A DNA stretch of 64,000 nt from Pseudomonas entomophila. GTDB taxonomy: Bacteria; Pseudomonadota; Gammaproteobacteria; Pseudomonadales; Pseudomonadaceae. The position numbers were made by a program, and so were the translations under genes. Each line of letters opens with the position of its first letter. Positions within the stretch are counted from its first letter, which is position 1. Location of the stretch: contig NZ_CP070982.1 in NCBI RefSeq assembly GCF_018417595.1, forward strand, positions 955,501-1,019,500, written 5' to 3'. A model generated the notes under the pieces. It ran no database searches and was not told the origin of the DNA. It saw only the letters and a list, made by a program, of their open reading frames with translations. Below are positions 1 through 64,000 of the stretch, piece by piece.

Positions 1-177
1 TTTAGAGGGATCTAGCACCTGTGACCGCTGGCTATAGTCGGGCCAGGGGAATTTCAGGAATGGGGGAGGGCGCCGCGCATTGTCGTGGCGCCTCGGGCAG
101 GAGCCGGCTTCACCAGGCGCTCGGCCGTTTCTGAAAGGACTCACTGCCATAACAAAAAAGTACATGGAGTAGCGTCG

Positions 178-2064
178 ATGACATCTGCAAACCCGTTCTG
201 GCGCCGGGCACGTCTGCCCTTGGCCGTCAGCCTCGCTTCCACGCTTGCAAGTCCTGCTTTCGCGGTCAGCTTCAACATCGGTGAAATCGAAGGCCAGTTC
301 GACTCGTCGCTCTCCATCGGCGCCAGCTGGTCGACAGCCAATCCGAACAAGAACCTCATCGGGGTCAACAACGGCGGCAAGGGGTTGTCGCAGACCTCCG
401 ACGACGGCCATCTCAACTTCAAGAAGGGCGAGACCTTCTCGAAGATCTTCAAGGGTATCCACGACCTCGAGCTCAAGTACGGTGACACCGGCGTGTTCGT
501 CCGTGGCAAGTACTGGTACGACTTCGAGCTCAAGGACGAACACCGCGAGTTCAAGGATATCAGCGACTCCAACCGCAAGGAGGGCGCCAAGTCCTCGGGT
601 GCGGAGCTGCTCGACGCCTTCGTCTACCACAACTACTCCATCGCCGACCTGCCGGGCTCGGTGCGCCTGGGCAAGCAGGTGGTCAGCTGGGGTGAGAGCA
701 CCTTCATCGGGGGCGGCATCAACTCGATCAACCCGATCGACGTGTCCGCCTTCCGCCGCCCGGGCGCCGAGGTGAAGGAAGGCCTGATCCCGGTCAACAT
801 GTTCTACATCTCCCAGAGCCTCACCGACAACCTGTCGGCCGAAGCCTTCTACCAGCTCGAATGGGACCAGACCGTCGTCGACAACTGCGGTACCTTCTTC
901 TCGCAACCGGACATCATCGCCGACGGTTGCAACAACAACCTGCGGGTGCTCAACAGCAGCCGCACGGTGCCGGTGGCCGCCCAGCAGTTCCTCGCCACCC
1001 GTGGCGTGAACATCAACGAGGAAGGCGTGATGGTCGGCCGCGGCCCGGACCGTGACGCCCGCGACAGCGGCCAGTTCGGCGTCGCCATGCGCTACATGTT
1101 CGAGCCGCTGGACACCGAGTTCGGTGCCTACTTCATGAACTACCACAGCCGCGCGCCGATCTTCAGCGCCACCGGTGCTCCGCAGTCGGTGTACGCCGGC
1201 CTGGCGGGCCTGCCGGCCCAGCTGAGGTCGCTGGCGCCGATTATCGTCGCGGGCAACTCGAAGTACTTCGTCGAGTACCCGGAAGACATCCGCCTCTACG
1301 GCCTGAGCTTCTCCACCACGCTACCCACCGGCACGGCCTGGAGCGGCGAGTTGAGCTACCGCCCCAATGCCCCGGTGCAGTTGAACACCACCGATATCCT
1401 GTTCGCCGGCGTGCGTCCGATCGGTGGCGCGCTGGCCAACGCCTCGCTGCTCAACGGCGTTCCCGGCCAGGACCTGCATGGTTATCGCCGCAAGGAGATC
1501 ACCCAGTTCCAGACCACCCTGACGCACTTCTTCGACCAGGTGATGGGCGCCAGCCGCATGACCGTTGTCGGCGAGGTGGGTGTCACTCACGTCGGCGGCC
1601 TGGAAAACGCCCACGAAGTTCGCTACGGCCGCGACCCGGTCTATGGCCCTGGCCCGCTGCCCGCCACCGGCGGTGCCAACACCTGCCAGGCACTCAATGC
1701 CAGCACCATCGCCGGTGCCGGTGCTGGCGCCTCCACCGCCAACCTCAACCGCAAGTGCGAGAACGACGGCTACACCACCAGCACCTCCTGGGGCTACCGC
1801 GCCCGGGTGATCTGGGACTACAACGATGTCTTCGCCGGGGTCAACCTCAAGCCCAACGTGGCCTGGTCCCACGACGTCTCCGGCTACTCGCCGGGCCCTG
1901 GCGGCAACTTCGAGGAAGGCCGCAAGGCGGTCAGCCTGGGCCTGGACGCCGAGTACCAGAACACCTACACGGCCAGCCTGTCGTACACCAACTTCTTCGA
2001 CGGCAAGTACACCACCGTGGATGACCGCGACTTCGTCGCCCTCAGCTTCGGCGTGAACTTCTAA
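178..2064 (+). CDS. DUF1302 family outer-membrane protein
   Basis: The 628-residue product starts with an export signal (basic RRAR, a hydrophobic stretch, cut near ASPAFA), followed by a long aromatic and glycine-rich region with alternating polar and hydrophobic residues that ends in a C-terminal Phe (GVNF). This is typical of an outer-membrane beta-barrel, and the length fits DUF1302. An in-frame codon at 85 would extend it, but the ATG at 178 is preceded by a GGAG-like site and begins the signal peptide, so I prefer it. The gene is followed 25 bases later by the DUF1329 gene, its usual partner; the two presumably form one surface or periplasmic system, often linked to hydrophobic substrates. 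The barrel assignment is family knowledge plus composition; the substrate is unknown. Confidence 0.85.
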   Translation: MTSANPFWRRARLPLAVSLASTLASPAFAVSFNIGEIEGQFDSSLSIGASWSTANPNKNLIGVNNGGKGLSQTSDDGHLNFKKGETFSKIFKGIHDLELKYGDTGVFVRGKYWYDFELKDEHREFKDISDSNRKEGAKSSGAELLDAFVYHNYSIADLPGSVRLGKQVVSWGESTFIGGGINSINPIDVSAFRRPGAEVKEGLIPVNMFYISQSLTDNLSAEAFYQLEWDQTVVDNCGTFFSQPDIIADGCNNNLRVLNSSRTVPVAAQQFLATRGVNINEEGVMVGRGPDRDARDSGQFGVAMRYMFEPLDTEFGAYFMNYHSRAPIFSATGAPQSVYAGLAGLPAQLRSLAPIIVAGNSKYFVEYPEDIRLYGLSFSTTLPTGTAWSGELSYRPNAPVQLNTTDILFAGVRPIGGALANASLLNGVPGQDLHGYRRKEITQFQTTLTHFFDQVMGASRMTVVGEVGVTHVGGLENAHEVRYGRDPVYGPGPLPATGGANTCQALNASTIAGAGAGASTANLNRKCENDGYTTSTSWGYRARVIWDYNDVFAGVNLKPNVAWSHDVSGYSPGPGGNFEEGRKAVSLGLDAEYQNTYTASLSYTNFFDGKYTTVDDRDFVALSFGVNF

Positions 2065-2089
2065 GAACACTGATCCAGGACGACACAGA

Positions 2090-3454
2090 ATGAAGATGAC
2101 CACACGTCTGCTGCAAGCCGGTGTACTGGGCCTGTCCCTGCTGGCGACCAGCGTCATGGCTGCGGTTTCCGCCGATGAAGCAGCCAAGCTAGGCTCGACC
2201 CTTACGCCAATGGGGGCGGAGAAAGCCGGTAACGCCGATGGTTCGATCGGCCCTTGGGAGCCGTTGTCGAAGTCCGCCGGGACGGTCGATGCCAAGGGTT
2301 TCCTCTCCGACCCCTATGGCAGCGAGAAACCGCTGTTCACTATCACCAAGCAGAACGCTGCCCAGTACAAGGACAAGCTTTCGCCTGGCCAGATGGCGAT
2401 GCTCGAACGCTACCCGGACACCTACAAGATACCGGTGTACAAGACCCACCGCGGCTCTACCGTGCCTGACGATGTCTTCGCCGCGATCAAGGAAAACGCA
2501 ACCAAGACCACGCTGGTCGGGGGCGGCAACGGCCTGGAGAACTTCCGCACCGCCATTCCGTTCCCGATCCCCAAGGATGGTGTGGAAGTGATCTGGAACC
2601 ACATCACCCGCTACCGCGGTGGCAGCGTGACGCGCCTGGTCACGCAGGCCACCCCGCAGCAGAACGGCTCGTACAGCCTGGTGTACTTCAGGGACCAGTT
2701 CGTCTTCCGCGACAAGATGAAGGATTACGACCCGAGCAACCCAGGCAACATCCTGTTCTATTTCATGCAGGAAGTGACCGCGCCAGCGCGCCTGGCTGGT
2801 ACCGTGCTGCTGGTCCACGAAACCCTCGACCAGGTCAAGGAGCCGCGCAAGGCGTGGATCTACAACGCTGGCCAGCGCCGCGTGCGCCAGGCACCGCAAG
2901 TGTCGTACGACGGTCCGGGTACCGCCGCCGACGGCCTGCGTACGTCCGACAACCTGGACATGTTCAACGGCGCGCCTGATCGCTACGACTGGAAGCTCGA
3001 AGGCAAGAAGGAGATGTACATCGCCTCCAACGCCTACAAGCTCGATGACCCGAAGCTCAAGTACGCGGACATCATCAAGCCTGGCCACATCAACCAGGAC
3101 CTGGCGCGTTACGAGCTGCGCCGTGTCTGGCACGTGGTCGCCACGCTCAAGCCTGGCCAGCGGCACATCTACGCCAAGCGTGACTTCTACATCGACGAGG
3201 ACACCTGGCAAGCTGCGGTGATCGACCAGTACGACGGCCGCAACCAGCTGTGGCGCGTGTCTGAAGCCCATGCCCAGCCGTACTACAACGTGCAGGTGCC
3301 GTGGTACACCCTCGAGGCCATCTACGACCTGCAATCGGGCCGCTACCTGGCCCTGGGCATGAAGAACGAAGAGAAGAGCGCCTACGACTTCGGCTTCAGT
3401 GCCAGCAAGGCCGACTTCCAGCCAGCCGCCCTGCGTCAGTCGGGTGTACGTTGA
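2090..3454 (+). CDS. DUF1329 family periplasmic protein
   Basis: This is a 454-residue exported protein with a clear signal peptide (MKMTTRLLQAGVLGLSLL, cut near SVMA). The mature part matches the DUF1329 family, which is thought to have a LolA/LolB-like lipid-binding fold; recognisable stretches include the WNHITRYRGG region and the RRVRQAPQVSYD region. It lies 25 bases downstream of the DUF1302 barrel gene with a CAGGA ribosome site and is closed by a strong hairpin at 3489–3517, so the two form a bicistronic unit. Delivery or capture of a lipid-like ligand by the pair is inference. Confidence 0.85.
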   Translation: MKMTTRLLQAGVLGLSLLATSVMAAVSADEAAKLGSTLTPMGAEKAGNADGSIGPWEPLSKSAGTVDAKGFLSDPYGSEKPLFTITKQNAAQYKDKLSPGQMAMLERYPDTYKIPVYKTHRGSTVPDDVFAAIKENATKTTLVGGGNGLENFRTAIPFPIPKDGVEVIWNHITRYRGGSVTRLVTQATPQQNGSYSLVYFRDQFVFRDKMKDYDPSNPGNILFYFMQEVTAPARLAGTVLLVHETLDQVKEPRKAWIYNAGQRRVRQAPQVSYDGPGTAADGLRTSDNLDMFNGAPDRYDWKLEGKKEMYIASNAYKLDDPKLKYADIIKPGHINQDLARYELRRVWHVVATLKPGQRHIYAKRDFYIDEDTWQAAVIDQYDGRNQLWRVSEAHAQPYYNVQVPWYTLEAIYDLQSGRYLALGMKNEEKSAYDFGFSASKADFQPAALRQSGVR

Positions 3455-3488
3455 GCTGATTGTCACCCACTCCGTGTGATCCCCCAGA

Positions 3489-3517
3489 ACGCCCCGGCTT
3501 GCCGGGGCGTTTCTGTT
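3489..3517 (+). terminator. Rho-independent terminator after DUF1302–DUF1329
   Basis: A GC-rich stem (GCCCCGG, loop CTTG, CCGGGGC at 3491–3508) flanked by AAC/GTT is followed by a T-rich tail (TTTCTGTTTT). It lies 35 bases after the DUF1329 stop codon. Confidence 0.8.
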
Positions 3518-3720
3518 TTGGCGTGGGCTGAATCCGGCAGGGATTTTCTACCCTGCATTGATGACGAGCTATCGACCCCGCTGATGTCGATCAGTCTTGT
3601 TTCGTTTTGTCGTAGTCTTTTTTGCTCGAAGCGCCCCCATCATCTTCAATTGCGTGGCGTTTGCCGCTAGTCTCGCAAAGATCCGTACCGCCGAAGCCTT
3701 ACAATCAGAACGAGCCGGCC

Positions 3721-6438
3721 ATGACAGACCTGTCCCGTACGCATGGAGTTGCCAGTCAGGCCTTGGGCCTGCTGGACGGGCGTTTCTTCCGGCCTCCGCT
3801 GCCGGAAGCGCACGTACCGAGAGCGCGCCTGTGCCAGCGGTTGCAGCCTGGGCTAACTGGCCGGTTGCTGTTGGTCAACGCACCGGCGGGCTTTGGCAAA
3901 AGCTCCCTCGCCATCGAGTTCTGCCAGGAATTACCCACTCATTGGCGCAGCCTTTGGCTCGGCCTGAGCCAACGCGACGCTGACCCCGGGCGTTTCCTTG
4001 AACGCTTGCTCGAAGGTCTCCAACAGTTCTGTCCAGCCTTGGGCGGACAGGCCCTCGGCTTGCTCAAGATGCGTCAGCGTCACCAGCCTTTCGCCTTCGA
4101 AGAGTGGCTCGATGGCCTGCTCGACGAGCTGGCGCTCTATCTGCAACCCGACACGCCCTTGCTGCTGGTGCTGGACGACTACCACCTCGCCCAGGGGCCG
4201 GTGCTCGATCGCTGCCTGCAATTCTTCCTCAATCACCTGCCACCCGGCCTGGTGCTGCTGGTCACCAGCCGCCAGCGCCCCGATTGGCACCTGGCTCGCC
4301 TGAGGCTGTCACGGCAACTGGTCGAGCTCAACGAGCAGGACTTGCGCCTCACTCCAGACGAGGCGCTGGCTGTGATCGGTCGCCAGCCCACCGGCTTGCG
4401 TGGCCAGGCCCTCGACAATCTTATCCAGCGCAGCGATGGCTGGGTCGCCGGCCTGCGTTTCTGGCAGCTGGCGGCCAGCGAGTCCGGTGACGACAACGCC
4501 TTGCCCCAGGCCCTGCATGGCGGCGAGGGGCTGATCCGTGACTACCTGCTGGAGGAGGTCATCGACATGCTGCCTGCGCCAGTGCAGGCATTCCTCTATG
4601 ACACCGCTTGCCAGGAGCGCTTCTGTACTGAGCTGTGCGATGCCCTGCGCGAGCGCAATGACAGTTCAGATATCTTGCGCTATTTGCAGGCCCACCAAGT
4701 ATTCCTGGTGCCGCTCGACGAACACGGGCGCTGGTTCCGCTATCACCATTTGTTCTCCGACCTGCTGCGTAGCCGTCAGGCGACCGAGCCGTTGGCGGCG
4801 CTGCACCTGCGTGCGTGTCGTTGGTTCGAAGGGCAGGGGCTGCTCGATGAGGCCGTGGAGCAGGCGTTGCGCGCGGGCCACCTGGATGTGGCCGCCGACC
4901 TGGTGCAAAGCCTGTCCGAGGAGCAACTGCTTGCTGAACAGAACGTCGGCATGCTGCTGCGCTGGAAAATGGACCTGCCCGACAGCCTGCTCATCAGCAC
5001 GCCACGGCTGATCGTGCTGTACAGCTGGGCCTTGGGGCTTGCCTGCCAGTTGGACGCCGCCGAAGAGCTTGCGGGCTACCTCAGCCGTTTCCTGCCAGCA
5101 CCATCGGCCACGGCCCAGAAGTCGATGCTGGCCCAATGGCTGGCGCTCAGTGGCGTCATCGCCCGTGGCCGCGGTGACCGTGAACGTACCCAGGCGTACT
5201 GCGGCGAGGCGTTGCAAAGCCTGCCCTGCAAGCGCTACGGCCAGCGCCTGGTTTGCCTGTCCACACTGTCCAACCTGGCCATCGCCGATGGCGACTTCTG
5301 GCGTGCGCGGGGGTGGAACCGTGAGGCGCTGGAACTGGCCCAGCGGGTCGGCAACCCCTTGTTCGAAGCGTTGGCCCACTACGATCGGGCTCGGGTGCTG
5401 CATGCCCGCGGCGAGGTGCTGAGGGCGCAGGATGAAGTGCGTCAGGGGCTGCTGCGGCTGCAGGGGTTGTCTGGGCAGCGCCTGTACGCCGTGCGCGCAC
5501 GCCTCACACTGTACGAAGGTTACCTGCTGGCAGCGCGCCTCCAGCCTGTCCAGGGGCGCGCTCGCTTGCGTGCGGGCCTCAGCGAGGCACGTAGCTGCCG
5601 CGATATCAGCGTGTTGATCGGCCATTGCGTGATCGCCTCGCTCGATGGTCGTGAAGGTCGCTTCGCCGAGGCATTCGCGGAGTTGGCCGAAGCTGAGCGG
5701 CTGATGCATATCTGGGACGTGCCGCCGATCTTCTACCTGGCCATGATCACCCTGGTGAAATGTGAACTGTGGCTGGCCCAGGGGCGGACGGACCTGGCCG
5801 AATCCTGGTTGCTGCGTCTGGGGCAAACCTATGGCGGCGAGCAACCTGCGGCCGCCCCCGAGTTCCACCCGCTGCTGCCCTTGCACATCGAACTGCAGCA
5901 GGCATTGCTGGAGCGCGTGCTGGATCGCCCACGCCAGGCCGAGGCACGTCTGCGCACACTGGTCGAACGAGGCCAGGCCAGTGGCGGCATGACACTTGTG
6001 GTCAGTGCGTTGTGCCAGTTGATCGGCCTGTTGCTCGGTGAAGGCCGGGAGCCCGAGGCGGGCAGGTTGTTGCCCCAGGCACTTGAGGCGGCTCAAGGTG
6101 GTGCGTTGCAGGCATTCCAGCGGTTGCTTGAGGATCAGCCCGCCTGGTTGCGTGAACAACTGGCGGGCCAGCCCGTCAGCCCTGCCCAGGCTGACCTGCT
6201 GGCGCGTCTCCCTGAGGCGCAGGCGAATGACCTCGGCGCTACCGAGGCGCTCAGTGGTCGTGAGCTGGCCGTGCTGGAGCTGATTGCCCAGGGCTGCTCC
6301 AACCAGCAGATCAGTGAGCGCCTGTTCATCTCGCTGCACACGGTCAAGACCCACGCCAGCCATATCAACGGCAAGCTGGGTGTCGAGCGCCGCACCCAGG
6401 CCGTGGCCAGGGCCAAGTCCCTGGGGCTGTTGGCGTAA
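3721..6438 (+). CDS. MalT-like LuxR-family ATP-dependent regulator
   Basis: This large 905-residue regulator belongs to the LAL/MalT class. A Walker A motif (APAGFGKSS, residues about 54–62) and a Walker B stretch (LLLVLDDYHL, about 147–156) define a STAND-type ATPase. A long helical repeat region of TPR character fills roughly residues 350–820, and the last 65 residues are a LuxR helix-turn-helix (LSGRELAVLELIAQGCSNQQISERLF compressed: SGRELAVLELIAQG then TVKTHASHINGKLGV). The ATG at 3721 is chosen over an upstream in-frame codon at 3622 because homology starts at MTDLS. Its position just after DUF1302–DUF1329 suggests it activates that pair in response to a ligand, but the inducer is unknown. 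Confidence 0.85.
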   Translation: MTDLSRTHGVASQALGLLDGRFFRPPLPEAHVPRARLCQRLQPGLTGRLLLVNAPAGFGKSSLAIEFCQELPTHWRSLWLGLSQRDADPGRFLERLLEGLQQFCPALGGQALGLLKMRQRHQPFAFEEWLDGLLDELALYLQPDTPLLLVLDDYHLAQGPVLDRCLQFFLNHLPPGLVLLVTSRQRPDWHLARLRLSRQLVELNEQDLRLTPDEALAVIGRQPTGLRGQALDNLIQRSDGWVAGLRFWQLAASESGDDNALPQALHGGEGLIRDYLLEEVIDMLPAPVQAFLYDTACQERFCTELCDALRERNDSSDILRYLQAHQVFLVPLDEHGRWFRYHHLFSDLLRSRQATEPLAALHLRACRWFEGQGLLDEAVEQALRAGHLDVAADLVQSLSEEQLLAEQNVGMLLRWKMDLPDSLLISTPRLIVLYSWALGLACQLDAAEELAGYLSRFLPAPSATAQKSMLAQWLALSGVIARGRGDRERTQAYCGEALQSLPCKRYGQRLVCLSTLSNLAIADGDFWRARGWNREALELAQRVGNPLFEALAHYDRARVLHARGEVLRAQDEVRQGLLRLQGLSGQRLYAVRARLTLYEGYLLAARLQPVQGRARLRAGLSEARSCRDISVLIGHCVIASLDGREGRFAEAFAELAEAERLMHIWDVPPIFYLAMITLVKCELWLAQGRTDLAESWLLRLGQTYGGEQPAAAPEFHPLLPLHIELQQALLERVLDRPRQAEARLRTLVERGQASGGMTLVVSALCQLIGLLLGEGREPEAGRLLPQALEAAQGGALQAFQRLLEDQPAWLREQLAGQPVSPAQADLLARLPEAQANDLGATEALSGRELAVLELIAQGCSNQQISERLFISLHTVKTHASHINGKLGVERRTQAVARAKSLGLLA

Positions 6439-6551
6439 CCCGGCCAGCGTCATTCCAGGGCTCATCTTTCCCGACCCGCTGCCGATACAGGATTCGGCGC
6501 CATGCATCGTCGCGCGCCTTCTCCCCATTTCTTCGCATACAGGTCGTGTTG

Positions 6552-8159
6552 ATGCTGCAGTACGGGCAAAAAAGCTTTCTGATCGTCGACGATTTCACCG
6601 ACTTTCGCACTTCGACCCGCTCCATGCTGCGGGAGCTGGGCGTGCGCGACGTGGATACCGCGGACAGCGGCGAGCAGGCGCTGCGCATGTGTGGGCAAAA
6701 GCGCTACGACTTCATTCTCCAGGACTTCCACCTGGGCGATGGCAAGAAGAATGGCCAGCAGGTGCTCGAGGACCTGATCCTCGACAAGCTCATCAGCCAT
6801 GAGTGCGTGTTCATCATGGTCACGGCCGAGAGCAGCCAGTCCATCGTGCTCAGTGCCATCGAGCACGAACCCGACGCCTACCTGACCAAGCCTTTCAACC
6901 GGGTCGGCCTGGCCCAGCGATTGGAGAAGCTCACCCAGCGCAAGACGCTGCTCAAGCCGATCCTCCAGGCGCTCGACCGCTCCCGCCCGGCCGAAGTGCT
7001 CGCGGCTTGTGCAGAGCTGTGCAAGAAAGATCCGCGCTTCGCCCCGCTGTGCCTGCGCTATCGCGCCGACGCACTGCGTGACCTGAACCGTTTCGAGGAA
7101 CTCGAGAAGTTCCTCAAGAGCATCCTGGCCAGCCGCCCACAGCCGTGGGTCTATGCCGCACTGGGCAACCTGTTGCACAAGCGCGGCCAGAACGCACAGG
7201 CCCAGGGGGTCTACGAGCAGGCGCTAAAAGCCTTCCCGATCATGCCCAACTTGTATGACGGCATGGCGGAGGTGCTGGTCGCCCAGGGTGAAACCCGGCG
7301 TGCCCAGCACATGCTGGAAGAGGCGGTGCGCCTGTCTCCGCTGGCCGTACGCCGCCAGGCCGCGCTGGGCAAGCTGGCGCTGGACAACGCCGACTTCGAG
7401 AGTGCGTCGAAGGCCTTCCGCCACGCCGTGAACCAAGGGCAGAGCTCACGCTACAAGGATGCCGAAAGCAACCTGGGCCTGGTCCAGGCCCTCATGAACA
7501 AGAACGCCGGTAATGGTCTCGATGCCCGTACCCGCGTCGAAATCAACACCGTGCTCAGCGAAGTGGCCAAGGAAAACGTCGAGGATCAGGGCCTGCAGGT
7601 GCGCGCACGCTTGATGAAGGCCGCCAGCCTGCAACAGGCCGGTGACGCGGAAACCGCGGCCAAGCTAACCGAGCAGGCCATGCAGCGCCTGGACAAGATG
7701 GAGCAGTTCTTTTCGGTCGAAGCGGCGCTGACGGTGGCCAAGCAGTTGCAGCAGCTTGGCCAGGATGCGGCGGGCACCTCGATTCTCAAGGGGTGCGTGG
7801 AGACCTACGGCGATGATCCCAAGGTCATGCAGAGCGTGGCCAAGCTTACTGATGACCCCACGGTGCTCGGTGCCGTGACCGAGGCGGTGGATCTGAACCG
7901 TCAAGGCGTGCGCAGCTACCAGGGTGGGCAGCTCAACGAGGCGCTGGGCATGTTCCGCAAGGCGCTGTCGCTGCAGCCGAAGAACATCAGTATCGCCTTG
8001 AACACCGCCCAGGCGCTGTTGCGCATCGGTGGCGAGACGCCGTCGCCCGCAGTCATGCAGGAGTGCCGCAACTGCCTGACCAGCGTGGCCGGTATCCCCG
8101 CCAGCGACAGCCGCTACGACCGCTACCGCAAATTGCACATCCGGGTGTTCGGCGCATGA
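6552..8159 (+). CDS. Response regulator with C-terminal TPR domain
   Basis: The 535-residue protein has an N-terminal receiver domain with acidic pocket DD at 13–14, predicted phospho-acceptor Asp58 (FILQDFH), Thr91 and Lys113 (LTKPFN). The rest, from about 160 onward, is a run of TPR-like helical pairs with A/L/Y-rich repeats and no DNA-binding domain, so output is probably by protein–protein contact. Two in-frame codons lie at 6546 (GTG) and 6552 (ATG); an AGG at 6541–6543 is spaced correctly only for 6552. Its stop overlaps the start of the histidine kinase gene by an ATGA junction, which implies translational coupling and a cognate pair. Confidence 0.85.
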   Translation: MLQYGQKSFLIVDDFTDFRTSTRSMLRELGVRDVDTADSGEQALRMCGQKRYDFILQDFHLGDGKKNGQQVLEDLILDKLISHECVFIMVTAESSQSIVLSAIEHEPDAYLTKPFNRVGLAQRLEKLTQRKTLLKPILQALDRSRPAEVLAACAELCKKDPRFAPLCLRYRADALRDLNRFEELEKFLKSILASRPQPWVYAALGNLLHKRGQNAQAQGVYEQALKAFPIMPNLYDGMAEVLVAQGETRRAQHMLEEAVRLSPLAVRRQAALGKLALDNADFESASKAFRHAVNQGQSSRYKDAESNLGLVQALMNKNAGNGLDARTRVEINTVLSEVAKENVEDQGLQVRARLMKAASLQQAGDAETAAKLTEQAMQRLDKMEQFFSVEAALTVAKQLQQLGQDAAGTSILKGCVETYGDDPKVMQSVAKLTDDPTVLGAVTEAVDLNRQGVRSYQGGQLNEALGMFRKALSLQPKNISIALNTAQALLRIGGETPSPAVMQECRNCLTSVAGIPASDSRYDRYRKLHIRVFGA

Positions 8160-8848
8160 ATCAGGATAACCAGGGGCTGGACTTCTCCACGGTGATCGCC
8201 TCCACCGTGCATGATCTGAAGAACTCGCTCTCGGCGCTGACCCATGCCCACAGCCAATGGCTGGCGCGCCTGCCCGAAGAACTGCGCGGCGGTACCGAGC
8301 AAGGCGTGGTGGAGCACGAGCTCAGCCACTTGAACGGCATGTTGGTGCAGTTGCTGGGACTGTACAAGCTGGGCGTCAACCAGCTCCCCATCTGCCCGGA
8401 CTACCACGAGCTCGACGATTTCATCGAAGCCCAGCTGGCGGCCCAGGAAGAGGTGATCAAGCACCGTGACATCCTCGCCACCTGGCGTATCGAGACCGAA
8501 AGCCCGCTGGGGTTCTTTGATCGCGAGCTGGTTGCTTCGGTCGTTGCCAATGTGCTCACCAATGCCATCCGTTATGCCGGTCATGCGCTGCTGATCAGCA
8601 TCGAGGAGGAGGGCGAGCAACTGGTGATCAGCGTCAACGACGACGGCACCGGTTATCCACAGCGCATGCTCGAGCGCCAGCATGACTATGTGCAGGGTAT
8701 CGATTCGCAGAGTGGCAGCACTGGGCTGGGGTTGTACTTTGCCGCGCGGATTGCCGCACTGCATGAGCGCAACGGCGTGCGCGGGCGGATTGAGATCGCC
8801 AATGGCGGGACGTTGGGCGGCGGGTTGTTCCGGTTGTATCTGCCCTGA
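8156..8848 (+). CDS. Soluble sensor histidine kinase
   Basis: This is a compact 230-residue kinase without membrane segments. The H-box is very close to the N-terminus (STVHDLKNSLSAL, His19), followed by a HATPase_c domain with N-box NAIRYAG, G1 box DDGTGYP and G2 box STGLGLYF. It starts at an ATGA overlap with the upstream TPR response regulator and is very likely its partner. There is no sensor domain beyond the dimerisation region, so input presumably comes from a protein partner or from the TPR regulator itself. The start codon is set by the overlap. Confidence 0.85.
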   Translation: MNQDNQGLDFSTVIASTVHDLKNSLSALTHAHSQWLARLPEELRGGTEQGVVEHELSHLNGMLVQLLGLYKLGVNQLPICPDYHELDDFIEAQLAAQEEVIKHRDILATWRIETESPLGFFDRELVASVVANVLTNAIRYAGHALLISIEEEGEQLVISVNDDGTGYPQRMLERQHDYVQGIDSQSGSTGLGLYFAARIAALHERNGVRGRIEIANGGTLGGGLFRLYLP

Positions 8849-8974
8849 GTGATCTCAAGCTGCCTTCATGTGAATGTATTGCTTGATGCGCTCAAATTAG
8901 ATCTGTTTCCCGAAGCAGCGTAGGCGAATTCCCTTTTGAGCCAGGCGGGCTTTCTTTGAGGTTGGGCGAATGAC

Positions 8975-8999
8975 AATGTAGATACTCCGTTTCTACATT
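8975..8999. promoter_or_regulatory. Inverted repeat upstream of mazEF (candidate operator)
   Basis: A perfect 8-base inverted repeat (AATGTAGA, 9-base gap, TCTACATT) lies 54 bases before the antitoxin start. Related half-sites recur nearer the gene: TTTCTAC at 9022–9028 and GTATCTACC at 9032–9040, the latter matching the reverse complement of TGTAGATAC at 8978–8986 in 8 of 9 bases. AbrB-fold antitoxins of the MazE type usually repress their own promoter by binding such repeats, so autoregulation is inferred. Confidence 0.5.
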
Positions 9000-9053
9000 T
9001 TACTTGCCATCGCCGAGAGGGTTTCTACTATGTATCTACCTTGGGAGATACTT

Positions 9054-9308
9054 ATGCAGATCAAGATTCAGCAATGGGGCAACAGCGCAGCTATTCGTCT
9101 TCCTGCGGCGGTGCTCAAGCAAATGCGCTTAGGGGTGGGTTCAACCTTGAACCTGGATACGGCGGGTGAAACGCTGGTGCTCAAGCCGGTCAGATCGAAA
9201 CCCCGGTACACACTCGAAGAGTTGATGGCGCAGTGTGACCTGGATGCTCCCGAACCCGCGGACATGGCCGATTGGAACACTATGCCTCCGGTAGGGCGTG
9301 AGGTGTGA
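9054..9308 (+). CDS. mazE: MazE-type antitoxin (AbrB/MazE fold)
   Basis: The 84-residue protein has the swapped-hairpin AbrB/MazE DNA-binding domain at its N-terminus (IQQWGNSAAIRLPAAVLKQM) followed by an acidic, probably flexible tail that would wrap the toxin. The ATG at 9054 is preferred to one at 9030 because GGGAGA sits 7 bases before it and the family starts at MQIKIQQWGNS. Its stop overlaps the toxin GTG start (GTGA), so antitoxin and toxin are coupled. Base composition looks somewhat lower in GC than the neighbours, which is compatible with an acquired module. Confidence 0.88.
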   Translation: MQIKIQQWGNSAAIRLPAAVLKQMRLGVGSTLNLDTAGETLVLKPVRSKPRYTLEELMAQCDLDAPEPADMADWNTMPPVGREV

Positions 9309-9652
9309 AGCGGGTCAAGTTCGCCAGGGGCGATATTGTTTTGGTCAATCTCGATCCCACCGTTGGCAGAGAGCAGCAAGGCGCAGCACGGCCTGCGCTG
9401 GTGCTGACACCTGCCGCGTTCAATACCTCGGGGCTCGCAGTGATCGCACCGATCTCTCAAGGTGGCGATTTTGCACGGCATGCAGGTTTTGCAGTTACCC
9501 TTAGCGGCGCGGGTACGCAGACGCAAGGCGTAATGCTCTGCAACCAGATACGCACGGTGGACCTCGAAGCCAGAAACGCCAAGCGTGTCGAATCTGTTCC
9601 GGAAGTCGTGATTCTAGACGCGTTGGCGCGTGTTCAAACCCTCTTCGATTAA
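9305..9652 (+). CDS. mazF: MazF-type toxin (mRNA interferase)
   Basis: This 115-residue protein shows MazF/PemK/ChpB hallmarks: RGDIVLVNLDPTVGREQQG at the start, RPALVLTP in the next strand, APISQGG in the middle, and the conserved QIRTVD stretch near residue 81. Family members cleave single-stranded RNA at short sequences and are neutralised by the upstream antitoxin. Translation begins at GTG (9305) inside the antitoxin stop codon, which favours antitoxin excess. Nothing indicates disruption; the pair looks intact. Confidence 0.88.
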   Translation: MKRVKFARGDIVLVNLDPTVGREQQGAARPALVLTPAAFNTSGLAVIAPISQGGDFARHAGFAVTLSGAGTQTQGVMLCNQIRTVDLEARNAKRVESVPEVVILDALARVQTLFD

Positions 9653-9671
9653 TTGCCTGTAGTGTCCACTC

Positions 9672-10316
9672 ATGGAAAATGCATCGGTAGCGCTCATCCG
9701 CGAAACCTTCCCCGTAGGCCCATTGCAGTGCAACTGCACCCTGATCGGCGACCCCGTCAGCAAGAAAGCCATCGTCGTCGACCCGGGCGGTGACGAGCAG
9801 AAAATTCTTGCCCGCCTGCAGCACCATGGCCTGACGCTGGTGAGCATCATCCACACCCACGCCCACTTCGATCATTTCCTCGCCTCCGGCAAGCTCAAGG
9901 CACTGACCGGCGCCACGTTGCACCTGCACAAGGCCGACCAGCCGCTGTGGGACAACCTGGAGATGCAATGCCAGATGTTCGGCATGCCCTACACCCCCGT
10001 ACCGTCGCCTGACCGCTGGCTGAGCGACGACGAAGAGCTGGCCTGCGGCTGCGGCGTGGCGCTGCACACCCCTGGGCACACGCCGGGCTCGATGAGTTTC
10101 TGGTTCGCCGAGCACAAGCTGCTGATCGCCGGCGACACCCTGTTCCGTCGGGGCGTGGGCCGTACCGATTTGTGGGGGGGCGATCAGCGGGCTATCGTTC
10201 GTTCCATCAAGGAACGGCTGTACCGCCTGGATGAAGAGGCCATCGTGGTGACCGGCCATGGCCCGGACACCCGCCTCGGCGACGAGATGCGCGAGAACCC
10301 GTTCGTGCGCGCCTGA
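9672..10316 (+). CDS. MBL-fold metallo-hydrolase (YcbL/GloB-like)
   Basis: The 214-residue protein has the metallo-beta-lactamase zinc motif THAHFDH (His63, His65, Asp67, His68), later ligands in HTPGHTPGS and GDTLF, and a final GHGPDT. The size and ATGHG-like ending fit small hydroxyacylglutathione hydrolase-like proteins such as YcbL rather than full glyoxalase II. It follows mazF by 19 bases, but the family is core in Pseudomonas, so linkage with the toxin pair is probably fortuitous. The substrate is uncertain. Confidence 0.8.
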   Translation: MENASVALIRETFPVGPLQCNCTLIGDPVSKKAIVVDPGGDEQKILARLQHHGLTLVSIIHTHAHFDHFLASGKLKALTGATLHLHKADQPLWDNLEMQCQMFGMPYTPVPSPDRWLSDDEELACGCGVALHTPGHTPGSMSFWFAEHKLLIAGDTLFRRGVGRTDLWGGDQRAIVRSIKERLYRLDEEAIVVTGHGPDTRLGDEMRENPFVRA

Positions 10317-10411
10317 GGTTTCATGGAATTTTTCCGCTGCGCTGCAATCCAAGGCTGGCACAGATCCGTGAGTGATCCGCCGCACTTTTGAATTTCAGTA
10401 GGAGCTTGTCC

Positions 10412-11131
10412 ATGTTCACCATGCGTCGTCTGATTATCGTCGCTACCGCCGCTGCCCTGATGTCTGGTTGTGCCAGCCCCAACCCGTATGACAACCAAGG
10501 CCAGTCGCAGGAATCCACAGGGATGAGCAAGACCGCCAAGTATGGTGGGCTGGGTGCGCTGGCCGGCGCCATCGCCGGTGCCGCCATCGACCACAACAAC
10601 CGGGGCAAGGGCGCGCTGATCGGCGCCGCCGCGGTGGGCGCCGCCGCCGCCGGCTATGGCTACTACGCCGACAAGCAGGAAGCCGAGTTGCGCGCGAAGA
10701 TGGCCAACACCGGCGTCGAAGTGCAGCGCCAGGGTGATCAGATCAAGCTGATCATGCCGGGCAACATCACCTTCGCCACTGACTCGGCGAACATCTCCCC
10801 AAGCTTCTACTCGCCGCTGAACAACCTCGCCAACTCGTTCAAGCAGTTCAACCAGAACACCATCGAAGTAGTCGGTTTCACCGACAGCACCGGCAGCCGC
10901 CAGCACAACATGGACCTGTCGCAGCGCCGCGCCCAGGCTGTCAGCAGCTACCTGACCTCGCAGGGTGTGGATGCTTCGCGGGTAACCGTGCGCGGCATGG
11001 GCCCGGACCAGCCGATCGCCAGCAACGCCGATGCCAATGGCCGTGCGCAGAACCGCCGGGTCGAGGTCAACCTGAAGCCGATCCCGGGCCAGCAGTATGA
11101 CCAGCAGGGTACCGTTCAGCAGTACCCCTAA
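10412..11131 (+). CDS. OmpA-family glycine-zipper lipoprotein
   Basis: The 239-residue product has a lipoprotein signal with lipobox LMSGC (Cys20). A glycine-zipper/alanine-rich segment follows (GGLGALAGAIAGAAI, about residues 48–80), and the C-terminal half is an OmpA-like peptidoglycan-binding domain (FATDSANI, VVGFTDSTGS, NRRVEVNLKP). It is therefore an envelope lipoprotein that tethers the outer membrane to peptidoglycan, similar to YiaD. The ATG at 10412 is preceded by TAGGAG at a good distance; an earlier TTG at 10388 lacks support. Confidence 0.88.
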   Translation: MFTMRRLIIVATAAALMSGCASPNPYDNQGQSQESTGMSKTAKYGGLGALAGAIAGAAIDHNNRGKGALIGAAAVGAAAAGYGYYADKQEAELRAKMANTGVEVQRQGDQIKLIMPGNITFATDSANISPSFYSPLNNLANSFKQFNQNTIEVVGFTDSTGSRQHNMDLSQRRAQAVSSYLTSQGVDASRVTVRGMGPDQPIASNADANGRAQNRRVEVNLKPIPGQQYDQQGTVQQYP

Positions 11132-11211
11132 GTCGCCAAGACGCTGAGTCGGTGGGGCCGCTTCGCAGCCCATCGCGGGTACAGTACAAACCTCAAGGCT
11201 TGCGCTGTACC

Positions 11212-11254
11212 TGTAGGAGCGGGTTTACCCGCGATGGGGCGCATAGCGGCCCCA
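11212..11254. repeat. REP element plus short hairpin between ompA-like gene and pta
   Basis: A P. putida-type REP (TGTAGGAGCGGGTTTACCCG, continuing CGAT) at 11212–11235 is followed by an ATGGGG…CCCCAT hairpin ending at 11254, close to the end of pta. An inverted partial copy of the core (CCCATCGCGGGTA) lies at 11169–11181. The element sits between convergent genes and may act as a bidirectional transcript end. Confidence 0.7.
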
Positions 11255-11261
11255 TTTGCAT

Positions 11262-13352
11262 TCAGCGCACGGTGCTGGCCTGGATGGCCGTCAGCGCGAT
11301 GGTATGCACGATATCGTCCACCTGCGCCCCGCGCGGCAGGTCGTTGACCGGCTTGCGCAGCCCCTGCAGCATCGGCCCGAGGCTGACGCAGTCGGCGCTG
11401 CGTTGCACGGCCTTGTGGGTGGTATTGCCGGTGTTCAGGTCGGGGAACACGAACACCGTGGCGCGCCCGGCCACCGGGCTCGAAGGGGCCAGCTGACGGG
11501 CGATCTCGGGGTTGGCGGCGGCGTCGTACTGCAGCGGCCCGTCGATCAACAGATCGTGCTCGGCCTGCTGCGCCAGGCGCGTGGCTTCGCGTACCTTTTC
11601 CACCTCTTCGTCACTGGCCGCCGAATCGCTGGAGTAGCTGAGCATCGCCACCCGTGGCGCGATGCCGAACGATTCGGCCGACTCGGCGCTCTGCCGGGCG
11701 ATTTCAGCCAGTTCGGCAGCGCTGGGGTGCGGGTTCATCACGCAATCGCCGTACACCAGCACCTGGTCAGGGAACAGCATGAAGAACACCGACGACACCA
11801 GGCTGGCGCCCGGAGCGGTCTTGATCAGTTGCAGGGCGGGGCGAATGGTGTTGGCGGTGGAGTGCACCAGGCCCGAGACCAGGCCATCGACCTCGCCCAG
11901 GGCGAGCATCATGGTGGCGATCACCACCGGGTCCTCGAGCTGTTGCTCGGCCATTGGCGCATTGAGGTTCCTGCTCTTGCGCAACTCGACCATGGGTTCG
12001 ACGTAGCGGCCGCGAATCAGTTCCGGGTCCAGCACTTCCAGGTCAGGCGGCAGGCTGATGCCCTGGGCGCGCGCCACGGCTTCCACCGCCTCCGGCTTGG
12101 CCAGCAGCACGCAGCGGGCGATGCCGCGCGCCTGGCACAGCGCGGCGGCCTGGACCAGCAACGGCTCGGCGCCCTCGGGCAGGACGATGCGTTTGTTGGC
12201 CTGCTGGGCACGCTGGATCAACTGGTAGCGGAACACCGCTGGCGACAGGCGCAGCTCGCGTGGCGTGCCACAGCGCTGGTGCAACCAGGCGGCATCGAGA
12301 TGGCTGGCGACGAAGTCGGTGATGAACTCGGCGCGCTCGCGGTCATCCACCGGGATTTCGCGGTTCAGCGAGTTGAGCTGGTTGGCGGTGTCGTAGGAGC
12401 CGGTGCTCACCGACAGGATCGGCAGGCCGGCCTGCAAGGCGCCGCGGCACAGGCCAAGGATGCGCGGATCGGGCTTGCTGTCGCTGGTCAGCAGCAGGCC
12501 CGCCAGGGGCACGCCGTTGATCGCCGCCAGGCTCACCGCGAGGATGATGTCGTCGCGATCGCCCGGGGTCACCACCAGCGTGCCGGAGGTCAGCAGCGGT
12601 ACCGTGTTGGCCACGGTGCGCGCGCAGATGATGATCTTGTTCATGCGCCGCTGTTCGTAGTCACCGGCATTGAGCACCTGGGCACCGAGCAACTCGGCGA
12701 CATCGCGGGTGCGCGGCGCATTGAGGTCGGCCTGGTAGGGGATGCACCCCAGCAGGCGGAAGTCGTTGCCGCGCAGCAGCGGCGAGTGCTCGCGCAAGCG
12801 GGTGGCGAAGTCGGCCATGCTTTCGTCGGTGCGCACCTTGTTGAGGATCACCCCCAGCACCTTCGGGTCGCGTGGGCCACCAAACAGCTGGGCCTGCAGC
12901 TCGACCCGGCCGGACAGCTCGCTCAGCACCTCGTTTTCCGGCGCAGATACCAGGATCACCTCGGCATCCAGGCTCTTGGCCAGGTGCAGGTTGACCCGCG
13001 CCGCGTAGCTGGCGTGCCGGGTCGGCACCATGCCCTCCACCACCACCACGTCCTTGCCGACACAGGCTTGCTGGTAGAGGCGGATGATCTCTTCGAGCAG
13101 TTCGTCCAGTTGCCCGTCACCGAGCATGCGCTCGACGTGGGCCAGGCTCAATGGCGTGGGTGGCTTGATACCGTGGGTGCGGGCGACCAGTTCGCTGGAG
13201 CGTTCCGGGCCGGTGTCACCGGGATGCGGCTGGGCGATCGGCTTGAAGAAGCCGACCTTGAGCCCGGCACGTTCCAGGGTACGGACCAGGCCCAGGCTGA
13301 TGGAGGTCAGGCCGACACCAAAGTCGGTCGGCGCGATGAAAAATGTCTGCAT
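11262..13352 (-). CDS. pta: Phosphate acetyltransferase (long form)
   Basis: The 696-residue enzyme converts acetyl-CoA and phosphate to acetyl phosphate. The N-terminal third carries a BioD-like P-loop fold (FFIAPTDFGVGLTSISLGL) and a DRTGG-type regulatory domain, and the C-terminal 320 residues are the catalytic PTA_PTB domain (RIVLPEGAEPLLVQAA, MMLALGEVDGLVSG, VFFMLFPDQVLVYGDC, FPDLNTGNTTHKA). The length equals that of long Pta enzymes. The start at 13352 has a GAGAAG ribosome site 5 to 10 bases upstream; an ATG-like codon at 13388 does not. No ackA is visible in the window, so the acetate kinase must be elsewhere. Confidence 0.95.
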   Translation of the reverse strand: MQTFFIAPTDFGVGLTSISLGLVRTLERAGLKVGFFKPIAQPHPGDTGPERSSELVARTHGIKPPTPLSLAHVERMLGDGQLDELLEEIIRLYQQACVGKDVVVVEGMVPTRHASYAARVNLHLAKSLDAEVILVSAPENEVLSELSGRVELQAQLFGGPRDPKVLGVILNKVRTDESMADFATRLREHSPLLRGNDFRLLGCIPYQADLNAPRTRDVAELLGAQVLNAGDYEQRRMNKIIICARTVANTVPLLTSGTLVVTPGDRDDIILAVSLAAINGVPLAGLLLTSDSKPDPRILGLCRGALQAGLPILSVSTGSYDTANQLNSLNREIPVDDRERAEFITDFVASHLDAAWLHQRCGTPRELRLSPAVFRYQLIQRAQQANKRIVLPEGAEPLLVQAAALCQARGIARCVLLAKPEAVEAVARAQGISLPPDLEVLDPELIRGRYVEPMVELRKSRNLNAPMAEQQLEDPVVIATMMLALGEVDGLVSGLVHSTANTIRPALQLIKTAPGASLVSSVFFMLFPDQVLVYGDCVMNPHPSAAELAEIARQSAESAESFGIAPRVAMLSYSSDSAASDEEVEKVREATRLAQQAEHDLLIDGPLQYDAAANPEIARQLAPSSPVAGRATVFVFPDLNTGNTTHKAVQRSADCVSLGPMLQGLRKPVNDLPRGAQVDDIVHTIALTAIQASTVR

Positions 13353-13384
13353 GCGTGCTTCTCGAAATAAGCGGTGCAAGGAAT

Positions 13385-13612
13385 TCAATGGCCAAGGGTA
13401 GCGCTAACGGCACCCTGGGCGCACCAGCCGCAGGCAAATGCCTGGCCGACCCGTTGCGCACGCTCGGCGGGGTCGAGCACCCAGGGGCGCGATTGCCAGG
13501 GGGGCTGGTGGCGCAGGTGCTGGGTGTGGCCGCAGGACAGATCGGCCACCCAGTGGCCTTCCTCGTCCTGGTGAAAGCCGAGGATCTGACTGACGGGCGC
13601 CTGTTCGTCCAT
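13385..13612 (-). CDS. DUF3565 family small protein
   Basis: The 75-residue protein has the family pattern ILGFHQDEEGHWVADLSCGH, a QHLRHQPPW stretch and a terminal CGWC motif; the Cys/His pairs suggest a small metal-binding protein. It lies 32 bases upstream of pta on the same strand and probably shares its transcript. It is divergent from slyD. The start (13612) is chosen from the family N-terminus MDEQAPV; the ribosome site is weak. Function unknown. Confidence 0.75.
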   Translation of the reverse strand: MDEQAPVSQILGFHQDEEGHWVADLSCGHTQHLRHQPPWQSRPWVLDPAERAQRVGQAFACGWCAQGAVSATLGH

Positions 13613-13685
13613 GGCGCGTTCGCAATCGGACGATGCCTTGGTTACACTTCCCGGTTCTACATTCTTTTGCAAAAGGTCTTGCCCC

Positions 13686-14171
13686 ATGCTGATCGCCGCC
13701 AACAAGGCTGTCTCCATCGACTATACCCTGACCAACGACGCTGGTGAGGTCATCGACAGCTCCGCCGGTGGTGCGCCGCTGGTCTACCTGCACGGTGCCG
13801 GAAACATCATCCCGGGCCTGGAAAAAGCCCTGGAAGGCAAGCAGGCCGGTGACGAACTGACCGTCGCCATCGAACCGGAAGACGCCTACGGCGAATACTC
13901 CGCCGAACTGGTCAGCACCCTGAGCAGCAGCCTGTTCGAAGGCGTCGACAAGCTGGAAGTCGGCATGCAGTTCCACGCCTCGGCGCCGGACGGCCAGATG
14001 CAGATCGTCACCATCCGCGACATCGACGGCGACGACGTGACCGTCGACGGCAACCACCCACTGGCTGGCCAGCGCCTGAACTTCAAGGTCAAGGTCGTTG
14101 ACGTGCGTGACGCCAGCGAAGAAGAAATCGCGCACCGTCACATCCACGGCGAAGGTGGCCATCACCACTGA
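13686..14171 (+). CDS. slyD: SlyD-type FKBP peptidyl-prolyl cis-trans isomerase
   Basis: This 161-residue FKBP-type isomerase has the catalytic segment (IDYTLTNDAGEVIDSS, GAGNIIPGLEKALEG), an insert-in-flap chaperone region in the middle (about 70–130), and a short histidine-rich tail (HRHIHGEGGHHH) typical of SlyD, which binds nickel and other metals. The ATG at 13686 is preceded by a short leader. It acts in the cytoplasm in folding and, in other bacteria, in metal delivery. It is divergent from the DUF3565–pta unit. Confidence 0.9.
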   Translation: MLIAANKAVSIDYTLTNDAGEVIDSSAGGAPLVYLHGAGNIIPGLEKALEGKQAGDELTVAIEPEDAYGEYSAELVSTLSSSLFEGVDKLEVGMQFHASAPDGQMQIVTIRDIDGDDVTVDGNHPLAGQRLNFKVKVVDVRDASEEEIAHRHIHGEGGHHH

Positions 14172-14317
14172 TTTTCTGCGCTAAGCTCAGAGAGTCGCCA
14201 GGCGCTCGGGCAAGCCGGACTTGCCCTCCTCGGGAGGGTAGACGGTTTGACCGCGCGCCTTTTTAGTGGGCGGGATTCGCCCCCTGCGGCAAATGGGAAC
14301 CTGAGAGGGGAATCAAC

Positions 14318-14800
14318 ATGAGTGCATTTCACGACCTGACGTTGCAGGCGCTGGATGGCAAGGAGCTGCCCCTTGCACCGTTCAAGGGCCAGGTGGTGCT
14401 GGTGGTCAATGTTGCGTCCAAGTGTGGCCTGACGCCGCAGTACGCTTCGCTGGAAAAGCTCCATCAGCAGTTCAAGGGCAAGGGGTTCAACGTGCTTGGC
14501 CTGCCGTGCAACCAGTTTGCCGGGCAGGAACCTGGGAGCGAAAAGGAGATCAACGACTTCTGCCGCCTCAACTATGGCGTGAGCTTCCCGATGGGCGCCA
14601 AGCTCGAGGTCAACGGCCCGCATCGTCACTCGCTGTATCGCTTGCTGGCGGGCGAAGGCGCCGAATTCCCGGGTGATATCACCTGGAATTTCGAGAAGTT
14701 CCTGGTGGGCAAGGATGGCCGTGTGCTGGCGCGTTTCGCGCCACGGACCGCGCCGGATGATCCGACCGTGCTGCAGGCGATCGAGAAGGCGCTGGCCTGA
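14318..14800 (+). CDS. Glutathione/thioredoxin peroxidase (GPx family)
   Basis: The 160-residue enzyme reduces peroxides using a cysteine. The catalytic set is visible: Cys36 in NVASKCGLTPQY, Gln70 in LPCNQFAGQEPG, and Trp123–Asn124 in ITWNFEKFL. It has Cys instead of selenocysteine and no signal peptide, so it is cytoplasmic and may use thioredoxin rather than glutathione, as many bacterial members do. A GAGAGGGG ribosome site precedes the ATG. A GC-rich hairpin follows. Confidence 0.92.
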   Translation: MSAFHDLTLQALDGKELPLAPFKGQVVLVVNVASKCGLTPQYASLEKLHQQFKGKGFNVLGLPCNQFAGQEPGSEKEINDFCRLNYGVSFPMGAKLEVNGPHRHSLYRLLAGEGAEFPGDITWNFEKFLVGKDGRVLARFAPRTAPDDPTVLQAIEKALA

Positions 14801-14809
14801 ACAGCCCGA

Positions 14810-14828
14810 GGGGCCGCCGAGCGGCCCC
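14810..14828 (+). terminator. Hairpin after glutathione peroxidase gene
   Basis: A perfect 8-base stem (GGGGCCGC, loop CGA, GCGGCCCC) starts 10 bases after the stop codon. There is no T-run, so it is only a possible terminator. Confidence 0.45.
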
Positions 14829-14934
14829 TGCAATCTCTCGCGATACCCCGCAATCACTCAAATCAATGATGCTGTGCCCGCCATCAGGCTCCCCCTACTC
14901 TTTGGCGCATTTCCTCACCCGTCGGGAGCGCCGC

Positions 14935-16038
14935 ATGTCCAGCAACCCTTTGTTCCAGCCCTTCACCCTTGGCTCCCTCGACTTGCCGACCCGCGTGGTC
15001 ATGGCGCCGATGACCCGCACCTTCTCGCCGGGCGGTGTGCCCCATGATGGGGTGGTCGAGTACTACCGCCGCCGCGCCGCCGCCGGTGTTGGGTTGATCA
15101 TCACCGAAGGCACCACGGTCGGCCACCTGGCCGCCAATGGCTACCCCAATGTGCCGCGCTTTCACGGCGAGGATGCCCTGGCTGGCTGGAAGAAGGTGGT
15201 CGACGCGGTGCACGCCGAAGGCGGGCGCATCGTGCCGCAGCTGTGGCATGTGGGCAGCGTGCGCCGCCTGGGCACCGAGCCGGACGGCAGCGTGCCGGGC
15301 TATGGCCCGAGTGGCAAGGAGAAGGATGGCAAGGTGGTGGTTCACGGCATGACCCGCGAGGATATCGCCGAGGTCATCGCGGCTTTTGCCCAGGCCGCCC
15401 GTGATGCCCAGGCCATCGGCATGGACGGCGTGGAGATCCACGGCGCCCATGGTTATCTGATCGACCAGTTCTTCTGGGAGGCCAGCAACCGTCGCGATGA
15501 CGAATATGGTGGCGACCTGGCGGGTCGTTCACGTTTCGCCATCGAACTGATCCAGGCCGTGCGCGAAGCGGTCGGTCCGGACTTTCCGATCATCTTCCGC
15601 TTCTCGCAATGGAAACAGCAAGACTACAGCGCGCGTCTGGTGGAGACGCCCGAAGCCCTGGCGGCCTTCCTCAAGCCGCTGTCCGAGGCCGGTGTGGACA
15701 TCTTCCACTGCTCCACCCGGCGCTTCTGGGAGCCGGAGTTCGCCGGCAGCGAGCTGAACCTGGCCGGCTGGACTCGCCAGCTCACTGGCAAGCCGACCAT
15801 CACCGTGGGCAGCGTCGGGCTGGACGGCGAGTTCCTGCAGTTCATGGTCGACACCGACAAGGTGGCCAAGCCGGCCAGCCTGGAAGGGTTGCTGCGCAGG
15901 CTCGAGGACGAGGAGTTCGATCTGGTGGCTGTTGGCCGGGCCCTGCTGGTGGACGCGCAGTGGGCGCAGAAAGTGCGCGACGGGCGTGAAGCCGACGTGC
16001 TGCCCTTCAGCCGTGAGGCACTGACGACCCTGGCTTGA
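14935..16038 (+). CDS. Old-yellow-enzyme family NADH:flavin oxidoreductase
   Basis: The 367-residue FMN enzyme belongs to the OYE family, which reduces activated C=C bonds of enones, nitro compounds or quinones. Visible hallmarks are the N-terminal VMAPMTRTF, the WHVGS segment, the active-site IHGAHGYLIDQF stretch with NRRDDEYGG after it, and the FMN phosphate-binding end (DLVAVGRALLVD). The ATG at 14935 follows a GGGAG site. The 3' end overlaps the convergent glycosyltransferase gene by 32 bases, which is unusual. The physiological substrate is unknown. Confidence 0.9.
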   Translation: MSSNPLFQPFTLGSLDLPTRVVMAPMTRTFSPGGVPHDGVVEYYRRRAAAGVGLIITEGTTVGHLAANGYPNVPRFHGEDALAGWKKVVDAVHAEGGRIVPQLWHVGSVRRLGTEPDGSVPGYGPSGKEKDGKVVVHGMTREDIAEVIAAFAQAARDAQAIGMDGVEIHGAHGYLIDQFFWEASNRRDDEYGGDLAGRSRFAIELIQAVREAVGPDFPIIFRFSQWKQQDYSARLVETPEALAAFLKPLSEAGVDIFHCSTRRFWEPEFAGSELNLAGWTRQLTGKPTITVGSVGLDGEFLQFMVDTDKVAKPASLEGLLRRLEDEEFDLVAVGRALLVDAQWAQKVRDGREADVLPFSREALTTLA

Positions 16039-17209
16039 TCGCCAGGGTGGCGGCAGGGACTCCGTTTCCTGCCATCGCGCCACGCAGGTACCCCTCGAAC
16101 TGTTCGACGATCGCCGGCCAGCCCTGGCGGCTGGCGTGTTGCCGGGCATTGAGGCGCACCCGGCGCAGGGTCTCGCCTTCTTCGAGCAGCCAGCAGGCGG
16201 CATCGATGAAGGCGGCCTGATCGCCCGGCATGGCCAGGGCGCCGCTGTGGCCGTGGCGGATGTGCTGGGCGGCGGCGGCTTCGTCGTAGGCGACCACCGC
16301 CAGCCCCGAGGCCAGGGCTTCCAACACCACGTTGCCGAAGGTCTCGGTGAGGCTGGGGAACAGGAACAAGTCGCCGCTGGCATAATGTTCGGCTAGCGTC
16401 TCGCCACGCTGCGCACCACAGAACACCGCCTCCGGCAGTTGCTGTTCCAGGCTCGCACGCTGTGGTCCGTCGCCCACCACGATCAGGCGCAGGCGCTTTT
16501 GTGGATAACTTTTCTCCAAGGCTTCCAGGCAAGGGCGCAGCAGCGCCAGGTTCTTTTCCGGGGCCAGGCGCCCGACGTGCAGCACGGCGATGTCATCCGC
16601 GCCCAGGCCCCACTGGTCACGCAACGCCTGGTTACGTCGGGCCGGGTTGAACAGGCCGGCATCGACACCGCGGGCCATCAGGCCCAGCCGCTCGAAGCCG
16701 CGGCGTTCCAGTTCCAGCCGCTGGCTGGCGCTGGGGACCAGGGTGATGGCGGTGCGTCGGTGGAACCAGCGCAGGTAGTGGGTGAGCATCCGCGCCAACA
16801 GGCCCAGGCCATATTGCCCGGAGTACTGCGGGAAGTTGGTGTGGAAGCCGCTGACCACCATGATCCCCAGGCGTCGGGCGGCGCGCAGGGCGCTCAGGCC
16901 GAGCGGACCTTCGGTGGCGATGTACAGCACGTCCGGTCGCTGTCGGCGCCAACGGCGCAGTAGCCGGTGCATCGACACTTCGCCCCATTGCAGCCCGGGA
17001 TAACCAGGCAACGGCCAGCCTCGGCACAGCAGCAGCGTTTCATCGGGCGTGAGCGTGGCGTCACTCGCCTGGCGTGGGCGCACGATCTCCACGTGGTGGC
17101 CTCGTTGTCGCAGCCCGTCGCCCAGGCGGCCAAGGGTATTGGCCACGCCGTTGATTTCGGGTGGAAAGGTTTCGCTGACCAGGGTGATGCGCAGGGATGG
17201 TGTGCTCAT
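16007..17209 (-). CDS. GT4-family glycosyltransferase (mannosyltransferase-like)
   Basis: The 400-residue protein is a GT-B retaining glycosyltransferase. The N-terminal acceptor domain begins ITLVSETFPPEINGVANTLG, which is characteristic of the MgtA/PimB-like subgroup; the C-terminal donor domain has HVGRLAPEKNL and the E-x7-E signature (SLTETFGNVVLEALASG). The family uses GDP-mannose or UDP-sugars and often makes glycolipids. The start at 17209 fits the family N-terminus (MSTPSLRITLV), although no good ribosome site is visible. Its stop lies inside the end of the convergent reductase gene. Confidence 0.85.
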   Translation of the reverse strand: MSTPSLRITLVSETFPPEINGVANTLGRLGDGLRQRGHHVEIVRPRQASDATLTPDETLLLCRGWPLPGYPGLQWGEVSMHRLLRRWRRQRPDVLYIATEGPLGLSALRAARRLGIMVVSGFHTNFPQYSGQYGLGLLARMLTHYLRWFHRRTAITLVPSASQRLELERRGFERLGLMARGVDAGLFNPARRNQALRDQWGLGADDIAVLHVGRLAPEKNLALLRPCLEALEKSYPQKRLRLIVVGDGPQRASLEQQLPEAVFCGAQRGETLAEHYASGDLFLFPSLTETFGNVVLEALASGLAVVAYDEAAAAQHIRHGHSGALAMPGDQAAFIDAACWLLEEGETLRRVRLNARQHASRQGWPAIVEQFEGYLRGAMAGNGVPAATLAIKPGSSVPHG

Positions 17210-17388
17210 GAGAAAAAGTTTCCGTCGCCCCGGTTGCGCCGATGTGACGACTTCGTGACGGCCGTATGACGCCTGATTTCCGGCGATTCCAGGCCGATGA
17301 ATAATTCCTTGCAACGTGCTCAAGAACTGCGTGGCCGCAGCCGATGCAGAGGCATTCGTCTACGGGAATTCGCTCCAGGAGAGCGGTC

Positions 17389-18705
17389 ATGTTCAACAGC
17401 AAACTGAAGAAAGAACTCCAGCAACTGCGCGAAGAGCTGATGTCCATCGAGCAGGTCAAGAACAGCCTCGACAGCGAGATGCTGGTGCTCCAGCTCGACC
17501 CTCAGGGGCGCATCGAGTCGGTCAATGGCAATTTCGAGACCGAGATGCTCTACCGCGCCGAACAACTGATCGGGCGCAACATCGAGGATATCGTCCCGCC
17601 CCATGTGAAGAAGCTCGACTTCTACCAGCGCATGAAGCATGCGATCACCCGTGGCGAGCACCTCAACGGCGCCTTCCGTCTGCTGCGCGGCAATGGCGAG
17701 GAGGCCTGGCTGCGCTCGATCCTGCAACCGGTGAAGAACAGCGAAGGTCGGATCAAGTATTTCTCCCTGCATTCCAGCGACCTGACCCGCACCATCGAGA
17801 CTTCCCGTGAGCACGAGAGCCTGATCAAGGCGCTGATGCGCTCCACCGCGGTGATCGAGTTCAACCTCGATGGCCAGGTGATCACCGCCAACGACCGCTT
17901 CCTGCAGACCATGGGCTACAACCTGGAGCAGGTACGCGGCAAGCACCACCGCATGTTCTGCGACCCGGAAGAGGCCAGCTCGGTCGGCTACCAGCAGTTC
18001 TGGGACAAGCTGCGCCGTGGCGAGTATGTCGCCGACCGCTTCAAGCGCATCGACGCCCATGGCCGAGTGGTGTGGCTGGAGGCCTCGTACAACCCGATCA
18101 TCGACGCCCACGACGTGCTCTACAAGGTGGTCAAGTTCGCCACGGTGATCACCGATCAGGTCAACCAGGAGCTGGCCGTGGCCCAGGCGGCGGACATTGC
18201 CTACACCACCTCCCTGGAAACCGACAGCAGCGCACGCAAGGCCACCGACGTGGTGACCCAGACCGTCGAGGTGATGCGCGGCCTGGAGGGCTCCATGCAG
18301 GATGCCGCCGAGGGTATCCAGGCGTTGGACAAGCAGTCCAAGGTGATCGGCGCGATCATCAAGACCATCAGCGACATTGCCGGCCAGACCAACCTGCTGG
18401 CGCTCAACGCCGCCATCGAGGCGGCCCGGGCCGGCGAGCAGGGGCGTGGTTTCGCGGTGGTCGCCGACGAAGTGCGCCAGCTTGCCTCGCGCACCAGCAG
18501 CGCCACCGAGGAGATCGCCAAGGTGGTGCAGCAGAACGAGCAATTGGCCCAGGCGGCTGTTGACATCATCGACACCAGCAAGCGCCAGGCCGAGCAGGGC
18601 CTGGCCCTGGCCGCCGACACCGGCGGGGTGATCGTGGAGATCCAGGAAGGGGCGAAGAAGGTGGTGGACGCGGTGGGGCAGTTCTCCAGCCAGCTCAGTT
18701 CCTGA
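17389..18705 (+). CDS. BdlA-like PAS–PAS chemoreceptor, soluble
   Basis: The 438-residue protein has two PAS domains (about residues 25–135 and 145–260, the second with [14 protein letters not shown]) followed by an MCP signalling domain whose hairpin tip reads [20 protein letters not shown]. There is no transmembrane segment, HAMP domain or signal peptide. This architecture and size match BdlA, a cytoplasmic receptor that controls biofilm dispersal in P. aeruginosa; orthology is inferred. A CAGGAGAG site precedes the ATG at 17389. The gene ends right before a perfect REP hairpin. Confidence 0.85.
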
Positions 18706-18712
18706 CCTGAAC

Positions 18713-18742
18713 CTGTAGGAGCCAGCAAGCTGGCTCCTACAG
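18713..18742. repeat. Perfect REP palindrome between bdlA-like gene and cysZ
   Basis: Two 14-base arms (CTGTAGGAGCCAGC and its complement) with a two-base loop form a perfect hairpin between two convergent genes. It carries the GTAGGAG head of the P. putida REP family and may serve as a bidirectional terminator. Confidence 0.75.
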
Positions 18743-18752
18743 GGGGCGAGGG

Positions 18753-19481
18753 TCAGCCGCGTTCACGCACCCAGAACAGCGTGGCGCCCGCCACTGCCGC
18801 CGGCATCATCAGCACGTTCACGCCCGGGATCATCAACGCCAGGTAGGTGATCCCGCCGAAGCCCATCGACTGCCAGCGCTTCTGCCGCAGCCAGGCGAGC
18901 ATGTCCTGCCAGCTCATCTTGTTGTTGTCCGCCGGGTAGTCGATGTACTGGATGGCCATCATCCAGACACCGAATACCAGCCACAGTGGCGCGGCGATCA
19001 CGTTGACCACCGGGATGAACGACAGGATGAACAGGCCGATGGCCCGCGGCAGGAAGTAACCCAGCTTGCGCATTTCGCGGTTCAGGGTACGGGGCACCAT
19101 GGCCACCAGCTCCGCCCAACTGAAGGGCGGGAAGGTGTCCTGACCGCGCACCACCACCTCGACCTTTTCCGCGAGAAACCCGTTGAACGGCGCGGCGATC
19201 ACGTTGGCCAGCAGCGTGAAGGTGAAGAACACCATCAGCAGCACCAGGGCGACGAACAGCGGCCAGAGGATATAGGTGAGGAAGCTCAGCCAGTCGGGCA
19301 GGGTGGGCATCAGGCTGTCGACCCACAGGCTGAACTGGTGCCCGGCGAAGTAGATCAGGCCGCCAAACAGCAGCAGGTTGACCGCCAGGGGCAGCAGCAC
19401 GAACAGCCGCAGGCTCGGGCTCAGGACCAGCTTCAGCCCCTCGCGCAGGTACTGGGGGCCGGAAAGGACGGGGGCTTGCAT
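18753..19481 (-). CDS. cysZ: CysZ-type sulfate transporter
   Basis: The 242-residue inner-membrane protein has several long hydrophobic segments (about 25–50, 68–95, 145–172 and 205–232) and the CysZ pattern [40 protein letters not shown] and the final [18 protein letters not shown]. CysZ mediates sulfate uptake for cysteine synthesis. A GCGGAG ribosome site precedes the ATG at 19481. It is divergent from trxB across a 328-base gap. Confidence 0.92.
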
Positions 19482-20772
<1,291 letters not shown>

Positions 20773-20784
20773 GCGTTGCGTTGG

Positions 20785-20804
20785 TTCGCCGGCAAGCCGG
20801 CGAA
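20785..20804. repeat. REP-like palindrome after trxB
   Basis: TTCGCCGGCAAGCCGGCGAA is a perfect 9-base-arm palindrome with a two-base centre. It belongs to the TTCGCCGGCAAGCCGGC repeat type that also appears at 24134–24150 and, degenerate, near 28020. Confidence 0.65.
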
Positions 20805-20814
20805 CAGGACCTAC

Positions 20815-20843
20815 AAAAAAACCGGCCTTATGGCCGGTTTTTT
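20815..20843. terminator. Bidirectional terminator between trxB and nadC
   Basis: A-run, ACCGGCC stem, loop TTAT, GGCCGGT stem and T-run are arranged symmetrically, so the hairpin can end trxB on the plus strand and nadC on the minus strand. Confidence 0.9.
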
Positions 20844-20859
20844 CATATCCGCGATTCGA

Positions 20860-21723
<864 letters not shown>

Positions 21724-21950
21724 CTAGGTGCCGGCGATTATAGGGCAGGGGGGCAGCGTGTACAGCTGTCGCGCCAACGACCTTTGGTCAGGTTGTGCGA
21801 GCAATCGGGTGAATGCACTGTCAGTGAGGCGTGCAAATGGCGTGCTAGCAGCTGTCAGAATTTTCATCGATAATGGCGCCTTGTATTTGGCGTCATAGCT
21901 TTGACGACCCCTTCCAATCGAACGACGTTACATCCAGCAAGGAGTCCGGG

Positions 21951-24107
21951 ATGCATAAAGAAGGCAAGGTGGTGCCCTTGGCGGCCGCCATCGACCGGGG
22001 CGCGCGCACGCCCTCGCCGAGCCTTCCCGTGTTGCTCCTGCAGGTGCGCGACAAGGCGGCCCTGCAGCTGCGCCAGGGCTTGCAGGCGTTGTTCGACAAT
22101 GCCGACGACACCCTCTTCGAGATGGCCGACAAGGCCGCTGCCCGAGTCGACCAGAACCTTTACTTCGAAGCCATGCGCGACCTGCGGCTAAAGCGCAAGA
22201 GCATCGAGCGCGGGTTCCTCGACCTGTTCTACGACGCGTTTGCGAGCATTGGCCAGGCCGATCTGTTCGATACGTTGCTACCAGCGCCAGTGGCCCACGG
22301 CAAGGCCGAGCAGGAGCGTGCCATCGCTGTGCAGGCCATGGTCGACCGGGTGCTGTCGCGTGACGGTTTCTCTCTCCAGCAATTGAGCCTGCGCTTTGCT
22401 GCGCTGCTCGGTCGGGACCTGAATGAGCGGCACAACCCGCTCGGCCCTGCCAGCCTCTGCGACTATTTCCTGGCGGCCGGGCGCAACCTGGGCGTGGGGG
22501 CGAACGTCAAGATGGTCCTGCTCAAGCTCTTCGAGCGCTATGTGTTGCGTGACCTCGATCTGCTGTACAGCGAGGCGGGCCAGTTGCTGGCCAGTGCCGG
22601 GGTGCTGCCTGACCTGCAACCGGCGCCACGCCGCCGCGCCGAGGACCTGCGCGACATTGCCCGGCGCGTGCCAAACAACCCCGTGCAAGCTGGCGAGGCG
22701 GGGGCCGACACGGCTGGGCAGGCCTTCTTCGCGTCGGTGCAGGGCCTTCTGGCACCTTCGCGGGGATGCATCGCGCCGCGCCTGCAGGCCGTGGGCTCGG
22801 CGCAGCCGATCGGCACGAGCGACCTGCTGCGCCTGCTCACCCACCTGCAGCATTACGTGCCTGGCGCTGGCGAGCCGGACGACTTCAACCTCGGCCAGCA
22901 GTTGGAGCAATTGCTGCTGCGGGTCAGCGTGCGTAGCGGCACGCGCCGGCGTATCGCCACCGACGACGAGGACATGATCAACCTGGTGGGCCTGCTGTTC
23001 GGTTACATCGAGGTCGACGACAACCTGCCCGTCAGCCTGCGGGGGCTGATCGGTCGCCTGCACATTCCTCTGCTCAAGGTTGCCTTGATCGACAAGGCGT
23101 TGTTCTGCCGCGCCAGCCATCCGGCGCGGCGCCTGCTCAACGAAATCGCCACCACGGCCATCGGCTGGGAGAGCGACGCAGACGGCCTGCGTGACAGCCT
23201 GCACCTGCGGGTGGAGCGCATCGTCCAGCGGCTGCTCAATGATTTCTCCGAAGATTGCGGGCTGTTCAGCGAACTGCTCGACGAGTTCCTGGCCTTCAGC
23301 CAGGACGAGCGGCGACGCAACGAGTTGTTCGAGCAACGCACCCGCGATGCTGAGGAAGGTCGCGTCCGCACGCTGCTGGCCCGTCAGCGGGTACAGCATG
23401 AGCTGAACCTGCGCCTGCGGGGGCGAGTGTTGCCCGAGGGCGTGCTACGGATGCTGGTGCAGTCCTGGAGCCAGGTGCTGATGTTGGCCTGGCTCAAGCA
23501 GGGCGAGGCCTCGACGGCGTGGGCCGATGGGTTGGCGACCGTCGACAGCCTGCTCGTCAGCATTGTCCCGGCCCCTGAGCCGAGCCGCTTGCTTGAGCAG
23601 GTGCCAGGCCTGCTCAAGGCATTGCGTGAGGGGCTGGCGGGGGTGGCGCTGGACTCGGCGGCCACCCGTGAGTTCTTCCAGCAACTGGAACAGCTGCACC
23701 TGCAGGCGTGCGCGGGGAGGGAGGGGGAGACCCAGGGGGCGTCGGCCTTGGTCCGCGTCGAGGAGGATATCGTACTGGCCATCAGTGACGAGCCGGCCTG
23801 CGGGCCACGCCCTTGGTTCGATGAGCAGGAACCGGCGTTGCGCCAGGTGCAGCGTCTGCGTATCGGTACTTGGGTCGAGGTGCTGGACGATGACGAACCG
23901 CTGCGCTGCAAGCTGGTGGCACGTGTGGACATCAATGACCGCTTCGTCTTTGCCAACCGTACCGGGATGAAGGTACGTGAGTGGAACCGTGCCGGGCTGG
24001 CCGTGGCGTTGCGTCTGGGGGAGGTTCGCCTGCTCGATGACGGGTTGCTGTTCGAGCGGGCGCTGGAGGCGGTGCTCGAGGACTTGCGCCGGCAACAAGG
24101 GCGCTGA
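21951..24107 (+). CDS. DUF1631 family protein
   Basis: The 718-residue protein matches DUF1631, a family of large cytoplasmic proteins of unknown role in gammaproteobacteria. It is rich in Leu, Arg, Asp and Glu, predicted mostly helical, with no membrane segment. The C-terminal 110 residues (IGTWVEVLDDDEPLRCKLVARVDINDRF shortened: GTWVEVLDDDEPLRCKL, FANRTGMKVREW) look like a PilZ-like small beta domain. An AGGAG site precedes the ATG at 21951. It is between nadC and ampD as in other pseudomonads. Confidence 0.8.
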   Translation: MHKEGKVVPLAAAIDRGARTPSPSLPVLLLQVRDKAALQLRQGLQALFDNADDTLFEMADKAAARVDQNLYFEAMRDLRLKRKSIERGFLDLFYDAFASIGQADLFDTLLPAPVAHGKAEQERAIAVQAMVDRVLSRDGFSLQQLSLRFAALLGRDLNERHNPLGPASLCDYFLAAGRNLGVGANVKMVLLKLFERYVLRDLDLLYSEAGQLLASAGVLPDLQPAPRRRAEDLRDIARRVPNNPVQAGEAGADTAGQAFFASVQGLLAPSRGCIAPRLQAVGSAQPIGTSDLLRLLTHLQHYVPGAGEPDDFNLGQQLEQLLLRVSVRSGTRRRIATDDEDMINLVGLLFGYIEVDDNLPVSLRGLIGRLHIPLLKVALIDKALFCRASHPARRLLNEIATTAIGWESDADGLRDSLHLRVERIVQRLLNDFSEDCGLFSELLDEFLAFSQDERRRNELFEQRTRDAEEGRVRTLLARQRVQHELNLRLRGRVLPEGVLRMLVQSWSQVLMLAWLKQGEASTAWADGLATVDSLLVSIVPAPEPSRLLEQVPGLLKALREGLAGVALDSAATREFFQQLEQLHLQACAGREGETQGASALVRVEEDIVLAISDEPACGPRPWFDEQEPALRQVQRLRIGTWVEVLDDDEPLRCKLVARVDINDRFVFANRTGMKVREWNRAGLAVALRLGEVRLLDDGLLFERALEAVLEDLRRQQGR

Positions 24108-24124
24108 CGCCAGTGATGCGCCTA

Positions 24125-24219
24125 TAGGACCGTTCGCCGGCAAGCCGGCTCCTACAAGTGCGACGCCGATCCTGGGGCTGGCGCGGTCCCTGTGGGAGGG
24201 GGTTACCCGCGAAGAGGGC
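24125..24219. repeat. Two REP-like elements upstream of ampD
   Basis: The first (24125–24156) has TAGGA…TCCTA outer arms with the GCCGGCAAGCCGGC core. The second (24191–24219) is of the TGTGGGAG…TTACCCGCGAA type. They occupy most of the gap between DUF1631 and ampD, and suggest ampDE has a promoter of its own downstream. Confidence 0.6.
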
Positions 24220-24344
24220 ACCGCGGTGGCGATGCGATCCGATTCTTCGCGCCCCATTGCGGCTCTTACAATGATTCACATGCAATCGGCCGCGCCTGCG
24301 AGGCATACTGCGGTCCTGTACCCGGTGTTTTCAGGATCTGCTCC

Positions 24345-24911
24345 ATGCAATTGGACCGTGCGACCGGTTGGTTCTCCGGCGTGACCCACTGCCCTTCGCC
24401 GAACTTCAACGCCCGCCCCGACGGCGAGGCCATCTCGCTGTTGGTCATCCACAACATCAGTCTGCCGCCGGCCTGCTTTGGTACCGGCAAGGTTCAGCAG
24501 TTCTTCCAGAACCGCCTGGACCCGGACGAGCATCCCTACTTCGCCACCATCAACCACCTCACGGTGTCCGCGCACCTGTTCGTCGAGCGCGACGGCCAGG
24601 CGACCCAGTTCGTCTCGCTGCTCGACCGTGCCTGGCATGCCGGCGTGTCGCGCTTCGAGGCGCGTGAGGGCTGCAACGACTTTTCCATCGGTATCGAGCT
24701 GGAGGGCACCGACGAGTTGCCCTACACCGATGCCCAGTACGCCACCCTGGAGCAGCTGACCCGCGAGATCCGCAGCGCCTGGCCGGTGATCGGGCCGCAG
24801 CGCATCTGCGGTCACAGCGACATCGCCCCGCAGCGCAAGACCGACCCGGGCCCGGCATTCGACTGGCCGCGCTACCGCGCCGCCCTGCAGCGTAACGAGG
24901 ACAAGGCATGA
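24345..24911 (+). CDS. ampD: 1,6-anhydro-N-acetylmuramyl-L-alanine amidase
   Basis: The 188-residue cytoplasmic zinc amidase cleaves anhydromuropeptides in cell-wall recycling; its loss derepresses AmpR-controlled beta-lactamase in related species. Zinc ligands are visible as His36 (LVIHNISL), His157 (CGHSDIAP) and Asp167 (KTDPGPAFDW), with catalytic Glu in IGIELEG near 118–120 and Lys165. There is no signal peptide, as expected for AmpD rather than AmpDh2/3. The ATG at 24345 has an AGGA site. The stop overlaps ampE (ATGA). Confidence 0.95.
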   Translation: MQLDRATGWFSGVTHCPSPNFNARPDGEAISLLVIHNISLPPACFGTGKVQQFFQNRLDPDEHPYFATINHLTVSAHLFVERDGQATQFVSLLDRAWHAGVSRFEAREGCNDFSIGIELEGTDELPYTDAQYATLEQLTREIRSAWPVIGPQRICGHSDIAPQRKTDPGPAFDWPRYRAALQRNEDKA

Positions 24912-25738
24912 GTTTCCTGGTGTTGGTGCTGGCGCTGTGGGTCGAGAAGTTCTCCGCCCTGCGCCACCGCGTGCAACGTGATGGTTTCTTCCTCGGCGAA
25001 CTGGTGCGCCTGGAGCGCAGCGGCAAGGTCCACCCCTGGTGGACCCTGGCCATCCTGATCCTGGCGCCGGTGGTGGTGCTGGCCTTGCTGCTGCACGTGC
25101 TCGAGCCGGTCGCTTATGGCCTGCTGGCCTTGCCGGTGCACTTGCTGGTGCTGGTGTACAGCCTGGGGCGTGGCGATGTGAAAGCGGCGCTCGGGCCGTT
25201 CCGCGATGCCTGGCGCCGGGGTGACGACCAGGCTGCGCTGCATGTGGCCGAGCGCGACCTGGGCCTGGCCGCCGATGATGCCCAGGGCCTGATCAAGCGG
25301 GTCCAGGGGCATCTGCTGTGGCAGGCCTACCAGAGCTTCTTCGCGGTGATCTTCTGGTACTTCCTGCTTGGGCCGGGCGCGGCGCTGGCCTATCGCCTGC
25401 TCGCCCTGACCGCCGACCACAGCCGCCAGCCGGCGCTGCAGACCCTGGCCGGGCAATTGCGCCATGCCCTGGACTGGCTGCCGGTGCGGGTCATCGCGGT
25501 GAGTTTCGCCCTGGTCGGCAATTTCGTCGCGGTCACCCGGGTGATGCTGCACGAGCTGCTCGACTGGCATATCAGCGCCGGGCACCTGGTGGCCAAGGTC
25601 GGGCGGGTGGCCGACGACATTCCCGAGGAAGAAGACCGCCAGCGCGGGCTGGAGCGGCTGGACAGCCTGTGGGAACTGCTGCTGCGCTGCGCGGTACTCT
25701 GGTATGCCTGCTTTGCGCTGTGGACCGTGCTGGTCTGA
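24908..25738 (+). CDS. ampE: AmpE inner-membrane regulatory protein
   Basis: The 276-residue membrane protein has four or so hydrophobic segments (about 42–78, 140–165, 197–215 and 258–275), and a charged central part. It overlaps ampD by an ATGA junction, the conserved ampDE arrangement. In P. aeruginosa and enterobacteria it is a partner in beta-lactamase induction sensing, with an unclear biochemical role. Confidence 0.9.
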   Translation: MSFLVLVLALWVEKFSALRHRVQRDGFFLGELVRLERSGKVHPWWTLAILILAPVVVLALLLHVLEPVAYGLLALPVHLLVLVYSLGRGDVKAALGPFRDAWRRGDDQAALHVAERDLGLAADDAQGLIKRVQGHLLWQAYQSFFAVIFWYFLLGPGAALAYRLLALTADHSRQPALQTLAGQLRHALDWLPVRVIAVSFALVGNFVAVTRVMLHELLDWHISAGHLVAKVGRVADDIPEEEDRQRGLERLDSLWELLLRCAVLWYACFALWTVLV

Positions 25739-25762
25739 GGCTTCGCGGCACCTGGTTCGCCT

Positions 25763-25847
25763 TGTAGGAGCGGCTTCAGCCGCGATCACCCGCGAAGCGG
25801 GTGCCATGCACCGCGATGACCCATCGCGGCTGAAGCCGCTCCTACAG
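25763..25847. repeat. Inverted REP pair after ampE
   Basis: Two copies of the TGTAGGAGCGGCTTCAGCCG type REP lie head to head (25763–25787 and 25823–25847), with a CACCCGC/GCGGGTG hairpin between them. The pair can fold into a long cruciform between ampE and the chemoreceptor gene. Confidence 0.8.
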
Positions 25848-25961
25848 GCGAACTTAACCATAAGTTACAAACCTTGATTCCAATCTGCGCTATACAAAGC
25901 CTTGGGCCATAGATGGCCTAGTGCTACCCCGCAGAACAACAAGAATTCAAGGAGGTGACCT

Positions 25962-27974
25962 GTGAAGCAGCTGCTCTATCCGGCCATCGCACTGATGAAT
26001 CGCCTGAGCTTCGGCATGAAGTTCAGCTTGATCAGCGTCCTGTTTTTCCTGCCCATGCTCGCCACCAGCTTCTATCTGGTGCGCGATGCCTACAACCAGT
26101 TCCATGCCACCCACGTCGAGCTGCAAGGCCTCGGGCCGCTGGGCGACAGCCTGGCTCTGCGCGGCGACCTGGAAACCCTGGGTAATCTTCTGCAGATCAA
26201 TGCCGTGCTCGGCCAGTCGGGCCAGGCCGGTGATGTAGAGACGCGCATCGCCACCTTGCAGGACAAGGTCCAGGCCCAGCTCGACGCGCTCAAGGGCAGC
26301 GATTCGGTGATCGAGGCCAAGCGCGGCGAGCTGGCCGATGCCTTTGCCCAGGCGCGTGGCGAGACGTCGTTGCAGAACAAGGTGGCGCTGTTCGACAAGC
26401 TTCTGGCCCAGGCCCAGGTACTGGGCAAGCTGGTCGCCAGCCAGGCAGGCCTGAGCCAGGATAGCCAGGCCTCGGTGCGCCAGATGGGCGAATTGGTCGG
26501 CAGCGCCACCGCGCAGGTCACCCAGGCGCTGGGCGAGGGCCGGGCGATGGGAGCGGTGGCCCTGGGGCGCGGCTTCATGGATTCCTCCGGCAGTGCTCGT
26601 TTCGAAGACCTGTTGCAGCGCCTGGAACGGTTGTCCGCCGACTATGCCATTCGCCTCGACGATGCCCTGGCCAGCGATGCCGGCGCCAAGGCCGCACTCG
26701 CCGCTGTTGCCCAGGCCAGCCAGGCCACGGTCAAGCAGGCGTCGACGCTGTTCGAGGACCAGGTGGTGGTGGCCGAAAGCCTGGACACACCGTGGGCCGG
26801 TTTCTACCAGCAGACCAGCGACCTGATGGCCCAGACCTACCGCCTCAACGACGCGGTGCTGACCCACCTGCATGGGCAACTCGAGGAGCGCCTTGGCGAG
26901 CATCGCCTGCGCATGATCGGTCTGGTGGTCGCGCTGGCCTCAGTGTTCGTGTTGATCATCTACCTCTACAGCGGTTTCTACGTTTCCACCCGCGAAACCC
27001 TCGGCAACCTGGGCAGCGCCATGGACAAGGTGGCAGCCGGCGACATGACGGTCAGCTTCCAGGCCCGCAGCCAGGACGAGCTTGGCGAGTTGGGGCGGGG
27101 TTTCAACGAAACCGTGCGGCGCATCCGCGGGCTGATCGAGCAGGTGGGCCACACCGTGACCACGGTCGAGGAGCAGGCCGGCCAGGTGCTGTCGGTGTCG
27201 GCCCGCAGCAACCTGGCGGTCAGCGGCCAGCGCGAGCAGATCGAGCAGGTGGCCACGGCGATGAACCAGATGAGCGCCACTTCACTGGAGGTCGCGCGCA
27301 GCGCGGCATTGGCCGCCGAGGGCGCGCAGCGGGTCAACCATGAAAGCGCCTCCGGCCGGGACCTGGTGGAGAGCCAGCAGGGCAGCATCGCCCGCCTGGC
27401 CGGCGAGATCGACCAGAGCGTGGCGGCGGTCAACCAGCTGGCGGGCGACAGCCAGGCGATCGGGCGGGTGCTGGAGGTGATCCGCAGCATCGCCGAGCAG
27501 ACCAACCTGCTGGCCCTCAACGCCGCCATCGAGGCCGCCCGGGCCGGCGAGCAGGGCAGGGGCTTCGCCGTGGTCGCGGATGAAGTGCGCACCTTGGCCA
27601 GGCGTACCCAGGACTCCACCGAGGAGATCGCGCAGATGATCCAGCGTTTGCGTGATGGTGTCGGGGCGGCGGTCAAGGTGATGGGCAGCAGCCACCAGAT
27701 GGCTGCAGGTACCGTCGATGAGGCGCGTCAGGTGCAGCAGGCGTTGGGCAATATTCTTGGCGCGGTGGGCGGGATCGTCGAGCAGAACCAGCAGATTGCC
27801 GCCGCCGTCGAGCAGCAGACGGCCGTGGCCCACGATATCGACCTGAACATCGTGGCGATCAACCGCGCGGCCCAGGACACCACCGAGGGCGCCTGCCAGA
27901 CCGAGGACGCCAGCCGGGCGCTGTCGGCGCAGGTGGTGGAGCTCAAGCGTCTGATCGGGGCGTTCAGGGTGTAG
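25962..27974 (+). CDS. Methyl-accepting chemotaxis protein
   Basis: The 670-residue membrane receptor has a transmembrane helix near residues 21–42, a long helical periplasmic region (about 43–312), a second helix about 316–338 ([20 protein letters not shown]), a HAMP domain and an MCP domain whose tip ([20 protein letters not shown]) is near residues 510–530. It starts with GTG at 25962, preceded by AAGGAGGTGA, a full-strength Shine–Dalgarno that compensates the weak codon. The position after ampDE is as I recall for PA4520. The ligand is unknown. Confidence 0.9.
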
Positions 27975-28132
27975 CGCAACGCAGGCATCGAAGCTGTGGT
28001 AGCAACTGTCTTGTGGCCTATTCGCCGGCAAAGACGGTATCTACAGGTGCGGCGCAAGTCTTGAGACTGACCCGCTCCCACAGGAACTAGAGCCTCAGCG
28101 CAGCCTTGCTGGCGATGCCCAGGGGGCAACGG

Positions 28133-28909
28133 CTACCAGCCAAACACTTCGCAGGCATTGCGGCTACTGGCCTCGGCCAATGCTTCGACCTCGACCCCCA
28201 TCACCTCCGCCAGCGCCTCGGCAATCTCCGGCAGATGTTCCGGGCTGTTGCGCTGCGCGGGGAACATCGCCGGCGCCATGTCCGGCGCATCGGTCTCCAG
28301 CACCACGCTCTCCAGTGGCAGGCGTGGCAGGGTCTTGCGCAGGCGCAGCGCCTGGGGCCAGGTGGCGGCGCCGCCGAGCCCCAGCTTGAAGCCGAGCCTG
28401 ATGTATTCCCGCGCCTCCTCATAGCTGCCGGCAAAGGCATGGATGATCCCCGCCCGCGCCGGCTTGTAGCGCTTGAGCGTGGCGATCACCTGGGCATGGC
28501 TGCGGCGCACGTGCAGCAGCGAGGGCAGGGCGAAGTCGCAGGCCAGTTGCAGCTGGGCCTCGAACAGCGCCTGCTGGCGCGCCGGGTCCAGTTCCGGCAG
28601 GTAGAAGTCCAGGCCGAACTCGCCTACCGCGCAGAGGCGTGGATCACCGTGCAGGCGCTCCAGCCATTCGCGCAGTTGCACCAGGTGCTCGGGGCGATGC
28701 TGGTCGAGGTAGATCGGGTGCAGCCCCAGCGCGGCGTAGACACGCGGGTCGCGACAGGCCAGGTCCCACACGCGCTGAAAGTTTTCCTGGTACACCCCCA
28801 GCACCACCACCCGTTCCACGCCGCGGGCCGCCGCGTTGGCCAGCAACTGCGCGCGGTCGGCGTCGAAGTCGGGGAAGTCGAGGTGGGTGTGGGTGTCGAT
28901 CAGGCGCAT
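28133..28909 (-). CDS. TatD-family metal-dependent hydrolase
   Basis: The 258-residue TIM-barrel hydrolase has metal ligands HTH (His7, His9 in LIDTHTHLDF), Glu in VGEFGLDFY, His in LLHVRRSH and IIHAFAGS, and Asp in LETDAPDMAP. TatD proteins are 3'-5' deoxyribonucleases involved in DNA repair or turnover. It starts 2 bases after the cra stop codon and is thus part of the cra transcript. Linkage with sugar regulation is probably organisational. Confidence 0.88.
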   Translation of the reverse strand: MRLIDTHTHLDFPDFDADRAQLLANAAARGVERVVVLGVYQENFQRVWDLACRDPRVYAALGLHPIYLDQHRPEHLVQLREWLERLHGDPRLCAVGEFGLDFYLPELDPARQQALFEAQLQLACDFALPSLLHVRRSHAQVIATLKRYKPARAGIIHAFAGSYEEAREYIRLGFKLGLGGAATWPQALRLRKTLPRLPLESVVLETDAPDMAPAMFPAQRNSPEHLPEIAEALAEVMGVEVEALAEASSRNACEVFGW

Positions 28910-28911
28910 GG

Positions 28912-29907
28912 TCAGGCCAGGGCGATACGTTGCTTGAAGGTGCGGCCGATGGCGTGCACGCCGGGTTCGTAGCGCTTCTCCTCGATTGCAGCCAGCGCCA
29001 GCTCCAGCGCGGTGGCGGCGATCAGGCCGTGCTGCTGGGCCATGGCGTTGACCGGCAGCGGCAGGAAATCGAGCAACTGGTTGTCGCCGAAGGTGCCCAG
29101 CTGCAGCTGGCGCGAATCGGCCGGGCGCGCCTGGAGTGTGTCGAACACCCCTTGCAGCAGCACGTAGGAGGTGGTCACCAGCGCGTCCGGCAGGCCACCC
29201 AGCTCGTCGATCAGTTGCTGCATCAGGCGCTGGCCGCACTCACGGCTGAAGGCCTCGCCCTGGAAGCGCCGCACGTCACCGGCAAAACCTTGCAGGGCCT
29301 CGTCGAAGCCACCGGCGCGGGCCTGGCTGACCGACAGCTCTGGGCGTGCGCCGATCAAGGCGATGCTGCGCGGTTGGGTCTTGAGCAGGCTCTGGGCCAG
29401 CTGGCGGCTGGCGTCGCGGTCGTCGCTGATCACCGAGCAGAAGTGTGCCGGGTCCAGGCGCCGGTCGATGGCGATCACCGGCAGGCCTTTGGCTTGCAGC
29501 TCGCGGTAGCTGTCGTCCTCCGGTGGCAGGCAGCTGGCGACGAACAGCGCGTCGCAGCGGCGCGCGCGGAACAGTTGCTGCAACTGGCGCTCGCTGTCGG
29601 GCTGGTCGTCGCTGCTGGCGATCAGCAACTGGTAGCCACGGGCCCGGGCCCCTTGTTCCAGTTGCTTGGCGATGCGGGCGTAGCTGGGGTTCTCCAGATC
29701 CGGGAGAATGAAGCCCAGTGTGCGCGTGTGCCGGCTGCGCAGGCCGGCGGCCTGGGGGTTGGGGGTGAAGCCATGGGCCTCGACCACCGCGCGCACGCGC
29801 TCGACGGTGCTGTTGCTGATGCGCTGCTGTTCGGCCTTGCCATTGATGACGTAGCTGGCGGTGGTCACGGACACACCGGCCAGACGGGCGATATCGCTGA
29901 GTTTCAC
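28912..29907 (-). CDS. cra: Catabolite repressor/activator Cra (FruR)
   Basis: The 331-residue LacI-family regulator has the N-terminal helix-turn-helix (KLSDIARLAGVSVTTASYVI) and hinge (NPQAAGLRSRHTRTLGFILP), followed by a periplasmic-binding-like effector domain. Cra/FruR responds to fructose-1-phosphate. It is divergent from fruBKA, with a recognisable operator in the gap, so it very probably represses that operon and possibly itself. The effector domain appears complete. Confidence 0.95.
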   Translation of the reverse strand: MKLSDIARLAGVSVTTASYVINGKAEQQRISNSTVERVRAVVEAHGFTPNPQAAGLRSRHTRTLGFILPDLENPSYARIAKQLEQGARARGYQLLIASSDDQPDSERQLQQLFRARRCDALFVASCLPPEDDSYRELQAKGLPVIAIDRRLDPAHFCSVISDDRDASRQLAQSLLKTQPRSIALIGARPELSVSQARAGGFDEALQGFAGDVRRFQGEAFSRECGQRLMQQLIDELGGLPDALVTTSYVLLQGVFDTLQARPADSRQLQLGTFGDNQLLDFLPLPVNAMAQQHGLIAATALELALAAIEEKRYEPGVHAIGRTFKQRIALA

Positions 29908-30063
29908 CGAATTTTCCTTGTTATTTCCGGGGCTGACTGCTTGCCTGACCGGGTAGTTTCACCCATCGGCAGGCCCGCGCGCAGACGACCATTGTCGCAA
30001 TTGTCCGACAGGATGGGGCTTTTTCGTCGGAAGATTATCGAGTAACGTGGCCACTTGGTCAGA

Positions 30064-30075
30064 TTAAACGATTCA
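30064..30075. promoter_or_regulatory. Predicted Cra operator upstream of fruB
   Basis: TTAAACGATTCA lies 129 bases before fruB. The reverse complement (GCTGAATCGTTTAA with flanks) matches the Cra consensus around GCTGAATCGNTTNA known from enterobacteria, and differs by one base from the TTAAACGTTTCA operator that I recall for P. putida fruB. Binding is predicted from this match and from the divergent cra gene. Confidence 0.8.
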
Positions 30076-30203
30076 GCACTGGAATTTTTTCTGCCGAGAA
30101 ACCAGTTGTTTGCCCGCCATGCTGATCGTTCGAGCGGTATTTGGCCGCCAAATTCACAACAATACCTGGGTCGCCGACGTGGGCGCCGCAAAAGGAGAAG
30201 GTC

Positions 30204-33056
30204 ATGCTCGAGCTTGCCGTGGAGCAGATTGCCATGGGTCAGAAGGCCGTCGACAAGGGCGAGGCGCTGGCGTTGCTGGCCGGGCGGTTGGTGGCCGATG
30301 GGCTGGTGGCCGAGGGGTATCTCGAAGGGCTGCGCGCCCGCGAGGCGCAGGGCTCGACCTTCCTCGGCCAGGGCATCGCCATCCCCCATGGCACGCCGCA
30401 CACCCGTGACCAGGTATTCGCCACCGGCGTGCGCCTGATGCAGTTTCCCGAGGGCGTAGATTGGGGCGACGGCCAGATCGTCTACCTCGCCATCGCCATT
30501 GCCGCGCGCTCCGACGAGCACTTGCGCTTGCTGCAACTGTTGACCCGCGCCCTGGGCGAAACCGACCTGGCCGAGGCCCTGCGCCGGGCCAGTTCCGCCG
30601 AAGCGCTGCTCAAGCTGTTGCAAGGCGCCCCCCGCGAGCTGGCGCTGGACGCGCAACTGGTCGGCCTGGGCCTTGCGGCCGAGGATTTCGACGAGCTGGC
30701 CTGGCGCGGCGCCCGCCTGCTGCAACGCGCCGGGTGTGTCGACAGCGGTTTTGCCGCCGTGCTGCAACAAGCCGAACCACTGCCATTGGGCGAGGGCCTG
30801 TGGTGGCTGCACAGCGAGCGCCAAGTGTTGCAGCCTGGCCTGGCCTTCATCACCCCACAACAACCCCTGCGCTACCGCGACCAGCCGCTCAATGGCCTGT
30901 TCTGCCTGGCCAGCCTCGGCGCCGCTCACGAAGCGCTGCTCGAGCGCCTGTGCGAAGTGCTGATCGAAGGCCGTGGGCAGACGCTCTACCAGGCCACCAG
31001 CAGCCGCGCCGTGCTCGAAGTGCTCGGTGGCGAGGCGCCCGCCGACTGGCCCAGTGGCCGTGTGGTGCTGGCCAACCCTCATGGCCTGCATGCCCGTCCG
31101 GCCAAGGTGCTGGCGCAACTGGCCAAGGGCTTCGAGGGCGAAGTGCGGGTGCGCCTGCTCGACAGTGCCCAGCCCGCGGTATCGGTGAAGAGCCTGAGCA
31201 AGCTGCTCAGCCTGGGCGCGCGCCGTGGCCAGACACTGGAACTGATCGCCGAGCCGGCCATCGCCGCCGATGCCCTGCCGGTGCTGCTGGCGGCCATCGA
31301 GCAAGGCCTGGGCGAGGAGGTCGAGCCGCTGCCGGAGATCGTGCCGCCGACCGCCGAGCCAGCGGCCGAAGCCCTGCAGGCACCGATTCCAGGCAGCCAC
31401 CTTCAAGGTGTCGCCGCCTCGCCGGGCATCGCCAGCGGCCCGGCCCACGTCTGTGTCGAGCGAGAGATCGACTATCCACTGCGCGGCGAATCCCCGGCCC
31501 AGGAACGACTGAAGCTGCGCCACGCCATCGAAGCGGTGCACGGCGACCTGCAGGCACTGGTGCAGCGCAGCGACAAGGCCATTGGCGAGATCTTCGTCAC
31601 CCACCAGGAAATGCTCGCCGACCCGGCCCTGACCGACGAAGTCGAGTCGCGCCTGGCCCAGGGCGGGAGTGCCGCAGCCGCCTGGATGGCTGTGATCGAA
31701 GCCGCCGCACGCCAGCAGGAGGCGCTGCACGATGCCCTGCTGGCCGAACGCGCCGCCGACCTGCGCGATATCGGTCGCCGGGTGCTGGCGCAGCTGTGCG
31801 GCGTGCAGGACACCCCGGCGCCCGAACAACCCTACGTGCTGGTGATGGCCGAGGTCGGCCCGTCGGATGTGGCGCGCCTGGATCCGGCCCGGGTCGCCGG
31901 TATCGTCACCGCCCAGGGCGGCGCCACCGCCCACAGCGCTATCGTCGCCCGTGCCCTGGGCATCCCGGCTGTGGTGGGGGCAGGCGCGGCGGTGCTGTTG
32001 CTGGACAATGGCACACCGCTGCTGCTCGACGGCCAGCGTGGCCGAGTGGTGGTCGCACCGCCCACCGATGAACTGCAGCGTGCCCTGGCCGAGCGCGATG
32101 CCCGCGAACAGCGCCTGCAAGCCGCCTGGGCGAATCGCCATGAGCCTGCGGTCACCCGTGACGGCCACCGCGTGGAAGTGGTAGCCAACATCGGCGAAAG
32201 CAACGGTATCGACAAGGTGGTGGAGCAGGGCGCCGAAGGTGTCGGCCTGCTGCGCACCGAACTGATCTTCATGGCCCACCCCCAGGCGCCCGACGTGGCC
32301 ACGCAAGAGGCCGAGTACCGCCGCGTGCTCGATGCTCTGGCCGGTCGTCCGCTGGTGGTGCGCACCCTCGATGTGGGCGGCGACAAGCCCTTGCCCTACT
32401 GGCCCATCGCGGCGGAGGACAACCCCTTCCTCGGCGTGCGCGGCGTGCGCCTGACCCTGCAACGGCCCCAGGTGATGGAGGACCAGTTGCGCGCCCTGTT
32501 GCGCGCCGCCGGCGACCGGCCGCTGCGGATCATGTTCCCCATGGTCGGCCAGGTTCACGAGTGGCGCGCGGCCAAGGCCATGGTCGAGCGCCTGCGCCGG
32601 GAGATCCCGGTCGGCGACCTGCAGGTCGGCATCATGGTCGAGGTGCCCTCGGCCGCCTTGCTGGCGCCGCAACTGGCCCGCGAAGTGGACTTCTTCAGCA
32701 TCGGCACCAACGACCTCACCCAGTACACCCTGGCCATCGACCGCGGCCACCCGAGCCTGTCGGCCCAGGCCGACGGCCTGCACCCGGCGGTGCTCAACCT
32801 GATCGACATGACCGTGCGCGCCGCCCATGCCCAAGGCAAGTGGGTGGGCGTGTGCGGCGAGCTGGCGGCCGACCCGCAGGCGGTCGCCGTGCTGCTGGGC
32901 CTGGAGGTGGACGAGCTGAGCGTGTCCGCCCGCAGCATCCCTGAAGTCAAGGCCCTGGTACGCCAGGCCGACCATTCGACGGCCCGTGCCCTGGCGCGCG
33001 AGGCCCTGCGACAAGACAGCGCCGAAGCGGTCCGGGCGCTGGTGGAGCGTTATTGA
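30204..33056 (+). CDS. fruB: Fructose PTS multiphosphoryl transfer protein EIIA–HPr–EI
   Basis: The 950-residue cytoplasmic protein carries all soluble PTS steps. EIIA is N-terminal with His62 in IAIPHGTPH; a central HPr domain has the active His296 in NPHGLHARPA; the C-terminal Enzyme I (about 390–950) has His577 in GGATAHSAIVAR, the PEP-binding LLRTELIFM, and the C-terminal GVCGELAADP. It takes phosphate from PEP and passes it to FruA. An AAAGGAGAAG site precedes the ATG at 30204. It is the first gene of fruBKA, controlled by Cra. Confidence 0.97.
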   Translation: MLELAVEQIAMGQKAVDKGEALALLAGRLVADGLVAEGYLEGLRAREAQGSTFLGQGIAIPHGTPHTRDQVFATGVRLMQFPEGVDWGDGQIVYLAIAIAARSDEHLRLLQLLTRALGETDLAEALRRASSAEALLKLLQGAPRELALDAQLVGLGLAAEDFDELAWRGARLLQRAGCVDSGFAAVLQQAEPLPLGEGLWWLHSERQVLQPGLAFITPQQPLRYRDQPLNGLFCLASLGAAHEALLERLCEVLIEGRGQTLYQATSSRAVLEVLGGEAPADWPSGRVVLANPHGLHARPAKVLAQLAKGFEGEVRVRLLDSAQPAVSVKSLSKLLSLGARRGQTLELIAEPAIAADALPVLLAAIEQGLGEEVEPLPEIVPPTAEPAAEALQAPIPGSHLQGVAASPGIASGPAHVCVEREIDYPLRGESPAQERLKLRHAIEAVHGDLQALVQRSDKAIGEIFVTHQEMLADPALTDEVESRLAQGGSAAAAWMAVIEAAARQQEALHDALLAERAADLRDIGRRVLAQLCGVQDTPAPEQPYVLVMAEVGPSDVARLDPARVAGIVTAQGGATAHSAIVARALGIPAVVGAGAAVLLLDNGTPLLLDGQRGRVVVAPPTDELQRALAERDAREQRLQAAWANRHEPAVTRDGHRVEVVANIGESNGIDKVVEQGAEGVGLLRTELIFMAHPQAPDVATQEAEYRRVLDALAGRPLVVRTLDVGGDKPLPYWPIAAEDNPFLGVRGVRLTLQRPQVMEDQLRALLRAAGDRPLRIMFPMVGQVHEWRAAKAMVERLRREIPVGDLQVGIMVEVPSAALLAPQLAREVDFFSIGTNDLTQYTLAIDRGHPSLSAQADGLHPAVLNLIDMTVRAAHAQGKWVGVCGELAADPQAVAVLLGLEVDELSVSARSIPEVKALVRQADHSTARALAREALRQDSAEAVRALVERY

Positions 33057-33058
33057 TA

Positions 33059-34006
33059 ATGGCCAAGATCCTCACCCTCACCCTCAACCCCGCGCTGGAC
33101 ATCACCGTCAGCCTCGATCACTTGCGCCCCGGCCAGGTCAACCGCAGCCAGGCCCAGTACAGCCACGCTGCCGGCAAAGGCTTGAACGTCGCCCAGGTGC
33201 TGGCCGACCTGGGGCACGATGTCACCGTCGGCGGTTTTCTGGGCCGCGACAACCTGCAACCTTTCGAGGCGCTGATCGAGCGCCGCGGTTTCACCGATTG
33301 CTTCGTGCGCGTGCCGGGCGAGACCCGCAGCAATATCAAGCTGGTGGAAGCCGATGGCCGGGTCACCGACATCAACGGCCAGGGCCCGCAGGTGGACGAA
33401 GCGGCTCAGGCCGAATTGCTGCGCCGGCTTGCGCAGATCGCGCCCGGCCATGACGCGGTGGTGGTGGCCGGCAGCCTGCCGCGCGGCATCAGCCCGCAGT
33501 GGCTGCGCGCACTGCTGGATACCCTCAAGGCCCAAGGCCTGAAGGTGGCGCTGGACAGCAGCGGCGAAGCCCTGCGTGCCGGCTTGCAGGCGATGCCGTG
33601 GCTGGTGAAGCCGAACACCGAGGAACTGGGCGAGGTGCTGGGGCTGGCGGTGAACACCCTGGCCGAACAGCGCGCCGCCGCCCAGCAGTTGCTGGCCTCT
33701 GGCATCGAACATGTCGTGGTGTCCCAGGGCGAGCAGGGCGTGAACTGGTTCGCCAGTGGCCTGGCGCTGCACGCCCAACCCCCTCAGGTGAGCATTGCCA
33801 GCACCGTGGGCGCGGGCGACTCGCTGGTGGCCGGGATGGTCCATGGCCTGCTGCAACGCGAGCCCGCCGCAGACACCTTGCGCCGCGCCACGGCCATCGC
33901 CGCCCAGGCGGTGACCCAGGTTGGTTTCGGCATCAACGACCGTGACCAGCTGGCGCGGTTGCAAGCCGGTGTACAGCTGACAGAACAACAAGAAGAGGGC
34001 TGCTGA
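33059..34006 (+). CDS. fruK: 1-phosphofructokinase
   Basis: The 315-residue PfkB-family kinase phosphorylates fructose-1-phosphate to fructose-1,6-bisphosphate. Visible motifs are TLTLNPALDITV, AAGKGLNVAQVL, the KPNTEEL stretch and the catalytic GAGDSLVAGMVHGL. The start at 33059 lies 2 bases after the fruB stop; a TTG at 33053 is possible but less likely. Its stop overlaps the fruA start (TGATG), so translation of all three genes is tightly linked. Confidence 0.95.
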   Translation: MAKILTLTLNPALDITVSLDHLRPGQVNRSQAQYSHAAGKGLNVAQVLADLGHDVTVGGFLGRDNLQPFEALIERRGFTDCFVRVPGETRSNIKLVEADGRVTDINGQGPQVDEAAQAELLRRLAQIAPGHDAVVVAGSLPRGISPQWLRALLDTLKAQGLKVALDSSGEALRAGLQAMPWLVKPNTEELGEVLGLAVNTLAEQRAAAQQLLASGIEHVVVSQGEQGVNWFASGLALHAQPPQVSIASTVGAGDSLVAGMVHGLLQREPAADTLRRATAIAAQAVTQVGFGINDRDQLARLQAGVQLTEQQEEGC

Positions 34007-35721
34007 TGAATATCGCCATTGTCACCGCCTGCCCCAACGGCCAGGTTTCCAGCGTGCTCAGCGCGCGCCTGCTGGCCGCCGCCGCCCAGCGCCGCGGCTG
34101 GAGCACCAGCGTCGAAGTGCAGGACGCCGACCACCCGGAACGCCGCCTGACCCCGGCGCAGATCGCCGAAGCCGACTGGGTGCTGGTGGTCAGCACCGGC
34201 CCGGTGGACCTGGCGCGCTTCGCCGGCAAGCGCCTGTACCAGAGCACCCCGGCCCAGGCCCTGGCGGACCGCGAAGGTTTCCTCGATGAGGCGGCGGTCA
34301 AGGCACAGGTTCAGGAAGTGACCCCGGCCGTGGCCAGCGCTGCGGTGAAGATCGTCGCGGTGACCGCCTGCCCCACGGGCGTGGCACACACCTTCATGGC
34401 CGCCGAGGCCCTGCAGCAGGCTGCCCAGGCGCTGGGCTACCAGCTCACCGTCGAAACCCAGGGCTCGGTCGGTGCGCGCAATCCCTTGTCTGGCGAAGCC
34501 ATCGCCGAAGCCGACGTGGTGCTGCTGGCCGCCGATATCGAGGTGCCCACGGCCCGCTTCGCCGGCAAGCGCATCTACCGCTGCGGCACCGGCATCGCCC
34601 TCAAGCAGGCCCGCGCCACCCTGGACAATGCACTGAACCAGGCCAAGGTCGAGAGCAGCGCTGCCAGTGCCCCGCAAAAGGCCGATAAGACTGGCATCTA
34701 CAAGCACCTGCTGACCGGGGTGTCGTTCATGCTGCCGATGGTGGTGGCCGGCGGCTTGCTGATCGCGCTGTCGTTCGTGTTCGGCATCGAGGCCTACAAA
34801 GAGGCCGGCACCTTGCCCGCCGCACTGATGCAGATCGGCGGCGAGGCGGCGTTCAAGCTGATGGTGCCGTTGCTGGCGGGTTATATCGCCTGGTCCATCG
34901 CCGACCGCCCGGGTTTGGCCCCGGGCATGATCGGCGGCCTGCTGGCCGGCACCCTGGGCGCGGGCTTCATCGGTGGCATCGTCGCCGGTTTTCTTGCCGG
35001 TTACAGTGCCAAGGCCATCGCCCGCTGGGTGTGCCTGCCATCGAGCCTGGAGGCGCTCAAGCCGATCCTGATCATCCCGCTGCTGGCCAGCCTGTTCACC
35101 GGCCTGGTGATGATCTACGTGGTCGGCCAGCCCGTGGCGGCGATGCTCGAAGGGCTCACGCACTTTCTCGACAGCATGGGCACCACCAACGCCATCCTGC
35201 TCGGGCTGTTGCTGGGCGGCATGATGTGCGTCGACCTTGGAGGCCCGATCAACAAGGCGGCCTATGCGTTTTCGGTGGGGTTGCTGGCCTCGTCCAGTTA
35301 CGCGCCGATGGCAGCGACCATGGCCGCCGGCATGGTACCGCCGATCGGCCTGGGCATCGCCACCTTCCTGGCCCGGCGCAAGTTCGCCCAGAGCGAACGC
35401 GAGGCCGGCAAGGCGGCGCTGGCGCTGGGGTTGTGCTTCATCTCGGAGGGCGCGATCCCGTTTGCCGCCAAGGACCCGCTGCGGGTGATCCCGGCGAGCA
35501 TCGCCGGCGGTGCGCTGACCGGCGCGCTGTCGATGTACTTCGGCTGCAAGCTGATGGCGCCCCATGGCGGGTTGTTCGTGCTGCTGATCCCCAACGCGAT
35601 CAACCACGCGCTGCTGTACCTGCTGGCGATCCTGGCGGGGAGCCTGGTGACGGCGGTGGTGTATGCCGTGATCAAGAAGAGCGAGCAGGTGGAAATGGTC
35701 GTGGCGCCGGCGAAAGGGTAG
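34006..35721 (+). CDS. fruA: Fructose PTS permease EIIB'BC
   Basis: The 571-residue protein imports fructose and forms fructose-1-phosphate. Two tandem EIIB domains are present: the first with Cys9 in TACPNGQ, the second with the phosphorylated Cys122 in VTACPTGVAHTFMAAEAL. The EIIC membrane domain follows from about 225 (SFMLPMVVAGGLLIALSFVFG, GGPINKAAYAFSVG). The domain order equals E. coli FruA. It overlaps fruK by one base. Confidence 0.96.
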   Translation: MNIAIVTACPNGQVSSVLSARLLAAAAQRRGWSTSVEVQDADHPERRLTPAQIAEADWVLVVSTGPVDLARFAGKRLYQSTPAQALADREGFLDEAAVKAQVQEVTPAVASAAVKIVAVTACPTGVAHTFMAAEALQQAAQALGYQLTVETQGSVGARNPLSGEAIAEADVVLLAADIEVPTARFAGKRIYRCGTGIALKQARATLDNALNQAKVESSAASAPQKADKTGIYKHLLTGVSFMLPMVVAGGLLIALSFVFGIEAYKEAGTLPAALMQIGGEAAFKLMVPLLAGYIAWSIADRPGLAPGMIGGLLAGTLGAGFIGGIVAGFLAGYSAKAIARWVCLPSSLEALKPILIIPLLASLFTGLVMIYVVGQPVAAMLEGLTHFLDSMGTTNAILLGLLLGGMMCVDLGGPINKAAYAFSVGLLASSSYAPMAATMAAGMVPPIGLGIATFLARRKFAQSEREAGKAALALGLCFISEGAIPFAAKDPLRVIPASIAGGALTGALSMYFGCKLMAPHGGLFVLLIPNAINHALLYLLAILAGSLVTAVVYAVIKKSEQVEMVVAPAKG

Positions 35722-35729
35722 GCCGGCAG

Positions 35730-35746
35730 GGCCCCGCGATGGGGCC
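35730..35746 (+). terminator. Hairpin after fruA
   Basis: GGCCCC, loop GCGAT, GGGGCC lies 8 bases after the fruA stop codon. No T-run follows, so termination there is tentative; it also sits at the end of the convergent DUF3820 gene. Confidence 0.4.
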
Positions 35747-35760
35747 ATCAAGCGCAATGC

Positions 35761-35982
35761 TCAAGCCCCTGCCTTGCCCCGCAACGGCTTCAACAGGTCG
35801 CCCAACCCGTTGTGGTCGATCTCGTGCATCAACGCCAGCAACCCGCCCAGCTCGCCGGGCGGGAACCCCTTGCGGGCGAACCACGCCAGGTAGTCGCCCG
35901 GCAGGTCGGCGATCAAGCGGCCCTGGTACTTGCCGAAGGGCATGGTGCGGGTGACCAGCAGTTGCAGCGATTCGGGTTTCAT
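35761..35982 (-). CDS. DUF3820 family small protein
   Basis: The 73-residue protein contains the family core MPFGKYQGRLIADLPGDYL and FARKGFPPGELG. Such proteins are short, cytoplasmic and uncharacterised, sometimes linked to nuclease-like domains. The start at 35982 corresponds to MKPESLQLL; the longer version up to 36054 would add a hydrophobic stretch with no ribosome site. It is convergent with fruA. Confidence 0.7.
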   Translation of the reverse strand: MKPESLQLLVTRTMPFGKYQGRLIADLPGDYLAWFARKGFPPGELGGLLALMHEIDHNGLGDLLKPLRGKAGA

Positions 35983-36187
35983 CGGGCTCGGGCCTGGGCA
36001 GGGTTGGACCGCGAACCATACTGCAATCTGCACGACGACCCAAGCGGCGATCATGCAGAACGCCGCTTTTCATCGTTTGATGAGATATTTCAAGTTGTTG
36101 ATTTTAAACAAATATTTTTATGTTTCATGGCTGGCATGAAGCCTGCTCCGGTACAGGTGACTTCCACCTGTCTAAGGAGTAGTTGCC

Positions 36188-36664
36188 ATGAGCAATCCCA
36201 ACAAAGACGTGATCGACGTACTCAACGACCTGATCGAATACAGCAAGGATGGCGAGAAAGGCTTCAAGGCATCCGCCGACGATGTGAAGAACCCCGAGCT
36301 CAAGGCGTTCTTCGTCCAGCGCGCCGGTGAGTGCGCCAATGCCGCAGGCGAGCTGCAGGGCGAAGTGCGTCGCCTGGGCGGTGATCCGGAAACCAGCACC
36401 AGCATCAGCGGTGACTTGCACCGTGGCTGGGTCAACCTCAAGGCGATGGTCACCGGCAAGGATGAAACCGCCGTGCTCAATGAAGTGGAGCGGGGCGAGG
36501 ACCATGCCCTCAAAGCCTACAAGGAAGCTCGCGAAAAGTTGGTCAAGCTGGGGCGTAGCGTCAGCGATCCGACCTACGTGCTGGTAGAGAAGCAACTGCA
36601 GGGCGTGCAGCGCAATCATGACCAGGTGAGGGCGCTGCGTAACGCGGCGCGCGCTGGGTCTTGA
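36188..36664 (+). CDS. PA2169-like four-helix-bundle (DUF2383) protein
   Basis: The 158-residue helical protein begins VIDVLNDLIEYSKDGEKGFK and has the HDQV ending seen in PA2169-family, ferritin-like four-helix bundles of unknown role, often induced by stress or stationary phase. An AAGGAG site precedes the ATG. The 130 bases upstream are distinctly AT-rich for this genome (36060–36125), consistent with a strong promoter. It is followed by a REP pair. Confidence 0.85.
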   Translation: MSNPNKDVIDVLNDLIEYSKDGEKGFKASADDVKNPELKAFFVQRAGECANAAGELQGEVRRLGGDPETSTSISGDLHRGWVNLKAMVTGKDETAVLNEVERGEDHALKAYKEAREKLVKLGRSVSDPTYVLVEKQLQGVQRNHDQVRALRNAARAGS

Positions 36665-36687
36665 ACTTCGGGGCCGCTTTGCGGCCC

Positions 36688-36751
36688 ATCGCGGCTGAAG
36701 CCGCTCCTACAGGTGGTCCGCCGTTTCTGTAGGAGCGGCTTCAGCCGCGAT
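36688..36751. repeat. Inverted REP pair after DUF2383 gene
   Basis: Two opposed copies of the GTAGGAGCGGCTTCAGCCGC element (36688–36712 and 36727–36751) are separated by 14 bases. The convergent diguanylate cyclase gene ends 23 bases later, so the pair separates two transcription units. Confidence 0.8.
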
Positions 36752-36773
36752 GGGCTGCAAGGCAGCCCCAAGC

Positions 36774-38285
36774 TCACATTGCCTGGTCTTGGGGGCCCTC
36801 GACCCGATTCCGACCATTGGCCTTGGCCCGGTACAACGCCTCGTCCGCATCACCTAGAAGCGCCGCCAGATCCTGCTGGGTGCCCGGGATGTGCAAGCCG
36901 ATGCCCACGCTGACAGTCACCGCACGCACATCGTCACCGAACGGCGGCATCGCCTCGACGCTGCCCCGGATACGCTCGGCCAACAGCTGGGCGCCGGCAA
37001 GATCCGTCTCCGGCAGCACCACCTGGAATTCCTCCCCGCCATAGCGCGCGGCCAGGTCGGCCGGGCGTCTTATGCACAGCTCGATGGTCTTGGCCACCTC
37101 GCGCAACACGTGGTCGCCCCCTGCGTGGCCATGGCGCTGGTTGAACGCCTTGAAATGGTCCACATCCACCATCAGCACCGCCAGCGGCCGGCGATTGCGC
37201 TGGGCGCGGGCCCATTCCTGACGCAGCACCTGGTCCAGGCGACGGCGGTTGGCCAGGCCCGTGAGGCTGTCGGTGGCGGCCAGGGTCGCCAGGCCCTGCT
37301 CGGCTTCATGGCGACGGCGCAGCTCGCGGCCCAGCAGCAGGGTGAGCCAGAGAATGCCCATGCACAGCACGCCGGTGGCCACGCTGACCACGATCGCCGT
37401 GCGCCGCCACGATTGGAACACCTCGTCCGAGGAATGCACCACCAGCACGATCAGCGGCAGGTCGGCAACCCGGGCGAAGGTGTAGATGCGCTGGACGTCA
37501 TGGGTGCTGGAGCGGGCCGTGAAGCTGCCGCTGCGCTCGCTGAGGATGCGTTTGAAGTTGGGGCGTTCGCTGAAGCTGGCGCCGATCAGCGGATCCTGCG
37601 GGCGGGTCGGTTGGCGCGCCAGCAACTGCCCGTCGGTGTTGAGCAGGTTGATGCTGCTGTCCACGCCGATGTCCAGGCGTTCGAACAGTTGGTTGAAGTA
37701 CGACAGCCGCAAGGCGCCGGCGGCCAGGCCGAGGAATTCGCCGTTGCTGCCGGTGATTCGCCGGCTGAAGCTGATGCACCAGTCCAGGTTGCCCAGGCGC
37801 GCCTTGAACGGCGGGCTGATCAACAGGCCCATGCCGGGGTGGTCGCGGTGGGTCTGGAAGGGCACGGTGTCGGCGAAGTTGGCCTGGCGCGGGATGACGC
37901 TGGTGGAGTCGCCGACCACATCGCCTTTGTTGTCGAGCCAGAGGATGTCGCCGCGGATGGGCGCGGTGAACGCCTGGTTGAACAGGATCTGCTGGCGCAG
38001 CTTGGGCGGCACGTTGAGCAATTCCGGGTGGCGCACTGCCCAGACCAGGCCCTTGAGCGACTGGTCGTAGAGCTCGACGTTGCGCAGGATGTCGCTTTCG
38101 ATCAGTTGCACGATGTTGCTCGACGAGCGCATCGCCGACTGTTCGACGCTGTCGCGCTCGCGGGCCAGCAGGTAGCTGACGATGGCCACGATGGCGAGCA
38201 CGGCGAGGCAGCTGCCCAGGTTGAGGATCAGCTCGGGGTGTGACTTGTACAGGGCGGATCGTGGTGATCGGGTGGGCAACGTCAT
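36774..38285 (-). CDS. Membrane diguanylate cyclase with GGDEF domain
   Basis: The 503-residue protein has an N-terminal membrane helix (about 20–42), an extracytoplasmic double-Cache-like sensor region to about 275, a second helix (about 280–305) and a GGDEF domain with intact active-site GGEEF and an I-site RPAD five residues before it. It should make cyclic di-GMP under product inhibition. The start at 38285 (MTLPTRSP) is chosen although the ribosome site is weak; an alternative lies at 38315. No EAL domain is present. Confidence 0.9.
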   Translation of the reverse strand: MTLPTRSPRSALYKSHPELILNLGSCLAVLAIVAIVSYLLARERDSVEQSAMRSSSNIVQLIESDILRNVELYDQSLKGLVWAVRHPELLNVPPKLRQQILFNQAFTAPIRGDILWLDNKGDVVGDSTSVIPRQANFADTVPFQTHRDHPGMGLLISPPFKARLGNLDWCISFSRRITGSNGEFLGLAAGALRLSYFNQLFERLDIGVDSSINLLNTDGQLLARQPTRPQDPLIGASFSERPNFKRILSERSGSFTARSSTHDVQRIYTFARVADLPLIVLVVHSSDEVFQSWRRTAIVVSVATGVLCMGILWLTLLLGRELRRRHEAEQGLATLAATDSLTGLANRRRLDQVLRQEWARAQRNRRPLAVLMVDVDHFKAFNQRHGHAGGDHVLREVAKTIELCIRRPADLAARYGGEEFQVVLPETDLAGAQLLAERIRGSVEAMPPFGDDVRAVTVSVGIGLHIPGTQQDLAALLGDADEALYRAKANGRNRVEGPQDQAM

Positions 38286-38468
38286 GCTCGCAACTGCATA
38301 AGCCCCGGGATCCATGGGGAGTGGGCCGGAAAGCGGCGGGCGATATTCTAGGGAAGCGGGGATTGTCGGACAAGATTAAAGGTGTTCCGCCCGACGGAAA
38401 TGATTCAGTAGACCTATCGCGGGGCGTACGACAATTCTGAATCTGCAACCGAATGCTTCAGCCGAGCA

Positions 38469-38672
38469 TTGCTTCGGACCTATCACCTCACCGTCGACGA
38501 AGTTCGGGACCACGCCGCGGTCCTGATGTCGACGATCCACAAGACCGCCGATGTCTACCTGGCGTTCAGCCCCGAAGACCGCCCCGAAGTGCTGGTGGAC
38601 AACCTCTGTATCCTCGCCCAACTGCTCCAATGCCTGTTCGAACACGCCAGGTCGCAGGAGGTGGCGCCATGA
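38469..38672 (+). CDS. Small protein of unknown function upstream of DUF3077
   Basis: This open frame encodes up to 67 residues from TTG at 38469, or 48 from ATG at 38526; neither has a clear ribosome site. It is helical (VDNLCILAQLLQCLFEHA) and acidic. Its stop overlaps the start of the DUF3077 gene by ATGA, and this coupling is the best evidence that it is real. It resembles in layout the small paired proteins common in Pseudomonas, but I do not recognise a family. Confidence 0.5.
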   Translation: MLRTYHLTVDEVRDHAAVLMSTIHKTADVYLAFSPEDRPEVLVDNLCILAQLLQCLFEHARSQEVAP

Positions 38673-38920
38673 GCGAAAAGCCCGAACCCGGCTACACCGC
38701 AGGCGAGGAGACCTTTCTCGAATGTTTTCGTGTTCAGCCCGGTGTGCCCTTCAGCCGGGCGTTCGATGAAATTTCGGTGTTGCAGGGCTGCATCCTGCAC
38801 CTGACCACCGAGGCAGAATTCGAAGGGGATTTGCTGGCGGGGAGTGCGGCGCGAATGCTCAGCGCCATGGCCAAGGCCCTGATCAATGACCTGGAGATCA
38901 GGTTGAACAGAAACCGTTGA
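38669..38920 (+). CDS. DUF3077 family protein
   Basis: The 83-residue protein fits the Pseudomonas-restricted DUF3077 family (ECFRVQPGVPFSRAFDEIS, then LSAMAKALINDLE). These small helical proteins have no known function and tend to occur in several copies per genome. A CAGGAGG site lies inside the upstream gene, and the start overlaps that gene by four bases. A long REP pair follows. Confidence 0.75.
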   Translation: MSEKPEPGYTAGEETFLECFRVQPGVPFSRAFDEISVLQGCILHLTTEAEFEGDLLAGSAARMLSAMAKALINDLEIRLNRNR

Positions 38921-38938
38921 GGCGGGAAACGCTGTCGA

Positions 38939-39053
38939 TGTGGGAGCGGCCTTGTGTCGCGAAAGGGCTGCGGAGCAGCCCCAGCATTCTGTGCATCACT
39001 CTGGAAGCGGGGGCCGCGTTGCGGCCCTTTCGCGACACAAGGCCGCTCCCACA
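38939..39053. repeat. REP pair with 30-base perfect arms
   Basis: Arms at 38939–38968 and 39024–39053 are perfect reverse complements over 30 bases (starting TGTGGGAGCGGCCTTGTGTC), separated by 55 bases that hold a further GGGGCC-type hairpin. It lies between the convergent DUF3077 and OprD-family genes. Confidence 0.85.
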
Positions 39054-39102
39054 AGGGCAAATGCAAACTGCTAGGCAGTTGCTCCCATAGGTGGGGGCTG
39101 CG

Positions 39103-40413
39103 TTAGAACACGTTCAGCGGATAATCCACGATCACCCGGAACTCGTCGTTGTCCGACACCGACGAGTACGCCGCGTTGGCCCGGTGCGTGGCATAGCGCA
39201 GCAGCACCGACAGGTCCTTCAGCTGGCCTTCCTGGAACACGTACTTCACGTCGAAGTCACGCTCCCAATGCCGGGCATTCTCGCCCTCGGGGTTGTAGAA
39301 GTTGTAGTACTGGGTGTCCTGGCTGGCCTTGGTCAGGTCGGCCTTGCCGCGCGAGTACGACAGTGTCGAGGTCAGGCCGGGGATGCCGACGCCGGCGAAG
39401 TCGTAGTTGTACTGCAGCTTCCACGAACGCTCGTTCGGCGCGTTGAAGTCCGAATACATGCGCGAGTTGTCCAGGTAGATGCTGTCACCCAGGTTGATGT
39501 AGTCGAACGGCGTGTCGCCGTTGACCCGCTGGTAGGCGGCGGTGACGCTGTGGTACCCGGCGGCCACGGTGAAGTGCACGCTCCAGGTGTTGTTGTCGAT
39601 GTCGCCCAGCTTCGACTGGCCGGTGTCCTGGGTGTGGTAGAAGTGCACGCCCGGGTTCAGGCTGACCAGGTCGTTGACCTGATAGGTGTAGTCGAAGTCG
39701 GCGTAGTACTGGTTCCAGATGTCCTTCAGCTCGGCGGCGTAGACATTGGCGGTGACGCCCTCGGTGCCGCTCCACGACGCGCCGGCCCAGCTCAGGTTCT
39801 GGCTGTCCTGCTCGGGCGTCTGGTTGCTGTAGTAGGTGTTGATGCGGCGGTGGCCGCTCTGGTTGTACGGCTTGGTGAAGCTGACCTTGCCGCCTTCGAG
39901 CATCAGCCCGTCGATGCTGCGGTTGGTCACGGCGACGCCGCGGAAGGTCTGCGGCAGCATGCGGCTTTCGCCACCGGCGATCACCGGGTTGGTGAGGAAC
40001 AGGTCACCGGCCTTGAACTCGGTGTCGAAGCCCTTGAGCTTGATCGCGCCGCCAGCGGTGGAGAAGGCGTGGCGCGCTTTGTCTTCCGGCGCACTTGGCA
40101 GGATCGAGGTGCCGGCGTGGCCGCCACCGCCGTCCAGCTTCAAACCGACCATGGCATGGGCGTCGAGGCCAAAACCGATCACGCCCGGCGTGTAGCCGGA
40201 CTCGAAGCGGGCGACGGCACCCTGGCCCCACTCACGCTTGTCCTTGATCTGGGCATTCTTCTCGTTGCGGTTGAAGTAGGCATTTCTGAAATGCAGGTTC
40301 AGCGTGGAACCTTCGATGAAGCCATCAGCCTTGGCTTCATCGGCCTGTGCGGCCACGGGCATCGTTGCGGTCAATGCAACGAACAACGGGGTGAAACGAA
40401 ACGCAAAAGACAC
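39103..40413 (-). CDS. OprD-family outer-membrane porin
   Basis: The 436-residue protein has a signal peptide ([20 protein letters not shown], cut after AAQA) followed by the OprD pattern [36 protein letters not shown] and a C-terminal Phe (YPLNVF). It should form an 18-stranded barrel that admits a specific small substrate such as an amino acid or carboxylate. Translation starts with GTG at 40413, with AAAGGAG upstream. The substrate cannot be inferred from context. Confidence 0.92.
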
Positions 40414-40513
40414 CGGTACAAACTCCTTTGGTCAAGCGATGGGGCCGTTTTTTATTGTCGTGCCTGCAAGTTTCTTATTAGAGACGTAACAGCCGGGCTG
40501 ATATTTTCGACAC

Positions 40514-40543
40514 ATAAAAAAAGCCGCTGCGGGGCAGCGGCTT
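40514..40543 (-). terminator. Terminator of the small secreted-protein gene
   Basis: Read on the minus strand, a 10-base stem (AAGCCGCTGC, loop CCC, GCAGCGGCTT) is followed by a T-run. It lies about 75 bases after the stop of the small gene at 40619 and before the porin start. Confidence 0.85.
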
Positions 40544-40618
40544 GGAAAGGCTAACATATCGTCACAGGCGGTGCCCATGGTGTAGCCAAGGGAAATCTGG
40601 AGACGCGGGTGTGGCCGA

Positions 40619-40834
40619 TCAGCTGTCGGCGTTGTCGTCGACGGACGCCTTGGAAGCGGTCTGCTGCACGTCTTTGGCAGCGTCGGCCTGGCGTGCCGCG
40701 AAGGCTTCCTGGTGAACGCTGGCAAGTTCGGCGTTACGGGCGACGAAGGCCGGGGATTCTTCCGCCATGGCCAGGGGCGACAACAACAGGGAAGACAGGA
40801 CGAACACGCTGGCAATACCCATACTGTTGGACAT
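40619..40834 (-). CDS. Small secreted/periplasmic protein of unknown function
   Basis: The 71-residue protein has a signal peptide (SMGIASVFVLSSLLLSPLAMA, cut before EESP) and a mature part of about 48 residues that is Ala/Gln/Asp-rich, without Cys. It has its own terminator downstream and a 130-base gap upstream, so it probably has its own promoter. It lies next to the sensor kinase of a metal-type two-component system; small periplasmic proteins of this kind are often targets of such systems, but that is inference. Confidence 0.7.
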   Translation of the reverse strand: MSNSMGIASVFVLSSLLLSPLAMAEESPAFVARNAELASVHQEAFAARQADAAKDVQQTASKASVDDNADS

Positions 40835-40964
40835 TTGATGCAACCTTCTTGCGGGGCAAGTGCTAATGGAGACAGGGCTTAAGTTAGTCCCGTAAACACA
40901 TGGGAAACAGAGGCCGTTTAGATAAGCACTGTTGCGCAAAAAGTAATGATCACGATGAATAACT

Positions 40965-42386
40965 TCAGATTTTTACCGCAAACCCGCGTAGTTGAGCGTT
41001 CGGCAGGTTGATACCAAAGGTATTGGCGCCGGCCTCACTTCGCACGAAAACATTGCCGCCATGCATCACGGCGATAGCCTTGACGATCGCCAACCCCAAC
41101 CCATGGTTGCCACCCCCGCTGTTGCTGCGCGCCGCATCCACCCGATAGAACCGCTCGAACAGCATCGGCAGGTGCTCCTCGGCAATTGCCGGCCCCGGGT
41201 TGCTCACGGCGATGCTGACCTGTTCCTCTCCCGCCTCGATGCGCACCTGGATCACCTGGTGCGGCGCGGTGTGCTGCACGGCGTTGTTCAGCAGGTTGAT
41301 CAGCGCCCGGCGCAGCTGGGCCTTTTCGAAACAGGCCTGGGCGTCGCCGCTGACGCTGACGCTGACTTGGGCATCCTCGAGGATGTAGTCGAGGTAGTCG
41401 AGGGTGGTGGCCACTTCCTCGGCCAGCGAGGCGCTGGTCAGCGAGGTGGCCTTGCTGCCTTGGTCGGCGCTGGCCAGGAACAGCATGTCGTTGATGATGC
41501 TGCGCAGGCGCTCGAGCTCCTCGAGGTTGGATTGCAGCACTTCGAAGTAGTGTTCGGCGCTGCGCCCGCGGGTCAGTGCGACTTGGGTCTGGCCGATCAG
41601 GTTGGTCAGCGGTGAGCGCAGTTCGTGGGCGACGTCGGCGTTGAAGGCTTCGAGTTGTGAGTAGGCCTGGGTGACGCGGTCGAGGGCGGCGTTGAAGGCG
41701 CCGGCGAACTGTGCCAGTTCCGGGGGCAGGTCGTGGGTCGGCAGGCGGCCGTCCAGGCGCGGCGGGGCCAGGGCCTGGGCTTCGTCCGACAGGGCTTGCA
41801 GGGGCTTGAGGCCGATGCGCGCTACCCAGTAGCCGAGCAGCGAGGCCAGCAGCACGCCGAAGGCGGCCAGGCCGACGATGGCCACCAGCAGGCTGTGCTG
41901 GGCCTGCCAGAAGGTCTCGGTGTCGATGCCGATCAGGAAGCGCAGCGGCGGGCGGTCACCCAATGCCGGCAACGCGCTGACCAGCACTTTGTACGGGTAG
42001 GGGCTGCTGGCCAGGCGCAGGTCGCGCATGCCCGGCGCGCCCTCGGCGAAGGCGCGGACCTGTTCGGTGGGGTGGCCGTATTCGAAGGCCGGGTCGCTGC
42101 TGACCACCCAGAAGCGGATACGCCGGTCTTCTTCGCTCAGCAGGTTGAGCTTGTTGTTGATCTTGGCCCAGTGCTCGGGGGTACCAAAGCGGTTGAGGGT
42201 GGATTCGAGCACGCTGAAACGAGCGTCCAGTTCGGCGGCCGGCAGCAGGTCGAGGCTGCGGTCGACCTGGCGGTACAGGGCGCTGCCGATCAGCACGAAC
42301 ACGGCCAGGGCCACCAGGGTGAACAGGGCCGAGAGGCGCAGGGCGATGGAGTTGCCGGGTTTGGTAGGGAGATGGCCTTGGATCAT
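40965..42386 (-). CDS. Heavy-metal-type sensor histidine kinase (CusS/CopS-like)
   Basis: The 473-residue membrane kinase has transmembrane helices near 17–37 and 165–188 with a periplasmic sensor between them, a HAMP region, an H-box (FNADVAHELRSPLTNLIGQT) and a HATPase_c domain (NLLNNAVQHT, GGGNHGLGLAIVKAI). The overall pattern follows the CusS/CopS/IrlS kinases. It is downstream of the response regulator and separated from it by a REP pair, while the RND efflux genes lie further upstream on the same strand. The signal may be a metal or another envelope toxicant. Confidence 0.88.
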   Translation of the reverse strand: MIQGHLPTKPGNSIALRLSALFTLVALAVFVLIGSALYRQVDRSLDLLPAAELDARFSVLESTLNRFGTPEHWAKINNKLNLLSEEDRRIRFWVVSSDPAFEYGHPTEQVRAFAEGAPGMRDLRLASSPYPYKVLVSALPALGDRPPLRFLIGIDTETFWQAQHSLLVAIVGLAAFGVLLASLLGYWVARIGLKPLQALSDEAQALAPPRLDGRLPTHDLPPELAQFAGAFNAALDRVTQAYSQLEAFNADVAHELRSPLTNLIGQTQVALTRGRSAEHYFEVLQSNLEELERLRSIINDMLFLASADQGSKATSLTSASLAEEVATTLDYLDYILEDAQVSVSVSGDAQACFEKAQLRRALINLLNNAVQHTAPHQVIQVRIEAGEEQVSIAVSNPGPAIAEEHLPMLFERFYRVDAARSNSGGGNHGLGLAIVKAIAVMHGGNVFVRSEAGANTFGINLPNAQLRGFAVKI

Positions 42387-42427
42387 TTGCGGCTGCTCAT
42401 CGGGGTGCTGTTGGTTTGGCGCGATTG

Positions 42428-42512
42428 CGTAGGAGCGGCTTTAGCCGCGATCACCCGCATGGCGGGTGCCAGGCACCGCGGTGCCTGCATCGCGGCTGAA
42501 GCCGCTCCTACG
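42428..42512. repeat. REP pair between response regulator and kinase genes
   Basis: Opposed REP copies (42428–42451 and 42489–42512) with CACCCGC/GCGGGTG and GGCACCGC/GCGGTGCC hairpins in between fill most of the 147-base gap inside an otherwise compact operon. Confidence 0.8.
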
Positions 42513-42533
42513 GATCTCTCGATCGCCTGCAAG

Positions 42534-43205
42534 TCACGCACGGTGCTCCAGGACATAACCCATGCCTCGAATGGTATGCAGCAGCTTGTTGTCGAACGGC
42601 CCGTCGAGCTTGGCCCGCAAGCGCTTGATGGCCACCTCGACCACATTGGCGTCGCTGTCGAAGTTGATGTCCCAGACCAGTTCGGCGATGGCGGTCTTGG
42701 ACAAGATCTCGCCCTGGCGTCGGGCCAGCACGCTGAGCAGCGAGAACTCCTTGGCGGTGAGGTCCAGGCGTTGCCCCGCGCGGGTGGCCTTGCGCGCCAT
42801 CAGGTCGATCCACAGGTCGGCCACCTGGATCTGCAAGGGTTCGTGAATGGCGCTGCGCCGGGTCAGCGCCTGCAGGCGGGCGACCAGTTCGAGGAACGAG
42901 AACGGCTTGCCCAGGTAGTCGTCGGCGCCTTCGCGCAGCCCATGGATGCGGTCCTCGACCCGCTCGCGGGCGGTGAGCATGATCACTGGCGTCTGCTTGC
43001 GTGCCCGCAGTGCGCGGAGTACGCCGTAACCGTCCAGGCCCGGCAGCATCACGTCGAGCACGATCACCGCGTAGTCGCCCTCCAGGGCCAGGTGCAGGCC
43101 GTCGATGCCGTCGCGGGCCAGGTCGACGGTGAAGCCCTGTTCGCTCAGGCCGCGATGCAGGTAGTCGGCGGTTTTCTCTTCGTCTTCGATGATCAGCACA
43201 CGCAT
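42534..43205 (-). CDS. OmpR-family response regulator (CusR/IrlR-like)
   Basis: The 223-residue regulator has a receiver domain with acidic pocket EDEE at 7–10, phospho-acceptor Asp51 (VIVLDVMLPG), Thr in MLTARE and Lys in LGKPF, followed by a winged-helix DNA-binding domain (LDLTAKEFSLLSVLARRQGEIL shortened: TAKEFSLLSVLARRQG; VVEVAIKRLRAKLD). It lies 9 bases after the RND permease stop, so it is in the efflux operon and probably controls its promoter. Confidence 0.9.
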   Translation of the reverse strand: MRVLIIEDEEKTADYLHRGLSEQGFTVDLARDGIDGLHLALEGDYAVIVLDVMLPGLDGYGVLRALRARKQTPVIMLTARERVEDRIHGLREGADDYLGKPFSFLELVARLQALTRRSAIHEPLQIQVADLWIDLMARKATRAGQRLDLTAKEFSLLSVLARRQGEILSKTAIAELVWDINFDSDANVVEVAIKRLRAKLDGPFDNKLLHTIRGMGYVLEHRA

Positions 43206-43214
43206 GGTCTTGTC

Positions 43215-46200
43215 TCAACTGGCGCTTGGCGCGGCGGCCGGGGTGGCCCGGCGGCGGTGGAACAGGTGTTCCAGGGCCAAGTATATGACCGGGGTGGTGA
43301 ACAGCGTCAGGGCCTGGCTCACCAGCAGGCCGCCGACCACGGCGATGCCCAGCGGCTGGCGCAGCTCGGCGCCGGTACCGAAGCCGAACATCAGCGGCAC
43401 CGCGCCGAGCAAGGCGGCGAGGGTGGTCATGATGATCGGGCGGAAGCGCACCAGGCACGCCTGGCGGATCGCCTGCTCGGGCGTCATGCCTTGATTGCGC
43501 TGGGCTTCGAGGGCGAAGTCGATGAGCAGGATGCCGTTCTTCTTGACGATGCCGATCAGCAGCACCACGCCGATCAACCCCATGATGCTGAAGTCCTGGC
43601 CGCTGGCCCAGAGCAGGATGATCGCGCCCAGGCCCGCGGACGGTAGCGTGGAGATGATGGTCAGCGGGTGCACGAAGCTCTCGTAGAGCACCCCGAGGAT
43701 GATGTACACCGCCACCAGCGCGGCGAGGATCAGGTACGGCTGGCTCGACAGCGAGCTCTGGAACGCCTGGGCCGCGCCCTGGAAGTTGCCGGCGATGGCG
43801 TCGGGCATGCCCAGTTCGCGCTGGGTGCGTTCGAGGATCTGCACCGCGTCGCCCAGGGCCACGCCGGGGGCCAGGTTGAACGACAGGTTGGCGGCCGGGA
43901 ACAGGCCGTCGTGGCTGATCGACAGGGGGCCGGTGCTGGGCGGCGCGACATGGGCCAGGGCCGACAGCGGCACCATCTCGCCGGACAGTGGCGAGCGCAG
44001 GTAGAAGTAGTTGAGGCTTTCAGCTTTGCCGCGCTGGCGGGCGTCCAGTTCGAGGATGACTTTGTACTGGTTGGTCTCGGTCTGGAACTCGCTGATCTGG
44101 CGCTGGCCGAAGGCGTCGTACAGGGCCTGGTCGACGTCGGTGGTGGTCAGGCCGAAGCGCGCGGCGGCCTGGCGGTCGATGTCGATGCGGGTGACGCTGG
44201 CGCCCAGTTGCAGGTCGTTGGACAGGTCACGGAACGCCGGATTTTCCCGCAGGCGTTCGGTCAGGCGCTGGGTCCACAGGTTCAGCGCCACGCCGTCGTT
44301 GCTCTTGAGCACATACTGGTACTGGGTGCGCGAAGGGCCGGAGCTGAGGTTGATGTCCTGGCCGGCGCGCATGTACAGGACGATGCCCGGCACCTGGGCC
44401 AGTTTCGGGCGGATCCGGTCGATCCACTCGCTGGCCGACACATCGCGTTCGCCCCGTGGCTTGAGCGAGATCCAGAAGCGGCCGTTGGCGATGGTCTGGT
44501 TGCTGCCGGTGACTCCGACCGAATGCGAGTAGGCGCGCACGGCCGGGTCTTCGCCGATGATCTTGGCCAGGGCCAGGTGCTTGTCGATCATCGAGGAATA
44601 CGAGACATCCGCCGCCGCCTCGGTGGTGCCGAGGATGAAGCCGGTGTCCTGCAAGGGGAAGAAACCTTTGGGGATGCCCACGTAGCCGGCCACGGCCAGG
44701 GCCAGGGTGAGGCCGAACACGCCGAGGGTGATGCGCCGATGGGCCAGGGCGCGGTCCAGGCCCTTTTCATACCCGCGCAGCAGGCGCGGGCCGAACCCAC
44801 CCTCGTGCTCGCCGGGCGGGCGACGCATGAACAGTGCGCAAAGGGTCGGGGCCAGGGTCAGCGACACCACCACCGAGATCAGGATGGTCGCCGTGGCGGT
44901 CAGGGCGAACTCCTTGAACAGCCGGCCCACCACCCCGCCCATGAACAGCAGCGGGATGAACGCGGCGATCAGCGAGAAACTGATCGACACCACGGTGAAG
45001 CCGATCTCGCCAGCGCCCTTGAGCGCGGCGGTGCGGCTGTCGTCGCCGGCTTCCAGATGACGGTGGATGTTCTCCACCACCACGATGGCGTCGTCGACCA
45101 CGAAGCCCACGGCGATGACGATGGCCACCAACGTCAGGTTGTTGAGGCTGAAACCGAGCACGTACATCAGCGCGCAACTGGCGATCAGCGACACCCCCAG
45201 CACGCTGGAGACGATGAAGGTTGCCGACCACTGGCGCAGGAACAGCGCCATCACCCCGATCACCAGGGCCACGGCGATCATCAGGGTCAGCTCCACCTCG
45301 TGCAGCGAAGCGCGGATGGTTTGGGTGCGGTCCTGCAGCACTGACACCTCGACCGAGGCCGGCAGCATCTCCTGCAGGCGGGGCAGGGCGTCGAGCACCC
45401 GGTCCACGGTATCGACGATGTTGGCCCCGGGCTGGCGGAAGATCACCAGGTTCAGGCCGGGCTGGTCGCCGGACCAGGCCTTCACATAGGCGTTCTCGGC
45501 GCCGTTGATCACCTTGGCCACGTCGGCCAGGTGCACCGGCGCGCCGTTGCGGTAGCTGACGATCAGCCTGGCGTAGTCCTCGGGGTGGAACAGTTGGTCG
45601 TTGGCGGCGATGGTCGACACGCTGTGCTCGCCATAAAACGCGCCCTTGGCCAGGTTGAGGCTGGTCTGCTGGATGGCCTGGCGCACATCGGCCAGGGTCA
45701 GGCCGATGGCGGCGAGCTTCTCGGGCTGGGCCTGCACGCGGATCGCCGGGCGCAACTGGCCGGTGATGTTGACCAGGCCGACCCCGTCGATCTGGCTGAG
45801 CTGGCGGGCCAGCAGGGTCTCGGCGTAGTCGCTGAGCTCGTTGCCGGGCATCTGCGCGGAACTGACGGTGAGGATCAGCACCGGGCTGTCGGCCGGGTTC
45901 ACCTTGCGCCAGGTGGGGGGGCTGGGCAGGTCCTGGGGCAGGCGCGCGGTGGCAGTGTTGATCGCCGCCTGGACTTCCTGGGCGGCGGTGTCGATGTTCT
46001 TGTCGAGGGTGAACTGCAGGATCAGCGTGGTCGAGCCCAGGGCGCTGCTGCTGGTCATCTGGGTCATGCCGGGGATGGCACTGAACTGCACCTCCAGCGG
46101 CGTGGCCACCGACGAGGCCATGGTCTCGGGGCTGGCGCCGGGCAGCGCGGCGGTGACCTGGATGGTCGGGAAGTCGGCCTCGGGCAGCGGCGCCACCGGC

Positions 46201-46307
46201 AGGCGCGGGAAGGCGATGGCGCCCAGCAGCACCAAGGCGAAGGTCAGCAGCAAGGTGGCGATGGGGTGGTCGATGCACCAGGCCGAGACACCGTTGCGGG
46301 CGTTCAT
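43215..46307 (-). CDS. RND multidrug efflux permease (MdtC-like, HAE-1)
   Basis: The 1030-residue inner-membrane proton antiporter has the RND layout: N-terminal helix, two large periplasmic loops and twelve membrane segments. The paired acidic residues of the fourth helix are seen in GFVVDDAIVVVENIHRHL, which marks the HAE-1 (drug) rather than heavy-metal type. Sequence flavour is closest to the MdtB/MdtC group, which often occurs as a two-gene heteromer; here only one is present. It overlaps the adaptor gene by ATGA. No outer-membrane factor gene is nearby. Confidence 0.9.
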   Translation of the reverse strand: MNARNGVSAWCIDHPIATLLLTFALVLLGAIAFPRLPVAPLPEADFPTIQVTAALPGASPETMASSVATPLEVQFSAIPGMTQMTSSSALGSTTLILQFTLDKNIDTAAQEVQAAINTATARLPQDLPSPPTWRKVNPADSPVLILTVSSAQMPGNELSDYAETLLARQLSQIDGVGLVNITGQLRPAIRVQAQPEKLAAIGLTLADVRQAIQQTSLNLAKGAFYGEHSVSTIAANDQLFHPEDYARLIVSYRNGAPVHLADVAKVINGAENAYVKAWSGDQPGLNLVIFRQPGANIVDTVDRVLDALPRLQEMLPASVEVSVLQDRTQTIRASLHEVELTLMIAVALVIGVMALFLRQWSATFIVSSVLGVSLIASCALMYVLGFSLNNLTLVAIVIAVGFVVDDAIVVVENIHRHLEAGDDSRTAALKGAGEIGFTVVSISFSLIAAFIPLLFMGGVVGRLFKEFALTATATILISVVVSLTLAPTLCALFMRRPPGEHEGGFGPRLLRGYEKGLDRALAHRRITLGVFGLTLALAVAGYVGIPKGFFPLQDTGFILGTTEAAADVSYSSMIDKHLALAKIIGEDPAVRAYSHSVGVTGSNQTIANGRFWISLKPRGERDVSASEWIDRIRPKLAQVPGIVLYMRAGQDINLSSGPSRTQYQYVLKSNDGVALNLWTQRLTERLRENPAFRDLSNDLQLGASVTRIDIDRQAAARFGLTTTDVDQALYDAFGQRQISEFQTETNQYKVILELDARQRGKAESLNYFYLRSPLSGEMVPLSALAHVAPPSTGPLSISHDGLFPAANLSFNLAPGVALGDAVQILERTQRELGMPDAIAGNFQGAAQAFQSSLSSQPYLILAALVAVYIILGVLYESFVHPLTIISTLPSAGLGAIILLWASGQDFSIMGLIGVVLLIGIVKKNGILLIDFALEAQRNQGMTPEQAIRQACLVRFRPIIMTTLAALLGAVPLMFGFGTGAELRQPLGIAVVGGLLVSQALTLFTTPVIYLALEHLFHRRRATPAAAPSAS

Positions 46308-47467
46308 GGCTGGCTCCTGCGGTCGGCCATCTCGGCCGGCGCCGGCGCATCCGGCGTGACCTCGACCTTCGACCCCGGCTTGAGGCGCGACTGGCCATCG
46401 AGCACCAGCTGATCGCCAGCCTTGACCCCGGCGACGATGTTCAGCGTGCTGTCCTGGTACAGCACCTTGACCGGCACGCTGGTGACCTTGTCGCCATCCA
46501 CGCGATAGACGAAGTGGCCGTCGATGCTGCGCTGCACCACGGGCGGCGGCACCACCAGGGCGTTTTCATCCACCGCCGTGCGCAGGCGCACGGTGACCAG
46601 TTGGCCGGGCCACAGACGGCCGTCCTGGTTGTCGAACTCGGCCTTGACCCGCACCGTGCCGGTGGTGGCCGAGACCTGGTTGTCAATCAGGCTGAGGTGG
46701 CCCTTGGCGAGCAGGCTGCGTTCGCCGTCGGCGTCCATGTAGGCCTCGACTTCAGCGGGTGTGGGTGTTTTCAGCAGGCTTTGCAAGGTCGGCAACTGTT
46801 GCTGAGGCAATGAGAACTCCAAGGCGATCGGGTCGATCTGGGTGACGCTGAACAGGCCCTGCGTATCGGTGGTGCGCACCAGGTTGCCGGGGTCGACGTT
46901 GCGGATACCGACGCGGCCGGTCACCGGCGAAGCGATGCGGGTGTAGGAGAGCTGCACCGCGGCGTTGTCGATGGCGGCCTGGTCGCCGGTAATCGTGGCC
47001 TGCAGTTGGTTGACCAGTGCCTGTTGCTGGTCGAGGGTCTGCTTCGACACGCCGTCATCGGTGCTGAGCAACTGGTAGCGCTTGAGGTTGACCCTGGCCA
47101 CCTGCAACTGCGCCTGGGTCTGGCCGAGCTGGGCGCGGGCCTGGTCGAGGCTGGCGCGGATCGCCCGGTCGTCGAGGGTGGCCAGCAGGTCGCCCTGCTT
47201 CACCCATTGCCCTTCCTTGACCAGCACCTGAGTGAGCACGCCCTCGACCTGGGGGCGCACCTCGACGCTGTGCAGCGACAGCACCGAACCAATGGCGCCG
47301 ATGTAGCGTGGTACGTCCTGCTGGGCGACGGCGACCACCCGCACCGGCACGGCGCTCGCGCCACGGCTGGCGGGGGCCGACGGCCGTTGGGCCAGCCACA
47401 GGCCAGCAGTGGTCAGGGCGACCAGGGCCAGGGCGGCGAGAACGAGGGGGCGGGACGGACGTCGCAT
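46304..47467 (-). CDS. RND efflux periplasmic adaptor (MdtA-like)
   Basis: The 387-residue adaptor has an N-terminal membrane anchor (about 8–24), a lipoyl/barrel-sandwich part (VEVRPQVEGVLTQVLVKEGQWVKQGD), a coiled-coil hairpin (about 95–175), and beta-barrel parts (RIASPVTGRVGIRNVDPGN, GRLWPGQLVTVRLR). It links the permease to an outer-membrane channel. It is the first gene of the operon and overlaps the permease by four bases. The divergent promoter region with the aer-like gene lies upstream. Confidence 0.92.
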   Translation of the reverse strand: MRRPSRPLVLAALALVALTTAGLWLAQRPSAPASRGASAVPVRVVAVAQQDVPRYIGAIGSVLSLHSVEVRPQVEGVLTQVLVKEGQWVKQGDLLATLDDRAIRASLDQARAQLGQTQAQLQVARVNLKRYQLLSTDDGVSKQTLDQQQALVNQLQATITGDQAAIDNAAVQLSYTRIASPVTGRVGIRNVDPGNLVRTTDTQGLFSVTQIDPIALEFSLPQQQLPTLQSLLKTPTPAEVEAYMDADGERSLLAKGHLSLIDNQVSATTGTVRVKAEFDNQDGRLWPGQLVTVRLRTAVDENALVVPPPVVQRSIDGHFVYRVDGDKVTSVPVKVLYQDSTLNIVAGVKAGDQLVLDGQSRLKPGSKVEVTPDAPAPAEMADRRSQP

Positions 47468-47553
47468 CGGGCGGGCACCTTGGCCAGGGGGCGGAAACAG
47501 TTTTCGGTTATCCAGGGTTATAGCGCGCCGACCGGGTCGCCAGCGTGACGCCT

Positions 47554-47570
47554 GGCTGTCACGGCTGTCA
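47554..47570. promoter_or_regulatory. Tandem repeat in the efflux promoter (candidate response-regulator site)
   Basis: GGCTGTCA occurs twice with a 9-base period (47554–47561, 47563–47570) about 90 bases upstream of the adaptor start. OmpR-type regulators bind short tandem direct repeats, so this is a candidate target of the regulator encoded in the same operon. Confidence 0.35.
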
Positions 47571-47685
47571 GTTTCGAGGCTTGATGGCCAAATGCCAATA
47601 TCCTGCCGTGGATCAATATTGCCCCGTCATTTGCTTCTAGAGTCGAACGCCCTGCCGATTTCCCGAACAACAACGAGAGCCTCCG

Positions 47686-49269
47686 ATGAAGTGCAATATG
47701 CCCGTTACCGGTCGCGAAGTGGATTACCCCGGCGATGCCAATATCCTCTCCACCACCGACCTGGACAGCCGCATCACCTACGCCAATGACGACTTCCTGC
47801 GGGTCAGTGGTTTCACCCGTGACGAGCTGTTGGGCCAGGCTCACCATGTGGTGCGCCACCCGGACATGCCGCCCCAGGCCTTTGCCCAGATGTGGCAGGC
47901 GCTCAAGGCCGGGCGTTCGTGGATGGGGCTGGTGAAGAACCGTTGCAAGAACGGTGATCACTACTGGGTCAGCGCGTTCGTCTCGCCGATCAGCAGCGGC
48001 GGGCAGACATTGGAATATCAGTCGGTGCGGACCAAGCCCAGCGTCGCGCAGGTCGAGGCGGCCGAGCGCTGTTACGCGCGGTTGCGCGAGGGACGGCGGG
48101 GCTGGCGCGAGCGGCTACCGGTGCCGGGGCTGGCGACACGGTTGTCGCTGGGTATAGCAGGGTTGTTGGCAGTGGTGATGGGGGCGGGGCACTGGTGGCT
48201 CGAGCGCCCGCTGTTGGCGTCGCTGGTGGAGATCGGCGTCGCGGCGGGCCTCAGCGCCGGGGTGATCCTGCTGTTGCTGCGCCCGCTCGAGCGCCTGCGC
48301 CGCCAGGCGCTGGCCATCGCCGACAATCCATTGAGCCAGCAGCTGTATACCGGTCGCCGCGACGGCCTGGGCCAGATCGAGTTCGCCATGCGCATGCTCA
48401 AGGCGCAGCTGGGGGCGGTGGTGGGGCGTATCGGCGACACCTCTTCACGTCTGGCCGGGCATTCCGGGTCGTTGGTCGACGCGCTGCACAGCAGTCATGC
48501 CAACAGCCTGGAGCAGCAGAGCGAGGCCGACCAGGTGGCCACGGCGATCCACCAGATGAGCGCCAGTGTCGCCCAGGTCGCCAGCAGCGCGCAGATGGCG
48601 GCGATGGCCGCCGACCAGGCCGAGGACGAGACGCAGTCTGGCCATCAGCTGGTCGACCGCAACCGCTGCGCGATCCAGGATCTGGCCGGGTCGTTGGTGG
48701 AAGCCAGCGAAGTGATCCAGCAGCTGGAGAACCACAGCAGCGAGATCTCCGGGGTGCTCGACGTGATCCGCGGCATCGCCGAGCAGACCAACCTGCTGGC
48801 CCTCAACGCCGCCATCGAGGCGGCGCGGGCCGGCGACCAGGGGCGCGGTTTCGCGGTGGTCGCCGACGAGGTGCGCGGCCTGGCCCAGCGCACCGCGCAG
48901 TCCACCCACGATATCCAGCGCATGATCGCCGCCCTGCAGGACGGCGCCCGTGCCGCGGTGCTGGTGATGCAGCAGAGCAGCGCCCATGCCGGGCACAGTG
49001 TCGAGCAGGCGCAACTGGCCAGCGACGCGCTGGACAGCATCAGCGTGCGGGTCAACCAGATCAACGAGATGAGCCTGCAGATCGCCGCGGCGGTGGAGCA
49101 GCAGAGCCAGGTGAGCGAGAACATCAACCGCAACATCATCAGCATCCGTCAGGCCAGCGAGGCGACGGTCAGTGTCGGGCAGCGCAGCCACAGCAGCGCC
49201 AGTGACGTGGCGGACCTGGCCAAGGACCTGCGGCGGCTGGCGGATGAGTTCTGGCGGCGCTGTCAGTAG
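47686..49269 (+). CDS. Aer-like PAS chemoreceptor
   Basis: The 527-residue receptor begins with a PAS domain ([29 protein letters not shown], residues about 20–120) of the Aer redox/energy-taxis type. A hydrophobic pair of segments lies about 148–205, and the MCP domain follows with tip [20 protein letters not shown]. No periplasmic ligand domain is present. A GAGAG site precedes the ATG. Its TAG stop lies at the first bases of a REP element. Confidence 0.88.
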
Positions 49270-49349
49270 GCGCGGCTTTAGCCGCGATGCAGGCGGTGCC
49301 GTTTGGGCACCCGCTTCGCGGGTGATCGCGGCTGAAGCCGCTCCTACAG
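49267..49349. repeat. REP pair overlapping the aer-like stop codon
   Basis: A REP arm (49267–49288) faces a second arm (49325–49349), with a CACCCGC/GCGGGTG hairpin between them. The first arm lacks one base of the usual GTAGGAGCGG head, and its TAG is the stop codon of the chemoreceptor gene. Confidence 0.75.
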
Positions 49350-49354
49350 GTGGC

Positions 49355-50089
49355 TTAGAAACCGATGAATGCGTAGTAGACCGGTGCTTCGCCCGTCACT
49401 TGCAGATGATGATCCGTTAGCTCGGTGGCCAGCGCCTCGTCCTGGACATGCACCCTCCAAGGGGCGTCGACGGTCTGTGGCGCCTGCCCCAGCACTGCGG
49501 CAAACGCCGCCATATCCGGCAACCACGCGGTAAACCCATTACCCTTCAACGCGCTGGTGGTCATCCCCAGCGCCTGGCAGATCGCCACTTTGGCGGCGAT
49601 GTCGTCCCGGTCCGCCTGGCGCGACGCGTCGATCAATGCCCGCAGCCCGGCATCCACCGGCAGGCTGCCATGGATCAACTCCGGCCCTTGCTCCCAGGCC
49701 TCGGGCGGGCAGTCCTTGTTTTCCGGCCGCAGTGGCAGGTGCGGGTTGATCTCGGCCGGGTAGATCCGGCACACCAGCGGGCGGGTGTCATAGATGGTGC
49801 ACAGGTCGTTGGCGTCGAGGTTGCGGCAACGCCCCGGGTTGAAGGCGGCGAAGGTCACCGACACGCGCAGTTCGCCCGCGCCGCAAGGCACGGGGTGGGA
49901 CCGGCGCAACACATGTTCGCGTTGATCGGCCGGCATGCCGAGCCCATCGACGATGAACCCCTCGATCAACACTACTACTTGGCCACCAGACGCAGCCCAC
50001 TGGCGCGATTCATCGAGGGTCAGTGGCACATGGTGGCCGGTGCAGCACTTGCCGCAGCCGGTACAGGCGAAACGAATGCTGTCACTCAC
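49355..50089 (-). CDS. YkgJ-family cysteine-cluster protein
   Basis: The 244-residue protein begins SIRFACTGCGKCC and has further Cys at GRCRNLDANDLCTIYDTRPLVC (shortened: RCRNL, DLC, LVCRIYP), the CxxCxxCC-type cluster of the YkgJ/UPF0153 family, presumed to bind zinc or an Fe–S centre. The start is GTG at 50089, inside the stop codon of the upstream small gene (GTGA), so the two are coupled. The exact role is unknown. Confidence 0.82.
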   Translation of the reverse strand: MSDSIRFACTGCGKCCTGHHVPLTLDESRQWAASGGQVVVLIEGFIVDGLGMPADQREHVLRRSHPVPCGAGELRVSVTFAAFNPGRCRNLDANDLCTIYDTRPLVCRIYPAEINPHLPLRPENKDCPPEAWEQGPELIHGSLPVDAGLRALIDASRQADRDDIAAKVAICQALGMTTSALKGNGFTAWLPDMAAFAAVLGQAPQTVDAPWRVHVQDEALATELTDHHLQVTGEAPVYYAFIGF

Positions 50090-50397
50090 GGCTTGCCGGT
50101 TTCCCACTCTGTGACGAACGCTTGCTGGCGCTGGCGATCGTACAGGCACAACTCGGTGCCAGTGCGTTGTTGCATGTGCTTCTGTGGGTAGGTGCCTTCG
50201 ACCAGCAGCACGCTGTAGCCGACCTGGTCGTCGAACTCGGCGGGCTTGCCCAGCACGTGGGCATCCTTGAACTGGCTGGCGGCCAGGCAGGCCTTGAGCA
50301 TGTGCTGGCGCTGGTCGCTCCAGGCCTGGTTGCTCGAAGCATGGGCTGCGCCGTTGAACAGGGCGCAAGCGAGCAGGACAGAGTTGAGACATTTCAT
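50086..50397 (-). CDS. Small secreted protein of unknown function
   Basis: The 103-residue protein has a signal peptide (MKCLNSVLLACALFNGAAHA) and a mature domain with two Cys (KACLA, ELCLYD) that could form a disulfide. I do not recognise a family. The start at 50397 is set by the signal peptide; ATG codons at 50412 and 50418 are alternatives. It is translationally coupled to the downstream YkgJ-type gene. Confidence 0.7.
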   Translation of the reverse strand: MKCLNSVLLACALFNGAAHASSNQAWSDQRQHMLKACLAASQFKDAHVLGKPAEFDDQVGYSVLLVEGTYPQKHMQQRTGTELCLYDRQRQQAFVTEWETGKP

Positions 50398-50454
50398 ATG
50401 CGTACTGGCCATGAACATCCGAAGGGCGCGAATTATGCCCGAACATTCTCCTGC

Positions 50455-50481
50455 ATCAAGTCAGGAAAGTCCTGACTTGAT
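50455..50481. terminator. Perfect 12-base inverted repeat after cheV
   Basis: ATCAAGTCAGGA, loop AAG, and its exact complement lie 3 bases after the cheV stop codon. There is no T-run on the cheV side, so termination is possible but uncertain. Confidence 0.5.
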
Positions 50482-50484
50482 TTG

Positions 50485-51384
50485 TCAGCGTTCTTCGAAC
50501 ACCACTGCCCGCGCCGCCGTCACCAGGCAGTTGGTCAGCTCCGGCGAGGAGAACTTGGTGAGGATGGCGTTGGCCCCCGCCAGCTTGGCCTTGTCGCCAC
50601 TCATCGCGCTGTCCAGCGAGGTGTGCAGCAGGATGTACAGGTGCTGGAAGTCCGGCGTCTCGCGCAAGGTGCGGGTGAAGGCGAAGCCGTCCATCTCCGA
50701 CATCTCGATGTCGGAGACGATGATGTTGATCTCCTTGTCGGTGCCTTGCAGCTCCAGCAGCACGTTGATCGCATCCTTGGCGCTGCGCGCGGTGTGACAC
50801 TCGATACCCAGGTTACGCAGGGTATGCACCGACTGTTGCAGCGCCACCTGGCTGTCGTCCACCACCAGGATGTTGGCGGCGGCCAGCAGGCTGGCATCCT
50901 CTTCGCTGACTTCACCCGGGTGTGGCTCGTGCGGGGGCGGGGCGATGCCATGGATCACCTTTTCGATGTCCAGCACCTGCACCAGGGTGTTGTCGACCCG
51001 GGTCACGCCGGTGATGAACGAGCGGTTGCCCGAACCGAACGGCGGCGGCTTGATGTCGGTGCTCAGGCAATGAACGATGCGGCTCACCGCCTGCACGTGC
51101 AGGCCCTGGCGCGAGCGGCTGATCTCGGTGACGATCAGGCAGCCGCCGTCCGGGTCGGCCAGGGGCATCTCGCCGATGGCGCGGGACAGGTCGATCACCG
51201 ACAGCGAGTTGCCGCGCAGGGTGGCCACGCCCTTCACGTGCGGATGAGCCTCCGGCAGCTTGGTCAGCGGCGGGCAGGGGATGATCTCGCTGACCTTGAG
51301 CAGGTTGATTGCCATCAGCTTGCCGCTGCGCAGGGTGAACAGCAGCAGGGACAACGAGTCCGCGCGGGCTTTTTGCGTGGCCAT
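50485..51384 (-). CDS. cheV: Chemotaxis coupling protein CheV (CheW–receiver)
   Basis: The 299-residue protein has an N-terminal CheW-like domain (LLLFTLRSGKLMAINLLKV, VKGVATLRGNSLSVIDL) and a C-terminal receiver domain with acidic DD (VVDDSQ), phospho-acceptor Asp in IIVSDIEMSEMDG and Lys in ILTKFS. CheV couples receptors to CheA and adds phosphorylation-dependent adaptation. The start at 51384 follows AAAGGT. It stands alone as in other pseudomonads with several cheV genes. Confidence 0.92.
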   Translation of the reverse strand: MATQKARADSLSLLLFTLRSGKLMAINLLKVSEIIPCPPLTKLPEAHPHVKGVATLRGNSLSVIDLSRAIGEMPLADPDGGCLIVTEISRSRQGLHVQAVSRIVHCLSTDIKPPPFGSGNRSFITGVTRVDNTLVQVLDIEKVIHGIAPPPHEPHPGEVSEEDASLLAAANILVVDDSQVALQQSVHTLRNLGIECHTARSAKDAINVLLELQGTDKEINIIVSDIEMSEMDGFAFTRTLRETPDFQHLYILLHTSLDSAMSGDKAKLAGANAILTKFSSPELTNCLVTAARAVVFEER

Positions 51385-51513
51385 GGGCAACCTTTGGTTC
51401 GAAATGGGGAGGATGCCGGGTTATCGGCTTTTTAGTGCCGGGCTTTAGCTTAGTTTGCGATTATGGGCAGTGCTTTACCGCCTGTTCGCCGGCTTGACGA
51501 CGAACAGAGCCAA

Positions 51514-53064
51514 TCAACGCAACCCCAGGCGCTTGGCCAACCGGCTCAGGTTCGCCCGATCCAGCCCCAGCTCCCGTGCCGCAGCCGCCCAGTTGTCCCC
51601 GTGGCGCTTCAGGCACGCTTCTACGATCTGCCGTTGATAATCATCCATGGCCTCGCGCAGCCCACCCTCGGGCAGCGGCGCGTCGACGGGCGGTATCTCT
51701 GCTTCGGCACGCATGGCCGGCGCCACATTGCGCAGATCCAGGTCCGCCGCCTCCAGCGTCAGTATCTTCGGCCGCTGCCCGTGTTGCCCCAACGCCTTGA
51801 GCGCCGAGCGGCCGATCAGGTGCTCCAGCTCACGCACATTGCCCGGCCAGTCATAGACCAGCAGCGCGGCCTGGGCATCGGTGGAGAGCCTCAGGCTGCC
51901 CAATCCCAGCCGTGAGCGGTTCTGCTCCAGGAAATATCCGGCCAGCAACAGCACATCGCGGCCCCGTTCACGCAGGGGCGGTACCTGCAGGGGATAGACG
52001 CTCAGCCGGTGATAGAAGTCGGCCCGGTAGTTACCGTTGCGCACTTCCTCCGCCAGGTCGCGGTTGGTCGCGGCGATCAGGCGCACATCCACCTGGTGCT
52101 CACGGTCAGAGCCCAGCCGTTGCAACTGGCCGCTCTGCAGCACGCGCAACAACTTGGCCTGTACAGCCAGCGGCAATTCGCCGACTTCATCGAGGAACAG
52201 AGTGCCGCCGTTGGCCAGCTCGAACTTGCCGCGCCGTTCGCCGTGGGCGCCGGTGAAGGCACCACGCACATGGCCGAACAGCTCGCTTTCCACCAGGGTG
52301 TCGGGCAGCGCGGCGCAGTTCAGGCTGATCATCGGCTTGTTGGCGCGGTTGCTGGCGCTATGCAGTGCCTGGGCCACCAACTCCTTGCCGACGCCGGTCT
52401 CGCCGGTGATCAACACAGTCAGGTCGCTGCCGCCGACCAGGCGGATTTCCTCGACCAGTTGCTTGTGCGCCTTGCTCTGGCCGATCAGTTCCCTGTCCTG
52501 GCCGCTGGCCTGGCGGTACACCTCGGCGCGTTGGTGCTCGTCCTCGGCGCGCAGGGCCAGGTGCTCGATGCGTTCGGCCACGGTGACGGTGGCGGCGGCC
52601 AGGCTGGCGAAGGCTTGCAGGGCATCGAGCTCCAGGCTCTGGAACTGGCCGGGGGTGAGGGCGTCGAGGGTCAGCAGCCCCCAGGGGCGCTCGTCGACCA
52701 TCAAAGGGCAACCCATGCAGTCATGCACTTCGAGGTCGGCGTGGGTGGCGTTGACCAAGCCGTCGTAGGGGTCGGGCAACGGGCTGTCGCTGGCGAAGCG
52801 GGTTGGTTCCGGGCGGCTGAGCAGCGCCTGGAAGCGTGGGTGCTCGCTGACCCGGAAGCGCCGACCGAGGGTGTCCGCCGACAGCCCGTCGACCGCCAGC
52901 GGCACCAGCCACTCGCCATCTAGGCGCAACAACGCTGCGGCGTCGCACGGCAGCAGGCCGCGCATGGCTTGCAGCAGGCGGCGGTAGCGCTCCTGGTCGG
53001 GCAGGTCGCAGGACAGGTCGCTGACCAGGGGGAGGAGGGCGGTAAGCAGGGGTTTTGCAGTCAT
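51514..53064 (-). CDS. norR: NO-responsive sigma-54 activator NorR/FhpR
   Basis: The 516-residue activator has an N-terminal GAF domain (about 1–170) that would bind NO at a non-haem iron, a central AAA+ domain with Walker A GETGVGKE and the sigma-54 contact GAFTGA, and a Fis-type helix-turn-helix at the end (NWAAAARELGLDRANLSRLAK). It is divergent from hmp. In P. aeruginosa the equivalent protein is FhpR, which activates the flavohaemoglobin gene. An AGGAGT site precedes the ATG at 53064. Confidence 0.93.
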   Translation of the reverse strand: MTAKPLLTALLPLVSDLSCDLPDQERYRRLLQAMRGLLPCDAAALLRLDGEWLVPLAVDGLSADTLGRRFRVSEHPRFQALLSRPEPTRFASDSPLPDPYDGLVNATHADLEVHDCMGCPLMVDERPWGLLTLDALTPGQFQSLELDALQAFASLAAATVTVAERIEHLALRAEDEHQRAEVYRQASGQDRELIGQSKAHKQLVEEIRLVGGSDLTVLITGETGVGKELVAQALHSASNRANKPMISLNCAALPDTLVESELFGHVRGAFTGAHGERRGKFELANGGTLFLDEVGELPLAVQAKLLRVLQSGQLQRLGSDREHQVDVRLIAATNRDLAEEVRNGNYRADFYHRLSVYPLQVPPLRERGRDVLLLAGYFLEQNRSRLGLGSLRLSTDAQAALLVYDWPGNVRELEHLIGRSALKALGQHGQRPKILTLEAADLDLRNVAPAMRAEAEIPPVDAPLPEGGLREAMDDYQRQIVEACLKRHGDNWAAAARELGLDRANLSRLAKRLGLR

Positions 53065-53070
53065 ATGGAC
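53060..53070 (-). promoter_or_regulatory. Predicted NorR/FhpR site 1
   Basis: On the minus strand this reads GTCCATATGAC, the GT-N7-AC form of NorR enhancers. It overlaps the norR start codon, which suggests autoregulation as well as hmp control. Confidence 0.6.
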
Positions 53071-53078
53071 TCCTGTTG

Positions 53079-53089
53079 GTCGGAATGAC
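53079..53089 (+). promoter_or_regulatory. Predicted NorR/FhpR site 2
   Basis: GTCGGAATGAC, the GT-N7-AC form, is 8 bases past site 1. Confidence 0.65.
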
Positions 53090-53104
53090 TATACGCTTGG
53101 GTGT

Positions 53105-53115
53105 GTCCTTATGAC
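53105..53115 (+). promoter_or_regulatory. Predicted NorR/FhpR site 3
   Basis: GTCCTTATGAC lies in a longer GGTGT…ACACC inverted repeat (53100–53118 region). It is the closest of the three sites to the hmp promoter. Confidence 0.65.
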
Positions 53116-53156
53116 ACCGCTAATGCTCAAAGCCCTGAATTCATTGGCTTTTAAAG

Positions 53157-53173
53157 TTGGCACGATTGCTGAA
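53157..53173 (+). promoter_or_regulatory. Candidate sigma-54 promoter of hmp
   Basis: TTGGCACG is a good -24 element. The matching -12 position, at the correct distance, reads CTGAA and lacks the usual GC; a TTGC nearby is three bases too close. The start of hmp is 47 bases downstream. Confidence 0.45.
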
Positions 53174-53219
53174 ATAACCACGGCAACTATTCGAAGCCAC
53201 AGGCTCAGGAGTCGCTGCA

Positions 53220-54398
53220 ATGCTCAATGCCGAACAACGTGCAATCATCAAGGCCACTGTTCCCCTGCTGGAAAGCGGTGGCGAGGCGCTGACCACCCAC
53301 TTCTACAAGCTGATGCTCAGCGAATACCCCGAAGTGCGCCCCCTGTTCAACCAGGCCCACCAGGCCAGTGGCGACCAGCCACGTGCCCTGGCCAACGGCG
53401 TGCTGATGTACGCCAAGCACATCGACCAGCTCGAACAGCTCGGTGACCTGGTCGGGCAGATCATCAACAAGCATGTGGCCTTGCAGATCCTGCCTGAGCA
53501 CTACCCGATCGTCGGCGGTTGCCTGCTGCGTGCCATCGAAGAGGTGCTGGGCAAGGACATCGCCACCCCCGAGGTGATCGCCGCCTGGGCCGCCGCTTAT
53601 GGACAGTTGGCGGATATCCTCATCGGCGCTGAAGAGAGCCTGTACAAGCAGAAGGAAGAAGCCGCCGGCGGCTGGCGCGGTGCCCGCGCATTCCGCCTGG
53701 TGCGCCGCGAACAGGAAAGCAGCGAGGTGGTCTCGTTCTACTTCGCCCCGGTAGACGGCAAGCCGGTCATCAAGGCCGAGCCGGGCCAGTACATTGGGCT
53801 GCAACTGTTCATCGGCGGCGTCGAGCAGCGTCGCAACTATTCCCTGTCGGCCCTGTGCGACGGTGAACAGTACCGCATCAGCGTCAAGCGCGAGGCTGAA
53901 GGCAAGGTTTCCAACTACCTCCACGACGAACTGATGGTGGGGGCGACGGTGCAGTTGTTCCCACCTTCCGGTGACTTCACCCTGGCCGCCAGCGACAAGC
54001 CGCTGGTGTTGATCAGCGGTGGCGTGGGCATCACCCCGACGCTGGCCATGCTCGAGGCGGCGCTGAAGACCGAGCGGCCGGTGCACTTCATCCACTGCGC
54101 GCGCAATGGCGCGGTGCATGCGTTCCGTGACTGGGTCGACGGGCTGGCCGCGAAGCATCCACAGCTCAAGCGCTTCTATTGCTACGCCGAGGACGACGGC
54201 AGCCGCGCCGCGGATGCGGTGGGCCTGCTGGACCAGGATCTGCTGGCCGAGTGGATGCCGCGCGAGCGCGATGTCGATGCCTATTTCCTCGGGCCCAAGG
54301 GTTTCATGGCGGCGATCAAGCGTCAGCTCAAAGGGTTGGGCGTGCCGGAAGGGCAGAGCCGTTATGAATTCTTCGGGCCGGCGGCGGCGCTGGAGTAA
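53220..54398 (+). CDS. hmp: Flavohaemoprotein (NO dioxygenase)
   Basis: The 392-residue enzyme oxidises NO to nitrate with O2 and NAD(P)H. The globin domain has Tyr29, Gln53 and the proximal His85 (INKHVALQ). The FAD domain shows QRRNYSLSAL and the NAD-binding domain GGVGITPTLAML, ending in YEFFGP. An AGGAGT site precedes the ATG at 53220. It is divergent from norR/fhpR, which very probably activates it. Confidence 0.96.
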   Translation: MLNAEQRAIIKATVPLLESGGEALTTHFYKLMLSEYPEVRPLFNQAHQASGDQPRALANGVLMYAKHIDQLEQLGDLVGQIINKHVALQILPEHYPIVGGCLLRAIEEVLGKDIATPEVIAAWAAAYGQLADILIGAEESLYKQKEEAAGGWRGARAFRLVRREQESSEVVSFYFAPVDGKPVIKAEPGQYIGLQLFIGGVEQRRNYSLSALCDGEQYRISVKREAEGKVSNYLHDELMVGATVQLFPPSGDFTLAASDKPLVLISGGVGITPTLAMLEAALKTERPVHFIHCARNGAVHAFRDWVDGLAAKHPQLKRFYCYAEDDGSRAADAVGLLDQDLLAEWMPRERDVDAYFLGPKGFMAAIKRQLKGLGVPEGQSRYEFFGPAAALE

Positions 54399-54418
54399 TC
54401 GGTAGGCGCACAAGGCGC

Positions 54419-54505
54419 CTGTGGGAGCGGGTTTACCCGCGAAGCAGCCACCGAGGTGGATGGCAAGGGCTTTGCCCTTGTTCGCGGGTGAATCCGCTCC
54501 CACAG
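54419..54505. repeat. Inverted REP pair after hmp
   Basis: Arms of the CTGTGGGAGCGGGTTTACCC type at 54419–54443 and 54481–54505 are separated by 37 bases with a GGCAAGGGCTTTGCCC hairpin. Confidence 0.8.
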
Positions 54506-54542
54506 GCACCGTGCCTCAATATCAGTTCCGGTCTCATCCATT

Positions 54543-54672
54543 CCAATCGCTGCGGTTCGGCGTTTAGCCGTAGCGCTTCCCGCCATGCTCCCGGCCGTGG
54601 GTAATCGAGAACGAAGCGGACGATTGCATTCGCAGGGGGCGCTGCGGCCGAGCGCCGAACCGCAGCGATTGG
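54543..54672. repeat. Unusual 20-base inverted repeat with 90-base spacer
   Basis: Perfect 20-base arms (54543–54562, 54653–54672) not of the REP type enclose a GC-rich spacer that can itself pair in part (CGCTTC with GAAGCG). A second stem-loop follows at 54696–54729. It could be a structured RNA, a small mobile remnant or a long terminator. Confidence 0.6.
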
Positions 54673-54968
54673 GCCCAGCCCCTCTCTATATAAGGAAAGA
54701 TGAAAGCCGCTACACCGGCCTTCATCTTTAATCCTCCTTTAATCACTGTATCCTTCACTCCCGACTGTCGAGGGGCCTTGCCCTGTCCGGCGCTCGGGCC
54801 GCCGTGTTTTTCACGCACAGCGGTTGAACCGAAACCGACCTGCTCGGTCCTAGGTCAACAGTGGATAGCCGCACGCCCCGCCTCGACACATTCAAAGGTC
54901 ATCTCCAGCGTGTAGACTTGGCGCCCCCGGGCAGCCAACGCTGCCACTCTCCATCGAAGGAATCGGCA

Positions 54969-55475
54969 ATGAACGAACTCACATCGCGCCTGAATCGGGA
55001 ACGGCGCTTTCTGGTGCTCCTCGGCGTGATCTGCCTGGCGCTGATCGGTGGCGCCCTGTACATGCAGGTGGTGCTGGGCGAGGCGCCGTGCCCGCTGTGC
55101 ATCCTGCAACGCTATGCGCTGCTGTTCATCGCGATCTTCGCCTTCATCGCCGCCGCCATGCCGGGGCGCAAGAGCCTGACCTTCTTCGAAGCATTGGTGG
55201 TGCTCAGCGCCATCGGTGGCATCGTTGCAGCCGGCAACCATGTGTATATACTCGCCAACCCGATGGTCAGCTGCGGCATAGACACGCTGCAACCGATCGT
55301 CGATGACCTGCCGCTGGCCAAGCTGTGGCCGTTGGTATTCCAGGTCGATGGCTTCTGCTCCACGCCGTACCCGCCGATCCTCGGGCTGTCGCTCGCCCAA
55401 TGGGCCCTGGTCGCCTTCGTGCTGACCACCGTGCTGGTGCCCCTGGGGATCTACCGCAACCGCCGTCGCGGTTAG
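54969..55475 (+). CDS. dsbB: DsbB-family disulfide bond formation protein
   Basis: The 168-residue inner-membrane protein has four hydrophobic segments, a first periplasmic Cys pair (APCPLC) and a second pair (SCGID and DGFC), as in DsbB, which reoxidises DsbA with quinones. The start at 54969 follows GAAGGAA. It precedes the cyo operon by 559 bases, the arrangement that I recall in P. putida. Pseudomonads often have two DsbB-like proteins, so this may be dsbB2/dsbH-like in role. Confidence 0.9.
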   Translation: MNELTSRLNRERRFLVLLGVICLALIGGALYMQVVLGEAPCPLCILQRYALLFIAIFAFIAAAMPGRKSLTFFEALVVLSAIGGIVAAGNHVYILANPMVSCGIDTLQPIVDDLPLAKLWPLVFQVDGFCSTPYPPILGLSLAQWALVAFVLTTVLVPLGIYRNRRRG

Positions 55476-55540
55476 ACCAAAGTCCCTATTTGACCCAGGT
55501 CTATTGCAGGGCGCGAGAAGGCACAAACCCTGCCGAATGA

Positions 55541-55554
55541 TTGACCAGGATCAA
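55541..55554. promoter_or_regulatory. ANR/FNR-type box upstream of cyo operon
   Basis: TTGACCAGGATCAA matches TTGAT-N4-ATCAA in all but one base. ANR is known to repress cyo in pseudomonads at low oxygen, so this box fits. It lies 481 bases before cyoA, thus far from the start codon, which implies an upstream transcription start or a long leader. Confidence 0.7.
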
Positions 55555-55686
55555 GCTCGGGGCCTTGCGTGATGCGGGTTTAAGGGCTATTCAGCGGGGT
55601 GCGACAAACTGTCGCGAAGTTGATTTTTTGAGCATTATTGTTGCGCATTCTGTAAAAGACTGTTGCTCAATAAGTCATAGTCAATG

Positions 55687-55713
55687 GGGGGCGACCTCAC
55701 TACAATCGCCCCC
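55687..55713. promoter_or_regulatory. GC hairpin with possible -10 element before cyoA
   Basis: GGGGGCGA and TCGCCCCC pair perfectly around an 11-base loop that ends CTACAA; TACAAT (55701–55706) could be a sigma-70 -10 box. A regulatory role is possible but not shown. Confidence 0.35.
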
Positions 55714-56034
55714 AATTTCCGTTCGGCACTGCTTGCGAGTCGCAGGATTGAAGGAAGCCGCAGCGCTCCCTTTTGCTGACTTCGTCAAGTTTCGCCCAAC
55801 GGCGATACCGGGCGGACCCCCCTCCGCGTTTTCCCGCACCAAATGGACTTGGTCTGAAGTACAGGCCTGTTGCCTACGAAACCATAAGCACCGTTAACCC
55901 GCTTGAAGCCAAGATCCTGCAGTCGGATCCCGGGCAGGGGCGTGTACGGGCGCGAATTGCCGCACTTGGCAGGACGAAGTGTTGGCTACCAAAACACAAA
56001 TTGCATTGAAGCAAGCTGATCTAGAGGTCGTGAG

Positions 56035-56979
56035 ATGAGTAAAAAGCGTTACCCCAGACTGTTTGGCATATTGCCCTTTTTAGGCATGCTTTTACTCAGT
56101 GGGTGCAACTGGACCCTGCTCGACCCGAAGGGCCAGGTCGGCATTGAGCAGAAGAACCTGATCCTGATCGCCACCGGCCTGATGCTGCTGGTGGTCGTGC
56201 CCGTGATCATCATGACCCTGGCGTTCGCCTGGAAGTACCGTGCTTCCAACAAGGCCGCCACCTACACTCCCGACTGGTCGCACTCGACCAAGATCGAAGC
56301 CGCGGTGTGGATCATCCCGATCCTGATCATCATCGCCCTGGGTTACTTCACCTACCACTCCACCCACAAGCTGGACCCGTACCGTCCACTGGATTCCGAC
56401 GTGAAACCGGTGCAGATCGACGTGGTCGCGCTGGACTGGAAGTGGCTGTTCATCTACCCGGAGCAGGGCATCGCCACGGTCAACAAGATCGTCTTCCCGG
56501 CTAACACCCCGGTCAACTTCCGTGTCACCTCCGACGCCGTGATGAACTCCTTCTTCATCCCGGGCCTGGGTGGCCAGATCTACGCCATGGCTGGCATGAC
56601 CACCAAACTGCACCTGATCGCCAACGAGAACGGTGAGTTCGACGGTATCTCCGCCAACTACAGCGGCGCCGGCTTCACCGGTATGAAATTCAAGGCTGTT
56701 GCCACCTCGCAAGCTGACTTCGATGCATGGGTCGCTGAAGTGAAGGCATCGCCGAAGAAACTGGACCAGGCCGAATATGACGCCTTGGCCAAAGCAAGCG
56801 AAAACAACCCAGTCGCGCTGTACAGCGAGGCCCAGGCTGACCAGTTCCAGCGTATCGTCGACAAGTACGAAGGCATGAACCGCGGTCGTCCGAGCCACGA
56901 AGAAGCAGGCAGCAAAGATCTGGCCACTACCAAGGGTGTGGAATCGAGTATGCAACCAGCTGCCGGTGCAGAGGAGTAA
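56035..56979 (+). CDS. cyoA: Cytochrome bo3 ubiquinol oxidase subunit II
   Basis: The 314-residue lipoprotein-type subunit II has a signal with lipobox LLLSGC, two membrane segments (about 42–65 and 88–108) and a cupredoxin-like periplasmic domain ([21 protein letters not shown] shortened: [27 protein letters not shown]). The CuA ligands of cytochrome c oxidases are absent, as in quinol oxidases. It is the first gene of cyoABCDE. Confidence 0.97.
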
Positions 56980-56982
56980 GAG

Positions 56983-59004
56983 ATGTTCGGTAAATTAACT
57001 CTGGAGGCGATACCGTATCACGAGCCGATAGTCATGGTGACGCTTGCCATGATCGCGCTCGGTGGTATTGCCGTCGTTGGTGCCATCACCTATTTCCGCA
57101 AGTGGACCTACTTGTGGACCGAGTGGCTGACCACGGTCGACCACAAGAAAATCGGCGTGATGTACATCATCGTCGCTATGGTCATGCTGCTGCGCGGCTT
57201 CGCCGACGCCATCATGATGCGTACCCAGCTGGCCGCCGCCACCGGTGGCTCCGAAGGCTACCTGCCGCCTGAACACTATGACCAGATCTTCACCGCTCAC
57301 GGTGTGATCATGATCATCTTCATGGCGATGCCGTTCTTCACCGGCCTGATGAACCTCGCGGTTCCGCTGCAGATCGGTGCACGTGACGTTGCCTTCCCGT
57401 TCCTGAACTCCCTGAGCTTCTACCTGCTGCTGGCAGGCGTGCTGCTGGTCAACATCTCGCTGGGCGTTGGTGAATTCGCCAAGACCGGCTGGGTTGCCTA
57501 TCCGCCGCTCGCGGGTATCCAGTACAGCCCTGGGGTGGGTGTCGACTACTACATCTGGGCGCTACAGCTCTCAGGTCTCGGTACGACACTGACCGGCGTG
57601 AACTTCCTCGTCACCGTGATGAAGATGCGCGCCCCTGGCATGAAGCTGATGGACATGCCGATCTTCACCTGGACCTGCACCTGGGCCAACGTGCTGATCG
57701 TCGCTTCGTTCCCGATCCTGACCGCCGCACTCGCCCTGCTGACCGTTGACCGTTATCTGGACTTCCACATTTTCACCAACGAGCTTGGTGGGAACCCGAT
57801 GATGTACGTCAACCTGTTCTGGGCGTGGGGTCACCCTGAGGTCTACATCCTGATCCTGCCGGCCTTCGGCGTGTTCTCGGAAGTCACCTCGACCTTCGCA
57901 GGCAAGCGCCTGTTCGGTCACCACTCGATGATCTACGCATCGGGCGCGATCGCCATCCTCGGCTTCGCGGTCTGGCTGCACCACTTCTTCACCATGGGTG
58001 CCGGCGCCAGCGTCAACACCTTCTTCGGCCTGGCGACGATGCTGATCTCCATTCCGACCGGTGTGAAGCTGTTCAACTGGCTGTTCACCATCTACCAGGG
58101 CCGTCTGCGCTTCACCGCGCCGATCATGTGGACCCTGGGCTTCATGGTCACCTTCTCCATCGGTGGCATGACCGGCGTTCTGCTGGCTGTTCCAGGTGCC
58201 GACTTCGTTCTGCACAACAGCCTGTTCGTGATCGCCCACTTCCACAACGTGATCATCGGTGGCGCGGTATTCGGCTACATCGCCGGCTTCGCCTTCTGGT
58301 TCCCGAAAGCCTTCGGTTTCACCCTGAACGAGAAGTGGGGCAAGGCTGCCTTCTGGTTCTGGATCTCCGGCTTCTACGTTGCGTTCATGCCGCTGTACGC
58401 CCTGGGCTTCATGGGCATGACCCGTCGTCTGAACCACTCCGACAACCCACTGTGGGAACCCTACCTGTACGTGGCCGTCGTCGGCGCCGTGCTGATCCTG
58501 TTCGGTATCGCCTGCCAGCTGATCCAGATCTACGTCTCGGTTCGCGATCGCAAGGACAACATGGACGTCACCGGCGACCCATGGGGCGGCCGCACGCTCG
58601 AGTGGTCGACTTCGTCGCCACCTCCGTTCTACAACTTCGCTCACATGCCTGAGCATGTAGGCCTGGACGCCTGGCACGAAGCCAAGCAAGCCGGTGCCGC
58701 GTACAAAGCTCCGGCCAAGTACGAAGCGATCCACATGCCGAGCAACACCTCGACCGGTCTGTTCATGGGCCTGCTGTTGACCGTGTTCGGCTTCGCCTTC
58801 ATCTGGCACATCTGGTGGCTGGTGGGTGCGAGCCTGGTTGCGACCATCGCTGTCTTCGTTCGCCACGCCGCGCGTGACGACCAGGGCTACATGGTTCCGG
58901 CCGAAGAAGTGGCGCGCATCGAAGGCGAGCGCATGAAGGCGCTGGCCCAGGCTGGTGCACTGCCTGCCGGCGGCGCACGTGTCGAATCGTTTGAACGGGT
59001 GTAA
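56983..59004 (+). CDS. cyoB: Cytochrome bo3 ubiquinol oxidase subunit I
   Basis: The 673-residue catalytic subunit has about 15 membrane helices and the haem–copper signatures [17 protein letters not shown] (His and Tyr of CuB) , HHFFTMG and [14 protein letters not shown] (low-spin and binuclear haem ligands). It reduces O2 to water while pumping protons. It lies 3 bases after cyoA. Confidence 0.98.
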
Positions 59005-59007
59005 TCA

Positions 59008-59631
59008 ATGTCCAGTCAAGTAATGCACGGTGCTGCTCATGGTCACGACCATGGGCATGATGACCACCACCACGACTCGGGCCAGATGACCGTCCTCGGT
59101 TTCTGGCTGTACCTGATGACCGACTGCATCCTGTTTGCGTCGCTCTTCGCCACCTACGCGGTGCTGTCCGGCAGTTTTGCCGGCGGCCCGTCGGGTCACG
59201 ACATCTTCCAGCTCGACTTCGTGCTGGTAGAAACCGCGTTCCTGCTGCTGTCCTCGATCACCTTCGGCTTCGCCATGCTGAAGATGTTCGACGGCAAGAA
59301 GGCAGGCGTACTGGGCTGGTTGGCCGTGACCTTCCTGTTCGGTGCTGGCTTCATCGCGATGGAAATCTATGAATTCCATCACCTGATCGCCGAAGGCTTC
59401 GGCCCGCAGCGCAGTGGCTTCCTGTCGGCGTTCTTCGCCCTGGTAGGTACCCACGGTCTGCACGTGACCGCCGGCCTGATCTGGATGGCGATCATGATGT
59501 ATCAGATCAACAAGCACGGCATCACGCCGACCGCCAAGACCCGCATGAGCTGCCTGAGCCTGTTCTGGCACTTCCTGGACGTGGTCTGGATCTGCGTGTT
59601 CACCGTCGTCTACCTGCTGGGAGTTCTGTAA
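59008..59631 (+). CDS. cyoC: Cytochrome bo3 ubiquinol oxidase subunit III
   Basis: The 207-residue subunit III has five membrane segments and starts with a His-rich cytoplasmic tail ([13 protein letters not shown]), which is longer than in E. coli. The stop overlaps the cyoD start (TAATG). The family pattern [14 protein letters not shown] is present. Confidence 0.97.
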
Positions 59632-59963
59632 TGGCTAGCGCACACGACACTCATCACGAGGGCAACCACGGTAGCGTGAAGTCGTACATGATCGGCTTCG
59701 TGCTCTCGATCATCCTGACCGCGATCCCGTTCGGCCTGGTGATGTTCCCGAGCCTGCCGAAGAACCTGACCGTCCTGATCGTGGTGGCCATGGCCGTCAT
59801 CCAGGTGGTGGTGCACCTCGTGTACTTCCTGCACATGGACCGCTCGAAAGAGCAACGCTCCAACGTGTCGACGTTCCTGTTCACTGTTCTGGTAATCGCG
59901 CTGCTGGTCGGCCTGTCGCTGTGGATCATGTTCAGCATCCACTTCGAAATGCTGGCCAAGTGA
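59631..59963 (+). CDS. cyoD: Cytochrome bo3 ubiquinol oxidase subunit IV
   Basis: The 110-residue subunit IV has three membrane segments (IGFVLSIILTAIPFGLV; LIVVAMAVIQVVVHLVYFL; FTVLVIALLVGLSLWI) and a short His-rich N-terminus. It overlaps cyoC by one base and precedes cyoE by 11 bases. Confidence 0.96.
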   Translation: MASAHDTHHEGNHGSVKSYMIGFVLSIILTAIPFGLVMFPSLPKNLTVLIVVAMAVIQVVVHLVYFLHMDRSKEQRSNVSTFLFTVLVIALLVGLSLWIMFSIHFEMLAK

Positions 59964-59974
59964 GGTAAGACTGC

Positions 59975-60862
59975 ATGTCCGTTAAGCACTTTATCCAAAT
60001 CACCAAACCGGGGATCATTTTCGGTAACGTGCTTTCCGTGGCAGGCGGCTTCTTCCTTGCCTCGAAGGGCCATGTGGACTTCGCCCTGTTCCTGGCGGTG
60101 GTGATCGGCACTTCGCTGGTGGTCGCGTCCGGATGCGTGTTCAACAACTGCATCGACCGTGACATCGACCACAAGATGGAGCGCACCAAGAACCGCGTCA
60201 TGGTGCAGGGCGGCATGTCGCTGCCCCTCGCGCTGGCCTACGCCACCCTGCTCGGGGTGGCTGGCTTCAGCCTGCTGTATGTCCAGGCCAACCCGCTGGC
60301 GGCGTTCTGCGCGCTGGTCGGTTTCGTCGTCTACGTCGGTTTCTACAGCCTGTGGCTGAAGCGCAAATCGGTGCACGGCACCTTGGTCGGCAGCCTGTCC
60401 GGTGCCATGCCTCCGGTGATTGGTTACTGCGCCGTGAGCAACAGCTTCGACCTGGCTGCGGTGACGCTGCTGGTGATGTTCAGCCTGTGGCAGATGCCGC
60501 ACAGCTTCGCGATCGCGATCTTCCGCTTCAAGGATTACAGCGCCGCCAACATTCCGGTCCTGCCGGTGGCGCGCGGTATCCTGGCGGCGAAGAAGCAGAT
60601 CGTGCTGTATGTGCTGGCCTTCGTCCTCGCCACCGTCATGCTGACCCTGGGCGGCTATGCCGGCCTGGGTTACCTCGCCGTGGCAGCCGCCATGGGCCTG
60701 TACTGGTTGTACATGGCCTGGGGTGGCTACAAGGCCGAGGACGACAGCAAATGGGCGCGCAAGGTATTCGGCTTCTCCATCCTCACCGTCACCGCCTTGA
60801 GCGTGATGATGTCGGTGGACAGCCAGACCGCGGCCGATGTGCTGATGACCTACGCCCGCTGA
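59975..60862 (+). CDS. cyoE: Protohaem IX farnesyltransferase (haem O synthase)
   Basis: The 295-residue UbiA-type prenyltransferase makes haem O for CyoB. The prenyl-diphosphate motif [18 protein letters not shown] and the second aspartate region ([15 protein letters not shown]) are visible, with nine membrane helices. It is the last gene of the operon and ends at a strong terminator. Confidence 0.96.
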
Positions 60863-60878
60863 CAGCTGCCTGAACAGC

Positions 60879-60912
60879 AAAAACGCCCCGGCTTGCCGGG
60901 GCGTTTTTTTTT
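60879..60912 (+). terminator. Terminator of the cyo operon
   Basis: An A-run, ACGCCCCGG stem, loop CTTG, CCGGGGCGT stem and nine T residues form a classical hairpin 17 bases after cyoE. It separates the oxidase genes from the isonitrile cluster. Confidence 0.95.
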
Positions 60913-60938
60913 GTGTCGGAAAATACATAACTATCCAG

Positions 60939-60972
60939 TTGACAGGGTCACGCACTTTGCTGGATTTTATCC
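60939..60972 (+). promoter_or_regulatory. Possible promoter of the isonitrile cluster
   Basis: TTGACA at 60939–60944 is a full -35 match. About 17–20 bases later the sequence reads GGATTTTAT, only a weak -10. The site lies between the cyo terminator and the first gene. Confidence 0.4.
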
Positions 60973-61038
60973 GCCGCAGGTCAGGATGACCTGGCGGCCG
61001 TGGGTTGGCCGTACCCTCTTCCGACAAAGGACTGTACC

Positions 61039-62031
61039 GTGACCGTATCGAGCCTCGCTCTCTCGGCAGGCGGCGTGTTGCCGCGCCAACGCCCCCTCGC
61101 TGCCCCCATCGACACCGCACTCGCCATTCTTGAATGCCTGTTCCGCCGCCGCAGCCTGGCCCCCGGGCAGGACTCTGCGTTGGACGAGGCCGCCCTGGCA
61201 CCGCACCTGCCCAAGGTGTTGGCCGCGCTCGAACAGGGCCTGCCGATCGAAATGGTGCTGCCGGCGTTCCCCGGCAAGTCGCCGAACCGCCAGAAGACCC
61301 TCGGCCCATTGCCCGATCTTGCCGAGCACCACGCCATCGACGAGCTGCACAGGTTATGCGAAGAGATCCGTGCGCTGCACGCACCGGGCGCGGTGATCCA
61401 TATCTGCTCGGACGGTTATGTGTTTTCCGACCTGGTGCGCGTGCCCGATGCCCATGTTGAGGCCTACACCGACGATATCCAGCGCTACGCCGACCAGCAC
61501 TACCCCGGCAGCTTCACCCTGTTCGACCTGAAGGACGCCTACCCGCATCTGGGTTGCCTGGATTCGATGCGCGAAGAGCTGATGATCGAGCACGGCCAGC
61601 CGCTGCGGGTATTGCAGCAGCGCTTCGAAGCCGAAGACCACATGATGCTGATGTACTGCGGTATCCACCGTTTCCTGTCGGAGGACTACGCCGGCCTGGC
61701 GGATTTCGCCGGCATGAGCATGAACGCGGTGAAGAAGGTGGCCAAGCCCGCGTCGCAGCGGGTGATCCAGCGCAGCGAGGCGTGGAGCGCCTTGCTGGAA
61801 GCCCGCTACCCCCAGTGCCTGCGCCTGTCGATCCACCCGCAACTGGCCGTGTCCGCCAAGATCGGCATCCGCCTGGTACCCACCAGCGACCTGTGGCGCA
61901 CGCCTTGGCATTCGGTGGCCATCAAGCGCCGTGGCGTGGTCACCCTGGAGCGCCGCAGCAATGTCGACGAGCGTTACAGCCGCCTGGTGTTCAGCCGTGG
62001 CCGGCCATGCCACTACGCCAGTGTGCTGTGA
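61039..62031 (+). CDS. PvcA/DIT1-family isocyanide synthase
   Basis: The 330-residue protein equals PvcA in length and has its core features: LPAFPGKSPNRQKTLGPLPD, HICSDGYVFSDLVRVPDA, YCGIHRFLSED, VIQRSEAWSALL, RLSIHPQ and the ending SDLWRTPWHSVAIKR. Family members combine the amino group of tyrosine or tryptophan with a carbon from ribulose-5-phosphate to form a vinyl-isonitrile precursor. The start is GTG at 61039, preceded by AAAGGA; a GTG at 61000 lacks a ribosome site. It overlaps the next gene by one base. The amino-acid substrate cannot be told. Confidence 0.88.
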   Translation: MTVSSLALSAGGVLPRQRPLAAPIDTALAILECLFRRRSLAPGQDSALDEAALAPHLPKVLAALEQGLPIEMVLPAFPGKSPNRQKTLGPLPDLAEHHAIDELHRLCEEIRALHAPGAVIHICSDGYVFSDLVRVPDAHVEAYTDDIQRYADQHYPGSFTLFDLKDAYPHLGCLDSMREELMIEHGQPLRVLQQRFEAEDHMMLMYCGIHRFLSEDYAGLADFAGMSMNAVKKVAKPASQRVIQRSEAWSALLEARYPQCLRLSIHPQLAVSAKIGIRLVPTSDLWRTPWHSVAIKRRGVVTLERRSNVDERYSRLVFSRGRPCHYASVL

Positions 62032-62735
62032 TGGAACGACTGGCCGATGTGCGTGCGGTGCTGTTCGACCTGGACGGCACCCTGGTGGACACCTTGCCCG
62101 ATATCGCCTGGTGCCTGAATCATGTTCTGGGCCAGCACCGGTTGCCTCTACGGGCTGTCGAGTCTGTGCGCAACTTGATCGGTGGCGGGGTAGCCGCAAT
62201 GATCGAACGGGTTGCGCACGAGCACGGTGTAGAAGATGCCCAGCACCTGCAAACAGCCTACAGCGCCTGCTATCGCCAGCACCTGGTCAGGCTGTCGAGG
62301 CCTTACGCGGGTGTCGAGCAGTTGCTCGAGGCCCTTGGCAAGCGCGGCCTGCCCATGGCGGTGGTAACCAACAAGGCCCATGCACTGGCATTGGCAGTGG
62401 TCGAGCGCCTGTTGCCGGCGAATGCCTTCGCCGTGGTTCTTGGTCATCGACCTGGGCAGCGGCTCAAGCCCGCGCCGGACGCCGCCCTGCAGGCCGCCGA
62501 GCGGCTCGGCGTGGCGCCTGAGCATTGCCTGTTCGTCGGTGACACGGCGTTCGACCTGCTCACCGCACAGGCCGCCGGCATGCCGGTGGCGGCGGCGGGC
62601 TGGGGCTATGGCGAGCCTGGTGTGCTGCGTGATCACAACCCACAGCTGTATTGCGAACACCCTCATCAGTTGCTCGCGGCCTTGTGCCCGGCAGCTGTGC
62701 AACCCCCGCGAGCCGAATTGACCGGTTCGCTGTAG
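62031..62735 (+). CDS. HAD-family phosphatase (Gph-like)
   Basis: The 234-residue HAD hydrolase has all four motifs: FDLDGTLVD (Asp13, Asp15), VVTNK, the Lys of RLKPAPDA, and FVGDTAFDL. The cap and length fit phosphoglycolate-phosphatase-like members. It starts in the stop codon of the isocyanide synthase gene (TGATG) and is followed 23 bases later by the fusion gene, so it is embedded in the pathway. A role in removing phosphate from a by-product of ribulose-5-phosphate use, or from a phosphorylated intermediate, is a hypothesis. Confidence 0.85.
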   Translation: MERLADVRAVLFDLDGTLVDTLPDIAWCLNHVLGQHRLPLRAVESVRNLIGGGVAAMIERVAHEHGVEDAQHLQTAYSACYRQHLVRLSRPYAGVEQLLEALGKRGLPMAVVTNKAHALALAVVERLLPANAFAVVLGHRPGQRLKPAPDAALQAAERLGVAPEHCLFVGDTAFDLLTAQAAGMPVAAAGWGYGEPGVLRDHNPQLYCEHPHQLLAALCPAAVQPPRAELTGSL

Positions 62736-62758
62736 CTTCCACTCAAGGACGACAGAAG

Positions 62759-64000
62759 ATGCAAGACAAAGACAGCTGGGTCTCGGCCGTCAGCCAGGTG
62801 CTGGATGGTTATCTGCTCAAGGCCGAGGGTGATCGCTTCGCCGACGCCGGCAAGGCGCACCTGGCCAGGGACCTGGTACGTTGCTTCGAACGCGGTGAAC
62901 CTGTGCGCATGGTGCTGCCGGGCTTCCCTTGCAAGTCGCCGAACGACCGCGACAAGACCTTTGGCGTGTTGCCGGACTTCGGCGAGGTCATGGCCATCGA
63001 ACGCCTCGACCGCCTCGGTCAGGAGATCGCCGCCTTGCACGCGCCGGGTTGCGAGATCGTCATCCTCAGCGATGGCACCACCTTCAACGACATCGTCGGT
63101 GTGCCCGACGACGTTCGTCGGCAGTACAACCAGGCGTTGCGCACCCTGTGCGTCACCCACAGTATCCGCTGGGTGAGCATGGAAGACCTGTTCCCCCAGG
63201 CCAGCAGCCCGGAAGCGTTGCGTGCGACCCTGGTCAAGCAGGCCCGCCTGCCCTGGAAGAGCGTCGAAGCATTGATCGAACAGTGCCAGCAGGATGAAAA
63301 CCTGGCCCGCAGCCACGACAAACTGTGCAGCCACCTCTACAACGACCTGCGCCTGTGCCGCCAGCCGGGGCAGGACGAGGACGAGCACCTGCGCCAGATC
63401 AGCCACAAGGCCTACCAGATGATGCTGCGTGGCCAGGCCCTCAACGCTGCTGTGGAGCGCTTCTTCCCCGAACACATCCGCCTGTCCGTGCACCAGTACG
63501 ACAACGCCGGGCCCAAGTTCACCCTGGCCCTGGCCGACGGCCTGAGCCACGTGGCCAGCCCCTGGCATGCGGTGCCGGTGCGCCAGCTCGATGGCGGCCA
63601 GTCCTTGCGCGGCCGCGCCGAGATCGACGGCAGCCGGCATGTGCAGGTGACCTGGCAGGGGCGGCCGTGGCTGCTTCACGAAACCCAGGGTGAAGCGCTG
63701 CAAGGCTATCGCTTCGAATTGCAGAAGCTGCCGCTGTTTGGCCTGGTGGTCAGTGACCCCATGGGGCTGGGCTTCGAGCGGCTGTCCACCGAGACCTTGC
63801 AAGCGCTGGTGCGCAGTTTCGGCTTCGTTTGCCTGAGGGGCTGCGAGTACACCGACCAGGCCAGCTTCGCCGCCGACTGCGCGCGCTTCGGCACCATCTA
63901 CCGTTGGGCCTTCGGCGAGGTGCACGTGGTCAAGCCAGCCGACCAGCCGCAGGGGGTGGTGCACTCACTGGAGAAGACGCCGTTGCACTGGGACCTCAAC
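62759..64000 (+). CDS. Isocyanide synthase–Fe(II)/2OG oxygenase fusion (partial)
   Basis: The frame is open from ATG 62759 (AAGGA site upstream) to the window edge, giving 414 residues. Residues about 1–280 are a divergent PvcA/DIT1 domain (LPGFPCKSPNDRDKTFGVLPD, VILSDGTTFNDIVGVPDD, HIRLSVHQYDNAGPKF, SPWHAVPV). From about 315 a TauD/PvcB-like oxygenase begins (ETLQALVRSFGFVCLRGC) with HSLEKTPLHWDLN, where His410 and Asp412 form the HxD metal motif. The rest of the oxygenase lies beyond the edge. In PvcA–PvcB pathways the oxygenase converts the carboxyl end to the vinyl isonitrile. Whether this synthase half is still catalytic is unknown. Confidence 0.85.
   Translation, partial: MQDKDSWVSAVSQVLDGYLLKAEGDRFADAGKAHLARDLVRCFERGEPVRMVLPGFPCKSPNDRDKTFGVLPDFGEVMAIERLDRLGQEIAALHAPGCEIVILSDGTTFNDIVGVPDDVRRQYNQALRTLCVTHSIRWVSMEDLFPQASSPEALRATLVKQARLPWKSVEALIEQCQQDENLARSHDKLCSHLYNDLRLCRQPGQDEDEHLRQISHKAYQMMLRGQALNAAVERFFPEHIRLSVHQYDNAGPKFTLALADGLSHVASPWHAVPVRQLDGGQSLRGRAEIDGSRHVQVTWQGRPWLLHETQGEALQGYRFELQKLPLFGLVVSDPMGLGFERLSTETLQALVRSFGFVCLRGCEYTDQASFAADCARFGTIYRWAFGEVHVVKPADQPQGVVHSLEKTPLHWDLN

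Follow-up and report, generated by a model that had tools for sequence, protein, structure and literature searches.

Gene content and organization of the locus

We analysed a window of 64,000 nucleotides of the Pseudomonas entomophila contig NZ_CP070982.1, in which a unit of three genes spanning 3.5 kb lies directly after cyoABCDE. All three are on the forward strand, in the order ICS1 (a stand-alone PvcA-like isocyanide synthase), HAD phosphatase, and a fusion of a second synthase domain (ICS2) to an Fe/2OG oxygenase domain (ICS2-DOX). The original prediction had proposed these same three gene types from the letters of the DNA, and Pfam profiles matched all of them: DIT1_PvcA (PF05141, cut-off of 26.4 bits) to ICS1 (E-value 4.9e-74, 249.7 bits) and to the ICS2 part of the fusion (E-value 3.4e-59, 201 bits), HAD_2 to the phosphatase (E-value 4.4e-34) and TauD to the oxygenase part (E-value 6.3e-37). 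These two are the only matches to the PF05141 profile in the 5.96-Mb genome.

ICS1 and the phosphatase gene overlap by exactly 1 base (62031) and exactly 23 bases (62736-62758) separate the latter from the fusion gene, in agreement with the compact transcription unit that had been proposed. Reading beyond position 64000, as had been suggested, showed that the fusion gene runs for another 519 bases past the window edge; no transporter, ligase or P450 (the further genes envisaged were a transporter, a ligase and a monooxygenase) directly follows it, because alaC comes next on the same strand. Coordinates are summarized in Table 1.

Table 1. Features of the three-gene unit and its flanks (positions counted from the first base of the window)
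Feature	Position	Strand	Basis
Intrinsic-terminator-like hairpin with T run, 3' of cyoE	60883..60912	+	Direct reading
TTGACA, -35-like element	60939..60944	+	Near-fixed spacing to palindrome
Operator-like palindrome CAGGTC-AGGAT-GACCTG	60977..60993	+	
AAAGGA, ribosome-binding-like site before ICS1	61026..61031	+	Direct reading
ICS1, stand-alone PvcA-like isocyanide synthase, 330 aa, GTG start	61039..62031	+	Pfam DIT1_PvcA
HAD phosphatase, phosphoglycolate-phosphatase-like subfamily, 234 aa	62031..62735	+	Pfam HAD_2
ICS2-DOX fusion, 586 aa	62759..64519 (window ends at 64000)	+	Pfam DIT1_PvcA and TauD
ICS2 domain, fusion residues 42-293	~62882-63637	+	
Fe/2OG oxygenase domain, fusion residues 337-583	from ~63767	+	
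alaC	64827-66035	+	NCBIfam PRK08175

Against five relatives, dN/dS was 0.075-0.174 for ICS1, 0.140-0.316 for the phosphatase and 0.091-0.238 for the fusion (rough values where dS exceeds 1), which indicates purifying selection on each of the three genes, all of them intact.

Upstream region

The hairpin downstream of cyoE is also present in loci L034, L036, L037, L038 and L059, and this terminator-like element would set the cyo operon apart from the three-gene unit. Upstream of ICS1, a TTGACN element was found within 130 bases in 30/30 loci, and a palindrome-like form lay 37-41 bases from TTGAC in 29 of these 30, a count that is not an independent test since the pattern was built from the same loci. 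The pattern occurred 0 times in 2000 single-base shuffles and was absent from all 10 loci of other types examined; the perfect palindrome occurs in 2 places in the P. entomophila genome. AAGGA is kept upstream of ICS1 in the seven closest loci. The three-gene unit is thus predicted to have its own conserved promoter region. We do not claim the palindrome as a lux box, as its half-sites (CAG...CTG) run opposite in direction to those of the lux-box form.

Synthase domains

The best match of ICS1 among PDB sequences was PvcA (3e59, E-value 3.4e-62), and ICS1 was also nearest to PvcA in the tree. Against the PvcA equivalog profile NF045653, ICS1 scored 219.4 bits and ICS2 82.5 bits, both under the cut-off of 600, so the substrate and product of PvcA are not transferable to either.

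To compare the residues conserved from PvcA, we aligned ICS1 from the window with 15 of 120 listed homologues, and ICS2 from the window with 26 of 81 homologues. Thirteen core residues of PvcA (K70, D83, E86, S114, D115, D121, Y133, R236, R253, H257, K265, W281 and H282, 3e59_A numbering) are kept in both P. entomophila domains, in 16/16 ICS1 rows and in 25-27 of the 27 ICS2 rows; these columns were chosen as conserved in ICS1 and two solved structures, so that the comparison is more telling for ICS2 than for the group of ICS1 sequences. With the core kept in both, neither domain looks dead, and the catalytic/pseudo-catalytic pair entertained in the original prediction is not favoured; nor do both domains lack these conserved residues, a finding that would have counted against an isonitrile cluster. 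Outside the core, ICS2 differs from PvcA and ICS1 by W240>L and A66>G (27/27 each) and by Q259>Y (21/27), and W277, fixed in PvcA and ICS1, is also lost.

ICS1 and ICS2 are about 32% identical and form separate tree groups with a support of 100/100 each, so the two synthase domains are indeed different ones, as had been noted; we interpret them as anciently separate clades, and the tree rules out a recent duplication. The hapalindole enzymes AmbI1 and AmbI2 were left out of this tree because a search for them in 195 Calothrix-order genomes gave 3 matches, 2 of them over the cut-off, with one gene each.

Oxygenase domain

In the fusion, a PF05141 domain precedes a PF02668 domain on a single chain, the arrangement of two-domain ICS-oxygenases. 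The best PDB sequence matches of its oxygenase part were PIsnB (7TCL, E-value 9.4e-24) and PvcB (3EAT and 4YLM, E-value 7.7e-20). Its iron ligands H410, D412 and H566 are invariant in 27/27 aligned fusions, as is R582, which corresponds to the substrate-carboxylate arginine of PvcB/PIsnB; these ligand roles were defined in PIsnB (PMC9467999). The domain resembles PIsnB in keeping the iron ligands and the equivalents of R265 and W74, and differs from it in having Ser/Asn-Met-Leu in place of M105-Y106-K107 in most rows and Gln in place of N188. By the published rule for PvcB/PIsnB desaturases, Lys/Arg at PIsnB position 107 with Asn/His at 188 gives the vinyl product and Leu with Cys gives the acrylate (PMC9467999); the fusions have Leu at the former position (24/27) and Gln at the latter (25/27), a combination that is mixed with respect to both published types.

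Phosphatase and phosphatase fusions

The catalytic motifs that mark the HAD superfamily are intact: using motif patterns, we found DLDGT and TNK in 38/38 loci, and K/RPxP and GDT in 37/38. Against TIGR01449 (phosphoglycolate phosphatase) the cluster protein scored 153 bits, under the cut-off of 180, versus 225 bits for another, canonical Gph of the same genome, which rules out a housekeeping Gph relocated beside ICS1.

HAD is fused to ICS2 in 7/81 homologues, natural HAD-ICS2-DOX proteins of the Thalassomonas type being an example, and a PTP-like domain unrelated to HAD is fused to it in 14/81. The latter is recognised weakly by Pfam and carries the motif HCxxNYR (CX4R); the classic PTP motif is CX5R. 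Strict replacement of HAD by PTP was not upheld: locus L071 carries both, which argues against simple replacement, and six of 46 ICS1-bearing loci (among the best 80 of 219 stretches) carry neither.

Distribution across genomes

The three-gene order had been proposed for a search in Pseudomonas genomes. We searched 398 sampled genomes of the genus and found a full-length fusion in 18 (P. entomophila included), all of which have the three genes in the same order; this recurrence, together with the low dN/dS, indicates that the unit is not a chance arrangement. Among the matches listed, it was found in P. entomophila, P. mosselii, P. corrugata, P. brassicacearum and others. All three genes were present in 36 of 74 named loci retrieved, with Dickeya, Shewanella and Thalassomonas among these.

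Neighbourhoods were counted in the best 80 of 219 stretches. In these, ICS1 adjoins ICS2-DOX in 46/47 non-cyanobacterial loci (the remaining one is at the edge of a contig), and nine cyanobacterial loci have ICS2-DOX without an adjoining ICS1. As the Calothrix PCC 7103 genome also holds a single PF05141 match, ICS2-DOX may be self-sufficient. Distances of ICS1 and of the fusion were correlated across 16 representative loci (r 0.925, uncorrected for species history), with 0/2000 permutations as high.

Comparison with known systems

The contrast originally drawn with known loci, of one synthase and one separate oxygenase, holds for pvc (paerucumarin) and isn (rhabduscin-type), whose pathways need one copy of each (PMC4236562, available parts). 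These share with our unit a PvcA-type synthase and a PvcB/PIsnB-type Fe/2OG oxygenase, and lack its second synthase, fusion and HAD phosphatase. It does not hold overall, as ICS-oxygenase fusions, two-synthase clusters and the three-gene unit itself in P. corrugata are already published; the original interpretation is therefore supported for the unit and its synthases, and not for this contrast.

Two-domain ICS-oxygenases are known in bacteria and fungi (PMC5974471), and Vibrio cholerae IsnAB and Aspergillus fumigatus XanB have the architecture of our fusion (PMC5974471, PMC10153163). From the accessible text of the same two sources, A. fumigatus IcsA (one domain) and IcsB (fusion) apparently lie in one cluster, ICS4G. 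Fungal GCF 1 has two ICS backbones, ascribed to an ancestral fungal duplication (PMC10153163); the word phosphatase is absent from the main text of that paper. Hapalindole, ambiguine and welwitindolinone clusters (I1-I2-I3) likewise combine two synthase genes with one oxygenase, which is separate, unlike in our unit, and have no phosphatase among the genes described in the available parts of PMC4236562. I1 and I2 of these clusters share at least 78% identity, and AmbI2 has been described there as functionally redundant; ICS1 and ICS2 are no such near-copies.

The sole report of the three-gene unit found in the literature searched (most subscription journals lie outside its coverage) concerns P. 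corrugata CFBP 5454, where DIT1_1, gph_2 and DIT1_2 lie side by side and came up in RNA-seq of pcoR and rfiA mutants, each with a logFC of 3.15-3.57 for wild type versus mutants (PMC5890197). As in our unit, they encode a PvcA-like protein, a phosphoglycolate-phosphatase-like protein, in the middle by locus tags, and a second PvcA-like protein that additionally carries a CAS-like domain of the oxygenase type. By that report, transcripts of the unit depend on LuxR-type regulators in CFBP 5454; product and mechanism are not given in the parts of PMC5890197 available. P. corrugata DSM 7228 (L047) has the same gene order with a fusion 71% identical to ours, among the matches listed, and its upstream region also has the TTGAC/palindrome element. 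In line with the original prediction, we found no described product in the same literature search.

Proposed pathway and alternative readings

The reading we prefer, held with about as much doubt as conviction, is a self-contained, orphan operon for isonitrile synthesis, in which both synthases are active but differ in specificity, the oxygenase desaturates the product and the phosphatase removes a phosphate derived from ribulose 5-phosphate (Ru5P); we infer the substrates, synthase specificities and phosphatase step. Like PvcA, ICS1 would convert an aromatic amino acid and Ru5P to a 2-isocyano acid. The second synthase domain, ICS2, would make an isonitrile on a different substrate, since it retains the core but has consistent replacements at several positions that are fixed in ICS1 and PvcA. 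Desaturation by the Fe/2OG domain of the fusion would turn the isocyano acid into either a vinyl isonitrile or an isocyanoacrylate. The phosphatase would strip phosphate from what remains of Ru5P, or from an intermediate derived from it, and so drive the reaction forward, a coupling with which the HAD and PTP-like fusions to ICS2 are consistent. A small aryl isonitrile is the probable product, acting as a metal ligand or as an inhibitor of metalloenzymes; in some other lineages it may be glycosylated or pumped out.

The strongest competitor, unlikely but to be taken seriously, is that both synthases share one amino-acid substrate, as redundant enzymes or as a two-protein synthase, the oxygenase desaturating a single isonitrile. 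The hapalindole clusters keep two IsnA copies and one oxygenase with AmbI2 redundant (PMC4236562, available parts), and the linkage of ICS1 to the fusion is tight, with correlated distances. However, the low identity of ICS1 and ICS2, their deeply split groups and their fixed differences set them apart from I1/I2, and plain redundancy fails to explain the constancy of ICS1 beside the fusion outside cyanobacteria.

A more speculative form of the preferred reading, which we consider rather improbable, is a two-synthase, phosphatase-coupled machine that would install isonitriles on two different units and pass a phosphorylated Ru5P-derived intermediate from synthase to HAD or PTP-like domain.

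Two further readings are each quite improbable. In one, ICS2 makes no isonitrile, yielding an N-formyl product, as was described for yeast Dit1 in 2020, or only feeding the oxygenase. The product reported for Dit1 was formyl tyrosine and not an isocyanide (PMC7345447, in part), and ICS2 has lost W240, W277 and mostly Q259; yet its PvcA core is intact, cyanobacterial ICS2-DOX occurs without a neighbouring ICS1, and a 2026 paper ascribes a stable fungal isonitrile to Dit1 (PMC13005658, in part). In the other, already raised in the original prediction, units from ICS1 and ICS2 are joined in a di-isonitrile, for example a copper ligand like xanthocillin, in line with the two intact-looking synthases and with the copper-regulated isocyanides of the fungal xan and crm clusters (PMC5974471, PMC10153163). 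Against this, only three genes are constantly together in Pseudomonas-type loci and none could couple two units; a P450 has been proposed for xanthocillin (PMC5974471, available parts), and the partner enzyme here would be unlinked.

A role of the unit as a module of the neighbouring cyo operon, supplying copper to its haem-copper oxidase or protecting that enzyme, is very improbable: mycobacterial chalkophores support respiratory oxidases (PMC12140626, in part) and the unit follows cyoE in 8/29 named Pseudomonas-type loci, but the other 21 have no cyoE in the available DNA (L035 starts at a contig edge), and the terminator-like hairpin together with the promoter region kept at other genomic sites rules out membership of the cyo operon.

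To our knowledge, how PvcA-type enzymes draw a carbon from ribulose 5-phosphate and what becomes of the remaining sugar phosphate is not settled. The fusion, in different bacteria, of two unrelated phosphatase-type domains to the same synthase offers a direct handle on this mechanism, and the unit, with three genes in 3.5 kb, is easy to express and profile. If the two-synthase, phosphatase-coupled reading is true, PvcA-type enzymes would make isonitriles by way of a dephosphorylation that has gone unrecognised, and the unit would yield, under quorum control, a new aryl isonitrile or di-isonitrile. The unit marks several Pseudomonas species and Dickeya as probable isonitrile producers.

Gene organization and precedents

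The three genes are a real, conserved set, predicted to form an isonitrile operon with two synthases and an added, accessory phosphatase: a stand-alone PvcA-like isocyanide synthase (ICS1), a phosphoglycolate-phosphatase-like HAD phosphatase, and a fusion of a second synthase domain (ICS2) with an Fe/2OG oxygenase domain. The window covers positions 955501-1019500 of one 5,960,991-base contig, and we read the genome sequence past position 64000, as the original prediction had proposed, which completed the fusion and placed alaC next. The 1-base overlap and 23-base gap predicted between the genes are both exact. Using PF05141 (DIT1_PvcA), the whole genome yielded the two synthases alone.

Features of the gene set and its flanks (window positions)
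Feature	Position	Remark
Terminator-like hairpin	60883-60912	3' of cyoE
TTGACA and operator-like palindrome	60939-60993	Kept in Pseudomonas-type loci despite differing neighbours
ICS1	61039-62031	
HAD phosphatase	62031-62735	
ICS2-oxygenase fusion	62759-64519	Past window end, completed from genome sequence
alaC	64827-66035	Next gene after fusion; alanine transaminase by NCBIfam

Three adjacent genes with a noted PvcA-type domain are reported from P. corrugata (PMC5890197), with logFC for wild type versus pcoR/rfiA mutants of 3.30/3.57 (DIT1_1), 3.15/3.34 (gph_2) and 3.21/3.52 (DIT1_2); the available part of that article gives no product for the unit. No paper assigning a product to this gene order was found in the literature searched, which covered few of the subscription journals. 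Synthase-oxygenase fusions are reported in bacteria and fungi (PMC5974471), as are a fungal cluster family with two synthase backbones (PMC10153163) and hapalindole clusters with two IsnA copies, of which AmbI2 is redundant (PMC4236562).

Distribution of the gene set

We searched 398 genomes of the genus, 39 of which gave a match at an E-value of 0.001, and found a full-length fusion in 18 (own genome included; identity 70-100%), with ICS1 and HAD upstream in all 18. The remaining 21 matches were weaker and include oxygenase-type pieces and PvcA-type genes. In an order-level search of 293 genomes, the own genome alone matched at an E-value of 1e-100.

From named genomes, the best 80 of 219 stretches yielded 74 loci, 56 with the fusion above 150 bits and 18 below. 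Among these 56, 36 carried ICS1, HAD and fusion, 3 carried ICS1, a PTP-like domain and fusion, and 1 carried all four; 6 had ICS1 and fusion with neither HAD nor PTP (4 Chromobacterium, 1 Xenophilus, 1 Shewanella), and 10 had the fusion alone, nine of these being from cyanobacteria and one lying at a contig edge. Within the same best 80 stretches, the closest named locus was P. entomophila COR5 (fusion 95% identical), in a search possibly excluding the window's own genome. Protein lists, each drawn from 8000 scored candidates and one showing 120 of 213, placed both ICS1 and fusion proteins in Dickeya, Serratia, Shewanella, Thalassomonas, Breoghania and Burkholderia, among matches listed without genomic context.

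P. frederiksbergensis 36C6 has two three-gene units (L048 and L049) about 150 kb apart in opposite orientation on one contig, which is named as joined; the second copy may be genuine or may stem from the assembly. Another genus member (G132, locus L023) has a very divergent synthase-oxygenase fusion (28% identity, long tree branch).

Upstream element and independence of the unit

The three-gene set is its own unit. We compared 30 regions upstream of ICS1, the window's own and 29 further loci (one titled Pantoea), and found TTGAC followed 37-41 bases on by a palindrome-like element, whose pattern matched in 29 of 30 (L069 being off by one base), a descriptive count given that the pattern was derived from the same loci. 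A second perfect palindrome copy lies at genome position 2906893. None of the 10 loci examined from other types, Pseudomonas sp. Au-Pse12 among these, showed the element.

CyoE lies upstream of the unit in 8 of 29 named Pseudomonas-type loci and was not found at the other 21 within the DNA examined (L035 begins at a contig edge). We examined 18 further members of the genus that gave an alaC match. In two of them (G003 and G009) cyoE immediately precedes alaC, and neither genome yielded the fusion, so the site also occurs empty; in the remaining 16, cyoE was not found within 1.5 kb of alaC. The record titled Pantoea sp. Cy-639 (L037) has a Pseudomonas-type cyo-ICS-alaC region with CyoA 97% identical, and its label is probably wrong. 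Also, beyond the 3' end of the window, a very long open frame (L003:7055-19501) runs 4,149 codons to the end of the sequence examined; it grouped with frames of five other loci, and long open stretches occur on the reverse strand too.

Synthase and oxygenase domains

The alignment comprised the solved proteins PvcA (3e59) and 9dhm, 16 ICS1 sequences (the window's own and 15 of the 120 listed) and 27 ICS2 sequences (the window's own and 26 of 81); we chose columns that are conserved across ICS1 and at which the two solved proteins carry the same residue (3e59_A numbering). ICS2 retains LPxxPxKSPN, PDxxE, SDG, FxD, R236, RLSxH, K265 and PWH; the loss of catalytic residues from both domains that the original prediction had considered was thus not found, and both synthases look functional from their sequences. 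Substitutions in ICS2, at residues that may line the substrate pocket, are W240 to Leu and A66 to Gly (27/27 each), S237 and S263 to Gly (22/27 each) and Q259 to Tyr (21/27); W277 has also been lost in ICS2. A 64-row tree resolved ICS1 and ICS2 as one group each (support 100/100), ICS1 with PvcA-like enzymes; four long branches on the ICS2 side are of unsure placement.

ICS1 and fusion distances were correlated (r = 0.989 over 47 loci and 0.925 over 16 representative loci, with none of 2000 permutations reaching such a value), a value that includes shared species history, which yields such correlation too. For ICS1, HAD and fusion alike, dN/dS was well below 1 in five comparisons each, the values being rough where dS exceeded 1.

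In the oxygenase domain, the iron ligands and the equivalents of Arg265 and Trp74 of the reference enzyme PIsnB are invariant (27/27). Two PIsnB positions are reported to foretell vinyl isonitrile versus isocyanoacrylate (PMC9467999); here they are Leu (24/27) and Gln (25/27), a mixture outside that published rule.

Clusters in other lineages

The three genes recur throughout the Pseudomonas-type loci, and crude grouping of neighbouring open frames found no gene family besides the synthases and HAD in more than 12 of 47 loci. Elsewhere, a UDP-glycosyltransferase-like gene adjoins the fusion in Chromobacterium (L080), an RND pump and membrane-fusion protein lie nearby in L084 and L062, and an MFS gene lies on the opposite strand in Dickeya (L061), which suggests that products in these lineages may be glycosylated or exported. 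The Pseudoalteromonas locus (L071) combines HAD and PTP-like domains with genes for a class-V aminotransferase, a flavin oxidoreductase and an acyl-CoA-dehydrogenase-like protein, and is perhaps a larger isonitrile cluster.

Phosphatase-type domains

HAD has intact catalytic motifs, and 7 of the 81 homologues carry it fused N-terminal to ICS2. In 14 of the 81 (P0005-P0085), the domain fused ahead of ICS2 is PTP-like, with the motif HCxxNYR; L062, L085 and probably L082 encode this domain as a separate gene. Pfam supports the call weakly, with 1 of 9 scanned passing the PTP-NADK cut-off (P0056, 32.1 bits), and precomputed annotation gives PTP-NADK for 3 of 81; as the motif is CX4R, activity is not assured.

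PvcA is reported to use ribulose 5-phosphate (PMC7345447), so that a remnant of it or an intermediate would be the obvious phosphatase target. The strongest new point is that different bacteria have joined two unrelated phosphatase-type domains to the same synthase, which points to a phosphate step.
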